64,000 bases of DNA from Hericium rajendrae (Eukaryota; Basidiomycota; Agaricomycetes; Russulales; Hericiaceae). The notes under the pieces were generated by a model, which was given only the letters and a program-made list of their open reading frames with translations, did no database searches and was not told where the DNA came from. Shown piece after piece: positions 1 through 64,000 of this stretch; the first letter of the stretch is position 1; every line of letters begins with the position of its first letter. Where the stretch lies: contig CM065878.1 of assembly GCA_033439255.1 (NCBI GenBank), positions 3,162,001 to 3,226,000 of the forward strand. The letters are read 5' to 3'. Position numbers and translations under genes: made by a program.

Positions 1-3000
1 GCTCATCAGGTCGTTTGTCTATCAACATCAAGATACCACCTCCACCCGCGTACTTTTCCAACAAAAGGACGATGTAGACGCTTTGCCAGTCTTCATAGCA
101 CGCGGAGGTTTTGTTGAAATGGGGCGCACAGGCTGATAGCGACTCGACGAGGGGATGACGATGTGCATCATCTGAGCAGGAGTGACACGGGAGAAGTTTG
201 ACAGCGTCTCCGACGTTGGTTCCTTTCGCTTGGACAATGCAGACTTCGACTCCGGCGTCTGGCCTTGCGGTAACTCGATGGGGGAGACATCGCCGTGCTG
301 TGCCGATGGCTCTTCGGACTTCATCTCGACATCACCATCCTTCTTGCCCTCTTCGGCTGCTTTTCTCCGTTCTCTTGCCTTGACCTTTGCAGTCGTCGAG
401 AGAACAGCGGTGGCGACCTTCGTGGCGACTTCCTTCTTTGGAGGCTTGGTCACTGAAGGATAGGCGAACAGGCTGGGCCTCGCATTAGAGATAAAGTCGA
501 ATTTCGGTGCCTAGCAGGAAAGTCAGTGGACAGATCTTCAAGCTGTCGACAATCAGACTAACCTTAAGCTCTTCGTTCAAACCAATGATGCCAGTTGGCT
601 CGAATGCCAGGCTAGCGCAATGCGCAAGAGGATACCAATACCAGAATTGACAGAACATCACCATGCCCACGACTGCACTCCTGTTTTGCGTGCCAGAGCG
701 GCTTTGTAGACTGATAGTGACATTCCTCCCGCCAGCATCGATGAAGCCCTGACCAAGCGCTGCGCCAAACCGTGCGATAGGGTCCTCGTGCTTGTCTGAG
801 ATGATCTTCGAGTACAATGCGCGGGTGCTAGCCACTGACGGCGACGCGGCCTCGGATTGTTCCACTAAAACCATACCCAGAGCTACGAAGGCACCCTGAC
901 GAACGAAATCGACACCGTCCTTGGTCATGGGCTCGAGGATTTCCACAGCATCCTGCAGACCAGTCCCTGCACAAGCAATGCCAAGTGCAAGAGTTGCACC
1001 ACAACGAACGTGGGGGTTGTAACTCTCGCTGAGCAGTTGGACGATTCTTGGTACTTGGCCCGGGTTTTTGAAGAGAAGGAAGGCCAAAGAGGTTACCGCA
1101 GCCCGGCGGACGTCATCCGAGGTGTCTGAAACTGCTATGTGCAGCAATTTCCGAACACCGTCGTTGTTGGAGGTACCAGCGTACGCCAACGCCAGGGTGT
1201 AAACACCGCCGTAGCGGAGAATGGGATCCTGGGACGAAAGTGAGCTATTATCACAATCCTCGGGCAAACAAAGAACTAACCTTCTCGGCGAGGAGCTGGT
1301 TGATCATGTCATCTGCCTGTTCCTGTCTTCCATAGTACAGCAAAGCCAACCCGACGGCCAAGCCTCGGATGATCTTCTCGTGCTGCGTCTCTCGGGCGTA
1401 TGTCAACATCTCGTCAGCACATGTCGCATCCCCCGTGCCCAACATCACCAGTCCCATCGCATAACCGGCGCCTTCCCCAGCGACAGCTGAATCGGTGAAG
1501 AGCGTTTGCTTGAGGTCATCGTAAGCCTCAGCATTGCGGCCGCCCATACTTGCAACTCCTAGGCCCAATGCGGCGCCATGCTGTACAATCTCGCCCTGGG
1601 CGGCCTTCAAGATATCACGTAGATATGTTTCCACAGGCCGTCCGCTACCCATGCCAGAATTGATGAGTCCGAGCGCATATAGAGCCCCTCCTTCCGAATA
1701 CGCGGCACCGGCCATCTGCGTCTCTCCTCCATTTTGGTCAGGAAGATAAGGGCCAAGAATCACCATACCCTGCTCGAAATTGCCCTTGTGAATGACACCT
1801 AAGGCGGCGGTAGCGGTAAACTTTGACCAGTTGGATGCATAGCCCAACCATTCAAGGTTCTCTCGCAAGAAAATATCAGAGGTAGTTCCGGCATGCATAA
1901 ATGCATTCTGGAAGGTGACAGCGGTGTGATAGATGGAAGAACGAGGCTCCAGCGCGTCCTGTAGTGTTCGCATATTAAAAAAGGCAACGTAAGGTGCAAA
2001 GGCAAAAGCTGACCTTGGTATTCTTGAGGATGATCATGTCCGTCTTGTTGTTTCGTCTCAGGAATTCGCGGTACAATTTGACAGACTCCTCGCCGCCTAG
2101 AATGCGTCGCAAAGTCTCAAATGTGGGTTTCGTCTCCTATAGATCAAGTCAGTAGGTTCGTTTGTAGATCATGGTTTAAATTGGATCATACCTCATCTCC
2201 TTCAGGCAGCTCATTCCTGACGGTATCCAAAAATTCTTGCGAACCTCCTTCAACGAGGTCAAAGGCAAGCTGGTAAGCTAGGACCTTCTGCTTCGGAAGA
2301 AGCGACTTCAACAAGGGGACCGTCAGAGAGGGACTGCTGATTGTCACGAGCAGACGCGTCAGAGAGTGAACGTGGGGCGCGTTGGAGTCATTCGTCAACG
2401 ATGGGAAGAGGTTGTACAGGAAATTCAGGACTTCGTCGCGATAAGAAAGGGAAAAGTTGGTATCGAGGACCGCTTCCATCGCGTACGACAGCAGGCCGGT
2501 ATCGTGGGTTTGTTCATAAATGTGAGCAATCACATCGAGACGACGAGACTCTAGGGCAATACCAACGGCCTGAACAATATTTATTAGACGCGTCAGTGAA
2601 CGTAGGAGAGCAAGGTGCGCACCTGCTTGAATTCACCATCTTCGATGCAACGTCTGAAGATGCCCTCTATAATGTCGCGCAAGCGGGAATCTATCTCAAC
2701 TCCCTTTCCTGACTGCTCTTCTGAGCGCGCCTCGATATACCGGTCAATTGCTTTCGCTATACAACCCTAAATGAATGGCCAGAAGAAGAACAAGACAGCA
2801 AGGGAGACTCACATATCATTGTCTCCACATACTCCTCTTTTCCAGGCGTCCGAGCATCCTGCTCAAACGCGCTTCCGGCTCCCAAGGCAAAGGACAGGGC
2901 TTCGTCGTACTCTTCAAGGTAGTAGTACACTTTGCTAGCCAAAAGTGCGGCAAAGCTCCGTGACTCTGCGGGCAGATCGCTGCTCTCATACAGAGACTCA

Positions 3001-3201
3001 CTGCGAGGCACACCCGGTTATAGAAAGGAAGGAAATGCGAAAGGATAGGACGCACATGAGGGCAATATGTTCTGAGATTTCGGCCCAGAATTGGGGTACC
3101 AAGGCAATAAGAGCCTTGAGAGCGTGCTGCTTGAGCAGAGGGTCTGGCTCTGTCAGTAACGCGAGCACGCCAGCAGCCGAAGATTGTGGATGGGGAACCA
3201 T
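1..3201 (-). CDS. RPN2: 26S proteasome regulatory subunit RPN2 (PSMD1), 3' end cut by window edge
   Basis: Non-ATPase scaffold subunit of the 19S proteasome base, acting in nucleus and cytosol. The start at 3201 gives [16 protein letters not shown] followed by [20 protein letters not shown], the typical Rpn2 N-terminus. At least six exons follow. The middle of the protein (about 485-1973) is a series of proteasome/cyclosome repeats rich in Gly/Ala ([35 protein letters not shown]). A charged Lys/Glu-rich stretch (about 250-450) precedes the conserved C-terminal motif [10 protein letters not shown]. The last block [17 protein letters not shown] lies in a different frame and runs off base 1. One extra T in the minus-strand TTTT run at 63-66 would restore the frame, so I read this as a base-call error, not a pseudogene. 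Shares a 181-bp divergent promoter with COX13. Family assignment is secure; exact exon borders are not. Confidence 0.93.
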
Positions 3202-3382
3202 GTTGAGGACGGGAGGAAGAATAGAGGCGAGGCTTTGCGAATGCGTTCGAAGACGCGTCACCTTTGGCTGCTTCAGGTCGACGCGTGGCTGCTCGTGGCG
3301 TTCCAAGCGGCGCCCGAATCCATCGCCCCTACCCGATCGCTCTCTTCCGTCCTCGTCCGCATCATCCATTCTTTATTCAACC
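3202..3382. promoter_or_regulatory. Divergent promoter of RPN2 and COX13
   Basis: The 181 bp between the two opposed start codons must hold both promoters and both 5' leaders. The COX13 side is pyrimidine-rich (runs of CCTACCC, TCTCTTCCGTCCTCG). No clear TATA box or proteasome-control element was found by eye. Confidence 0.6.
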
Positions 3383-3972
3383 ATGTCTATGCTCGCTCGC
3401 AACGCGCGCGCCCTCGTGCGCACTGTCCCCAAGTCCCGCCCTTATTCTCTCGTCGTTGAAGCCCCTGCTTCCCAATGGGCTCAGCAGCGTGAAGCTGTCA
3501 AGCACCATTCTGTCGGTGCGTTTCATAAACGACGTAGCTCCTTCCATGACCTCATGCGTAGCATACAGAGACCACCGCCCTCTGGCGTCGTATCAGGTAT
3601 GATTACACGGAAATAGATATACAATTGAAGGTTCACTGACAAGCATTGGGTAGCCTTTACGTGTGCCTCCCTGGCAGTAGGTGTCGTACATAATCACCCC
3701 TTACCCGCGAAACTCACGTCTTCCCAGTTATCGCTACAGCCTTCTGGGTTCGCAACGTCGAAGCTGAGCACTCCGAACACCTGGAGCACGTCAAGGCAGA
3801 GCACGGTGGCGAAGTTCCCCCGCCTCCCGACTATGAGTACCTCAACAGGCGCGCTAAGCCTTTCCCGTGGGGCCCCAACAGTTTGTTCTGGAACCCTCAT
3901 GTAGGTACCTTGGCTATCAACGCAATCCCTTGCTCATTGTCTCTCTAGACTAACAAGGACATGAGCGCATGA
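3383..3972 (+). CDS. COX13: Cytochrome c oxidase subunit VIa (mitochondrial)
   Basis: Small nuclear-encoded subunit of complex IV in the inner mitochondrial membrane. Five exons are inferred: 3383-3515, 3569-3596, 3654-3676, 3728-3900 and 3949-3972, with canonical GT..AG introns of about 48-57 bp. The spliced product starts MSMLARNARALVRTVPKS, a basic presequence-like N-terminus, then ETTALWRRIS, a short hydrophobic membrane segment (LYVCLPGIIATAFWV), EHSEHLEHVKAEH, and ends with FPWGPNSLFWNPH plus a short tail. The TALWRRIS and FPWG..LFWNP motifs are diagnostic of the VIa/Cox13 family, and the length of about 126 residues fits. Exons two and three are only 28 and 23 nt, so automatic annotation could easily miss them. 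Its neighbour across the short divergent promoter is RPN2. Confidence 0.92.
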
Positions 3973-4627
3973 GCGCAGGTCTAATTGTTGTACCCTGATA
4001 TGAGGATGTTCTCTAAATCTTCTAAATGTGACGCTTGCCTTCGTGGACTCTGGAGACGTGTGATTGTTACGGTCGCATCAAAATACCTGCGTCCGGATTG
4101 CGTCCAGATACCGTAGCCTGCGCCTCGCCAAGTTGAGGCATGCCACACCTACCGAACCAGACCCGGACCAGAGCGAGTCTAGGTCGCGTGGGCGAGATTG
4201 CCCTTGCCTCACGTCTAGTGCTACGGGAAGTGGGCTAGGGTCACGGTATGTGTTCTTCATTGGAGCGAGAACTCTCTTCTTCTCCCCAGTCTGAGTTATC
4301 GCCGAAGTGTTGAATCTCACAAGAGACCTGCTTGTCTTTCGAAGATGGTGACATGCTCAGTTACCCGTATGTGCGTAGTTTTCATGCCTCGTTCATTCCA
4401 CGAGGTTGTGGTTAGGCTTCAATCTAGTACACTTAAAGTAGAGATTCTGTTCTAGCTTATATGTGTGTTATACAAGGTACAACATAGTGAATATGACATT
4501 TAGCATCAGCAGTGATCGAATTGTTTGAATTCTTGAGTTGCCACGTGACGTTGTATGCTTTGAAAACGCAGCGGCTGCGGCGTCGCGTAACGGACGCGTT
4601 TCTTCAAACACCATCTCATCGACCGCA
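3973..4627. other. Intergenic stretch, no gene seen
   Basis: 655 bp between COX13 and the TPR gene. Reading frames on both strands are short, lack family motifs and have no convincing splice partners. It should contain the COX13 terminator and the TPR gene promoter; no clear TATA element was recognised. Confidence 0.5.
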
Positions 4628-6114
4628 ATGTCAAGGACTACCAACAGATGTATGTCTCTCAAGGAACAAGGTAATCATGCATTTCGTCTGCGCAAATATA
4701 TGCAAGCCATCGAGGTATGTAGTTTCGACCGAAATAAGCTTGCGCACGCGTCTCTAAAAGTAGGTCACTCACAGCTCTACACCGACGCGTTGGACGCGGC
4801 AGCAGCAGATATCGCGCTTGAAACCAAGCGGCAGCTGCTCTCGAATAGGTCACAGAGCCATATGGTCTGGGATTCGGTTCATGAAGCACTTCGGGACGTG
4901 AACCTTGCTCTATCTCCAGAGTACACCACTGCCGAGTCGGACAGGGCCGTGACCGCGAAGTGTCTATTTCGGCGGGCGAAGCTCCTAAACAACTTCTGCC
5001 GCTATGAGGAAGCTCAGCAGGAACTTGCGAAATTCATGGACATCTCGCATGAACTTGGACTAGGCTTGGGCGAGGGGCAGGAGCTGATAAACAGATCAAG
5101 GAAAGCACTGAACCAGCCATCTGATAGTGAGGAACGCATGAGGGCAGAGTTGTTGCGAGCAGTGGATGTGAGTCCTGGTATATGGTGTTGCTATAATCTC
5201 CGATCACTGACTTTTCATTTCTGCAGAGTCGAGGATTAATGGTTCAGGACTATTATCGTCCCCATTTCCCATATCCTCCTGGTCCTTTTCAACCGGGTGA
5301 ACGGGAAGAGCTCGAGGTTGCCCATTTCGACACGGACGACCAACGTCCGTTCAAGACAGACCCAAATGCCACGCCGCTTGTCATCCCATTCATGTTTGCC
5401 GCTCCGCACATCAGAGGTGTATCTCGAGATGGCAAGTCGCTTTGTGCAAGAATGGACGTACCCGAACAAGAAGGAACGCCCATCTCGGAACACGCGAAGT
5501 TTGAGCTCGAAGCTGTAGCTATGCAAGGGCCGGTCGAGGGGGACCGCCAGCGAATACTGCGAGATGTCATGCGGCACACGGGCAGGGAGAGCATGCTGGT
5601 TATGATCACCTATCGAGGACGATTTCTGCTCATTCCCAACAAAACGACAGCAAAAGAGCTCTGGGACGGCGCACGCTGGCCCCGCGAAGATGGCAGCCCT
5701 TGTCCGTTCAAGGATCTCAAGTCTTCGCCGCGGCCCAGACCATGGGAGACTGATGGTGCCCCATTAGTGCATGGATGGTCGATGAACATGTTCATCGTAC
5801 ATAGGGATGAACTCGATTTGCTGTGAGTGTCGCGTTATGTTGACCGTTGTCGGAATGCTGACGGCTTTCATTTGCAATGCAACGCTCCAGGGTCCGTTTG
5901 ACGGAAATGGGTATGAAAGACATATACGGGATGACCTGAGTAAAATCCTACAAATGGGTCAAGAATACCATCTCAGATGCTGGTCTCTCCAGATTTGCCT
6001 CCGGTCGCTGTGTTGTGGAGTACAGAGGCGTTGTGGAGTCCGAGGAGCGGGGGGTCTGGGATCCTGGAGCTAGATCAGGCTGTCACATGGCGGTTATTCA
6101 TAGTTTTTACATAA
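4628..6114 (+). CDS. TPR-domain protein with uncharacterised C-terminal region
   Basis: A cytosolic co-chaperone-like protein judged by its N-terminal tetratricopeptide repeats; exact role unknown. The start at 4628 gives MSRTTNRC followed by SLKEQGNHAFRLRKYMQAIE. After a 60-bp intron (4715-4774) LYTDALDAAAAD completes a classic TPR hairpin. A second TPR-like unit (AKCLFRRAKLLNNFCRYEEAQ) follows. The remaining two thirds have no motif I recognise: HFDTDDQRPFKTDP, a Pro/Arg-rich block, HGWSMNMFIVHRDE. Inferred later introns start near 5168, near 5825 and near 5911; the last uses an acceptor in ctctccag so that the reading ends DLPPVAVLWSTEALW to the TAA at 6112. The layout recalls Cns1/TTC4 co-chaperones, but I do not see their wheel-domain signature. 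Only 83 bp separate the stop from RPE1. Confidence 0.8.
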
Positions 6115-6197
6115 CAAGCGCCTGTGCAGGCAGTAATATTTGGACTTGCCTTCGAAGTTTCGACGAACTTCCACCCACCACGTATCGCGCTCAACGA

Positions 6198-7278
6198 TGC
6201 CTCGCGCTATCATCTCGCCCTCGGTGCTCGCCTCCGACTTTGGCCAGCTGAGCGCAGAATGTAAGCGCATGATCAAGAACGGTGCGGAATGGCTGCACAT
6301 GGGTGCGTCTCGCTCCTCCGTGCTGCCAGACGCAGGATGATCAACGCGTCAGTTTTACTCAACAGATGTCATGGATGGGTACGCATTACAAGCGGGACAA
6401 TCGCAAGGATGCTGAACCTGCTTTGTCTAGCCATTTCGTGCCAAATATCACGATGGGTACGTCCCAATCTTGTTGCGTTATGATCAAGCGATCGCCATGC
6501 TCACGCATCTCGCGACTTTCAGGTGCCCCGATTCTTGCCTGCGTGTCTAAGGACGTCCCTGGCATCTACATGGATTGCCATATGATGGTCTCCGAGCCCT
6601 CAAGAGTACGCGTTACGATCACGATCACCCGCTATCGTGCTGAGTGATTGTATTTTTTGCAGTGGGTGAAGGACATCGCCGACGCCGGAGGCGCGCTCTA
6701 TACCTTCCACATAGAAGCGACAAGTAAGTCACTATCCATCCCCGCTGATACCGACGAGCCTCATGCCCACCCAGCCGACCCGCTCTCGCTCATCGAGCTG
6801 ATCCACGAGCACAAGATGAAAGCCGGCGTCGCGATCTCCCCAGATACCTCCTCCGCCGCGATCACAGACGACGTCGCCGAGCTCGCGGACATGCTCCTCG
6901 TGATGACCGTGTACCCCGGTATATCTCCGTCGCCCCACCTTCTGCGACTGACCTGATCGGAGTAACATGGCAGGTCGCGGCGGGCAGAAGTTCCTCGAGC
7001 GGTGCGTGCCGAAAGTGGCCGAGCTCCGTGCGCGGTTCCCGGAGAAGGACATCGAGGTCGACGGCGGCGTGGGCCCGAAGACCATCGATGTGTGTGCCGA
7101 GGCCGGTGAGTTCTTGCGTGCAATTGTCCGTAGCACATGGCGCTGAACGTGCGTGGCAGGGAGCAATGTCATCGTGGCTGGGACTGCAATCTTTGGTGCA
7201 CAACAGCCAGGAGAGGTCATCCAGCTGCTCAAGACAGCCGTCAACACGGCTCAGGCCAGGGCCGCAGCGAAACAGTGA
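6198..7278 (+). CDS. RPE1: Ribulose-phosphate 3-epimerase
   Basis: Interconverts ribulose 5-phosphate and xylulose 5-phosphate in the non-oxidative pentose phosphate pathway (cytosolic TIM barrel, metal dependent). The start MPRAIISPSVLASDFGQL is the canonical N-terminus. Spliced motifs in order: GAEWLHMDVMDGHFVPNIT (metal-binding His and Asp), DCHMMV (second metal-binding pair), FHIEA, GVAISPDT, VYPG, GRGGQKF, EVDGGVGPKT, and SNVIVAGTAIFG, ending AAAKQ at 7278. At least seven introns are needed. One exon, 6366-6378, is only 13 nt and encodes the core of DVMDG; without it the active site is lost. All catalytic residues seen in the family appear present. The gene follows the TPR gene on the same strand at very short distance. 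Confidence 0.95.
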
Positions 7279-7735
7279 GGGCCTAAACCGCGTCATCTGT
7301 AGTATAGAGGTTGGAGATTAGAAGTTGGAGATTAGAAGTTGAAGGAATGTAGAGTAATCATGGGCAAATTGATATTATGTCTCCATACTTTGCAGGCTTC
7401 GTCAAATACAGTCTAGAGAGCCTGCCTCAATCGTAATGTAATCCGCCACCGCAATGTCTGCAAATCGAACAGAATCCGCGCAGTATTATGAACCGGCAAA
7501 ATATGGATAAGAAGCGTGGCGGGAGCAGAAATCGTTAAATATGTCATTTTATATGTCAATGCAGGTGAGTATGTCGGTGAGGCAATGTTGGGTATTGGCG
7601 ACGGCGCAGTGGGCGACTGGCCGCAGCTTCGCTTCGCAAGCTCATTGCCCGCAGGGCGGCGATCGCAGACTTGGGGTTATTTGTATCGATATATCCAAGC
7701 AACGGCGGCTCGACGCTATGATACAGCTGCTAGGC
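7279..7735. other. Convergent intergenic region
   Basis: 457 bp between the RPE1 stop and the stop of the glycosyltransferase on the other strand. It holds both 3' ends and a short tandem repeat (7310-7341). No further gene was recognised. Confidence 0.5.
7310..7341. repeat. 14-bp tandem repeat, about 2.3 copies
   Basis: The unit gttggagattagaa occurs at 7310-7323 and 7324-7337, followed by a partial third copy gttg. It lies in the RPE1 3' untranslated region. Confidence 0.85.
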
Positions 7736-10130
7736 TCACCACTGCAGCCACTCGCCGTACATATTCGGTCGTTCCCCGCGGATATATGCCTCGAACGTGC
7801 GTTTGAGGACGGTGGCCCAGTCCAGATCGCGCTTGTCCTCGGACACGAGGTCTTCTGGGAGCTCGATGGTCTTGTTGCTCGCGAGGTCACCCAGCCGAGC
7901 AAGTCGCTCCCCCTCCACGAAGTTAGGCCCGAGGTCCGGATAATTTCTTGAAGGGTCAAACGGCTTCCACCTGTCGGAGATGACGAACATAAGTCGAAAT
8001 AAAACGACAGAAGGGTGGAAATCACACACCAGAAATTGTGGAAGTGATAGGAATAGGCTCCCCTAAAGAAGCCTTCGAATCCTAACGCCCCGGGTGCCCC
8101 GCTACTCTCAGCAGGCGTGTCGAAGAAGTCCACGAACCTGTGATCGAGACGACATGAGGCCGATGAATAAACGTTATAGAATAGAAACGTACTCGGTGAA
8201 ATATGGCTGAGGCGGGCGAAGTCGTTGGTAGTATTCGGTGTTTAACCACGCCGAATCGAACAGCGCATCAGGCAGGCGGAGCAATAAGCCTTCGAGATAA
8301 GCATCCTTCGTGTACTTGGACACCGTCATAGGATGGAAGTCCAATCCATTCTTGAGCGCCGTGCGGAAGAGGAACGTGCCGAGGGCAGAGTTCTTGTTCA
8401 TGCGAAGTACCGCCGTGTTGTATTTCTCCAGACGTGACCAGCGGTAGGCAAACGCACCCTTCCACCCCCAGAGCTCCTCCCAGTCGCGCAGGAAAATCGT
8501 ATCTGCATCGAGATAGACGCCTCCAAACCGATGGCAAAGCACAAACCGTGCCATGTCAGACAGAATAACCGACAGCCGATCGTAAGACGAGGCCGACTTG
8601 GATCCAAGACGGTTCACCATATCGTCGTCATCTTTAGCGGCCTGAACCTGAGTGGGAGAGGCGTCTAAACGCGTGCCATTGACAATCTCGCCTCCGGCAT
8701 TTGCAACATCCTTTGACTCATCCTTCTGCGGCACCTGGATAATGTGACCTCCCGAATTGAACAGCGTATCCTGGAACGCCCGCCACTCGTGCTTGATCTC
8801 CGGGATGCCATCCAGCTGTTCTGTCGTGTTCCACAGCTTGAATGTGATGACATCTTTAAACCGCGGGTGCAGGAACGGCGAAGCCCAAGGGCTGGCCTTG
8901 AGCTGCTCAAACATGTCGTGAAGCGCATTCGGGTTGGGGATCGACGCGGCGGGGCCGGGATTAATCCAGAGCCAGAACTTCGGGCGACAGTGGAACGCAT
9001 CCAGCTTTTCTTCGTGTACGTTCAGCCTCAGATTTTGGGTAAAAAGATAGGAGAGCAATGCAAGGTAGGGCTTGTCCGTGAATGGCCCTGTCCAAAACAT
9101 GTGGAATAAACGCGGGTTCTCCGGGTCGCAGGTCGTCGGAAGTGTCTTGTAGGGGCGGTGCTGCAATGTCGGCGGCAGCTGGACTGGGGGTTCCCAGTCG
9201 ACGCGAGGCTTCTTGTAGAGGCCGGCATTGGGATCCTGAGGCGCAGGTGGCTGTACGAGGGCATCGAAGCCGGCCTTGGCCAGGTAGGCGGAGTCGCTGT
9301 AGCGCTCCACCTCGCCATCCTCGAGATAGATGTACTTCCATTCATCGAACTTCCCCCTCCGAAGTCGGCCGTTGTTATCGAGGCCTCCACCGAGTCGTAG
9401 GACCTCTAAGCAATCGCGAACATACTGAAAATCCGTCAGCATGAAAACGCGCACTCAGATCGGGCGGACGCGTCACCTTTCCAGTAGAGAAGTCACATAG
9501 ATCCATAACAACATCCAGGTCCGCAACACTGCCGGGCACGGGCCGCGGGGATAACCAACGTTCGGTGGCCGTGCTTGAATGTCCAGGTATACGCGTTTAG
9601 GCCCGCGCCCGATCGTCTCGCTAACGTGCGCGCTCGGCGGTCGAAAGCGGGACGGAATCGTCTGCGCCTTCTTGGTGCCAGGTAATGCCGGGTTTATTGG
9701 GGGTGCCGTCAGGCCAATGGCTTTTGGGACTGCGGGGCGAGAAATGTGAGCGCGCACCGACGTGGACGAGCAAGGGATGCCTACTTTCGCGCGTGCTGGG
9801 GTAGTGCCCACTCTCGACCTCCCACTTCCATATCTTCTGCAGGTCCTCGCGGCCAAAGACGAGAGTGGACGGCTCGCTGGGGAAGAACGGCGGGGACCAC
9901 TGCTTCTGCTCGGTCCCAAATCGCCGCGTGATCATGAACGTGATACAGAAGGTGAAGATACAGGCAAAGAGGAGGACGAGGGTGCCGCGCCGGCGGCCGA
10001 AGCGCGTGACGGTGATGTGGTGTATGTATAACGGGTTGGGGAGGACGAGACGCAGTCTGCGGTTGCGGACGCCGGGGATGGGGATGGACAGCGGGACGAG
10101 CCATGTCGACGATTTTGTATGTCGATGCAT
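7736..10130 (-). CDS. Type II membrane glycosyltransferase with DXD motif (Gly_transf_sug/GT32-like)
   Basis: Likely a Golgi sugar transferase; donor and acceptor unknown. The start at 10130 (MHRHTKSSTW) gives a short basic cytosolic tail, then one membrane anchor at about residues 47-69 (GTLVLLFACIFTFCITFMI), i.e. type II topology. The catalytic part includes RLFHMFWTGPFTDKPYLALLSY, FWLWINPG, and FVLCHRFGGVYLDADTIFL with the metal-binding D-A-D, as in the DXD sugar-binding family. The C-terminus runs through FVDFFDTP, GAYSYHFHNFW and ends GEWLQW at 7736. Several introns are required, including ones near 9430-9470 and 7990-8100; joins near 9560-9640 are uncertain. Compared with yeast Och1-type GT32 enzymes it is longer, with a large insert before the DXD segment. 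Confidence 0.85.
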
Positions 10131-10589
10131 CTTTTCTTGGACGGCACTGGAGAAGACTGGCAGACCATTAGGTGTCCGTGCTTTCTCACGAAGACCGTTC
10201 GCTCGTGGAGGGAAGGAGAAGGAGACGGACATGAGCAGACGTGTTGCGCAAGACAACGGACGCCCCGCGCGGTATTTCGGGCTCGGGGACGCAAGGAGAG
10301 AGGGATGAAGAGGGAGCGATAGCTAGCGAAAGCTACCGTCGACGACGGCGAGGAGGATGGTGGATGGAATATGTATCGTGGCAGCGTCAACGCTCGACGG
10401 TAGCGCTAGAAAGATTGCCTCCTCTCGTGGGAACATCACGACGTGCACGGCCACGCTCAGCATCTCTGCAACACTGCATTCATTTCATTTCAGGCAAAAC
10501 TGGCCACATCGCAGTCTACTAACTAATATCACAACAAGAAGTCCATGCAGCTACGACTAATTGTGGCCCAAATCCTTGTCTTGCTCCAT
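10131..10589. other. Upstream region of the glycosyltransferase; PYK 3' end
   Basis: 459 bp between the glycosyltransferase start and the pyruvate kinase stop, both on the minus strand. No protein family motif was seen in any frame. It should hold the PYK terminator and the glycosyltransferase promoter. Confidence 0.45.
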
Positions 10590-12912
<2,323 letters not shown>

Positions 12913-13093
12913 GGTGGACAGGTGGACAGAGGTTGAACGGCAAAGGGGTTATGGACGCGTGGTATAAAAGGCAGCGGAGCTAGAGTGGCGATCTAGTCAG
13001 TCCTCGAATCTTTCTCTGCGCGCGCAGGGTCGCAGGCGCGCATACACACTACTTGCATATACGGAGCTCAGGGCATATCCGTTAGCTTATCAC
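12913..13093. promoter_or_regulatory. Proximal upstream region of pyruvate kinase
   Basis: 181 bp between the PYK start codon and the target-site repeat of the foldback element. On the coding (minus) strand a CCTTTTATACC stretch lies roughly 60 nt before the ATG; it is only TATA-like. The region further from the gene contains a CpG-rich run (ctgcgcgcgcag). Confidence 0.4.
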
Positions 13094-13102
13094 ATCGATA
13101 TG
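13094..13102 (+). repeat. Target-site duplication, left copy
   Basis: ATCGATATG directly abuts the first base of the palindrome; the same 9 bases follow its last base. Confidence 0.85.
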
Positions 13103-13679
13103 CAGGCTCCTGCCCATCCGTCGCTTCAGGGTAAGGGCCTAAATCCGAGGGCGGGGGGATAGTAGGGGGACGCGACGTGTATATTGGTGTGCGAACATGT
13201 AGCTACATTAGGACTAGTAATTCAAACTCAATGAAACTCAGCCCTTCCTCCTTGAACTTAAATCGCCCTTACCCTTCAGCGACGGCTGGAGGAAAACATA
13301 TACAAACATTCAGCCACCGCAGTCCACGGACGGGGCAGGCTGATGTAATCGACCACCGTATATGTTCCCGCGAGCCCCCTGTAAACATGAAAAGTCACAG
13401 AAGTCTAAGCACAGTCGAAAGGTAGTCTAGAAATGAGTAAATAAATCAGAAAAAAGACTACGAAGCCGGCGCTCAGCCTGCGCGTAGCTGCGCGCGTAAC
13501 CCCGGGGTTTTCAATAAAAGGAAACACGATCGAGAATCGAACGCAGAGACTTCATAAAAAGTGCACGCCTCACTGAACGTTGCAGCCGCTACGCCATCTC
13601 AGCTTTCCTAAGCTTCCCTGCTTGATAAATATATGGACATTTGGCTCCCTGCGAAGCACGAAAACTTATTCGAGTCGCC
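13103..13679 (+). repeat. Left arm of the palindrome
   Basis: Matches the right arm (13814-14380) in reverse complement. Differences seen: G/A at 13130, G/A at 13588, a 10-bp insertion here (around 13603-13612) and four transitions between about 13635 and 13669. Inside the arm, 13119-13138 and 13265-13284 form a further 20-bp inverted repeat with two mismatches. Confidence 0.95.
13520..13617 (-). ncRNA. Mirror copy of the tRNA-like unit in left arm
   Basis: Same unit as at 13876-13963, on the minus strand, with a 10-bp insertion between the 5' pairing segment and the A box and one G/A difference. Confidence 0.45.
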
Positions 13680-13813
13680 CGGTTCTGCGCACGGGGCAGG
13701 CTAATCAGTTTGTTGAACATCCATATTCCACACCATTTTTTTAACACTTTGTAGAGAGATGTAACTTGGACTACTTTGCGTACGGGTCCATTGTCGACAA
13801 ACCCGTAGGTTCA

Positions 13814-14380
13814 GGCGACTCGAACAAGTTTTCGTGCCTCGCAGGGAGTCAAATGTTCATATATTTATCAAGCAGGGAAGCTGAGATGGCGTAGTGGCTG
13901 CAACGTTCAGTGAGGCGTGCACTTTTTATGAAGTCTCTGCGTTCGATTCTCGATCGTGTTTCCTTTTATTGAAAACCCCGGGGTTACGCGCGCAGCTACG
14001 CGCAGGCTGAGCGCCGGCTTCGTAGTCTTTTTTCTGATTTATTTACTCATTTCTAGACTACCTTTCGACTGTGCTTAGACTTCTGTGACTTTTCATGTTT
14101 ACAGGGGGCTCGCGGGAACATATACGGTGGTCGATTACATCAGCCTGCCCCGTCCGTGGACTGCGGTGGCTGAATGTTTGTATATGTTTTCCTCCAGCCG
14201 TCGCTGAAGGGTAAGGGCGATTTAAGTTCAAGGAGGAAGGGCTGAGTTTCATTGAGTTTGAATTACTAGTCCTAATGTAGCTACATGTTCGCACACCAAT
14301 ATACACGTCGCGTCCCCCTACTATCCCCCCGCCCTCGGATTTAGGCCCTTACTCTGAAGCGACGGATGGGCAGGAGCCTG
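13814..14380 (-). repeat. Right arm of the palindrome
   Basis: Reverse complement of 13103-13679, lacking the 10-bp insertion of the left arm. Confidence 0.95.
13876..13963 (+). ncRNA. Degenerate tRNA-like unit in right arm (A box, B box, T4 terminator)
   Basis: Read on the plus strand it has TGGCGTAGTGG at 13887-13897 (fits the Pol III A-box consensus), GTTCGATTC at 13941-13949 (fits the B box), ends GGAAGC/GTTTCC that can pair over six positions, and TTTT directly after (13964-13967). AGTG/CACT can enclose a seven-base loop where an anticodon would be. The D and T stems pair poorly, so it is not a functional tRNA by eye; it may be a decayed tRNA or a SINE-like head. Confidence 0.5.
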
Positions 14381-14389
14381 ATCGATATG
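14381..14389 (+). repeat. Target-site duplication, right copy
   Basis: ATCGATATG immediately after the right end of the palindrome, in the same orientation as the left copy. Confidence 0.85.
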
Positions 14390-15015
14390 CCGAAACGACC
14401 TGCATCATCGGAAATTTGGCACTTACCCGCTCTGTTCGTCGGTGTTGGTGGTTGGTGGTCGAAAGTGCAGAGGAGCGCTTTTGAGATAGGCTATGTCTGA
14501 TATCGAGGATCAGGCCGAAGAACGTTGGGGATGATTACGCTCCATGGGGCGAATAGCAGCGAGCGCGTGCATTCCTCTTCGGATTTTGGACTGATCCTCT
14601 ATCGCATTTCCGGCTGTCAATCATCTTTGCAAATTGTGAGTCGTTTCTCCGCTCCCCGAGATGAAACTTTGATCTATTGTTTTTACTGGATGACTTTCCG
14701 CGGCCCTAGATCTGTGGTATGGCATTCCAGAGGCCATTTCAAATGCCTTAAAATAACTTCCTCATCCAATCAGATCGTCCAAATCAGCGGATTCTTAAGC
14801 TTATTTCAACTTTGATCTGTCGTCCGTTATTTCGCTCCCCGCGATGAGACTGTATGTACGCTGTAACACGAACGATGGGCATTCGTCATAATATGATGTG
14901 ATACGATACGCTATGGAATCCAAGGTAGCTGTGACAGCGACTACAGTTACAACCAAGAACAAACGAGATGACCAGAAAGCAAGTGGCAACACACTGTCCT
15001 CACAACACCATAATC
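14390..15015. other. Region between foldback element and CSL gene, no gene seen
   Basis: 626 bp. Two similar short blocks occur, near 14641-14673 and 14820-14852, sharing cgctccccg followed by gatga/gact, which may be the remains of an old repeat. Frames on both strands lack motifs. Confidence 0.45.
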
Positions 15016-17644
15016 CTACATTACACGCAATGACCAGCCATGCAAGCCACCGTCCGCTGCCGCCGCCGCCTGCGCCGCCGCCAGCCAGCCCGTGTCGATG
15101 CTCCCTCCCCCCGGATGTTGCGGGTTCTGACCAATGGCGGACAAGTCCATATTCTGGAAGACATTTTCGCAGGCCACAGTGCGGCCCGAATGGTACCCCA
15201 CGCCATCCGCGGACCGTATGAATAGCAAGGGCAAGCCACGCCCAGATATATGGGGCGGCGCAGCGGGCGGAGGGCCTGCAGGACTCTTCTCGTCGGACGT
15301 AGAGGGAGCTCCTTCGTTCGGCCCTTGGCCCTGCCCGGGACTCCGACCTTCGGGCGACATGCCGTTGACACCTTCGCCAGGATGCTGTGGCAGAGTGTCC
15401 GCTTCGATAGCCTTGATTATCTCGCCGAGCGGGGGCAGTTCGGCAATGACTATCGAGTGGAGCGACTGCGAAGGGAAGTATCGTGGCTGGTTCATCGCGG
15501 CTTGCGCAGCCGCTTCCGCGGTTCCTGGTTCGTTGTGACTCGTGCCGTCCGGTCCAGTCACGGAGTGTACAAAGGGATTCACAGACGTCAAAGGGCCAGC
15601 AGGGGTACCCTGGAATACACGGATCGAGAGAGGTCCAAGGTTGCCAAGGTAGATGTCCAGCGGAGTTGAAACTCTGTCTTTGGGGTGTATGTAGAAGAAG
15701 TTCGATATGGTCATCTCAAGCAAGTTGCCAGCAGGCCGATAGATGGGGGCCTGGAATAACGTTGGGAAAGGCGTGATGGGCATCTCGGGAATGGTATCAT
15801 TGTTTCCGAACGCATCGAAAAACGTGTATTGGAATTTTGCTGTGAAATGTATGTCGTTAGACAGAAGGACAACGGTCGCAGCAAATATGACTTACAGATG
15901 CCAACGATAGTCCAGCAAAGGTAATCGTCAACCTCGTCAGTAACAAGGCGCACACCATCCTTAATCTCCTCACGAACTCGAGGGGACTGGAAGATCAACG
16001 GATGCGTGCCCGGTTGTCCAGAAGCTGGCGTGATCGCGGGCGGCGCACCAGGCTGGGCACTTGGCATAGGACCAGCTGCAGACAAGTAGTGCCGGGCACC
16101 GTCAGGGTTTGTCCTCTGGAGCGCGATCTTCTGCATTTGACTGACAGGGCCCCCGTCATCAGGCACGATTTTACCCTTGTCCACTTTTCGGATGACAAGC
16201 GGCGCAGTAGAGATACCCGTCTGCGCGTCCGTCAGGATTACTTCAGCGCCATACGTGACAGGGGAGTGGACTAGAAAACAAAGTGATTAATGCCCGCTCA
16301 GGGGAGATAGAGATAGCGCGGCGAGAACTGCACACTTGGCGGTCGAAGAGCACGCGAGTGATGTACAACGTCAAGGCTCGCGTGTCTCCTCGACAGTCTT
16401 GCGTACTTGATGTCAGGCCACGCCAGGATGGGACTCACTATGTGTGTGCACGTCCCCGGGCTTGATGACCAGATTCACGCTAAAGGCTGACCAAGACACA
16501 TTACTGGCACACAGCTGGTTCTGGTCGATCGTCATGTACTTCGTGCGGACCGTCTGTGAGTTGATGCGGTTGAACAGCGATATTGGATTGCCTCCCAGGA
16601 TGCACGATGCCATGTTGCGGGTCTTGGCCGTCTTCTTCGAAGGCTTCGAGATGATGGTGATGGGCGCCGAGTCGAACGTCGCCCAGACACGACCACTTGG
16701 AGCCTGCGACCCCTCGGGCGTGGCGACGGCGTGCGCTGGCTGATCGGCGATATCGAGTGACAGAAGAAAGCTTTCGCCTTCGCAGTCCCGCTGACGTGGA
16801 GAAACTTGAAGCATGCTGACATATGTGCGTCCAACGCAGCCTTCTGCTCAAAGTTCCGGTCGCCCGTTTCCGATACCACGCTCATAGCCAGCTGCTGCTG
16901 CCGCATGCGCCAGAGCGGACCCTCGATGTGAACGACCGGAGGTGGGCACAAGAAGCGCTTCTCGCTGCCGTAGGACTTCTGTGCAACGGCGGCGTGGAGG
17001 CATATGACAGTCGTCATGGGGACAACGCGGGAGGGGTCTTGGGTGACATGGTCGCGGACGACTCTGCGGATTTTGGGATGCGGGTCCTCGGCATCAGCGC
17101 CGTCATGCTTTCGCTTGCCTGCAGCCTGGGAAAAACGCGTCAACACGTGACACCGTGTATTGGATGCGACAATGCGTCGCGCGTCGAAGACTTACCACTC
17201 TGCCTGTCCCCGGCAGGTCGTGCATGGTCGGAGGGAACAGGATAGGACTCCAGGGCAACTGCAGGTGTCCCGGCGGTGGTTGCTGCTGCTCTTTGCTAGA
17301 GGAAGCTATGACCGCCTGGAAGGACACAGACACATTCGCGGTTTGCACAGGCAAGGGCCTTGATGGGGAGCAGTGAGGGACGGGAGGACAGGGGCTGGGG
17401 AGTGTGGGTTGGACTGCGGGGGATTGGAAGCTTGGGACGCGTTCTGGACCGAGGAAGACGCGGTGGAGGGGTTGGTGATCGCGTTCACGACGGCCTCGAC
17501 GAGACGTTGGTGGTGGGCGTCGCTGACGTCGTCGGGGGACGGAGAATGGGAGTGCGATGGGTGGTGGTGGAGAAGAGGCGGGGACTGGATGGGCATCTGG
17601 AGAGGAAGAGATGGATCGAGTGGGAGGGGGTGCACCGTCCTCAT
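15016..17644 (-). CDS. CSL-family transcription factor (CBF1/Su(H)/LAG-1, fungal type)
   Basis: Sequence-specific nuclear DNA-binding protein of the family that binds GTGRGAA-type sites. Recognised by the Rel-like N-terminal domain (TTVICLHAAVAQKSYG, EKRFLCPPPVVHIEG), the linker KFLHVSGTAKAK, and the beta-trefoil domain with ITIISKPSKKTAKTRNMASC followed by NPISLFNRINSQTVRTKYM, which mirrors the animal RBP-J motif. A C-terminal IPT-like domain (TPFPTLFQAPIYRPAGNLLEM, LSIRVFQGTPAGPL) and an Ala/Pro/Gly-rich tail follow. Several introns separate the blocks. The proposed start at 17644 (MRTVHPLPLDPSLPL) opens a Pro/Ser/His-rich segment containing AHHQRLVEAVVNAITN; the join to the next block near 17270-17350 is uncertain. 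A continuous open frame further upstream could mean a longer N-terminal extension, as in class F2 fungal CSL proteins. Sure of the family, unsure of the N-terminus. Confidence 0.88.
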
Positions 17645-17749
17645 AATGGGCCGTGAGAGGACTTGCGGGTGTGTGGGAAGAAGAGTGTGTGAGTGGGAAG
17701 AAAACACTGTCCCACGTGTGGCCCCGTGAGAGTTTATATTTCCCACACA

Positions 17750-18387
17750 CTAAGACCCCAGAACTACCAAGCGGTTCCGGGGTCCGGATTCCGTTACCAC
17801 TCGACATCTCATCATACCATCTATCAGAACACCCCAGACAGTAGCTGTAGTCCGTCGTACAACAGCCCTGGTATTCCCCAGCTGATGCCTCCTTCGCCTC
17901 AAGCCTTTCCTCTCCCTTTTCAGGCAAAAACAACGCTCCCAACGGCGTACTCGTCCCACTCGGCTTTTCCCGAACGTCTTGCTCAGCACGCCGCGCACGC
18001 TGGAACATGTGCAGCGACTCTTCGTCACAGGCCTCGTCTCCGACATACGGCGAGTATAGGCGATCCTCCATCGGGGGCATCTCGCCCTCCATCGTGAACG
18101 CGTCCACTGTGGACAGAGTGAGCTCGCCGCCCGCGCCATGCAACGATACACGTACAGATAGATAGAATCCCGAGCTTGTCCTCGTCCTGGATAGCTGCAC
18201 CCGTCTCCGCCTCGTCCACGGCACCGAATAGACCCTCAGCCGTCAGCTCCTCCTCCGTCTGGCCCCATGCCGCATCGAGCTGCTCGTCGTAATCCGCCTC
18301 TTCCTCCTCCGAGCCATACCGCAGCCAGCTCCACTCCTGCTCTTCCGCGTCGTCGATGCGCAGCTGCGACGGGAAGAACCCGCCCAT
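17750..18387 (-). CDS. Hypothetical acidic protein, ends uncertain
   Basis: No family recognised. In-frame from an ATG at 18387: MGGFFPSQLRIDDAEEQEW, then the acidic run GSEEEEADYDEQLDAAWG, a spliced join near 18110-18160 (donor gtacgtgt, acceptor tccacag) to DAFTMEGEMPPMEDRLYSP, EESLHMFQRARRAEQDV and SGTSTPLGALFLPEKGEE. Composition and frame preference look coding. Upstream in the same frame a further segment (RRTKTTLDLLTVLPRPRRATSG-like) may belong to it. No stop is met before the CSL gene in this frame, so it could also be the 5' part of a longer CSL transcript; I keep it separate because the sequence at 17640-17750 is of low complexity. Confidence 0.45.
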
Positions 18388-19502
18388 GTTGAATGGGTCT
18401 TCGCGTTCCGCCCGCGGCGTGGTGTATCCAGAGGTGGCGCGACGGGGACGGGGCAGCACAGTGAGCAAGTCGAGCGTGGTCTTCGTGCGGCGCGGCGCGT
18501 CATGTCGCTCTGGAGGTTGGCTGAACAGCGGATCAGCGACGCCCGCCGCCCGCCGACGTGGGTGCAGATCTCGAGCGTTGAATGTTATGCATAATGTGTT
18601 TTGAAAAGTGAAACGGTCGTGCAAGGACAGGATATAGGTCGTTGGGAAGGCTCGAGCGAGTTGACGTCAAAGGCGTCTATAAATTGAGATCTGGAAAGGG
18701 GGAGGGCGCAAGCCTTGGCTGGAGTACGGATGGCGGACTGTGCGCGACCCGCCGGGCTTGTTGCCGATCGGTCTGTCCGGCGATCCCCAACTATACTTAT
18801 AGCCAACCGCCCATATCATCAATGCGATCTCATTCTCGATCTCACCCACCGATCCGAACTAAACTAGCGGTTGGAGTTGAGTTGGAGGAGATAACAATTT
18901 GTTTCCGCCCCAGTCAGTTTTGCGGTCATCGCAATCAGAATACACACTCGCGTCGTCGACAGAGACGGCGTGCGCGCAGGAGCAGATTCAGAAGCGCGTG
19001 CTGCAGTGACCAGTCAGAACCAGCCCGGCCGGACACACCCAGATCCAGCAAGTATACATCATCCACAGCATTCAGCTCCAACTTCTTGCTCCGGGACGCA
19101 AGGCACGACCCCAGACCGCAGTCCAGAATCCAGATGTCAACTTCAGCTCAGTCAACTGACCCTGCCTTCCATCTTTCTACGCCAAAAATGGCCTAGAGCA
19201 CCCCGCGCCTGCGCCCGAGCTCGCCCGAGACACAAGGGAGGAGGGCGGATATAGAACACAGAACACACATGATGCTGCCTGGGAGTCAACAGGCCCACGT
19301 ATAGGACTCAACGACGTCAGAAGTGATGCATTATCGACGGTATACAAAGCGATTAAACGGCATTTGCCAGAAACGCTTGATGATACAGCAAATGCTTGCA
19401 ACACAGCGGACATCCGATGCCATTTTGTATGACAACGGAGGCCGAGAGGCAATACGTGTGTAGGAAGAATATGAGCGTAGATCTGTCAGATAGCACCACC
19501 GT
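18388..19502. other. Intergenic stretch with no supported gene
   Basis: About 1.1 kb. Its left part may contain the true 5' exon of the acidic protein. Beyond about 18640 only short frames with biased, arginine/serine-rich translations occur and no conserved motif was found on either strand. Confidence 0.4.
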
Positions 19503-20983
19503 TCAAAGGTAGTCGTCGTAATCTTGATAGCCGATTGTATCGCCGTCCGACGCGTCGGGCCATGATAGTCTAGATGAGAAAACCAGTTCAGCATAATTGC
19601 ACGCGGTATGCGGAAACCAAACCTACAGGTGCTTGTATCACGGACCGTGTCAATGCCAGCCACGCCGCCCAAGTTGAGATACCCCTCCGAAAGACGCTGC
19701 GGGGTGCTCCCGCCCGCCGAACCTGCAGCAACCTCACCCACCCATTGCGCGCGACAATATACGCACGTCAAGTTCGACTTGGCATTGGCAGATCTCGCCC
19801 CTATATATCACACGAACGCCAGTGAGAAAGCATTCCACGGCTGCGAACAGTTACGATGTGAAGATGCGTACATTGCTGGAAACATTCCTTGTGAAGCGCA
19901 TTGTTGCACTCGTCACAGAAGACGAGGATCTTCGCGTCCACATTGTGCATGCTCTCGTAACAGATCGGGCAGTCGTCTTCGGGACCCGGCATGCGCCGCT
20001 TCTTGCTGCTGGAGGCGGACGAGGAAGCAACTGCTTTGCCGGTGGCCTGCGCGTAGGCGTCGCGGATGCGGGCATGCGCGACGGCAGTCGGCGAGGCTGG
20101 TGCTTGAGCGAAAATGGCTTCGAGCTCGGATGTGAGAAGAGCTCTGCGGATACGTTAGAAGAGTGCCGGCTCTAGGGCAAGAGATGGACGTACTTTTGGT
20201 ACCAGACACCTGAGGCCTGGGATACTTGGAGAACTGATGCTTTTGTCAGATAGAATAGATGGGCGAACAGGGGGGAACAAACCTTTCAAATATATGAATA
20301 GCTGCCGAAGCAAATGCCAGATTATTAACGAAAAAAGAAAAACACAAAACGATTACATACCAGGTGCTTGCAATGGTTCCCCTTCGTAGCATCGGGACAG
20401 TCGCACGACGGCAACTTATCGATAGTCACCGTATAAACCTAGAAGCCGAGTCAATCTCCTATGCGAGCCAAATGGTGCGATAACTTACATTCCCAGTCGA
20501 TCCCAGCACTTTAAACGTCTCCCTCAACTCGCCGTCATTCCTATTCCTGTCAAGCATAAAGAACCTAGAAGCAGAATAAGCCGAGCACAACCGCGCCCCT
20601 AGTTTTCGCAAACGCACCTCTGCGACATGACACGGTCGACACGAGTCAATATGTTCAGCGGACATGTCTTTCTGAACCGCGCCGCGCGCTTCTCGGGCAC
20701 AGGGGCGTCAGGGTCTTTCGCCCTGCGCTGTCTCTTCGTCGCTGGCTTCGGCGGGGGCGCGCCCGTTGGCGGCGGACGGCCACTGGCGCGACAGGAGCTG
20801 CTTTTTGCTGGCCGACAGAGATGGGGATGGGGGCGGGGGCGGAGGTAGGGGCGGCGCCAGGGACGAGGCGGGAGGGGTAGGTCCAGCTGTAGCCGAGGTC
20901 GTAGTCAAGGTTGTAAGTTGAGGGGTTCTGAGGGGCGAGCCAGGTGAGCTCTCCTCGAGCTCGTAAGCTTTTCGCTTCCCCAT
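19503..20983 (-). CDS. SWIM- and RING-type zinc-finger protein (probable E3 ubiquitin ligase)
   Basis: Likely ubiquitin ligase. The start at 20983 gives MGKRKAYELEESSPGSP, then a Pro/Ser-rich low-complexity region. FFMLDRNRNDGELRETFKVLGSTGN leads to a SWIM finger (SCDCPDATKGNHCKHL, pattern CxCx8CxH). After two exons comes SELEAIFAQAPASPTAVAHA, then a RING: DDCPICYE, ILVFCDECNNALHKECFQQW, TCVYCRAQW, supplying the expected Cys/His pairs. The last join (donor after TSTC, acceptor tctag) gives an acidic end, DGDTIGYQDYDDYL, stopping at 19503. At least six short exons. Domain order SWIM then RING matches ZSWIM2-like proteins. It shares a 199-bp divergent promoter with the cis-prenyltransferase. 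Confidence 0.87.
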
Positions 20984-21182
20984 AGCTGCGGAGAACGATG
21001 CCCTGGAATGAAGGATGACAGGCGCCAAACGCGAGCGAGTTATGAACGCGAAGGCAGAACGCGCTTTGAGAGTGGCGGCGATGATGAGATGATGGCCGGA
21101 AGCGAAGAGCGAGAAGAATATGGGCGCCTGTGGCAACCGAACATGCACCGCCACCGGGCGCTCCCCGCGGCTATTTAGCGTT
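20984..21182. promoter_or_regulatory. Divergent promoter of the SWIM-RING gene and cis-prenyltransferase
   Basis: 199 bp between opposed start codons. No TATA box seen; moderately GC-rich. Confidence 0.5.
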
Positions 21183-22301
21183 ATGACACCGTCCACAGAC
21201 GCCTACAACTCCTCCTCCTCCGTTCCGCCCATGGTCAACCCCGTCCGGCGCGCCGTGCGCTGGCTGCGCGGCTTCGTCCTGCACTATCTCCAGCACCTCC
21301 TCATCTTCATCCTCGCCTCGGGCCCGATCCCGAAGCATGTCGCGTTCGTGATGGATGGGAACAGACGGTATGCGCGCAAGCGCGCGATGCTGCCCCAGCA
21401 GGGCCATTCGCATGGATACGTGGCCTTCCGACGGGTGCGTGTCTTTCAGCTCGTGAAATGATAGCAGGCTCATAGTTCGCAATGTACAGAACCTCGAGAT
21501 CTGCTTCCGGCTGAAAGTGAAATGCGTTTCTGCCTACGTGTTCTCTATAGATAACTTCAAGCGGTCTCCGGAAGAGGTCGACGCGCTCATGACGCTCGCC
21601 GAGCAGTCGTTCTCCGAACTGATTCAATACGGGTTCGCGATACCATTTTCCTTCTCAAGGTGATGTCTCGTTTACTCGAGTCTGCAGGAACATATTGCAG
21701 CAGTACGGCGTCCGGCTCAATGTCGTCGGCAAGAAAGAAATGCTTCCCGAAAACGTGCTCAAGGCCGTGCGCAAAGCGGAGGACATGACCCGGCATAACA
21801 ACAAGTCCGCGTCTTGCTCGCTTGCATGCATGCAATTGACACTGACATCCACCATCCAGAGCCATCCTGAATCTCTGCATGCCGTACACGTCACGCGACG
21901 AGATCACCACCGCCGTCCGCGACACCGTGCACGACTCGCTACAAGCCGGCCGATCCCTCGAGTACGTGCCTTGCTTCCCCATGCATAGACACCCTGATTG
22001 ATCGACTGCCGCGCCCGCAGGATCACGGAAAAGGACATCGACGACCACCTCATGACGACCAAAGGCGGCAGCCCCCCGCTCGACATCCTCATCCGCACCA
22101 GCGGCGTCAAACGCCTGAGCGACTTCCTCCTGTGGCAGGTACGTGCCCCGCCCAGCATTTCCGTTCGTGCATGCATAGCTGACGTGCCGACAGTGCGCCG
22201 AGGACACGCAGATCCAGATCGTCGACACGTACTGGCCCGACTTTGGACTATTCGATCTGCTGCCCATCATTCTCGACTACCAGCGCAAGGTCTGGGCATG
22301 A
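21183..22301 (+). CDS. RER2: Cis-prenyltransferase (dehydrodolichyl diphosphate synthase)
   Basis: Extends farnesyl diphosphate with isopentenyl diphosphate in cis to make the dolichol precursor at the ER, needed for N-glycosylation and GPI anchors. The start [14 protein letters not shown] precedes a hydrophobic ER-associating segment ([14 protein letters not shown]). Conserved region I is [16 protein letters not shown] with the catalytic Asp. Next come [83 protein letters not shown] (region with substrate-binding Arg) and [18 protein letters not shown], ending VWA. Six or more introns. Family length and all regions are present. The name RER2 follows the yeast enzyme; SRT1-type specificity cannot be excluded. 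Confidence 0.94.
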
Positions 22302-22979
22302 GGCGTGGTAGGTATAGTATTGTATATTCCATTGGACTTATTTTGTCATACTCTCCTTCAACGGAATGTAATGGAATTTCTTCATGGGGTGTGAGTTATT
22401 GTCCTGCACCATCCAGACGCCGTCACGGCCGCCGTGTGCGACAGGTCCATACGTAAGTCCTACGATCTGCATCCTCGAATACAAGCCTTGTGAATTTCTA
22501 GACTTTTCTTCATAAGTACGCGACCGACGTGCGCGACATGTAGTCCAGGCGAGGATCGTGACAGGTCATATGTACGTACTGCGATCTGCAGCCTCGACTC
22601 CACTCCGTAAAAATGTACACTAGACCAGACAAGTAAGTCCACAACACTGACATTAATGGCTCTAAAAATACGAACGGAAACGACAAGACAGGAGAGAATG
22701 CAAAAAATAATGAGCGCACGCGGGTACGGGTGCAGTGCTACTAAACGACGGATCGGTATGCGTGAGTCCATGTGTCCAAGACGGGCGAAGTCCATGCTCC
22801 GGCGTGATGACAAGAATGATATGATGTATGTACGGGCGCGCGTATACGGACATTGCGGGGAAATGGTAGAAATTACATATCATGTTAGATGCGAGACGGC
22901 GCACACCTATGGCACCTCTGGCGCGCCGTCTCATTGTCCTGATGCATTGTTTGCGGCATCTGATCTGACCGTTATAGTC
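22302..22979. other. Convergent intergenic region with a diverged short duplication
   Basis: 678 bp between two 3' ends. A block gacaggtc-ata-gta..tgcgatctgcagcctcga occurs twice, near 22440-22476 and 22559-22597, with several substitutions. No gene seen. Confidence 0.5.
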
Positions 22980-25808
22980 TTAGTTGGGTGGGTCGCGCAA
23001 CATGCCTGACATGCGGCTCCCGCGCCGCTCAGCGCCCGGCCTGCTGGAATCCGGGAACGGCACGGCACCCCCAGGGCGTGTGAGTCCCGCCGCGGGGGGC
23101 GCGGAGGCGGCTTCGGTTTCACGCCGAGCTCTGCGTCGCCGCCCTCCGCCTGGTAGCGCTGCCAGTCCTCGACCTTCATCGTAGACACGCGCTTCGACGC
23201 GCCGGGACCCTTACTCGTGAGAGCCCGGAGGGTGTCTGCGCTCAGCGAGCGGGTATGTGCGGGAGGTGGCGACTTGAGCGTCGAGGCGTGCTTCTCGCCC
23301 TTCTCGAGGTCCGGGGTGGCCCGGTGCGGGCGGGTATGGTGGTCCTTCGCCTTCGCGGCCTGCTCGCGCTCGGCCTGGCGCTTGCTGACGGCCTGGCGCT
23401 CGATGTTCCTTTGAGCGCTCCCAGCGTTCCTTCGCCGCGAGAATCTCCGCGCTCTCCTTCTCGGCCTGGGTGAGCGGTGCCTGGAGCTCGTGCATCTTCT
23501 GCCGGTGACGTTCGTTCAGTTCTTCGTAGGTGACGGTCCGGGGCTTGGGAGAAGGAGGGCCCGCCGCTGCCTTCTTCGCCGGAGGGAGCACGGTAATCAT
23601 GTTGCCCGACGAACTCGCTCGCTTGTGCTGGGACGTCGGCGCCACGAGGGGCATGTCTGAGCCGGGCGAGTCCGAGTTCTTCCGAGATTGGGGGCCGCGT
23701 CCTCGAATCCGAGCATGCTCTCGCGTTTGTGACGAAGGAGAAGAGCATCCTGGACGGCCGGAGAGAGCGAGGCACGGGGGGTCGGGCTGATAACTGGAAG
23801 AGGCGTAGTAGGAATAGGCGCAGAAACACCAGCGGGAGGCTGGAAGACCTTGCGGTCCGCGACGTAAGCATCCCAGTTGTTATCACGGAGGGGGGCACTT
23901 GTCGGCCGTCCTATCGACGAGACACCTAGATCAAGGCTGTTGGTTACGTCCATGGACTGCGCACGATTACGCGGGTCTCCTGATCGCGGCGGGCGTAAAT
24001 GGCTGGTCAACGAAGTGCTGTTGGGATCCCCGCTGAGTGTCCGCCCGGATATAAGCGATGGGTGACGGGAACGCTCGTCCGATGAAGCTGAGGGGGTCTC
24101 AGATTTCAGCATGTCGAGGGACCTCCGAATCGTCTGGATTTCTCCCAACAATTCATCTCGGCGCCTGCGGTCCTCTGCCGTGCTGCCTGCACCATCCTTA
24201 GAATCCAGCAATCCTTCAGCCATGAATGTCTTGGGAACGTTTTCGTGGATGTCACTGCCAAGATCCAAAGCGGGCAAAACGCCGGGGCTCTGGGACCGAT
24301 GAGCACCCTCAGAAGGACCGGCGGCAAGGAATTCAGACACTCCCGAGGCGTGTCGTGGACGCTGGAAGCGACTGTCGTCCAAACCCGGCGTTGACATACC
24401 GTCCGAATCTTTGAGCAGCGGCGAGCTCGAGAACTCGCTGTCCTGACGGCCATGCTTCGGTAGGGACGGGTGCAGGCGTTCCCACTCCGCCTTCTCCTCA
24501 TCGATATGGGTGAATCGTTCGGCAGCCTTCGAATCGTCCTCCGCCTGGCGACGTCGATGCTCCGCGGCAATTTCCTGGAGCTTCCGCTGGAGTACGTGAA
24601 GGATCCGGAACTGCACGGCGATGCCACCGAGCGCGATCGCACCTATGAGCCCGAGTTCGATCTCCATGGTTTGCGAAACTGGAAATTGGATGCCGTTCTG
24701 CGAGTACTTGGGAAAGAGGTCTCTAAATCCGAGATTCCAGATATAGAACTACAGGACGCATGGAAGGGGGACGGGCTTAGCATGGAAAAAATCCGAGGAG
24801 CCGATGCCTTACCTCTTTGAGATTGCCTGTTGTGAAGCAGTCCACGCCAAGCATTATAGACGAAGCACCTACAAGCGCTGTCGAGAGCAGGATAATGTGG
24901 TAATGGATCTTGGGTATCGTGCACAAAATGAAACCGATGACTCCACATGCTGGATCCGATTGTCAGCCGCAGCACTGTCGATGTGAAGAGAACGCCTCGA
25001 CGCACCGATATACATAATCCATCGAATGCCGATGGTGTGAATGAGACCACCGTTCCGGAAGCACTGAATCCATAGAGCGAGTGCGAATCCACCCCAGGCT
25101 CCAATGAAAAATCGACTAGCCTTCCAGAAAAAAATCGTGATGCCCCCGCCGGCGATGCCGGCGACTACGCTGGCGAGGACGAACATGCCGCGCAATGTTC
25201 TGCTGGGCGGGTTGATAGCGGGTAGAATTCCATACCGCGTGATCAGAACGAAACAGACGAGGGACAGGGTGTAGAAACCGATCAAGAAGAACGACGTCCT
25301 GTGCGGCGTAAATTCAAGATCGTTGAGGCTGAGCTGGGGGAACCTACCATCGGTTTTTGTGACCCAAGAAAGCGGAGGGAAGTCCAGTGAGAATGAGAAT
25401 GGCCCCGAGCACGCCGAAGGCGGGGTCAACCTTGGTATCCAGGACGTAAGGGTCGGGTGTAGGAGACGGTGAAGAAGTAGACTCTGCAGATGTGTTCGTC
25501 GACGCAGTGCTCGTCGGAGTGATCGTGGATGTGACATTGATAGTAGTGGGCAAGGCGGTCGTGATCGTTACCTGCTGGTTACCCGAACGAGTTACCTGAG
25601 TGGTGAGAAAGGCACTTGCGGTCTGGAAGACCGTGACATTAGCAGTGGGCGTCGAAGATGATTGCGCCGTCGAGGATGCTTGCGCCGTCGAGGATGCAGA
25701 AGAAGACTGCTGCGTGGATTGTTGGGCGGACACGGAGAGAATGGAACATGCGAGGAGCAGCGATAGGACGTAGATAGCCCGCCCGGTGCAGCGGGTTGCT
25801 AGAAACAT
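22980..25808 (-). CDS. TMEM198-like (DUF4203) membrane protein with Ser/Thr-rich ectodomain; three frame breaks
   Basis: Multi-pass membrane protein of unknown function. The start at 25808 gives a signal peptide (YVLSLLLACSILSVSAQ), then about 90 residues rich in Ser/Thr, likely O-glycosylated, including a duplicated 18-bp unit around 25663-25698. The TMEM198-like membrane domain follows: GVLGAILILTGLPSAFLG, FFLIGFYTLSLVCFVLITRYG, MFVLASVVAGIAGGGITIFF, GAWGGFALALWIQ, CGVIGFILCTIP, IILLSTALVGASSIMLGVD. After MEIELGLIGAIALGGIAVQF comes a long charged cytosolic tail (EIAAEHRRRQAEDDSKAAERF). Frame breaks at about 23690-23694, 23408-23412 and 23068-23072 interrupt the tail; two are cured by one extra base in a 5-base run. 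With the frame restored the protein would end MLRDPPN at 22980, otherwise near 22931. Confidence 0.8.
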
Positions 25809-26227
25809 GGATAAGGGTATTAGGAGAGGGTATGAAGGGAGGAATAAGGAGAAGGACAGGGGCGGCCCTCTGGTCTCGCAGAGGATGGGGCCGCTATGAG
25901 GAGACGAACGGGGCTGACCTTAGTCTGGCTGACCTGAGAGAGAGTGACCTACACGCCGCGTGAGTTCTCGGCGTCTCCCCACGGCTATCACTTCCCGCTT
26001 ATCCTCCTGTCTGTCCTTCTCGCACGCTCCACTCTCTCTTGATCCAGAATCCACAGAGTATCATACTGCGTCTGATTGCCTCTCTCGCCAATCGAAATGG
26101 TTAGTTGTTCAAGATCCATCCGGCGCGTTGGCTGCGGCACCTTCAATACAATTCTCATTTTTGTCTCCGGGCTGCGCCAAATATAGTATACTCTGTCATT
26201 CCACGCTGCATCAAATACGCCGATAAC
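25809..26227. other. Upstream region of the TMEM198-like gene
   Basis: 419 bp between the TMEM198-like start and the stop of the helicase gene (both minus strand). No gene seen; the area near 25960-26060 is pyrimidine-rich. Confidence 0.45.
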
Positions 26228-27980
26228 TCAGAAGAAATAATCATGTGTGATGGGCGTGATCCCAAGTGTCCTCAACAGCCGCAGATACTCAGCAGGCTCG
26301 TCCTTCCACGCCGTCTTCCCATCCTGCCCAGTCACGCTGTGCCGCTCTTCCAACACACTGACCACCTTTCCGCGCCGCCCAAATCGGCCCACACGCCCAG
26401 CCAGGTGGAGGTACGTATCGGCCTTGCGCGCGTCAGCGACGCCTAGAATAAAGACATGCGAGAGATCCGGCAGATCGAGACCGCGCGTCGTCGCGAGTGT
26501 CGTCACCAGCAACGTCGGGTTCTCTTCCACAGCATCGCCTGATCCGCGGAGCAGGTGCCGGCGCCCTCTGTCGTCTGCCAGCAAGTCGAGTCCGAATGCG
26601 TTCACTCCTAGCAGACGCAGGTCGTACACTGCGCGTTGAACGGGCGCTGACGCATGAAGCACGAGCATGGCGATGCGCGGGACGTCCACAGCAAAGGCCG
26701 CTGCTATCGCCTCCAGTGATGGTTCATGGAATGGCGTTGCCGTTTCAGCGAATCCTGTACACAAAGTGAGTCTGCAACTCGATCCATACAAATGAATGTC
26801 CACATACGCGCTATAAGTTCATCAGGCAGATCTGGCAATGACGTTGAAAGAGGCGCAGATAGTGCTTTTCAACAACGGAGTATCCTTCAGTGACTTCCGG
26901 AGACGCATGTCTCTCCACCGCGCCCTCGATGTTCTTGATCTCACCCGTCTCGGACACGACCAGCGCGGAATGCTGGACTTCTCGCCCGCCAACGACCATC
27001 GCATCCGGTTCGGACTCAGGAGCCTCTCCTTTCACTCTGATCAACTCACCCTGGCCTTTGCGCACCCACCCACTGGCGTAAACATGCTGCCTCAAGCCAT
27101 TGCGGAAGGTGGCGCTACAGAGCACCAGTTGAGGATGAGCGTCGGCCGCCGTTGAGCCCGTTCGCGCAGCATAGATCATATCTAGCAGCCGCTGCGTCGG
27201 ACTGGGATGTTTCTTCATCCTGAGTTCCGCCTTCAGCTTCGCCACCTTCGTTGCGACCGTTGGCACGTAATCCAGAAGATAGTCGCATTCGTCCACGACG
27301 ACCGTAGAAAGGTTCTGCAGATTGAGGGCCTGTTCATCTGCTTCGAGCACGTCAAAAGGGCTTGCGGGGTGGCGATGAGAACGTTTGGAGGCGACTCTTT
27401 GAGTGCGGCGGCTTGAGCCGCAGCCGGCTGGCCTGTGCCCCGAACAAGAACTTGTACCATTGACGGGACAGACCGCGTGGGATCTGTGGCTTTTACAATC
27501 CGCTCTATCCAGTGCAGGAACTGATATGCCAGGTCCCTGTGGGGTATGATGAGCAAAGAGGAGGTAGCGGGCTTAGACCCGCCTGTCAATGGGCGATATT
27601 TGCTGAGCAGCGCCAGGACTAAACCGAAGGATCTAAGAGACGTAGTCTACGTCAATGGGTGTTATTGCAAAGTCGGGCACGGACGTACTTTCCGCTTCCC
27701 GTGCGTCCCTTGAGCAGCAGATCCTTGCCAGTCATGACGGCAGGGATGAACTCCTTTGCGCCTCAGTCGTATCCTGGACGTTTGGAAAGGCGGCCCTTAG
27801 ACCAGTTATGACGGGCAGCGTCAGGCCCAATTTTGTGAATGACGGTGGTAGATGATGCGCATTAGCTACACCACTCGCGAAGCGCGAAAGAAGGGCATGG
27901 CGTGGCGAATTGAGGGCGCATCGACGAGAACTAATGAGCGACGAATAAAGGCCTGAGGTCGATGGAGGCAGAAGTCGCAT
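26228..27980 (-). CDS. MRH4: Mitochondrial DEAD-box RNA helicase, MRH4-like
   Basis: ATP-dependent RNA helicase; yeast Mrh4 acts in assembly of the large mitochondrial ribosomal subunit. The start at 27980 (MRLLPPSTSGLYSSLISSRR) looks like a mitochondrial presequence. Then FTKLGLTLPVI (Q-motif region), GRTGSGKS across an intron (motif I), IPHRDLAYQF (Ia), NVLIATPQALL (Ib), VVVDECDYLL (motif II, DECD instead of DEAD), LCSAT (III), VFILGVADARKADTYLHLAGRVGRFGRRG (V-VI, with Leu-Ala replacing Arg-Ile of HRIGR), ending THDYFF. A frame break lies at 27755-27757: one extra base in the AAA run (minus strand) gives EAQKEFIPAVMTGKD. The gene is divergent, 224 bp from the FAD oxidoreductase. Confidence 0.87.
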
Positions 27981-28204
27981 GAGCTCGAGCGATACGTCGA
28001 GCGGAGTCGTCGAGGTGGTGGTGCGGAAGTCCGAGGCGCGTCCCGCCGGCGTGCCTCTTTCCTTTCTTCTGGCACGAGACTTTGCCTCTCCCAATTGCAG
28101 ACAGATAACATCGATGCTGACTCGACCCGTATCTCGAGACTGCCTATATCTCAACGACCCAGATATGTAGATAAGTCCACCTCTCTTTCCTGTAGATAAC
28201 CGAT
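27981..28204. promoter_or_regulatory. Divergent promoter of MRH4-like and FAD oxidoreductase genes
   Basis: 224 bp between opposed start codons. A TATATCTC-like stretch near 28146 could serve the plus-strand gene, but no strong element is seen. Confidence 0.45.
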
Positions 28205-29472
28205 ATGGCATTCTCTACGGAAGCACCGCAGAGCGTGGTCATCGTCGGCGCCGGCATCATCGGCGTCGCGACCGCATACCACCTCTCCCTGTTAGCACCC
28301 TCCGCGCAGATCCACCTCGTCGAGTCCTCGCCCACTCTCTTCGCGTCCGCATCCGGCAAAGCCGCCGGCTTCCTCGCGCGCGACTGGTTCGCCCCCGCGA
28401 CCGCCTCCCTCGGCCGCCTCTCCTTCGACCTGCACAAGCAGCTCGCGGACGAGCACGACGGCGGCAAGGCGTGGGGATATAGTCCTAGCACCGCGTTTTC
28501 CTTGCTCGAGGTGGCGGCGGGCAAGTCCGGAGGTAATGGCGAGGACTGGCTGTTTGAAGGGACGAGCAGGGCGCTCATGGCTGGTGCGCAGGGCGAGGAC
28601 CGCGCCGTGCCGCAGTGGTTGGCGGCTGGTAGAGGCGTCGGCGGCGATGGGGTAGAGACGATCTCCACCGGGAGCACCACCGCGCAAATGTAGGTCGATC
28701 ACATATTTTCCTGAGGATGGCTCTTGACGTCCATCCCAGAGATCCTCTGCTGCTATGCCAATGGCTCCTAGACCAGTGCCGCTCCCGCGGCGTACATCTC
28801 CACCACCCAGCAACGCCCTCCAAAATCCAAACCTCCGCAGAAAACACCCTGACAGGCATAACCATCCGCACCTCCCCCGCCACCGAGATAACCCTCCCCT
28901 GCGATGCGCTCGTGCTCACCGCGGGCGTATGGACGCCCCGTGTCTTCTCCACTCTCTTCCCCGCCTCCAGCCTCAGCCTCCCCATCACCTCCCTCTCAGG
29001 CCACTCCCTTATCCTGCGCTCCCCGCACTGGACCGCCGCCTCCGCGGGATGCCACGCCGTCTTCACCACCGACGCCGCCGCCGGCTTCTCGCCCGAAATC
29101 TTCAGCCGCGCCGGCGGCGACATCTACCTCGCCGGCCTCAACAGCACGGCCATCCCCGTGCCAGAGCTCGCGACCGACGCGGCGCCGGACGAGGCGGACG
29201 TCGCGGTGCTGCGGCGCGTCGCTCAGACGCTGCTCGGCGACGCGGAGCTCGACGTCGTGCGCGCAGGCCTGTGCCATCGTCCGGTGACGAGGCGGGGCGT
29301 GCCGCTGCTGGCTGCGCTAGAGGCGGAGAAGACGGGCGTGGCGGGGAGCGTGTGGGTGTGTGCGGGGCATGGGCCGTGGGGCATTTCGATGAGTCTTGGG
29401 ACAGGGCTTGTCCTTGCGGAGAGTATCCTTGGTCGGGAGACCAGTGCGGACGTGTCTCGTCTGGGTCTTTAG
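28205..29472 (+). CDS. FAD-dependent oxidoreductase, DAO family (TDA3-like)
   Basis: Flavoprotein of the D-amino-acid-oxidase fold; yeast Tda3 is implicated in endosome-to-Golgi retrograde traffic, but the substrate is unknown. The start MAFSTEAPQSVVIVGAGIIG carries the dinucleotide-binding GxGxxG, followed by AYHLSLLAPSAQIHLVE with the ribose-binding Glu, and ASASGKAAGFLARDW. A 49-bp intron (28691-28739) joins TTAQ to DPLLLCQWLLDQC. Then CDALVLTAGVWTPRV, GGDIYLAGLN, RAGLCHRPVTRRGVPLL and VCAGHGPWGISMSLGTGLVLAE, the typical C-terminal FAD-contacting segment. Length (about 405 residues) fits the family. GC content in the second exon is high. Confidence 0.88.
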
Positions 29473-29863
29473 ATGGGGATTTCGCAGAATGCGATTGGAC
29501 TGGATGCACAATGCGCGAGAACGTGCTTGTATGCGCTGTAACTCGCATTGATGGGAAAAAGAAAGCAACTACGAATTCGTGATGTGCAAGGGTATGCAGC
29601 GATGTATATTACAAGCGACAGCTCTCGAAGAAGTATCGTAAGAACACAACGAAAGAGGATGATGCGAGGATGGAATGAGAAGCGGGAAAGCAAGGCAAGC
29701 ATCAAAGGATGCGACGCAGCCATGAGATGAACCTGGACGAGAAATACAACCCAAAAGCTCATGATATGCTTAGGCGGGCCTTCTTTCTCTTGTTCGCGTT
29801 CCATTCGCCTACGTCTTCCTCAACTTCTCCGGCGTCGGCGTCACCGTCCATCCTCGCAAGTTC
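29473..29863. other. Convergent intergenic region
   Basis: 391 bp between the 3' ends of the oxidoreductase and the sugar porter. No gene recognised; frames are short and on both strands. Confidence 0.5.
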
Positions 29864-32481
29864 CTATTCTTCGCCGTCCCTGATGGGTTCATAGGAAGCC
29901 CGTCCGTCCGTGCGACCCATTATCCGGCTGACCCACCCGCTGCTGGCCGCGTTGTTTCTGACACGCGGTGGGCTGATGGATTGGTGGTTCGTCGGTATGG
30001 CGTTCGACATGAGAGATGCGCTTTCGGACTCGTTCTCCTCGGCTTCTTCGCGTTCGTCTGCATAACGATGTTCATTGCCATGCACTGAGATACTAAGGAT
30101 ATGAACCGACCTTCGCCAAAGACGGCATCCATCTCTTCCAGCGGAACACCTTTGGTCTCTGGGTACACTGAGGTACGGTCAGCTACACTTCGTCTAAACA
30201 TGTGACAAGTATGACTCACGGAAGTAGACTGGAAGACATACGTTAGAACGAGAATCATGTTGCGATGACAATGGGACGTACCAAGAACGAAACTGCAAGC
30301 ACAGAAGAATCCATGCATGGGATAGAGCCTCCATGCAATGACCTCCTGCAAGTATGGCGTACCCTCTCCAACTATGAAGTTGAAAGCCCAGTTCGTCGCT
30401 GTAGAAAGCGAGACACCCTTGGCGCGCACGGTCAAAGGCAAGATCTAGCACATGGACCAGAGATGCATCAGTATTGAATGAGCAATAAACTCACTGGGAC
30501 AAACCTCGGGAGGATACAACCATGGGAGAGGTCCCCAACTACCACGATATATTTAGTCCATGTTCGTTCTAGCAGGTATTGCACTCACCTATATCCGAAG
30601 AACGCATTGTAAATGATGACGCACACAACGACCGCTTGAGGAGTCGCCGGCACGTCAATATACATCCACCATCCAGTAGCACCAAGTGCAATGCCCATCT
30701 ACGTGGGGATTAGAGAATGCAACGGGCATTGCTGAAGAATGGCACGTACCACGACTGCCCCCGAGAGAAGAATTGGACGTCGGCCTAAACGGTCGACCAG
30801 ATACCATCTGAGTACTCATACTCAATTTTAAATGGGTAGATGATAACCTTGTGGGACTCACGTTGGTATCGTACTCAAGAGATAGATGATTGCGTTGATG
30901 CCAGCCATCAGGATGGCTTGACGTCCCAACCAACCGGCCTCTGCATGATGTTCAGTGTCACATTCCCTGAAGGTCAGACCTGTATAACATACCTTCAAAT
31001 ACGCTCGCTGGAGGATAACGACGCATTCAGGAAATAAAAAATGGAAGATAGATGCAATCCTTACGTGCATAGTAGGATATTACTGTCATCCAACAGATGT
31101 ATGAATTTAACCTAGTCATTGATGATAGACGAATAGCGCGTACCGTTGATACCATTCTGATAATTAATGAGTAAAATTTCAGAGAGTAGAATGCATATCA
31201 CTCACAAGTTGTGCGAAGGCCTGTGAAGACATCGCGAGCAATATACGGCGTTTATATTTTTTCCACATGGCAGCGTAAGTGCGGCCTTCGCCGCTTTCCC
31301 GCTGCAAAAGACGTTCGAAATGGGAGGACTTCAGGATAAGACAGCATATACCTCAGCTGTGACCCGATCCTTAATTTCCTGGAACTCTGCTTTGGCCATA
31401 AGATCTTCTGGATCGCCTCCATGAAGGTCAGCAATGACCGCCATGCCCTCTTCGTCTCGATCAACGTCAATAAGCCATCTGCTCAACAACCGAACAGTCA
31501 GGAGGAAGTCCGCACACAGACAAGTAGTGCATTCTTTACCGCGGACTCTCGGGCATCAGAAGGGAACCAGCTGCAAGGATTGCGCCGATGACGCATTGAA
31601 TAAACAAGGGAATCCGCCAGGAAAGGTCGGAATCGATGTATGAGCAGAAATAGTCGATCCACTGCGGTTCCCGGTGAGCACGCGGGGCAGTGGACCCGTA
31701 CTTGCACTTACCACCGATGAGCAGTAACCGAAGATGTTACACGTGAACTCCATGCATGCCAACGCGCCTCGCTGGATGACGGTCAAAATCAAATTGCGGG
31801 GATATATAGAAGTTTACGTACATGATTAGGCGGTGATATCTCACTCTGATATATAGGTACAATTGTGCTGTGCACGCGGTAGTCAGCGTAGGGGGCATTG
31901 CGCTTGGAAATGTCGCGCATACGATAGCAGTCCGACTCCAAATCCGCTGATGATCCTTCCGACAACCATGACGGAAAATCCGGTGGTGAAAGTTTGAATG
32001 GCACCCCCGATGCCAAAGACGATAGCACCAATAAACAAGGTGCCTCGACGGCCAATAATATCGCCCACACGACCAGCGGCCAGGGATGTTACTGCGAAGC
32101 AGCATGAGTCGCTGCGTAATTCTGGCCAGAGGCGGGGATCCTTACTGAGGGCGCCGATTTCTAGGACGGCAACCATAGTCCCGAGCTCGACGGAACCAGG
32201 CGAATTAAAGAACTTGCGGAAGTGAGGACCCGTGATGATCCCAGACATGACACTGGCAGAAGCCGATCTTAGGAGGCTGATTTAACCATTGACAGGAAGA
32301 ACGCACCCTTGATCATAGCCAAACTGCGCGCATGGGATGCAACGTGGGCAAACGCGGTAAGAGAGAAGTGCAAAATCGGACTTACAAGGAACACGCCGAG
32401 ACTAGCAAAGATGGATATGGAATAAAGAAGGGGCTGGCCTACGAGCCGTCGACGGGGGCGTCTGGGAACTTCGTCGGACAT
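29864..32481 (-). CDS. MFS sugar porter
   Basis: Twelve-helix plasma-membrane transporter of the sugar porter family; substrate (hexose, pentose or polyol) unknown. The start MSDEVPRRPRRRL is followed by LLYSISIFASLGVFLFG and MSGIITGPHFRKFF (helix 1 end), GRVGDIIGRRGTLFIGA (the cytosolic loop motif GRxGDxxGRR), VGRIISGFGVGLLS, IVPIYQSEISPPNHRGAL (PESPRW-preceding motif), MPESPRW, NGINVISYY, YLVDRLGRRPILL, WGPLPWLYPPEILPL, KGVSLSTATNWAFNF and YPETKGVPLEEMDAVFG. All sugar-porter signatures are present. About fourteen introns. The tail after FGE is reached through a 26-nt intron-like gap near 30085-30110, shorter than all others here, so the last 70 residues are less sure. Divergent to MIM2. Confidence 0.92.
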
Positions 32482-32682
32482 GCTGCATGGGCAGACGTGG
32501 TGGAGGGAGAGAGAGACGACTAGAAAACGATGAGGTGATGAAAGTGGGAAGGCTGCTTAGCGCTGCTTGGCGCCACCGTCCCCGCCCACATCGCGCCCGG
32601 CCGGCCTATCCCGGCCCTCCGTGCCGTCATCTGAGCTCTCACGAGGTCGCATTCAACGACCGTCAGTCCTGCCCAGTGCACA
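32482..32682. promoter_or_regulatory. Divergent promoter of sugar porter and MIM2
   Basis: 201 bp between opposed start codons, rich in G/A on the sugar-porter side and C on the MIM2 side. No TATA box seen. Confidence 0.5.
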
Positions 32683-32997
32683 ATGTCCAAGTCCGTCGCC
32701 TCCATCGACGACTCTCTCTCCGAAACAAGCTCATATGACTCCGACGATGACTTCGATCTCGCCCAGCAGGAGTGGGAAGAGAGCGTGCATCAGCTCGTCC
32801 AGGTCCTTTCAGTAGTCCTTCTCCCGTACTTGGGCAAATGGCTGGGCAGGCGGTGGAGCTACTGGGGTACGTGCTCTTGGTCTGCACACACCGCGTCGCA
32901 TTGGCTGATAACCATTGTAGCCTACGAACGTTATACCAGGCTTGGACTCAGGTCCTTCATCGGAGGGCGCGCGTTCTCCTCGTTTGCTCGGACCTGA
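32683..32997 (+). CDS. MIM2: Mitochondrial outer-membrane import protein Mim2-like
   Basis: Small single-span protein of the MIM complex, which inserts alpha-helical proteins into the mitochondrial outer membrane. The N-terminus is Ser/Asp-rich (SLSETSSYDSDDDFDLA), then QQEWEESVHQLVQVLSVVLL and PYLGKWLGRRWSYW, with the basic GKWLGRRW-YW signature I associate with fungal Mim2. An intron (about 32869-32920) joins WSYW to AYERYTRLGLRSF, ending SFART. About 86 residues after splicing. The intron length is a multiple of three and lacks a stop, so an unspliced longer product would also be open. The stop lies about 10 bp from the stop of the convergent PPR gene. Recognition is from memory of a short motif, hence moderate confidence. 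Confidence 0.72.
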   Translation: MSKSVASIDDSLSETSSYDSDDDFDLAQQEWEESVHQLVQVLSVVLLPYLGKWLGRRWSYWGTCSWSAHTASHWLITIVAYERYTRLGLRSFIGGRAFSSFART

Positions 32998-33007
32998 TTA
33001 CATCCAT

Positions 33008-35287
33008 CTAGTAATATTCCATCTCAGATGACCCCCGCACCACCTCTCTTCTGACTCGCGCTACCATTCGTCCTAGCCATTCCCCCATAGGATTACCCGA
33101 TGCCTCAAGTTCATCCACCATCTTGTTCGCTATACCTACCTCTCCCCTGTCCAATAAACCGCGCAATAAGATGTACCAGGTGTCCTGTGTTGTCGGCACT
33201 TTCTCTCTACGCATACTGTAGAAGTATTGCAGAGCCTGTCGAACACAGTCCGGATCCCGGTTGGACAATGCAGCTGAGATGACATTGTGGAACGCCACTT
33301 TGGTCCAGCGAACTCTCCCTTCCGCGCGCTTTTGCAGGACATAATTGATACATTCCTGACGGAGACTGGCACTGAGCTCTTGGTGTTTGTAGACGCCTGC
33401 GAGAATACACGTGTAAGTCTTCACGGTGGGATGAACGTCGGGGTTCTCGTGGTCTTCCATCATCTTCACCATATCCATGGCGGCTCTCAATCCATCCTCG
33501 CTGCGTTCCTCCAATAGATTGTCGATAATCGACGTGTACATCGCAACGTTCGGCAGGACACCGTGCTTCTTCATCATCCGAATCGTAGCAGCGATTGCTT
33601 CGTCTCTCGAACGCATTTGCAGGTAGGCGCGTAAGATGATCGAAAATGTCGCAACGTCTCCTTGGAGGCCGTCTGTCATTATGGCCTTCAGCGTCGAGGA
33701 TAGGTGCCTGTAGTCCTTGGTGTTGTAATAATAACTCAAGAAGGAGTTGTAGGATGAGATATCAGGGCTTGGACCATGCTTCCGCATATCTGCGAGCAAG
33801 TTCTGAGCCTCGGCGTGTTGAGAGCCATACAAGTGTGTCCTGATCATCGCGTTGAACACATGGATGCGGGTGAAGCCCTTTTCTGGAAATGCCCTCGGCA
33901 CGGTATCCTTGGCTCGAAATTCTGAAAATTTGCGGGCTGCATCGTTATATCTTCGTTCTTCCGTCAGCAGTAGGATGATTGATCGATACAACTCCACCGT
34001 CGGAAGAACGCCGCCGGCCTCCATAGCTTGCCATGACGCAAGAGCACGATTCGCGCCTCTGACCTTCCCAGTATAATAGATAAGGTGAAACCATGTGGAA
34101 AGAGCTGGTCGAGAGCCGACGCGAATCATGTCGTCCCAGACTTCGGCCGCTTTGTCCATTCGATTGAGCAGTATATTGGCCTTGAGTAGGGTGTCCCATA
34201 CGAAGGGTTGCAAGAGGACCGGTCGCCTATGAGAGACCTCAGACGGCGTGACTGCCAACCAAGGAGTCTCCTCTGTCAACCCTCGCAATATCCATCCATG
34301 AAGCTTGTCTAGCGATCCTTTGTTCCCCTGGGAAGTAAGAGTCTTTCCGAGATGGATGAAGCGCGTGTTTGTCCGAAGAATCCTGGCGTGCTTGGCATGG
34401 TCTGCATATGCTGAGATTCGAGACTCCATTTTTGGAGGGAGTTCCAAATCCTGGAAAAGATCGTCGAATACATAATCATGGACGTGGAAGGGGGCATCGA
34501 GACGACAATGAATAGTAGCCGTGAAATCGTCGACCATCGCATGAGCTATCATCGCAAGAGCGACAATGGCAGCCGTTCGGGGAACAACGTACTCTTCTGT
34601 GTCTGCGAATGGTGCAGCCGTGCCTGCATCCGAAAACCAGTCGACAACCTGTGATGATTCCAATGGATCCAGTTCCTCTGCGATCTCTTCCTTGCGCCAA
34701 TTGAGGATGAAACGCTGATATAAAGCCAATGTTCCTTCCACATCGCGTCTACGGAGAGCTGCAATCATGCACCTCTTCAGCCCGTCCGTGGAATGATTCG
34801 CAGCAGCGAAGACAGCTATGTCTTCCAGCAATTGCCTATCCGCATCGTTTTCTGGACCAAGCAGATCCTGTTCGAAGATCGAAGCGACATGGCGGGAGAT
34901 AATGTCTAGCTGATGGGATGCAAGGAGGTTGAGCGACTCGCGGTCAAAATCCCGCCATGTCGCGCGTGCTGCATCCAGATCGCGTGTTCGCAGAGCCTTA
35001 TCCAGACTCAGAAACTGGCCGTTTAACCTCTCTGTGACAGGTTCCTCGTTAACATGCACGGCAGGCAGCCGCACGCTACTACCGGTGGCAGTCGCGGGCT
35101 CGGACTGAGCCGCGGGTTGGGAGAAGGCAGGATGCAGGGGTTTGAACGCGGTCCCAGCGACGTTCCACTTCTTCTTCAACCTCAACGGTTTGATGTGGGT
35201 GACCTTGAAGCGACGCTGCGCCAATGCCGGGGCGAGAAAATCGAATGGAAGCGCATGCTTGTTGCATCCCGCGCGGGTGATGAGCAT
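33008..35287 (-). CDS. Pentatricopeptide repeat protein, mitochondrial
   Basis: Probable organellar RNA-binding factor acting in mitochondrial RNA processing, stability or translation; the target is unknown. One uninterrupted reading frame of 759 codons, unusual in this intron-rich window. The N-terminus MLITRAGCNKHALPFDFLAP and the basic RRFKVTHIKPLRLKKKW suggest mitochondrial import. From about residue 360 there are degenerate 35-residue PPR units: NRMDKAAEVWDDMIRVGSRP, GANRALASWQAMEAGGVLPT, IRTHLYGSQHAEAQNLLADM, YYNTKDYRHLSSTLKAI, RSRDEAIAATIRMMKKHGVL, and further ones to the end (VDELEASGNPMGEW), ending SSEMEYY. No extra catalytic domain was seen. Divergent from PPIL2 by 216 bp. Confidence 0.88.
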   Translation of the reverse strand: MLITRAGCNKHALPFDFLAPALAQRRFKVTHIKPLRLKKKWNVAGTAFKPLHPAFSQPAAQSEPATATGSSVRLPAVHVNEEPVTERLNGQFLSLDKALRTRDLDAARATWRDFDRESLNLLASHQLDIISRHVASIFEQDLLGPENDADRQLLEDIAVFAAANHSTDGLKRCMIAALRRRDVEGTLALYQRFILNWRKEEIAEELDPLESSQVVDWFSDAGTAAPFADTEEYVVPRTAAIVALAMIAHAMVDDFTATIHCRLDAPFHVHDYVFDDLFQDLELPPKMESRISAYADHAKHARILRTNTRFIHLGKTLTSQGNKGSLDKLHGWILRGLTEETPWLAVTPSEVSHRRPVLLQPFVWDTLLKANILLNRMDKAAEVWDDMIRVGSRPALSTWFHLIYYTGKVRGANRALASWQAMEAGGVLPTVELYRSIILLLTEERRYNDAARKFSEFRAKDTVPRAFPEKGFTRIHVFNAMIRTHLYGSQHAEAQNLLADMRKHGPSPDISSYNSFLSYYYNTKDYRHLSSTLKAIMTDGLQGDVATFSIILRAYLQMRSRDEAIAATIRMMKKHGVLPNVAMYTSIIDNLLEERSEDGLRAAMDMVKMMEDHENPDVHPTVKTYTCILAGVYKHQELSASLRQECINYVLQKRAEGRVRWTKVAFHNVISAALSNRDPDCVRQALQYFYSMRREKVPTTQDTWYILLRGLLDRGEVGIANKMVDELEASGNPMGEWLGRMVARVRREVVRGSSEMEYY

Positions 35288-35503
35288 GAAACGAGGACGA
35301 CGGGGCCTGAACGCATATTAGCTACATGGATATTGCACATGAGATAACATAGGCAACAGCGACTGACCAAGGATCGCAGGAACAAGGGAACGATAATTGT
35401 CTGCTGGAGTGTGCAGCTGGTAAGACGCGTCGGGGATAGGTGTGACGTCCAAGTCACGCCGCCTGCATCTTACTTCCCTCCATCTACCACTCTCCGTTCT
35501 GAA
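35288..35503. promoter_or_regulatory. Divergent promoter of PPR gene and PPIL2
   Basis: 216 bp between opposed start codons. A gacgtccaagtcacg block near 35443-35457 contains two near-copies of a CGTCA/TGACG-type core; this is suggestive only. Confidence 0.45.
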
Positions 35504-37543
35504 ATGGGCCACGGCAGTTCAAACAAGCTCTATGTCACTCACGCAGAGCATTCTGGTGTCTTTGGCCAGCATACGGCGTCGACCTCAGGTTACAAAGCGT
35601 AAGCAGCTTGTCCAGTCATTCTCGAGTCGTACTGACGTTAATCATTTGTTCTCCAGCAAGCAACAGGGTCTCAACCCTGCTGCAATCACCCCATTTGACT
35701 GCTGTGCACTGTCCTTCCAGCCGTTTACGACTCCCGTCGTTGCGCGCAATGCAGATGGAACTGGTTTCGTGTTTGAGCTGACCAACATAATTCCCTGGCT
35801 CAAGTGAGCAACCTCCCTCGATTCAGCGCCGTACTCCTCTAACAGCCCGACAGACAGCACAACAATACGAATCCTATCACGCAAGAGCCTCTTCGTCCGG
35901 ATGACCTGATCGCCCTGCATTATTCTAAGAAGGGTTCCGGCGAATTCCACGACCCAATCTCCTTCAAACCGTTCAACGAGCACTCGCACATTGTCGCAAT
36001 CGCGACGACCGGCAATGTCTATCTGGCCGACAGCATCAAAGGCGGGAGAGATTTGATCAGTGATGTGCGTTTCAAGAAGTGCGTGTTTCTCTGCGAGTTC
36101 TGACCGCGTGCGCTTGGTACTGAAGTCGCCCCAGGGAGGACGTGATTACCTTACAAAATCCCCACGGCTTGCCTCCAGCTTCTGTTCCATCTAAAGAAAC
36201 AATTAAGAAGGATACCACCGCTGTGACGAAGGTACCTGCGAAGGCAGGGCCGGTGGTCGCTGCACAGAAGAAAGAAGCTGTTCCTTGTGAGTGTCGTGCT
36301 TAACAAGAAATATCCTTTTACTTAATTGTAAATATCAGGGAACGTTTCGCCATATTCCTCCGGTCTGCCCGGCGCCTCATTGACGTCAACATCTATCGAC
36401 CCGCAAACGCAATCTTCAAAACTCGTATGGGATGAGGTAAGGGCGGATGTGGGACAAAAACATTAGCTCTGGCTCATTGTCTTCTAGGAAGAACTGATGT
36501 TCGAAGATATCTCCAAGCCTCTCAAGGGCAAGGGCAAGGAGAAGGACTTGGCCAAGCGCAGGGCATACGTGCGTGTCGTAACGAGTCTAGGCGGCAGTCT
36601 GAACTTGGAGCTGTACTGCGAAAAGGTCTGTCTTTGTTTTGATGCACGTTGTGTCCATGATATTCACACTTCGCAGGCTCCTAAAACATGCTACAACTTC
36701 TTGATGCTCGCGCGGCAGGGCAAGTACGACGACGTTCTGTTTCACCGCCTGGTCCCTGGATTCATGGTTCGTTTCTCGTCCAATATTTCTGATTTCCTTC
36801 ACATTGACAGTTATCGCATTAGATTCAGACCGGAGACCCTACTGGCACAGGTTCTGGGGGTCAATCGTATTGGGGAACACCATTTCGCGACGAGTACGAC
36901 CTCAAGGGCGCCGCAAAACATGACGATCGAGGTGTCGTTGCCATGGCCAACAAAGGGGCCAACACAAACACGTACGTCATGTTTCTTTCTGTCATATCTT
37001 TCGCTGATCGTACCTTCTTTCAGTTCGCAGTGGTATATTACGTTCAAGCCTACACCAAATTTAGATCGAAAACATACCGTCTTTGGTAAACTGGTCGGAG
37101 GCGAAGACGTCCTCAATGCCCTCGAGAAGCTGCCTCTCAAGGATGGGACCGAGCGACCGGCGAAACCAGTGTGGATCACTGAGATTATCATGTGCGTCCC
37201 ATTGTCCTTCCGCACCTTGCTAGTTGTCCTTACCCTACGACTTTCGCAGATACCAAGATCCCTTCGAGGTTTATAAACGCGACTCACCAAGAAGCTTGCG
37301 AAGAAAGCTGAAGCCGAGGAGACGGCTAAGGCACCCAAAGAAGCGGAAAGAAAAAAGGGCGACGAGATCAATTGGTTCGGAGTGAAGGTTGGATTAGAGA
37401 AGTCAACCGCGGCGGACGGCGTTGGTGGTGTGGGCAAATATCTCAACCTAAAGCGTCCTTCATCTGTCTCTGTCATGAATGGATTGGCGGAGGAGCCCAA
37501 TAAGAAGCGAAAGCTGGGCTTTGGAGAGTTCGAGAACTTCTGA
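35504..37543 (+). CDS. PPIL2: U-box cyclophilin, PPIL2/CYP60 type (peptidyl-prolyl isomerase-like 2)
   Basis: Nuclear cyclophilin combined with a U-box, associated with spliceosomes and ubiquitin ligation. The start [21 protein letters not shown] matches the PPIL2 N-terminus. Next is the U-box: [58 protein letters not shown]. After a Lys/Pro-rich linker comes the cyclophilin domain: [98 protein letters not shown]. The C-terminal tail is Lys/Glu-rich and ends [12 protein letters not shown]. At 37275-37277 one extra A is needed to join FEVYK to [13 protein letters not shown], another homopolymer frame break. About nine exons. Confidence 0.93.
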
Positions 37544-37690
37544 TGGGTTTCTGTATTTGTATCATTAGTGCTATTATATTGTATACATACCTTCAAACTA
37601 CATTACAAGCGGCCCATGATGTCAATCCGGCTGTAGAAGCGACTCCATAGCGCAGAGCGTGTTAGACAGCACTACGCAACCAAAGAAAGA

Positions 37691-38670
37691 TTATGCGAGC
37701 ACGGGAACACGTTCTTGGTCAGAAGCACTCTTCACTTCTGGAGGTTCCTCTGGAGTAATTCGATGAGTTCTTTCTCGGTGTAACGGAGAAACGGTGTACG
37801 GACCATGCGATATAGGACCGGCAGGCTCTTTCGTAGGAGCGGTCGGAAGTTCAATTGGTCGTTCAACTGGTGCTTCAGGCAGCGTAATTTCCTGAATTTC
37901 ATCAATAAGTAGTCAGTGCATGCACAACAGTCGGATCAATGAGTTCAGGCGCACCGTTTGTCTCTGTAGTTCCTTCAACTCAGCCTGCACGGCATCTTCT
38001 TCATCCAGGGATAAATTATTCGCCAGCATGTCTCCGAGTTCCTGTAATGTGAAGCTTCGTCTGTATCAGATCCATGCGAGAGTATATTAGGACTCACCCG
38101 CTGATATTCTCTTGCCTCGACAGTCTCATCCAAAAGTTTCTCCACGCTATCGATGTTGATCTCCCGATGTATCTCCTTCAAGACATCATTGCCTTGCTTC
38201 AGACCATGCAACACGGAGACTTCAACGAGAGAGAACTCTATCGTGGACACCTATCACGCGAGCGCGTGGAGTCAGCCAGAATGATCCCAAACCATGAGAG
38301 CGTACGTACCAGCTGCTCAAGGCTCTCCAACTGCCCATCCGTCTTTGTCATGAGGCTCTCCTGGTATTTCCGACGCCGCAGTGCAATTAGAGCGCGCTCT
38401 TTCTGCCCCGCTTCAAGGTGCTGCTTGGCTATCTCATGCTCGCGATCAAGAATAGTTTGGATCTACGCATGCAACACTGTCCATTAGCTCGACGCTTCAA
38501 TCCGAACGCCGGAAATACCTTCTTCTGATATTGCTTTAATTTATCACGCTGGATCTTCATGCTGCGGCAGCCTTGCCATCAATGCGTGTACCCGGGAAAG
38601 CTCGCGCGACGTACTCAAGGATAGCACGGTCCTGTGCCGTGACCTTAGGCGTCGACTGGTTGGCGCCCAT
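37691..38670 (-). CDS. VPS20: ESCRT-III subunit Vps20 (CHMP6)
   Basis: Nucleates ESCRT-III polymers on endosomes downstream of ESCRT-II. The start MGANQSTPKVTAQDRAIL has an N-terminal Gly suited to myristoylation, as in CHMP6, which is anchored that way. A 50-60 bp intron leads to MKIQRDKLKQYQKK, then a basic alpha-helical core (EIAKQHLEAGQKERALIALR, RRRKYQESLM, QLESLEQLVSTIEFSLVEVS, GNDVLKEIHREINIDSVEKL, DETVEAREYQ) matching the CHMP6 order of helices. The acidic C-terminal part (LSLDEEDAVQAELKELQRQT) and a Pro/Glu-rich tail ending RVPVLA close the protein. Five or so introns. Convergent with PPIL2, with 147 bp between stops. Confidence 0.92.
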
Positions 38671-39164
38671 ACTGTCTAAATGACATCTGCCTGCAGAATG
38701 TGATTGGAGTTGGATTTCCGAGGAAAGGGAGGCGGGTGCGTGGAAAGATCAGCAAGGACACGGACTCAGAGCATCACTTCAGTTGCAGATTGGCGCGTTA
38801 GCTAAGCGCCCATGTTACCATATGACGCTGTTGCTGTTGAGTACGTTGAGTCTTCCAAAGGTTCGATTGCGCCCAAGACCCCACAGACACAGATATCGAT
38901 ACAACCTTTTTCAAACTACTTATACAACATCTAGGATAGAAGTAGGTTACATCGTACAGATAAATAATAATGAACAGCCGTGCTAAGAACCGGGATACCG
39001 CCGTACAAACACGAAACAAGTCCGATGGATACTCAATGCGCAGTGTGCACTCCACTACTAACCAGTAGTCCGTGAAACCGCATTCTGCGAGCGAGTCATG
39101 AGATAACAGGTATATAGGGGTTGTACGGGTTATCCATATGGTGAACGCTTTTTTTGGAGACGAG
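38671..39164. other. Intergenic region, no gene seen
   Basis: 494 bp between the VPS20 start and the GPCR stop. AT-rich in the middle (around 38900-38970). No RNA gene or coding motif was recognised. Confidence 0.45.
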
Positions 39165-40854
39165 TCATGCAGGCAGCGATGAGCTGCGCTTGACTTCGGA
39201 CTTCGGAGATCGAAGGGCTGATCTCCGCCTCCCGTGGCGAGAAGCGGTCGACAATACGGCGAAGCCTGGAGGAGAACCGGGGGGTTCGTTCGTTAGGTTG
39301 CCCCCTAGCGCATCCTGCGAGGAGATACGTGGTATGGTAGACAGGTCGAAGGTGTCTGAATACCGTCCGGACAATGTGCCGGTGCTTGGGGTATGCACAG
39401 TGGCAAATCGCGGAGGGTGCATACTATGCGAGCAAGTGCTGCAGGCACAGATGCTGTCCGACCAATGATCTCGGGATCCCGTTCTGCGTGGTAGGAGGAA
39501 TGGTCGTGTGATGACATATAGAATGACGTTGAATAGGCCTCCGAGACAGAATAGTACATCTGCGACGACCGTAGCGGAGAAGGGGACATGGACGCCGCGA
39601 TGGAAGCTGGTGTATCGGACAATAGCGATAGGAAGGACCTTGAGAAAAAGTATGTCATATGAGGAGAAACGGTTCAGGATGAAGAAGACTCACTGTGATG
39701 ATATAAATCAACGGGTACCTTATGAGAAAATCAATCTATGAAGGCCCACGGAACTGTCAAGCTCACTCACAATAGCATTTTCATGGCTATTTGATCGTTG
39801 CGGGGCGTGATCTGGGACTCCTCTTTCCGAGGGATGCGGACTCTCCATCTATCCACGACGATTACACCTCTTAGGACAAGGCAGAGAGGTACGTATAGAA
39901 GGATGCTGAAAAATGCAGCAACCCACATCACGACATAATCGACGACTATGCGTTGTACGGGGAAATCATCGGAAATCCAGCACCCTGTCAAGATCAATTA
40001 CTATCGCCACCATTCTCGAGAAGATAGGAAGCCTACAGCTTCCAGTGTCCCCGTAGAATCGGCTAGCGCCATTGACACCGACGTTGATGCCCACAATGAG
40101 ACCAAGAGTGATCCAGATGCCGAAGACAACGAGGAGGCCTATTCCCTTATGACTATCCGGCTTCCAGCGGAATACAAGGGTGTTAAATGTGAAGATGGCG
40201 ATTGTCTGTGTATGATTAGTAGAGAAAGAATGGAGGAACATCTTCTGGACGCACGAGGACACTATACTGGGCTCAGTCGAACATCGCGGGGACTGGAGGC
40301 TTTGAGACTCACGATGATGCGGTTCCTACATCCCCCAATTGTTTCAATACGCCTGTCCATGAGCCTCAATTAGGGTCTCGTTTGTCGTACTTTGATGCAT
40401 ACCTTGGGCTATGCATAGAGAATTTTCTGTTACTTTCTGAAAAGAGACATGTCACCCATCGTCACACAACACGCACACAACCAGGGTCAATGATACTCAC
40501 AGCATCTGCAATCCACCTGATATTGAGCATGCCACCTAATTCTGTCAGCGAGACGTGTCAATTTACAAAGCATGCACATACCTATGGCTTGCAGCAAGTC
40601 GCACACCATAAGGTTGAGAAAGTAATAATGAACGGGAGTCTCCATCTTCCAGCGGCGTCGGGAACTTCTCCGAAGGGCGATTGCGCTATACTGGTAAAAC
40701 ACATATGGCCATCAATGCATTGCCGGGGTGAGAAGTACATAGAACGCACCGCTAGATACGAGAGGAGGATGGTTATTGCGCATGCGGAAAGACAGGAAGC
40801 TTCTACAATGAAGAGGATACCGAGTCGCTTGCCAAACGAGAACGAAGAGCTCAT
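39165..40854 (-). CDS. Seven-transmembrane G-protein-coupled receptor, fungal Git3/cAMP-receptor-like
   Basis: Cell-surface receptor of unknown ligand, of the fungal class related to Git3 and to amoebal cAMP receptors. Helices seen in order after splicing: LGILFIVEASCLSACAITIL (1), HYYFLNLMVCDLLQAIG (2), a mini-exon GMLNIRWIADA, GVLKQLGDVGTAS leading to IFTFNTLVFRW (3), GIGLLVVFGIWITLGLIVG (4), VVDYVVMWVAAFFSILLYVP (5), YPLIYIITVLPIAIVRY (6) and FSATVVADVLFCLGGLFNVI (7). The CDLLQAIG, QLGDVGTA and LPIAIVR motifs are typical. A basic third loop and a Ser/Pro-rich C-terminal tail ending VKRSSSLPA follow. At least eight exons; the join before helix 3 is not resolved. The start at 40854 is the first ATG in frame; a tandem repeat lies just upstream. 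Confidence 0.87.
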
Positions 40855-40866
40855 TTGTCATCGGGG

Positions 40867-40918
40867 AGACGAGCTGGATAGCGGGAAGACGAGCTGGATA
40901 GCGGGAAGACGAGCTGGA
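40867..40918. repeat. 20-bp tandem repeat, about 2.6 copies
   Basis: The unit agacgagctggatagcggga is repeated with a partial third copy, directly upstream of the GPCR start codon (5' leader or promoter). Confidence 0.9.
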
Positions 40919-41871
40919 CAAACTGCAGAGAGTTGCCTTATATGACGGCCGACATGAAGGCCGGAAAATCGATGACTGCGCCATGGATCGAGCGAGCCAT
41001 GGCGTGGCCCAAAGCGCCGGCACGCCAAGTACGGAGGCATATTCACAACCGCCCCTTTTGGATCGGTTTATACAATAAACGAAACGGAAAGCTTACGGCT
41101 CCGCCATCGACGTCAACGACGATGTAGACAGAGGCACACCACCGCGGCTTGACGGACGCCCAGTGCCAACCAGATCCTCGGAGAAAAGACACATTACAAC
41201 GCATTTGGGACGGGACACATAGGACGAATACGGCCTAGCCTTGAGTGATATATGAAGTTCTGATATCCACCACAACCAATGACGGGACTGGCACGCCCCG
41301 GCAAGCTTCAGCCTGATGCAGGACGCTGTCATAAAGATAAGCTGGATGTCAAGGAACGTTCAGGCGATGTCACCAGATTTCGTACATATCGAAGCGGATT
41401 CTGTGGAGCCAAACTGATCAAGACGAGGACACCGCGTGCTCCTCCGTTTAGCAATGTCACGTCCCATAAACTTGAATGCTTCTTGATATCAAGCTTGCGG
41501 TGGTCAAGGCGCTGTGCAGGGTCGACGGCATAGTGACCTAGTTCTTCTAGTGGGAGAGCTGTGAACGAGACAGCAAATGCAAACTAAAAGACGAACTCGC
41601 CATCGGCCCTGAGGCCTGGCGGTCGGTAATGCCACCGGCGTCTACGCTAACCGCCACTGTTGATGAGAGCGGCTGCAGGGCGGCGCGTCATGCGCGTTCA
41701 ATCGCATGTTATGCCTTTGCTCGTCTCCCGCTGTTCTTCGTCTCATTAGTCGAAGTGGACCATATAATTATCTATTTCTCGATCTGGACAGACTGCTTTT
41801 GCGCACGTTACGAGCTTGGCCTCTGTTTTGTAGGCAATGCTGGCCGTCCTGAGGCGCCCAACATACAGCGA
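40919..41871. other. Divergent intergenic region between GPCR and PP2C genes
   Basis: About 950 bp apart from the tandem repeat. A plus-strand frame at 41629-41871 that runs into the PP2C start is probably 5' leader. No other gene seen. Confidence 0.45.
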
Positions 41872-43512
41872 ATGGCCCTCCAATTACCCCGCACACCTAT
41901 CTCTTCCCTCTGTCGCGCAGCAGCATCGCCTCGTCTTATAGCGCGATATCATGACTATGTTCGGTGTGCGACACCAGGTACGAGCATTCTGATTGATGCA
42001 TGCGACGCGTCTGACATGAAAAACCAAATAAGGCGGCGTCCTTCGTGTACCGCTCTCATCGCCTAAGGTCATTGGCGTTGCAGTCTCCCGCGGCGAAAGA
42101 CAGTACATCACCTTTCTGTCTTCGAGAGTTCTGATTGATTAACGTCACGTTGTGACAGAAACCAGGAGGACTTTCACTCATACGCAACGTTGTCATTGAA
42201 TCCGGAGGAGCTGCGCCTGAGTGTCAAAAAGCAGCATGGTATAGATTGGGATCCAGAGAGCGTCGGAGCGCCATTTTCAGAACAGGCTGTGATGATTGGG
42301 ATTTATGATGGGTATGCAGATGTCTAAGTCGAGCTTCCTGTGCCGTACTGACCATCGTGTAGACATGGCGGGTCCACTGTCTCTCAGTACCTCCGACAAG
42401 AATTGCACGGGCTCTTCGAATCTGTAAACAAGTCCCATATTCCGGATATATACGCCTGGATCAAAGAACTTGGTGGATATTTCAAGCGATACAACGGTGG
42501 GCCCCTGGCACCATGGATATCTGATGGACCAGAGTCCCTGCAGGAAATGGATCTGGCCGCTCGCGCGACTTTGACGTTTTTCGAGGTCGACAATTTACGC
42601 GACATTCATCTTTACACTATCTTGACATCTTTGGATCCTTAGGTTGACAGGAATCTCTCGTCGGAGCCGGCGGCCAAAGTCTCCGGTGCAACCGCCTCGG
42701 TCGCGATACTACATTCATTGGATGCACCCTCCACTCCGTTTTTTGCATCTAAGAAACTAGCACTCACGGTTGCTCACGTTGGGTATGTGCTTCGGACGTC
42801 TTCAAATTGTACACCTTACGCTTAGCGTTTACTCCAGTGATACACGAATATTATTGTGTGCTACCGATCATGGAAGGGTCCTTTCCATGACTGAGAATCA
42901 TCGAGCAGAGTCTCGCATCGAGTCTATACGTCTGAGACGCATGATGGGCACAGGCCTCATCACCGACTCTTTCGGGGACGCCAGGTGAGATTCACTGATT
43001 AAACATTTCAATAACTGACTGAAGATCTGAAGATGGATGGGTGCACTTCAAAACACGCGCAGGTCTGTCCATGTTAGTTTGTATATCCTCTCACTCATAG
43101 AAGTCATCCAGTCTTGGAGACCTGAAATGGAAACCTTTTGGCGTCACGCCCGAGCCCGAAATTCGGACACGAATACTGGAAGGTAAATGACATACGAAAA
43201 GTTATCTCCCTGTCACTACTAATCGCAACCTTAGCGCCACGCTGGGCTTTCATGGTCTTCGTCACGGACGGTGTGTCGTCTGTCGTGTCCGACGAAGAAG
43301 TCGTCGATCTCGCGCGTAATGCACCGAACCCCAAGCGGGCTGCCGAGAACATCCTTTCATATGCGGAAGATATGGGCAGCGATGACAACATGACAGCACT
43401 AGTTGTGCCCTTAGCAGGATGGGGACAAGTGCGGGGACCGGATCGTACGAACGATCTACGAGAATACAGGCGTCAGCAGATGGGTGATGAGAGCGACTTT
43501 TGGAGACTATAA
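41872..43512 (+). CDS. PP2C-family Ser/Thr phosphatase, probably mitochondrial (Ptc6-like)
   Basis: Metal-dependent protein phosphatase. The start MALQLPRTPISSLCRAAASPRL is Arg/Ser/Ala-rich like a mitochondrial presequence. Motifs after splicing: SRGERQY and NQEDFHSYATLSL (metal-binding region), VMIGIYDGHGG (metal-binding DGHGG), LALTVAHVGDTRILLC, WKPFGVTPEPEI, MVFVTDGVSSVVSDEEV and GSDDNMTALVVPL with the metal-binding DDN. It ends GDESDFWRL. About eight introns. One retained-looking stop at about 42640 is removed by an intron running from about 42583 to 42642 (gtcgac..ccttag). The long insert between DGHGG and the VAHVGD block and the N-terminus resemble yeast Ptc6/Aup1; I give no firm symbol. 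The 3' end is duplicated downstream. Confidence 0.87.
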
Positions 43513-43660
43513 TGCTTAGATCAGAACTTGAAAATCGCATGGCAAATGATAGCGTCGTTATCATCGAGTTCGTTCCTTCAGGGTAGAGAGTAGATAAATC
43601 TATAGCAGCGGGCCGTCAATCATTTGATGGGTTGCGCAACTGCTGCATTGATCGACGCGT
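43494..43660 (+). repeat. Direct repeat copy 1 (PP2C 3' end)
   Basis: Begins in the last codons of the PP2C gene (gcgacttttggagactataatg) and runs to gatcgacgcgt. About 90 percent identical to copy 2 by eye. Confidence 0.9.
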
Positions 43661-44300
43661 ACGGCAACCAGGGAGTCCATGGTTGAAATTTCCCGCGCGG
43701 CGCGTTGCGCCACCGAGTTTCCTTATTCCTTGCTTTTTTCAATGTCAGTGCTCAATTACACGCTGTACAGTGGGTATGGAACGGCAGAAGAGGATGTAAT
43801 GCCTGAGGAGCGCGAATTTGTCTTGTTTGGATGGATGGACTAGATTGTTACCAGACGACGTGGTGACCGGCATACCTAACTTATTCAGTTCGACTTTGGA
43901 GACTATAATGCTTAGATCAGAACTTGGAAATTGCATGACGAATGATAGCGTCGTTATCACTGAGTTCGTTCCTCCAGGGTAGTACTAGAGAGTAGATAAA
44001 TCTATAGCAGCGGGCCGGCAATCATTTGGTGGGTTGCGCAACTGCTGCCTTGATCGACGCGTCGACGCATCTCGCGCAGTACGCGTTTCTGCTTTCAAAG
44101 GCTTCCACAGGCCAGTCTGATACTCCAATTAAATTGGCCATAAAGTAAAACATCCTTATGACTATAGAACAGGACCTCAAGTCGCAGAAAGTGACGGAGG
44201 ACGAGGCGAGACGGAAGTCCAACCATGGATAAACAAACCGATCATTATCGTTAACTCTAACAAACCCATCATTAAAACTCTCACAGAAAATCAGTGCAGA
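43513..44300. other. Intergenic region carrying the duplication
   Basis: 788 bp between PP2C and the methyltransferase. Apart from the direct repeats, no coding or RNA feature was recognised. 43661-43890, between the copies, has no visible match to either. Confidence 0.5.
43891..44062 (+). repeat. Direct repeat copy 2
   Basis: Second copy of the 3' end and downstream sequence of the PP2C gene, about 230 bp after copy 1, with a few substitutions, one lost T and a 5-bp insertion (tacta). Confidence 0.9.
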
Positions 44301-46404
44301 ATGCCACGAAAAGCGGCGACCAAGTCAGTCTTTATGCGTCGACCCTTTTGCGTAGCTACATTTATCGTATTCATTTGTCTACAGAGTATCCGATCTGTGG
44401 AATGCATCTGACACTCCGGAAGAGGATTTTGGCAGCGATGAAGACCGCGAATGGCCCGTCGATCGTATCGTGGGGGAGGAGCTCGATGTATTCGGGAATA
44501 TTCGGTTAGTGCTTTTTCCTCCGTCTTCCTTGCCCGATGACCGAACTTCGTCACCTTTAGGTACGAGGCGAGTGTCAAAGACCATCAATAGGATGGCAAG
44601 GCAAGGCAACTGATTACAGCTAATCCTCAGGTGCGTTGGAAAGATTGGCAGCGCGACTCGGACGGCTCGAACACGACATGGATGAAAGACATCAACAACG
44701 ACCACCTCGTCGATACCTGGGTGCAACGAATGAAGAACCAGCGTCTCGCGCTCGCGGAGGAGTCCACGGCGGTGTCGCTCCTGCCCCTGTCCTTCGCGCC
44801 CCTCCATGATCGGCATACCGCCGAGCGGGCGGAGGCATGGCGGGAGAAGCAGGAGAAGGCCGCGCAGTCAAACCGCCCTGACCCTTATGCAAACTGGGAC
44901 GAGGAAATCCAGCGCGTCCGCCAGCGCTACGGGCCGCGTGCAGAGCCCAACAATGACGTGGATGCAAGGCCCGTGCGTTCTTTACCTCGTCGTCTCGGAG
45001 CCCAGCATTCGACGGCAGCACCGCGTCGACCACGCACTGTCGCAATGAATGAGCAGAACACGTCATCTGTCTTTAGTCTGAGAACCCGAACTCAGGAGAG
45101 GTGGAACAGGTCTATACAGAGGGCCGGGGGTGGCGCGACCATCTCAATTATCAATGACATCGATGCGGAGGAAATTCCGGAGCTCCCTGACGGCTTCTTC
45201 TACCGCGAAAGAGGCTATTCACTGTAGGTCAAATGTCGTGTCACCTTGTGTCATTGGGCTGCTCACACACGATCAGTCCATTTGATTTCAACCTTCCCGA
45301 CAAGGAGCTATTCGTCAGTTGCGATTGCAAGGGATCTTGCACCTCTGCAGATCGATGCGGCTGTCAGATGGTTTCTGATTTGAAAGAATTCGCATACGAT
45401 TCATCGGTATCGTATTTGTGTTGAGAAATGACGAAATCTGCGCCTCTTCTTACGCCCCTGCAGGGCATGTTCACCAACTTGCTTCCTCGTGGAACTGCTG
45501 TCATTGAATGCAACGAGGTGTGTCAACATATACGCCAACTCCGTCGACGATCTCGATGCCGACCATCTATTTGCTAGCAATGTAAATGCAGTAGCAACTG
45601 TCGAAATCGCGTGGCGCAGAAGCCACGAGATGTACCTCTGGAAATATTCAAGACCATCAATCGCGGCTGGGGCGTATGTGCCACCATGAGCCTGCCAAAA
45701 GGGAAAGTCTTGGGTTATTATACAGGGTATGGCCTGGGCATGTTCGTATTGGCAGGCTTACATTAATTTGCTTTACAGCCGAATGATGTTCGTACACTTA
45801 TTCTCGTGCCCCATGCTCTGAAGTGAATTGTGCATTGAGCCAGAGATCGCAAGGAAGCGCAGGAACATGCCAGCAATTATATGTTTGATCTTGACGCATT
45901 CGAGCACAGCGACGATGAAGACGATAGCGTAGCGTCCTACACAGTGGATGCATATCATGAAGGTTAGCTTTATTTTCACTGCATTCACATGCAGTTTCCT
46001 AACTAGCTGCTGTGTCGCGGACTAGGAAACTGGGCACGCTTCGTCAAGTAAGTACGCCGTCCAGATTCTCTGCCTTGACACATTTGCCCATACGTCCAGT
46101 CATTCATGTGAACCGAATTTACGGGTATATCCTGTCTGTTTTGATACCATACCTGAGGTGCGTCAACTTTCTCTGTTCCGCGGTTCAGGTCTAACCCATG
46201 AGGTTACAGAACAACGCAGGATACCTCGCCTTCGTCACCCTCAAGGACATACCTGCACGCACCGAACTCAATATTGACTACGATCCTGGGGCGGCCGACA
46301 AATATAAGAAAGGCAAGCGAAGTGTTAGGTCCCTACCAGAGGGCACGGTCGAATGCATGTGTGGGAAGGACAGCTGCCGCGGATACGTCAAGATGGCCAT
46401 CTAA
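44301..46404 (+). CDS. clr4: Histone H3K9 methyltransferase, chromodomain plus SET (Clr4/SUV39 type)
   Basis: Writes H3K9 methylation for heterochromatin. Spliced order: MPRKAATK, acidic [15 protein letters not shown], then a chromodomain ([37 protein letters not shown]); a linker; pre-SET cysteines ([17 protein letters not shown] and [12 protein letters not shown]); the SET core ([54 protein letters not shown] with the substrate/cofactor motif [29 protein letters not shown]); and post-[15 protein letters not shown] at 45582-45584 is removed by the intron gtgtgt..ttgctag, so the gene is intact. Ten or so exons. Domain order equals SUV39H1 and Clr4. The window also has a long perfect palindrome, but I claim no functional link. 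Confidence 0.95.
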
Positions 46405-46554
46405 TATTCACTTCCCTTTGCCTTGGTCGCATATCCTCAGTCTTATCGCATTTGGATAACCGAGTGTTCTTTTGATTGACTTCTTCCTTTCTTCCCTATA
46501 AGATTACATGCCAGATTCCGATGCAGGTATATGCAAATTGCGGGTAAATCATCC

Positions 46555-49025
46555 TTAGATCTGCGCAACAGCGTGACCATCTCCTCTCAAGTCCGAACCA
46601 GCGGCCCATACGGTCACACCCGACGGGTCGTCGATCTTCTGGATGATCTGTCCGCGCCCGAACATGCCGCGTCCGAACCCGGTGACCAGGCGCGCATCAT
46701 GGCCCATCTCTGTTCACGAACGTTAATGTCAATATCTCCAAATGCGAAACAAAAAAGAACGCACGTCGGAGCGCTTCAACAGTCTCAATGGGAATGCCCT
46801 CCTCGAAGTTGACCTCGCTGTTGATGTCACCTGCCTGCCCCGTGTTCTGGGTCTGGTTGTCAGGTGAACCCGCAGAGATGCAGAACCGCGGTGCATCCAA
46901 GGCAGCTTGGGGCGTGAAACCGCGGAGGATGTTCAAGAGCACCTGTACGTGGCCTTGTGGCTGGTTGGGGCGTGAGAACCCGACCCTATCGTTAAAGCAT
47001 CTGGTCGAGACGACGCACCTGCATGTATCCACCCATGACACCGTAAGAAAGGAACAGATCGTCGCCACGGGTTGCGAGCGCGGGTATAATAGTGTGGTAT
47101 GGGCGCTTGCCTCCCTGCACCAACATAAGTAAGTTGTACAAGCCAGAAGCGCGACCAAACCTACCTTCAACGCATTCGGGTGGTTCTCTTCGAGCACAAA
47201 GCCAGAGCCCCGGTTCTGCAGTGTGAAGCCACATTCCTTGGGGATAGCTCCAGTTCCGAACCCTGCGTAGTTGCTCTGAATGAAGCTGCAGGCATTTCCC
47301 CATTGATCCGTTACTAAAGTACAAGTAAGTGACCGCATGACAGAATAAAGCAAGGGAAATGCGTACCTGAGAAATAGACGGTGTCTGACGAGTGAACGGG
47401 TTTTCCCTAGGTGGTGTGCCGATGAGCTCAATTGTAGGCCCCGCATTCTTGACGAAACACTCACATGGACAACTTCTGGGTTTGTTTTCGTGGGATCGAA
47501 TAACGCGGCGCGTGATGCGAGGTACTCCTATGGCTGGATGAGCAATGGGTCTGAGCGACTACAGCTAACACCGACCTTGCTCAAGAGTTCGTCGACAGGA
47601 ACGTGCACGAAATCGGGGTCGGTCACATAGTGTTGACTGTCTGATGATCAAGTTTCTGTAAATATTTCTGAATTTCAAAAAAATCAGATGATGACTAACC
47701 AGCGAATGCTAAACGAAGCGCCTCGACTAGCGTATGGAGGTATTCCACTGAATTATGCTCCATCTCAAGAAGAGGCTTCGTCTTTCCTTGCGCTTGGATA
47801 TTCTCCAAGATACCAAGAGCTAGGAGTGCAGTAATTCCTTGGCCATTTGGCGGACACTACGTCGCCGATTGTCAGCTCGCGAGCTCGCTCATGGCGCAAG
47901 TACAATACCTCGTAGACAGTGACCTCATCAGCGTAGGTGTATCTAATCGGTTCTACAAACGTCGTTTTATGTTCGGCCAGATCGTCCAGCTCCATCACGC
48001 CACCCTTGCTCTTGATCAGCTCGATAATCGCCTTGGCGATGCGACCCTTGTAAAATCCATCCTTGCCCTGCTCGGCTACGGCACGGAATGTCTTCGCCAG
48101 ATAGGGAAGCTTGATAATTTGTCCCGGTAATGGAGCTCTCCCGTTCAATAGCATCTCATCTCCATTCGGCGAGGCATTCTTGATCAATTGCTCAGACCGT
48201 TTCCACTGGGAAAGACATTAGCCATCGAAGAGGACGGCGGACTGGGTGAAAACTTACTGCATGCCCATGAATTTCAGAGACTGGGACGCTGATAAAGAAT
48301 AAGCACATATGTCAGCGCAAGCTCAATATAGTGCCTTACCCTTCCTCCGCTAAACGGATGGCAGGAGCCAGCACCTCGGCAACAGAAATGCGTCCGCTTC
48401 CCAAGGTCTCGATCGTGTCAACCCAAGCAGCCGCAGCACCTGTATATTGAATCAGCCTTCCAGGGTCGTCAAATATCAATGGAGAGATCTGAGACGCACC
48501 TGGAACTGTGACTGAGTTCAGGTTTGAGTAAGGATGCCTCGGCCTGTGACGCCTTGCTGTCGTACATGATCGATGGTGAGTCTCTTTGGCGAGTGCCCAG
48601 ACCCGTTCAGAGCCTTCACTTGCTTCGTCTTTGCATCATAGAAGAGACAAAACGCGTCGCTAAAGACCGAAGCCGAGTTAGCGTGTGCCCGATCGCGTCC
48701 CACGTCCCACGGCACGGAGACACTCACCCACCGATACCACAGCAACTCGGTTCGGTGACATTGAGCGCAGCTGATGTCGCTACTGCGGCATCGGCTACAG
48801 ATGTGGGAGATCATTATACTCGTTGTTTTCCGTAGGAATGAATTTGCACGTACCTGCATTCCCACCCTTCCGGAGGATCTCGAGACCAGCCTCGGCCGCG
48901 AGCGGCTGGGTGCAGGACACAATTCCCTTGGTGCCATAGACAACAGATCGTCTGCTGGGAAACCTCTGGAGAACCAGTTCGGGCGCGTCGACCTTGGACC
49001 AGTCGATCTTTGCAGGGGAGCTCAT
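46555..49025 (-). CDS. Gamma-glutamyltransferase (glutathione hydrolase family, YwrD-like)
   Basis: N-terminal nucleophile hydrolase that cleaves gamma-glutamyl bonds of glutathione or related peptides. The start at 49025 gives [12 protein letters not shown]; a longer form from 49133 (MCSPAFIARRVSASRP) would add a basic leader. Motifs: [93 protein letters not shown], then SSDTVYFS with the likely catalytic Thr, [65 protein letters not shown] and the end DGHAVAQI at 46555. No clear secretory signal, fitting the intracellular YwrD-like branch. About ten introns. Confidence 0.92.
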
Positions 49026-49133
49026 AGTGGATGATGGTGAGGATAGATTGGGTGGACGTGCGCTCGCCGCCAGGCTGCGGATATAAGGGCGGCTTGCGGA
49101 CACCCGACGGGCGATAAAGGCGGGGGAGCACAT

Positions 49134-49797
49134 GCCATGTTCCTGGGAGGAGTCGTCGGGCGGACGATAGCCGTTTCTCAGAGCTGCAGCACACGGGATG
49201 GCGGAGCGGAAGGCGACAACATGACCAAAATCTTATCTTATCTATTCGTCGATCCCCATCACTCCGAACGCCCGAAGCCTTTCGGATCCTTCGTTCATCC
49301 TGTGCAGTTCGTGCCTCGAACCTGTTGGTACTTATTTTTGATATATCTCGCTGTCAACGTTCTATTCTGCGAGTTGTTCCCATCATCGCGGGCCCCGGAC
49401 ATCTAACGTCTCAGTGATAGGTGTCGAACCCGGCCGTTTGAAGAGTCATCACGAATGACTACAGCGTTAGCTGCAAATCAGGGACAATCGCAGCAGATAC
49501 AGGAAGACAAATGGTCATTATGCATCATAAAAATAATGATAATACAAGACGGGGAATCATTTACTCTAGGGACTCGACCACAGACAGCTTTAAACATGAG
49601 AGAAGATGGCACAAGGCTGTCGATAATTAAGCAAAGTCGAACGAATGGTATGGGTGCGTGGTATGAACGACATGCTGCCAGTGTGTACATTAACTGGGGA
49701 ATGCAGTGATGAGCAGGGTGTATCATATGGCTCCCGGTAGATATTTGTCCGAGCCAATTCTCGGGTACATGCAGAGATGAGAATCAAAGTGCGTAGC
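49134..49797. other. Intergenic region, no gene seen
   Basis: 664 bp between the GGT 5' end and the stop of the MFS gene (both minus strand). A ggttcgacacc stretch on the minus strand (about 49424-49434) resembles a B box, but no matching A box or cloverleaf was found. Confidence 0.45.
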
Positions 49798-52025
49798 TTA
49801 CGCAGGCGACACCTCTTTCGGCGGTCCGCGTGCGCGAGGGACATCTGGCGCGAACCTCGACTTCGAGCGCAGGTAGGGTCCATATCTGCAAAGCGGGGTG
49901 TAAGAAGGCCGACTCCGAACTTGTGGAAAGGAAGGCACGCACCGTTGAAGAACGAATGGAATCGGAGTCATGACGAGGGCGATGAACCCCAGCAGCGTCG
50001 ATGCCCAGCGAGGGTTCATCGCGTCGAACATCTGACGAGCGAAAAGCTGAAGGATTAAAAAAATCGGATAAGAGTGCGAAAAAGGGATAGACGAGAGCAG
50101 GCGTACTGGGAAGACGGCACCAAAAATGCTACGCATAACTGTGGACCCAGCCAATGCCGAGGCGGCAACGAAGAGGTAGGTATCGATGATGTAGTTAAAA
50201 AGGGAGAGCTATCCACAATATGTCAGGATACTGCGGATCTACAATGGCATGGATGTGGCACTCACAAAATGGCGAAGATAGAGAAGCCCATAACACCACC
50301 TGCAACCATTGGTGACCAAAAGGAAATCGACGGGTATGAGGTCCACCCGAACCAGAAAAAGGACATGGCGTATAGCGGAGCGCCGAGTAATGTCATTTCC
50401 AGGCGGTGTTCAGGGGGCACGAAGCTGGGGGCATACTCCTCAACACGTCGTGCATAGCGGGGCTCGAAGAAGATCAGATACTGGGAAAAAAAGTTCATTC
50501 ATGTAGCATGTATAGTAGAGGCGATCACTGACCGTGAAAACGCCGAGCGTGCTGCCGATGGAAAGAGGGAGGAACATCAAACCAGTGATACCAGCACTCA
50601 TGTGGTGCCCTTGGGTGAAGACGATTGGATATGCCTCGAAAAGCAGATACAGGCAGCCGTAGAGGAACTGTAAAGAGCTTGTCAGACGATGACAAGAAAC
50701 AACCGATAGATGCGAACGAACACTCATGTAGATGGTGATTGCAAGGAGCATTGGCTCTGAAAACATGATTTTGAACGGTTTGCTGAGGACATTCTCAACC
50801 CGCTGGGCGAGAGGAACCGTGTTTGCCTCCAATGGAGCGTATCACCGATCGTCGCCGGTATCCTTCCGGAGCTTCTTAGCTTTTGCAACAAGGATTGCTG
50901 GACTAAAAGGAGATAAATATCGTCGAACACGCTCGAGATCAGCGAAGAGGCTCACCCGTAGGTCTCCGGCATGGTGAATATGACAAGGATAAAACAGACT
51001 CCAGACTAAACACCGATCAATAGAGCAAGATGGGATGATTTTATGACGACTCACAAAGATGGTCAGGACCCAGTAAATCCATCGCCACGAGACACCTGCA
51101 GTGATGATCCATCCCGCTACGGTTGGTCCAACGGCAGGTCCGGCGAATGGAGAGACAGCGAACAGCACCATGGCCTTGCCGCGAACTTTTGCCTCCCATA
51201 CGTCTCCAACCATACCACTATACGAGTCCGGTCAGTACCAGCGTCGGTATTGGAAGGGGAACGACAAACCCGCTATTTGTGAGTGGAGCGGCGGCGAAAG
51301 TACCCGTCAAAAAGCGGAAAATGAGGATGGATGCAGTGTTATGCGAGAGCGCGCAGCCGACTTGGAAAGCCTGTGGCTCTGAGATGAGAATACAGAATCA
51401 TCGATATGAGGGGATCCTTACCGTGTAGAAAAGGAAGGAGACGAGGTATACCGGTCTGCGACCAACCTGAAAGTGTCAGGATAAGAACGATGCAGCGATT
51501 GATCAATCTAAATGACGCGGCACGCACGACCTCAGATACAGGGCCCCAGAATAACGGACCGACACAATAACCAGCAATGAAGAGAGAAATGACGAGTGTG
51601 GCGACCTCGACACTCATGCCAAACTCCTGCACCATTTCGAGAGTGGCACCCGACGGCGCAGAACTCGCGAAAGTCCTAATGATCGGGGTGAGTTTAACGT
51701 GGAGATAACAATAACAATAACAATAAATAACGCACGCGTTCAAGATGAGCAAACCACCCGCACCAGTGAGATACCAGCGGAACCATGTTGACCAGTTCTA
51801 GCAGAGAATATAATTTATTGGCTAGGCAATTGACATGTGAGATAAAAAAACACACCATTGGATTGAGGGGGTCATCTTTCTCGAATCCGACAAGGAAGGG
51901 GTCCTTGATTTCGTTCGGAATAGCACTCCGCCCTGGGATACTTTCTCTGACTTGTCCTCCTGGACGATTTGAGGCTGCTCCTCGATGATAGTCGCGGTGT
52001 GACTGGGAGGTTCTGAGTGCGCCAT
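49798..52025 (-). CDS. MFS drug:H+ antiporter (DHA1-like)
   Basis: Twelve-helix efflux transporter of the plasma membrane; substrate unknown. The start MAHSEPPSHTATIIEEQP opens a hydrophilic N-terminus; then DDPLNPMNWSTWFRWYLTGA, the typical DHA1 entry into helix 1. SAPSGATLEMVQEFGMSVEV, LFIAGYCVGPLFWGPVSEVV with the Arg-rich loop (VGRRPVYLVSF), RFLTGTFAAAPLTNSGG, GPAVGPTVAGWI (motif C-like, antiporter signature), WRWIYWVL and MPETY follow. The second half includes LLLFEAYPIVF-like YLLFEAYPIVFTQGHHMS, FLPLSIGSTLGVF, PEHRLEMTLLGAPLYAMSFF, STVMRSIFGAVFPLFARQMF and ASTLLGFIALVMTPIPF. It ends ARGPPKEVSPA. About nine introns, one with an ATAACA microsatellite (51705-51731). Confidence 0.92.
51705..51731. 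repeat. ATAACA microsatellite in an intron of the MFS gene
   Basis: Four to five tandem ataaca units. Confidence 0.85.
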
Positions 52026-54443
52026 TGTAATGAACGGGCGGAAGGGGGAAAAGACACTAGAGCACCGACCTTGTGACAGACGATGAATATATACAACCGG
52101 ATACGATGGCTAATGCCCGATGACACTTAGCCGCCAGGCTGGACAGGTGTGCGAGACGAACGAGGAGCTGTACTGGGACGGTCCATTAGCAGAAGGTCAT
52201 GACGTGAACTGGAGCCCGGCTGCCGTCTCGAACAAGGAACAAGCACTCCAAACGCCAACCAAACGCCCATGCCCATCCCAATGCTGACGCGCTCGAGGAT
52301 GACCTGCCCTGTCCCGTCGTCGCAATGTCACGGTTTGATACATCTCCGTATCTCCCGCAGCGATCTGGTCCTGATGATGAGGAAATGGACATGTTTTCAC
52401 CAACGGAACTCCGTCGAGTTGCCCACTGCACTTGCTGTCTCCAACGTTCACGGAGCCAATTCGATCGTGGCGGCTTCCGATTAGCGCCCGGAGTCCATAT
52501 CAGGCAACTGCTCATGAACTTCTCGGCCACGACTCCTTCGAGTCCCCATCCACTTCAGCGCGCCTCGTATATTTGTCTGTTGGGACTGTTCTGTTCGTCT
52601 AAATGTCAGAACATTATATCTTTTTCACAACATCCATCATCGTTTTCCGGTTCAACCCACTGAGCACTTGCAGCCCTCAAATCTCCGCCAGTTCGCCGCC
52701 ATCTCGGGTTCTCTCGTGCATTATCCTCTATCCGCGTGCAATGGCATCTAGAAAAGCCTACAGCCTGTCCCTGGCCATTCATGTACACTTCATGGCCGTA
52801 CCTGAGCCGTTGTGCTTGTCCTCGTTCAAGACGGTCAGCCGACTTTTACGCTTCCGTGATGGTGCTGATATGGACTTCCGTGTCAAAGTGACAAGCGCGA
52901 ACGTCGGACGATTTGCGCTTCTCTTGCTACCCATTGCTGCACGCGGGCGCGCCCTTCCACTTCGTCTCCTAGGCATCTCCACGCCCAGTTTCTATCCGAA
53001 CCGCAAATCAGAAGCATATCTCCGTGTTGGGACGCAATCTAGTGCGGGCCCGAGGTCACGCCGCCCAAGCTATGTAGGTGGCGTTGGCCGTTATACTAAC
53101 TGGATTCTATTTTAGGGAAAGCTTCATTCAATCTTGGGGAAGCGCCCGTCTTGAAGCCTCGCCGTTAACGCGCGACCGGGTACAGTAAGCGGAAGGGCGG
53201 CGGTTGTCTGTGTTGTGTTTATGTATCTGTTGTAGACAGCATCGTAACCCTTGACTCCACATCGACAATATCTCGTCTCCTTGGATCACATCTCTTGACA
53301 GGAGCTGGTTTCACTGGTGATTATTCCCTAAACAATTCAATGGTATTCCTGCCTGATACCTTGAAGGCAAGAATCATTGATCAAATATCCCATTGCGGGT
53401 TTTCTCGTAATCCCCTGCTGGCCTGGGACCGCTGAGTGCGGTTACGTGCTGGCATATCACCGGCGCCGGTCCTTCGCGATCTTCATGACGGGTTCGTGCT
53501 CCGTCTCGCGGTGAAGCTGATTCCATCGAATCAAGCATGGAAGAAGGCTTACTTCCCTTTACGTTCGCGGACAGCGGGGGCCGAGAGGGACCCACCTCTG
53601 TACAGCTCTGAGTGGCCGCTTCTGCGTCACCAAATCATCTTAAACTCCCCGCTGATCGTAGTCCTGACCGAATCACCCACATCAATCTGGCTGCTGCTCT
53701 GTCCTGCGTGCGATAAGGTGTGGTTCGGCCCGTGGCAGTCATGCAGATAGTCTATGGCTTGGAGCAGGTGTGAACACGGAACGTTGTCAACGCAGCATAT
53801 TGATTTGACATGACTCAGTTGGATTGACGTGTCCATGTCCTTTAGCGAGTCTAGGCTTACAGGGAGGGGGGCTTCAGATGTCCACGCGTTCCACCACTCG
53901 AAGTAGACGGCTCGTTAGCCATGCATACGATTTTTGAAATATAATATATATCGGGGGGACCGTAACAAGTAGAATATTGCATTTACACGACTACATAAAG
54001 CCACTCAGGGCCCGGCATGCCTTGGTTTTCGCTGTCATATATTCCATTCTTTAATCCGAGGCGAAAATTGTCTCGATGGACTTAGATCTACAGTCTTCTT
54101 CAGATCTCTTGCTCTTTCGAAGCAAGGTGGTCAAGCTTCTTGGTTCCTGTATAGCCGGCAAATCTGAGATATTTCCGAACTGTTGATCATGAAGTGACTA
54201 CTTTGCAATGACGAGGCTATGGGGGACGAGCAAGTACTCTTCTCGGTATCTGATAAGATGTGCCCCCGCAATATTGATCGGAAGTTGGCCGTTGGCCGTC
54301 GGGTCTTCAACGCGTGTATCTTCCTTCACACCACCCTGATCGCCCATAAACCAATACCCATTATACCCAAGCTACGAGTACTCCTCCTTCGCCATTTGAG
54401 GCATACAGAAACACGCTGATAATCGTGGCTCGTTCTCCCTGGT
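52026..54443. other. 2.4 kb without a supported gene
   Basis: Several open stretches exist on both strands (plus 52325-52663 and 52603-53115; minus 53627-53836 with a SHLLQAIDYLHDCHGPNHT segment), but none has a recognised motif, consistent splicing or a family match. It may hold a decayed gene, a lineage-specific gene or a non-coding RNA. Confidence 0.4.
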
Positions 54444-56333
54444 ATGGATTTCACCGAGATCTACAAGCAATCGGGCGGCCTGGTCGCGTTCAGCCCAGGC
54501 GCAAGTTTCCTCCTCACCGCCGCGAGCGACCGCCTCATCGTGCGGCGTGCCGACACCTTCCAGATTTCGCGCTCTTGGCTCGTCGACGCGTCACCGTCCG
54601 CCACCGCGTCCGCCGCGCGCAGCAGCACGAGCAACGCGATCACGCACATCGGCTGGTCGTGCGACTCGGAGTACGTGCTCGCGGCATGTGCGCGGGCGGG
54701 CGTCGTGCAGGTGTTCCGGATGCGCGACGAGGAGTTCCGCGCGCGGATCGAGGCGGGCGTCGAGGGACTGGTCAAGGCGGAGTGGGCACCGGATGGACGG
54801 AGCGTGGTGTGCTTCTCGGAGTGGGGTGTGAGTGCGTTCTGTTCTGCTTGTGGCTCCTCGAGCATGATGGATGTTTATGGTGTCTCGGGTCTCCCATAGT
54901 TGAGAGTGACGATATGGTCGTTGGTGACCGGTTCGGCGACATACATCAAGTACCCATTACATCCTGACCGAGGTATGGCTGTTTCATGTCCCTTTGTATA
55001 CGCTCTCAATGAATCAGGGTTTGCATTCAGAGCCGATGGGCGGTATTTTATCTTGGCTGAGCGACACAAGTCGAAAGATACTGTAGGTGTGTACGATGCT
55101 GCTGATACCTACAAGCTGGTCCGAGTAAGTCTCCAATCAATCTTCGACCCTGTTAAATCCTAAACACTATCCGGAAGCATTATCCCCTTCCTACGTCTTC
55201 CATGTCATCGCTGTCAATATCACCCAATGGGAAGCATCTAGCTGTATGGGAAGGTATCCTCGAGGTAGCTGTTCTCTGCTGTCCTCTGTAATCTTGGTTG
55301 ACGTTTTCTTATCGCAGTACAAACTCTTCGTACTGTCGTTGACCGGAGAAGTTCTCGGTACGTTTACACCAGATCCAGACCCGGGATTCGGGATTCGTAA
55401 TGTCGCATGGCATCCATCTGGAATGTACCTCGCCGTCGGTGGATGGGACGACAAGGTCGGTTCTGATTACCATCCATTCGAAATGGATGTTCATATCAAC
55501 AATAGATTCACATACTGGAACATCTGACATGGTCGAGAGTAGCTACGCTGGAACTCGGGACTCGAATAACTCCTGGTGTGGTAAGTTCTTCATTTGACCA
55601 TATCCAGACGTCTCTGACCATATGCGAAAGACGGTCTGGAGAGAACCTTCCAGATGGCTTGAAACCACAGAAGGTCGAGGATTCCTTTCATGTGGGTTCT
55701 CCGTCATTGTCGCATGCTCCGTTCTTCATATGCTTTTGACAGATGAACGATTGCGCGGCCCACAGCCGCTTTCGATTATTCGTACCGACCCATCCAAGCC
55801 CAATCCGAAAAGCGGCGCTGCGCAGCTCGAGTTCAATAAGAACGGCACGCTGTTCCTTGCTCGCTTCGGTTGGCTGCTGATGCTTCCCCAGCTGTATTGT
55901 GCTGATGATGTTACCTCTCTATAGAGAATGTACCTACGGCTATCCATCTCTTCGCGTTTCCGGCGCCAGGGGAGCCATTCATGCCGCACCTACGCAGCGT
56001 GCTTATGCACACCGGGCCAGTGCTGCATGCACGCTGGAATCCGGTGAGGCGTGGAAGCCTCGTGGCTTCGTGCGGTGGGCAAGCGCTATATACCTGGAGC
56101 GATGAATGGGTGGCGGAGCATGGGGAAGAGGAGGAGGAAATGGCGGAATGTGTTGGCATACCAGCAAGTACGTGGTATCTCGGAGACCAGGTTTCTTATT
56201 CATTAAATTTGTTGTCACAGAGAAATTTGACGCGCGTGATGTTAGATGGGCACCCGACGGAAAAGGCCTGGTTCTGGTCGACCGAGATACATTTTGCTGT
56301 GCGTTTGAGGTAGAGGGAGAGTCTGATATATGA
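54444..56333 (+). CDS. WDR8: WD-repeat protein WRAP73/Wdr8 (spindle pole microtubule anchoring)
   Basis: Scaffold that with an Msd1/SSX2IP partner anchors microtubule minus ends at the spindle pole body. The spliced protein follows the human WRAP73 layout closely: MDFTEIYKQSGGLVAFSPG, HIGWSCDSEYVLAACARAGV, VEGLVKAEWAPDGRSVVCFS, LRVTIWSLVTGSATYIKYP, FRADGRYFILAERHKSKDTV, LSISPNGKHLAVWEGILEYK, LFVLSLTGEVLGTF, GIRNVAWHPSGMYLAVGGWD, then RTDPSKPNPKSGAAQLEFN (human: TDRANPKIGI), FLARFENVPTAIHLFAF, LHARWNPVRRGSLVASCGGQ, LYTWSDEW, and DARDVRWAPDGKGLVLVDRD, ending VEGESDI. WD-type blades are degenerate, as in the family. Nine or so exons. Its stop lies 157 bp before the AFG3 start on the same strand. 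Confidence 0.92.
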
Positions 56334-56377
56334 TGTCCACTTGTAACAGTAGTGTATCAAATGTAATTTGTCACGCT

Positions 56378-56387
56378 AACCCTAACC
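56378..56387 (+). promoter_or_regulatory. Telobox-like AACCCTAACC
   Basis: An AACCCTAA core lies 104 bp upstream of the AFG3 start, in the 157-bp gap after WDR8, followed by ctaggggtt, which partly mirrors it. Such boxes bind Tbf1/Rap1-type Myb proteins in other fungi; function here is inference. Confidence 0.45.
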
Positions 56388-56490
56388 TAGGGGTTGCGGG
56401 TACTCCATGGTCGGCACGGCGGCTGTGCGGCGGGTTGTGTTACCAATTCAAGCACATTCTTTCCTTCCTTCCGTCCACTCTCCGACCTTC

Positions 56491-59019
56491 ATGTTGTCTC
56501 GTTCCCTTCGCGCCTCGCGCTTGGCGTCAAGACGCATCGTGCCCGCGGCGCGCAGCACTCCGTGGTTGCGAACGTTTGCGACCCCAACTGACAACCACAA
56601 GCCCGAGAACAAGTCGGAGAAGTCGGATGACAAGCATGTGGATGACAAAGGCAAGGCGAAGGAGGATGCGGCCAGCAAAGAGGACTCCCAGAAGTCCGAC
56701 TTGAGTGGATTGGAGGGCTTTTTTCAGCGATATCACCAGCAGCAAAAACAGTCCCAGCCGAATCAGAAGGAGGACGGTGACAAACAGCAGAAGCCCCCGC
56801 CTGGCGGTAACAACAACCCCAATGGCTTGACCACGAATCAGCTCGCAATGCTGGCCACTGCAGCTGCTCTCTTCTATGCCTTGTCATCCAGCAGCACCTC
56901 GAGCTCCCGCGAAATCACCTGGCAGGAGTTCCGCAGCGCCTTCCTCGAGAAGGGTCTCGTGGATAGGCTCATCGTGGTCAACAGACAGAAGGTCCGCGTC
57001 AAGCTTCACTCCAACGCGACTGGGCAGATGTACCCCGCATCATCCCTGACGAGTGGCGATTACTACTTCTCCATCGGCAGCGTAGAGGCTTTCGAGCGCA
57101 AGCTTGACGAGGCCCAGGAGCAGCTCGGCATTCCTCCCGGCGAGCGGATACCTGTCGCGTATCATGACGAGATCTCTGCCGTCGGCGCCCTCATGAACTT
57201 CGCGCCTACCATTCTGTTCGCGGGTCTGCTCCTTTACATGTCTCGTCGTGCCAGCGGTGGGGGAGGTGGCGGTCCCGGTGGGATTTTCAGCATTGGCAAG
57301 AGCAAAGCCAAGCTATTCAACAAGGACACTGACGTCAAGGTCAAGTTCAAAGACGTTGCGGGATGGACGAGGCAAAGGAGGAGATCATGGAGTTTGTCAA
57401 GTTCCTCAAGGAGCCTGCCAAGTACGAGAAACTCGGTGCGAAAATCCCTCGCGGCGCCATCCTCTCAGGTCCTCCTGGTACCGGTAAAACGCTGCTAGCG
57501 AAGGCCACAGCTGGCGAGGCCAACGTCCCCTTCCTTTCTGTCTCCGGTTCCGAGTTCGTCGAGATGTTCGTCGGTGTCGGATCCTCGCGCGTCCGCGATC
57601 TTTTCGCGTCGGCCAAGAAGCATGCCCCTTGCATCATCTTCATTGACGAAATCGATGCCATCGGAAAGGCACGTGGCAAGGGAAACAGCATGGGTGGCAA
57701 CGACGAGCGGGAGTCGACGCTCAACCAGCTTCTTGTTGAGATGGATGGCTTCGGCACCCAGGAGCATGTCGTCGTCCTTGCGGGTACCAACAGGCCGGAC
57801 GTTCTCGACAGCGCCCTGATGCGCCCGGGTCGTTTCGATCGTCATATCACCATTGATCGCCCCGACGTCCTCGGACGCAAGGGCATCTTCAAGGTTCATC
57901 TCCGCCCGCTTCGTCTTGACGAAAAGCTACCCGACCTCGAGTCGTTCGCGCACAAGCTTGCGGTACTCACCCCAGGTTTCTCCGGTGCCGACATTGCAAA
58001 CGTTTGCAACGAGGCTGCGCTGCATGCCGCACGTCATGGCGGGGAGGTTGTGGAGGAGCGCGACTTCGAGAGCGCTATTGAGCGTGTGATCGCTGGCCTG
58101 GAGCGGAAGTCCAGGGTGCTCAGCCCTGAGGAGAAGAAGACGGTTGCGTACCACGAAGCTGGACACGCGATCTGTGGTTGGTTCCTCGAGCATGCCGATC
58201 CTCTGCTCAAGGTTAGCATTATTCCGCGAGGCGTTGGTGCTTTGGGATACGCTCAGGTAAATGCTATTTCCGCTATGATACTTATCCCTCTGACTGACGG
58301 CCTTTTTCTCCACAGTACCTTCCACCCGACCGCTACTTGTTGTCAACGCCGCAAATGGTCGACCGTATCTGCATGACCCTTGGTGGACGCGTTTCTGAGG
58401 AGATCTTCTTCGGCACCGGGAACATCACCACCGGCGCTCAGGACGATCTGCAGAAGATCACTCGCATGGCGTTTGAGGCATGCGCGAACTACGGCATGAA
58501 CTACAACATCGGGCCAGTGAGCTATGGCGGACGCGAGGGCGCGCGGGAGAGCTGGCAGAAGCCGTTCAGCGAGAAGACCGCGGAAATGTTGGATTCCGAA
58601 GTGCGGAAGATGATCACGTATGTGTAGTTCTTTTTTGATGGCAGGACATTGCGACTCACATTTATTCCTACAGGGACGCGCACCAGCGAACAACTGAGCT
58701 TCTGACAAAGCACCGCGAGAATGTGGAGAAGGTTGCCAAACTCCTGCTTGAGAAGGAGGTGATTACTCGGTACGCATTATCCACTCCCAGTTGTGTATAT
58801 CGCTCATGTTTTGTCCCCAGTGAGGACATGATCGACCTCCTTGGTAAGCGCCCCTTCGTCAACCGTGGAGACGACATGGACAAGTGGCTGGACAAGCATC
58901 GTGGTGGCGAGAGCAGCGCACCTCCGCCGCTCGAAGAGCCGTCATCAGATGCTGGCCCGTCGCCCACGCCCACGCCAGGCGTTGCATCGACACGGATAGA
59001 CGACAAGACGTTGCTGTAG
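56491..59019 (+). CDS. AFG3: Mitochondrial inner-membrane m-AAA protease AFG3; one frame break
   Basis: ATP-dependent zinc metalloprotease that degrades and processes inner-membrane proteins, facing the matrix. The start [15 protein letters not shown] is a clear presequence, followed by a Lys/Asp/Gln-rich segment, helix 1 ([14 protein letters not shown]), the intermembrane-space domain ([20 protein letters not shown]), helix 2 ([14 protein letters not shown]), [21 protein letters not shown] and then the AAA module: GPPGTGKT (Walker A), [11 protein letters not shown] (Walker B), [20 protein letters not shown] (sensor and Arg fingers). The zinc site is HEAGH (58150-58164), with SIIPRG and ALGYAQ following. 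It ends [17 protein letters not shown] and a Pro-rich tail. At 57360-57362 one extra G is needed to join VAG to [11 protein letters not shown]. Residues such as [12 protein letters not shown] and the C-terminus favour AFG3 over YTA12. Confidence 0.93.
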
Positions 59020-59212
59020 TCAGATATCTACTCATCTTGGGTTGCGAGTCAGGTTATGGACGGGACAGCGATACACATGTAATTTAATCACTTGACCACC
59101 ACTGCTCACGCGTACTCGATCAAATAATTTAAGCTTTCCTCTCCTTACATCTTTGACTCAGATACCCGCTCACAGCTACGAAACTTCCGTTGCCGGTAGG
59201 GAAGCCTATAAT

Positions 59213-61636
59213 CTACAGCACATATCGGAATCCACTCCACATGTCGCCTTTCTCCCGCCTTGCCGCCTCGATGCTCTCAAATCGCCCGTTCCGCTCGCCG
59301 TCCGCGTTCTTCTTGTCTTCGCCGAGGATCTCCTCATCGCGCTCGCCACGGTCCCGTGCGGCGTTCTCGCGGCGAAGCACGAAAATGTACAAGAGAGAGC
59401 AGAGCCAGCCAATGGCGATGTATGCGAGTATGATGCCGTGTCCGAGGCTGTACCATGGTTTGTCTTGCGAGCGATACTGGGTGCGTAGCCGTTCGGTCAT
59501 GCATTGCGTGGGATGAAGCCGCAGGGACTTACGACATTTGATGAGACTGCGCCGTTGAGGTTGCCGCTGCAGGTGGTCTCAGTATACATCATGGGAGTGC
59601 GCTGATGTTTACCCACAACCCGATGGCCATGCCAAACACTGCACTTCGCTTGTAGGATCCTTCAACATTGCTCGACACCCACGCCCTGTGCCAAATTGTC
59701 AGATATGGGCAGTGAGTACATGGAAAATAACTTCATACACGGAATTGGCTCAGCGAATGAAGAAATGTCAGCGGGAGATGCGCAGTTCTTCAAATTGCAA
59801 ACGTACGAATCGTTGGGTAAATGGCTCTACATTCGTGAGTACTCGTCAGTCACCGTCAGCTTTCCATATCGCGAAAGACTCACGAAGCCGCAAGGTATGT
59901 CGCAAAATAGGACAGTGCTGGTGACCTAGATGCGATAAGTATGACATAGGCTATCAGGCCGGTCCCGAACAGCACTCTGAGAACGCAAATGAGCATCCTC
60001 ATACTGCTGTTTAAGAAAGAAATCGCACGCACAAGTTGATATATCCTCTATTCCCGAGTCGGTCTCCCCAGACGCCGATTAAGCAGGTCATGATGCAAGC
60101 CCATGCGTAGACCGGGACAGACAAGAGATTGGAGGCGGTAGCTCCGTAACCGAGCTGAAGATATCATGACTCAAAGTCAGTCGACAGCTGAAAATCTCAC
60201 CCACTTGATTCAGGATCGTAGGCGTAAAGAGCGAAAAGGCGAATAATGGACCATCACTAGCCATTGTTCTGTGAATACGTGTTCACATTGAAATAGGACG
60301 GACTGACAATCCCATATAGATTCCCACTGCCAGTTAAAAGTAATTGAGAATTGTGAAAATAACGAAAAGTGCATGATGCTCACTTGCAATGTATGTCTTC
60401 CAATCCGTCAGAGCATCCCAGACATACTTCATCTTGAATTTCTCTCCACCCGCACTGAACTGCATATCGTCTTGGAGTCGACGAACAACAAATACGCCTA
60501 GAAATCACAGATATGAGCAATCGATTGACAGAATGATAGGATGTAAGCCACACGTTCAGGTTCGGTCAGGAACTTCGCAGTGTCAGGGAAGTCTTGTACA
60601 ATCCAGAACGATGCTACAGCAATGAGGACGGTAAATAGCCCTTCGAGGATGAATATCCAGGCCCATCCTGGCTTCCCGCCGACTCCGTCCATGTTGTGGA
60701 TGGCTGCAGCAAGTAATCCACCTGAGCAAATGTCAGTTGGAAAACGATGAACAGCAACGGAAAAGGTCTTACTGAATGCGCCCGCGACGGTGGCTGAAGA
60801 GAAGAAAGCTGCTACCCGCGTGCCCAACTCGGAGCGTTTGTACCAACTAAAATTGGTGTTCACGGTCAATACCAGTGACGGTGGATCCACTTATGGATAG
60901 AGCTAACCAGGTGATGTAAAAGACAATTCCGGGGTACAGGCCGGCTTCTGCCAGCCCCAGAACGAAACGAAGAGCTGAAGAGGTCCTGAGATTAATTCCT
61001 GTATTCACCTTGGTCAGAATTACGAACCGATAAGATCCCCATAATTGTGGGCAACACCATGAAGTGTCTATTCAACGTAGAAGATTCAGATTAAGAGTTG
61101 CAAGCAGTGAGTGAAACACATGAATTACTTACCATCGCGATTCCCCAGATAAGTACGATGAATGACAGCCATCGCGAAGGACGAAGAGATTTCAGGGCAA
61201 CGTTACTTGGTAGCTACAAGATGGCCATGAGAGCTAGGCTGATATATGCAGACCACAAGAGCTCAGCTCACCTCAAATAACGAGTAAGGAAAGAAGAAGA
61301 CAGTCAGGGCAATCAGGTACTGCCTGTCCGTTATATGCAAATCGGTCTCCATTTTATAAAGCTGCATTTCCCTATAAGTAAGCGTGACCATGGCACCGAA
61401 ATAGCATCCCAACATACGCGTGCATTCCCAATGCTACCTCGATCAAGGAAGTTCATCAAATAGAGTAGCGCCAACCAAGGTATTAACCTCAGGTCGATCT
61501 TCCACATCAGCTTGCGTTCATCCACCCCCGACGTGTCAACATCGGGACGATAGTTGCTGCCGGTGGGCGCTGGTATGTCCTCGATGTCGACGATGGATCC
61601 CTTCTTGCTCTTCGTATCGATCTCGATGGACATCAT
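59213..61636 (-). CDS. MFS anion:cation symporter, Dal5/allantoate-permease type
   Basis: Plasma-membrane uptake transporter of the ACS family (allantoate, vitamins, organic anions); substrate unknown. The start MMSIEIDTKSKKGS is followed by ERKLMWKIDLRLIPWLALLY and LMNFLDRGSIGNAR, the DxxLLP-to-NxxxLDRxxxGNA signature of the family. Then YLIALTVFFFPYSLFE, LKSLRPSRWLSFIVLIWGIA, RFVLGLAEAGLYPGIVFYI, WYKRSELGTRVAAFFSSA, GWAWIFILEGLFTVLIAV, DFPDTAKFLTEPER, LFAFSLFTPTILNQLGYGA, NLLSVPVYAWACI, ATCGIYPLIPNTIAWVSSN, GNLNGAVSSNVYR and GWLCSLLYIFVLRREN. The Arg/Glu-rich tail ends GFRYVL. About twelve introns. Faces AFG3 tail to tail. Confidence 0.91.
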
Positions 61637-63261
61637 TATGTGGCGTGGACACCGAAGATTCGCTCCAAACAGAAAGAAGCGAAGGGCTGGACGTGATCAA
61701 GGCCACTGAAGAAGCAGTCCGATTTTATACGTCCTATCGAAGAAGCCTATCATAGTCAGGTGGTCGGCAAGATAAGCAAAGGATCAAGTGTTTTGTGGAG
61801 ATTAGGAGCTGCGATTCTGGAAGCGCCCACTGACTGGAACAACAATAACAGCCCCACACCATGCCTGGAACAAAAGCAAGGTCTGTAATGAATCTTGTAT
61901 TCCGACATCTCGAGTGAAATGTATACCTGTCTGTCAGAACCTTATGCGCCCTCGGAAATTGAGGGTTTCGCCGCCTGCAGGAAGTGCATCCACCGGCCAC
62001 AACACTGCACGATGAGGACATCGATATTAAGCCACTTCAGGGGAAAAGGAGCTAAATGTCCATGCTGCATACATCGGCAATGGAAAGATGCTATCACGAG
62101 CGCTCCGACCTTGAAATTTCGTTATCGTCCGAAGGGGATTGCCCTGATTCTTCTGAATCAAAATCAAAATCATGCAATCTGCGCGGCGATAACATGTAAA
62201 AGTTAGTTGAGATTTGCTCATGCACGAGATCTAACGTATACCACCGCCGATCCAACCCTTTCTTCACCAACGTTTGAGCTTGCCATTTGCAAAGAGCAAG
62301 GTCTCATAAATCACCACAATATAACAAACCTATTGCCGTCATGTCGAACCAACTGGCGGCGAAGTACATACCAGTATACTATGACTTGGTCAAACATCCT
62401 GATCAAGCTAAGTCAGCGATGCGCGTCAAGGAATCGACATTCTCAACATTCCCCATACCTTTGCGTTGACAAACTATTCCATACTAGAATCCATAGTTGA
62501 TGCTCCATCGGCGCAAATGGGAGTCTTGAGATGAACACCGGAAGTGCGCAGATCGTCAGTTGACCCTCCATACCATGACATCTGCATGTTGCATACGCAT
62601 GGAAAGCCGAGACGCGGGCGGTTGATGAGCAAGGAAGACGGTCCAAGTACGTAAAAAGTACGCTGCCTGGTCGACTGTTCCACGCAATGATGTTATTATC
62701 GGCACGTCGATTGCCTACTGCACTGTGGCCAGACACAAGGTGCTGTGCCTTTAGCCATCAAGTTTGTGTCGAGATTTTAACTATAGTACCTTGTATACGT
62801 CAGATAGGAGCCTCACCATATGAAGCACCATGACCCACCTGCAATCACAACAACTTGGCAGCCCTCATTAAGCGAGCAGCGGTGTCGAGGATAGTGCGCT
62901 CATCTGTCAAAAATGAGCGCCACACTTCACAGATGTCGTATCGTCCTGACATATGGTAGTGTCTGAGTTATTCCTGCCCCATCATGAGCGGAAGTGAACG
63001 CGCGGGTAGGTATACTGTAGCGCTGAGGAGACAGAGGTAAACGCTCAAATGTCGATTGCTCGTGGAATTCTTCTTGTCGTTCTTGCTTTCGATACCTGGA
63101 AAACAAACGCTCTTCGCGGCAATGTATCAGTGCGCAGGACTTCGGGACTTGTACAGTTGCCTGAGCAACGGCATCGTAGTCACAGATGCTACAGATACGG
63201 TATAATTTCCGGCCGCGCGGTGGAAAAGCTACTATACACGCAGATATCGCATTGGATATCC
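61637..63261. other. 1.6 kb without a supported gene
   Basis: Only short, poorly coding frames. On the minus strand a few stretches look faintly protein-like (for example ADERTILDTAARLMRAA around 62860-62920) but no start, splice pattern or family could be assigned. It may hold the remains of a gene. Confidence 0.4.
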
Positions 63262-64000
63262 TTACGACGTCTTGATCTTCATATGTACAGACTTGGCCCT
63301 CGTCAACTGATCATAGCCTATGAAGAAACGATAGGATCCCTCAGAGAAGGTAGAAGTAAATGGAAGGACGCACCAAATTTGCTGAGGCTGATACCACGAC
63401 CACTGTTCTTCACCCCGTCCAAGCAAGCGCTGGATCCAGATAATCGCATCTAGACCAGGATCATCAGCCAAACGAATCAACTTGATCTAGGGAAGACTCG
63501 CCGATTGAGGAAGACAGTTCCTGTCTGCAGCTCGTCAACCATCTTGAGAAAAGCATCCTGAGATTCGGAGTTTTTCTCTGCATTCGTCCAGATGGATGCC
63601 GTTAAGCCGTATGGAGAGTCGTTCATCAGACGTATCGCTTCCTCGTCGGAGGACACCTAGTATATCTTGGTCAACAGAGAATCAAGAGTTGGAGGAGTCA
63701 CGGACCTTCTGTATGCCAACTACGGGACCAAATGTCTCCTCCTGTATTCCGAGGTCAACGGAGTTCTTTGTGAAAAGTGAAAACGCTACCATCATCACAT
63801 CCATCGCTGAATCAAGAGTCAAATCAGATGTGAACTGCAAACCAGATGGGATACACACTATGATTGACGTTGATGAGTACCTGTGGAGCGACATATGTCG
63901 TGCCAATGAGGTTTCCCCTATCTTGCATTTGAGGAGACAAAGACGTTCTCAAAGAAATGAACTTACGTTTCTGCCGTCTGGAACCTTTTCTCATCGATAA
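63262..64000 (-). CDS. Aldehyde dehydrogenase, C-terminal part (5' end outside window); one frame break
   Basis: NAD(P)-dependent oxidation of an aldehyde; substrate unknown. On the minus strand from the window edge: a block with TFGPVVGIQKV (the conserved E(I/T)FGPV motif), SSDEEAIRLMNDSPYGLTAS with IWTNAEKNSE, MVDELQTGTVFLN, then CDYLDPALAWTG, KNSGRGISLSKFG and, after an intron of about 57 bp, YDQLTRAKSVHMKIKTS ending at 63262. The catalytic Cys and the NAD-binding core would lie outside the window. At 63413-63416 an extra G in the GGGG run (minus strand) is needed to join AWTG to VKNSG; otherwise the frame stops at that point. Conservation on both sides argues for a base-call error. Confidence 0.85.

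Follow-up and report, generated by a model that had tools for sequence, protein, structure and literature searches.

RESULTS

A palindromic element upstream of the pyruvate kinase gene

The window analysed is a 64-kb stretch (C1:3162001-3226000) of a genome of 46.77 Mb in 19 contigs, which was searched as a whole and contains the window as part of contig C1. We take the host to be a fungus, probably a basidiomycete of the mushroom type. The genome search found a single PF00224 gene, a pyruvate kinase gene within the window, with its predicted start codon at 12912-12910. Approximately 190 bp upstream of this codon lies a long palindrome, termed F1 (Table 1), whose position makes it a natural test of a 1.3-kb hairpin on a core glycolytic promoter. 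To the right of F1, a 27-bp direct repeat (81%; 14642-14668 and 14825-14851) was observed, with a second repeat of 16 bp nearby.

Table 1. Coordinates of F1, its parts and the neighbouring gene (positions within the 64-kb window)
Feature	Position	Strand	Remarks
Pyruvate kinase gene	11281..12912	-	PF00224; context, outside F1
Foldback element F1	13103..14380	.	1278 bp
F1 left arm	13103..13679	+	577 nt
F1 spacer	13680..13813	.	134 nt; no second place found in genome
F1 right arm	13814..14380	-	567 nt; reverse complement of left arm
Left target-site duplication ATCGATATG	13094..13102	.	
Right target-site duplication ATCGATATG	14381..14389	.	
Longest exact arm match	13131..13587	+	457 bp; reverse complement of 13896-14352
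Terminal module, left arm	13103..13348	+	common to inverted ends of the 23.6-kb and 12.0-kb elements
Terminal module, right arm	14135..14380	-	same module
Subterminal inverted repeat, first half	13108..13138	+	partner 13265-13293
Subterminal inverted repeat, second half	13265..13293	-	
tRNA-like A-box/B-box pair, left arm	13534..13596	-	reading outward
tRNA-like A-box/B-box pair, right arm	13887..13949	+	reading outward; TTTT starts 15 nt past B-box

An earlier note on this DNA had described a near-perfect palindrome at 13094-14389, with arms of about 570 bp, 457 bp of them without a difference, and a spacer of about 134 bp. The palindrome is real, this span being F1 plus both duplications, and the measured lengths were 577/567, 457 and 134. 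The longest exact inverted repeats in three block-shuffled windows were only 15, 14, and 12 bp, so a chance origin was excluded. The outermost 27 bp of the arms were also exact, and gapped alignment of the arms revealed six substitutions, all transitions (13130, 13588, 13636, 13644, 13655, and 13668), and a single 10-bp indel near 13610. As the note had stated, both outer flanks carry the same 9-bp repeat: ATCGATATG abuts F1 directly and exactly on each side, and it occurs four times on the + strand of the window (13094, 14381, 24500, and 51400). No stop-to-stop frame of at least 100 aa overlaps F1, in line with the note's view that no transposase lies inside it. With its long inverted arms, short spacer and bounding target duplication, F1 has the features of the foldback class.

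Long near-perfect palindromes are a known type of assembly artefact, and a read fold would be one way to obtain such a structure. However, the arms of F1 differ by six bases and an indel, the spacer is unique, and a 9-bp sequence is duplicated exactly on either side, which makes an assembly fold extremely improbable; the sister palindromes described below also carry target-site duplications (TSDs) of their own.

The ends of F1 are shared with two large coding elements

The search of the genome with F1 returned at least 15 match rows. Besides F1 itself, four places matched its outer 220-260 bp, and they formed two inverted pairs, each bounding a large element. The inverted ends of the first (C2:4690946-4714511, 23.6 kb) matched the outer 246 bp of F1 at 93% and 86%; the TSD GGTCGAGGT stands on both sides, which is weaker evidence because the flank is a GGTCGA repeat. 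The ends of the second (C2:1757309-1769294, 12.0 kb) matched the F1 module at 75-76% over about 220 bp, with the TSD ATATAACAT on both sides. C1:529282 and C8:1868890 matched the end module mainly in its inner part. When the first 35 bases were used as a pattern with up to three mismatches, six ends were matched, those of F1 and the two partners, and control matches were 0. The search for arm and end sequences that the earlier note had proposed thus had a divided outcome: the ends recur in large coding elements, and the spacer and inner arms were found at no second place in this genome. The coding partners with the same ends bore out the note's reading of F1 as a transposable element of foldback type, bounded by a duplication of 9 bp.

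Both same-end partners encode DUF6589 (Pfam PF20231; E values 9e-63 and 4e-75) together with a helicase. In the 23.6-kb copy, Pfam DEAD was above the cut-off in the helicase, and in the helicase pieces scanned from the 12-kb copy both DEAD and Helicase_C were below it. The best NCBIfam match of the partner helicases was RecQ family for 4 of 5 pieces and RecQ for the other one, all below whole-protein cut-offs, and the PDB matches of two pieces were RecQ, WRN, and BLM helicases, pointing to a RecQ-like enzyme.

Neither partner is intact; there is a nested insertion in each and the DUF6589 frames contain stops, which counts against deriving F1 from AcademH (see below). The helicase gene of the 23.6-kb element is interrupted by a Gypsy-type retroelement with reverse transcriptase, RNase H, and integrase. 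In the 12-kb element, the DUF6589 gene is split by an insertion with a zinc-knuckle frame, which we read as a retroelement; Pfam named nothing in the longest frame of this insertion.

The earlier note had named Mutator-like (MULE) elements as one fitting assignment and suggested looking for an autonomous partner with a MULE-type transposase. Duplications of 9 bp and long inverted repeats fit MULEs, and a Mutator/foldback family, Tm1, reportedly exists. F1 resembles such foldback elements, including Drosophila FB, in its long inverted arms and short spacer, and could in principle be moved by a MULE transposase encoded at another locus. However, all six end-pattern matches belong to F1 and to the two elements that encode DUF6589 and a RecQ-like helicase, and the 20 ORFs scanned in these partners contained no MULE domain. 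Given the genes that the partners carry, a MULE origin was set aside as highly improbable.

DUF6589 and helicase genes are paired across the genome

The genome contained 68 DUF6589 match rows, corresponding to 34 loci when rows less than 3 kb apart were joined; none was found in 14 control genomes, all of them prokaryotes. A helicase piece gave 29 rows at 28 loci. Twenty-three of these 28 had a DUF6589 locus no more than 25 kb away (for 20, no more than 10 kb), with the two genes convergent at 19 and divergent at 4.

Six elements with DUF6589 and a helicase were read at both ends, and four had an exact 9-bp TSD. Among them, C2:4075225-4094695 has the ends CAGGCTCCTACCC and the TSD ACCTTGAAG, and C8:743104-749706 has the TSD CTTATGCGC, whereas in C9:1261844-1268314 and C9:215879-222478 the TSD was absent, which counts against the AcademH reading given below. 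The end repeats of these elements span 151 to 333 bp, and the terminal sequence CAGGCTCC is common to three elements of this coding type.

For DUF6589, 60 ORF pieces from 32 fetched loci, some overlapping, were aligned. In the numbering of the aligned stretch of one locus (L017), the near-invariant positions include D197 (32/32 rows), H232 (32/32), D355 (33/34), and D382 (31/32). Judged by the alignment, these acidic positions would suit a DDE-type enzyme, without proving it. The literature searched held no mention of DUF6589, and this uncharacterised domain is here linked to a RecQ-like helicase and 9-bp duplications.

Within the F1 end, positions 6-36 and 163-191 pair as an inverted repeat to a degree reached by 0 of 200 shuffles. 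The element at C2:4075225 keeps such a repeat with different letters, and between its two ends a G-to-A change in one repeat half is mirrored by a C-to-T change in the other. The repeat was weaker at the left end of the 12-kb element (1/200 shuffles) and was not detected at the end of the C8 element (174/200 shuffles). It could be a paired binding site.

Two further structures were observed. At C16:255258-268923, a large inverted duplication holds two mirrored DUF6589 and helicase copies (3644 bp at 99.7% and 1039 bp at 99.1%), with the two genes divergent. Three miniature hairpins of 104-108 bp (C12:1539346-1539453, C7:2619007-2619114, and C7:685263-685366) are each built from the terminal ~44 bp of the C8-type end, arranged as an inverted repeat. 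The stretch that contains the C12:1539346 hairpin and its flanks recurs in reverse complement at C7:2619007. None of the three hairpins had a target duplication, a result that counts against the AcademH assignment.

Probable affiliation with AcademH

The AcademH group is said to go back to a paper by Kojima in 2020 (Mob DNA 11:15). As described in PMC10045372, AcademH elements have TSDs of 9 or 10 bp and encode a helicase, and AcademX elements have duplications of 3 or 4 bp and encode a nuclease. PMC10799480 describes AcademH at low copy in Basidiomycota, Ascomycota, and Mucoromycota, and PMC8290104 mentions that putative non-autonomous Academ elements were noticed in Marasmius oreades. Compared with the description of AcademH, F1 has an exact 9-bp duplication, terminal inverted repeats that recur in a coding copy over about 250 bp (93% and 86%), and a fungal host; the helicase is encoded by both same-end partners, while F1 itself codes for nothing. 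It differs in lacking autonomy, in being a palindrome over nearly its whole length, and in having inner arms of foreign sequence and tRNA-like boxes.

Because the same-end partners combine 9-bp duplications, DUF6589 and a RecQ-like helicase, we read F1 as an AcademH derivative. Most likely, F1 is a palindromic DNA transposon of the foldback class, non-autonomous and dependent on an AcademH-type element for mobilisation in trans; the name AcademH is given by description, on duplication length, helicase and gene pair. A previously unnamed palindrome is thereby tied to a known transposon group.

Kolobok elements duplicate TTAA, whereas the duplications here are 9 bp long and of varied sequence. 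This speaks against a KolobokH-type element, for which there is only a very slight chance, despite the likeness that KolobokH, in the description of PMC9587614, is a DNA transposon known only from fungi and carrying a RecQ helicase, as the RecQ-like partners here do. The Agaricus bisporus genome contains unclassified insertions of 1441 bp and ~1 kb (PMC10051438). By their description, these resemble F1 in being non-coding, in having inverted repeats and 9-bp TSDs, and in residing in a mushroom genome, but their inverted repeats are only 93-96 bp long (PMC10051438).

A second foldback family with concerted arms

A second foldback family, F2, has the same plan. Its copy at C2:4099778-4101187 (1410 bp) has arms of 571 bp, a spacer of 268 bp, and the TSD CATCGTTCT, and the copy at C14:1656714-1658116 (1403 bp) has arms of 518 bp and the TSD GTTTACATG. 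In the C2 copy, the match to the ends of the DUF6589 and helicase element at C9:1261844-1268314 (94%) covers the outer 172 bp, and the remainder of the arm had no match to that element. Further partial copies were observed on C3 and C10.

Within each copy, the F2 arms are 99.8% identical (570/571 and 517/518), whereas between copies they are only 86-88% alike, indicating that, separately in each lineage, changes have passed from one arm to its partner. A new fold-back event in every lineage would be a less likely explanation, since the alignment of the two copies runs from end to end and takes in the spacer. Arm identity is therefore no clock, and the earlier note's description of F1 as 'young' lost its basis, given F2 arms so alike within copies that differ by 12-14%. 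The concerted arms caution more generally against dating foldback elements from arm identity.

The arm differences of F1 are distributed unevenly, with one substitution in the outer 485 bp and five substitutions plus the indel in the inner 92 bp (6/92 versus 1/485; Fisher p 9e-5, with the split picked after seeing the data). In the F2 copy on C14, the arms cease matching beyond 518 bp. In our reading, both patterns reflect conversion between the arms, with tracts that end close to the spacer.

These observations suggest the following course of events. The DUF6589 protein, as a putative DDE-type transposase, would recognise ends of ~250 bp starting with CAGGCTCC, assisted by the RecQ-like helicase, and insertion would proceed by a 9-bp staggered cut. 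A fold-back duplication may have copied one family end and the adjacent foreign DNA in inverted orientation, giving the inner ~330 bp of each arm and converting a fragment with a single end into a mobile unit with two. Later gene conversion between the arms would keep them alike. A single-arm donor of the inner arm was not found in the genome, which counts against the fold-back origin.

Two other origins were considered. F1 might be the relic of an AcademH sub-family with terminal repeats of ~570 bp, in which an internal deletion made the palindrome. The end repeats of the elements here do vary in length, and a coding copy of exactly F1's sub-family was not found in the own-genome search. On the other hand, the homology of F1 to its partners ends about where the partners' own repeats end, and that of F2 ends at 172 bp within a 333-bp repeat; we regard a relic as unlikely, though it deserves some weight. 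F1 might also be a composite of two AcademH end fragments that were inverted by chance and joined without fold-back copying. A composite would agree with outer modules that are family ends common to the partners, and with an inner arm that showed no convincing similarity to the partners' interior, but the inner ~330 bp are also inverted and matched, which is unexpected from two independent fragments. A composite is thus improbable, and fold-back copying is the origin that we prefer.

tRNA-like box pairs in three palindrome families

In F1 and the two F2 copies alike, each arm contains the A-box and B-box sequences TGGCNNAG and GTTCGATTC, 54 nt apart from start to start and reading outward. In the right arms of F1 and F2, a T run starts 15-18 nt past the B-box. 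With 25-55 bases allowed between the boxes, the pattern occurred twice in the window against 0.02 expected. The whole-genome scan with 44-48 bases between the boxes gave 34 matches, and the reversed-pattern control gave 1; judged by eye, several of the 34 resemble tRNA genes and a few look like chance matches. All eight box-pattern pairs less than 1.5 kb apart were divergent, and they belong to F1, the two F2 copies, and five copies of a third palindrome family, F3.

The F3 family has the ends GAGGCAGTTCAG and GTAGATATTCAG and comprises 10 end pairs, 8 of them ~0.9 kb apart, and 2 single ends. The box spacing is 55 nt in some copies. Target duplications of 7 bp were found in 5 of 5 copies examined, so F3 is not an AcademH family. 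In the sole copy read through (C2:1756306-1757245), the arms are 91% alike and one arm contains an intact box pair.

In tRNA-derived SINEs, an A-box and a B-box are followed closely by a T run. The palindromes resemble them in the two boxes and the nearby T run, but here the boxes lie in both arms and read outward, and no tRNA was called. Neither ARAGORN nor Rfam (E up to 1 and up to 10) called a tRNA in F1 or F2, and at E up to 10 Rfam gave two weak matches, both to unrelated families; the idea of a true tRNA gene in the arm was therefore dropped. In RNA folding, the tRNA-like stretch of F1 did slightly better than its shuffles (z -2.2, 3/200). Common descent of the tRNA-like cores was also rejected, the 43 inter-box bases matching no better than shuffles (F1-F2 12, F1-F3 7, and F2-F3 12 matches), and in a gapped comparison of F1 with the F2 C2 copy the score, 35, stayed below the best shuffle score of 36. 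Since the cores of the three families are unlike between the boxes, the signal was either acquired repeatedly or only the boxes were kept.

In the literature searched, no paper combined tRNA-like sequences and Pol III with foldback transposons, and none combined tRNA-derived SINEs with palindromes and inverted repeats in basidiomycetes. We tentatively raise the possibility, to which we give less than even weight, that foldbacks of at least two classes (the 9-bp AcademH type and an unclassified 7-bp type) each gained divergent tRNA-like Pol III promoters, one per arm, outward and with boxes 54-55 nt apart, and that Pol III units or bound TFIIIC act in the palindrome's life. Such 'Pol III foldbacks' would be a convergent class of parasites, in which the signals might, for example, open the arms, promote arm-to-arm conversion, or shield the element from silencing. 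Should the tRNA-like pairs prove functional, palindromic elements that are otherwise unrelated would have a feature in common that can be tested. In our judgement, the features of F1 worth following are its concerted arms and its outward tRNA-like pairs.

No coding partner of F3 was found in the genome. An 8-kb F3 copy (C2:2012178-2020184) with a long frame in its middle was considered as a candidate, and a nested insertion was judged likelier: the 1301 middle bases hold one long frame that by eye reads as a retroelement gag with a zinc knuckle.
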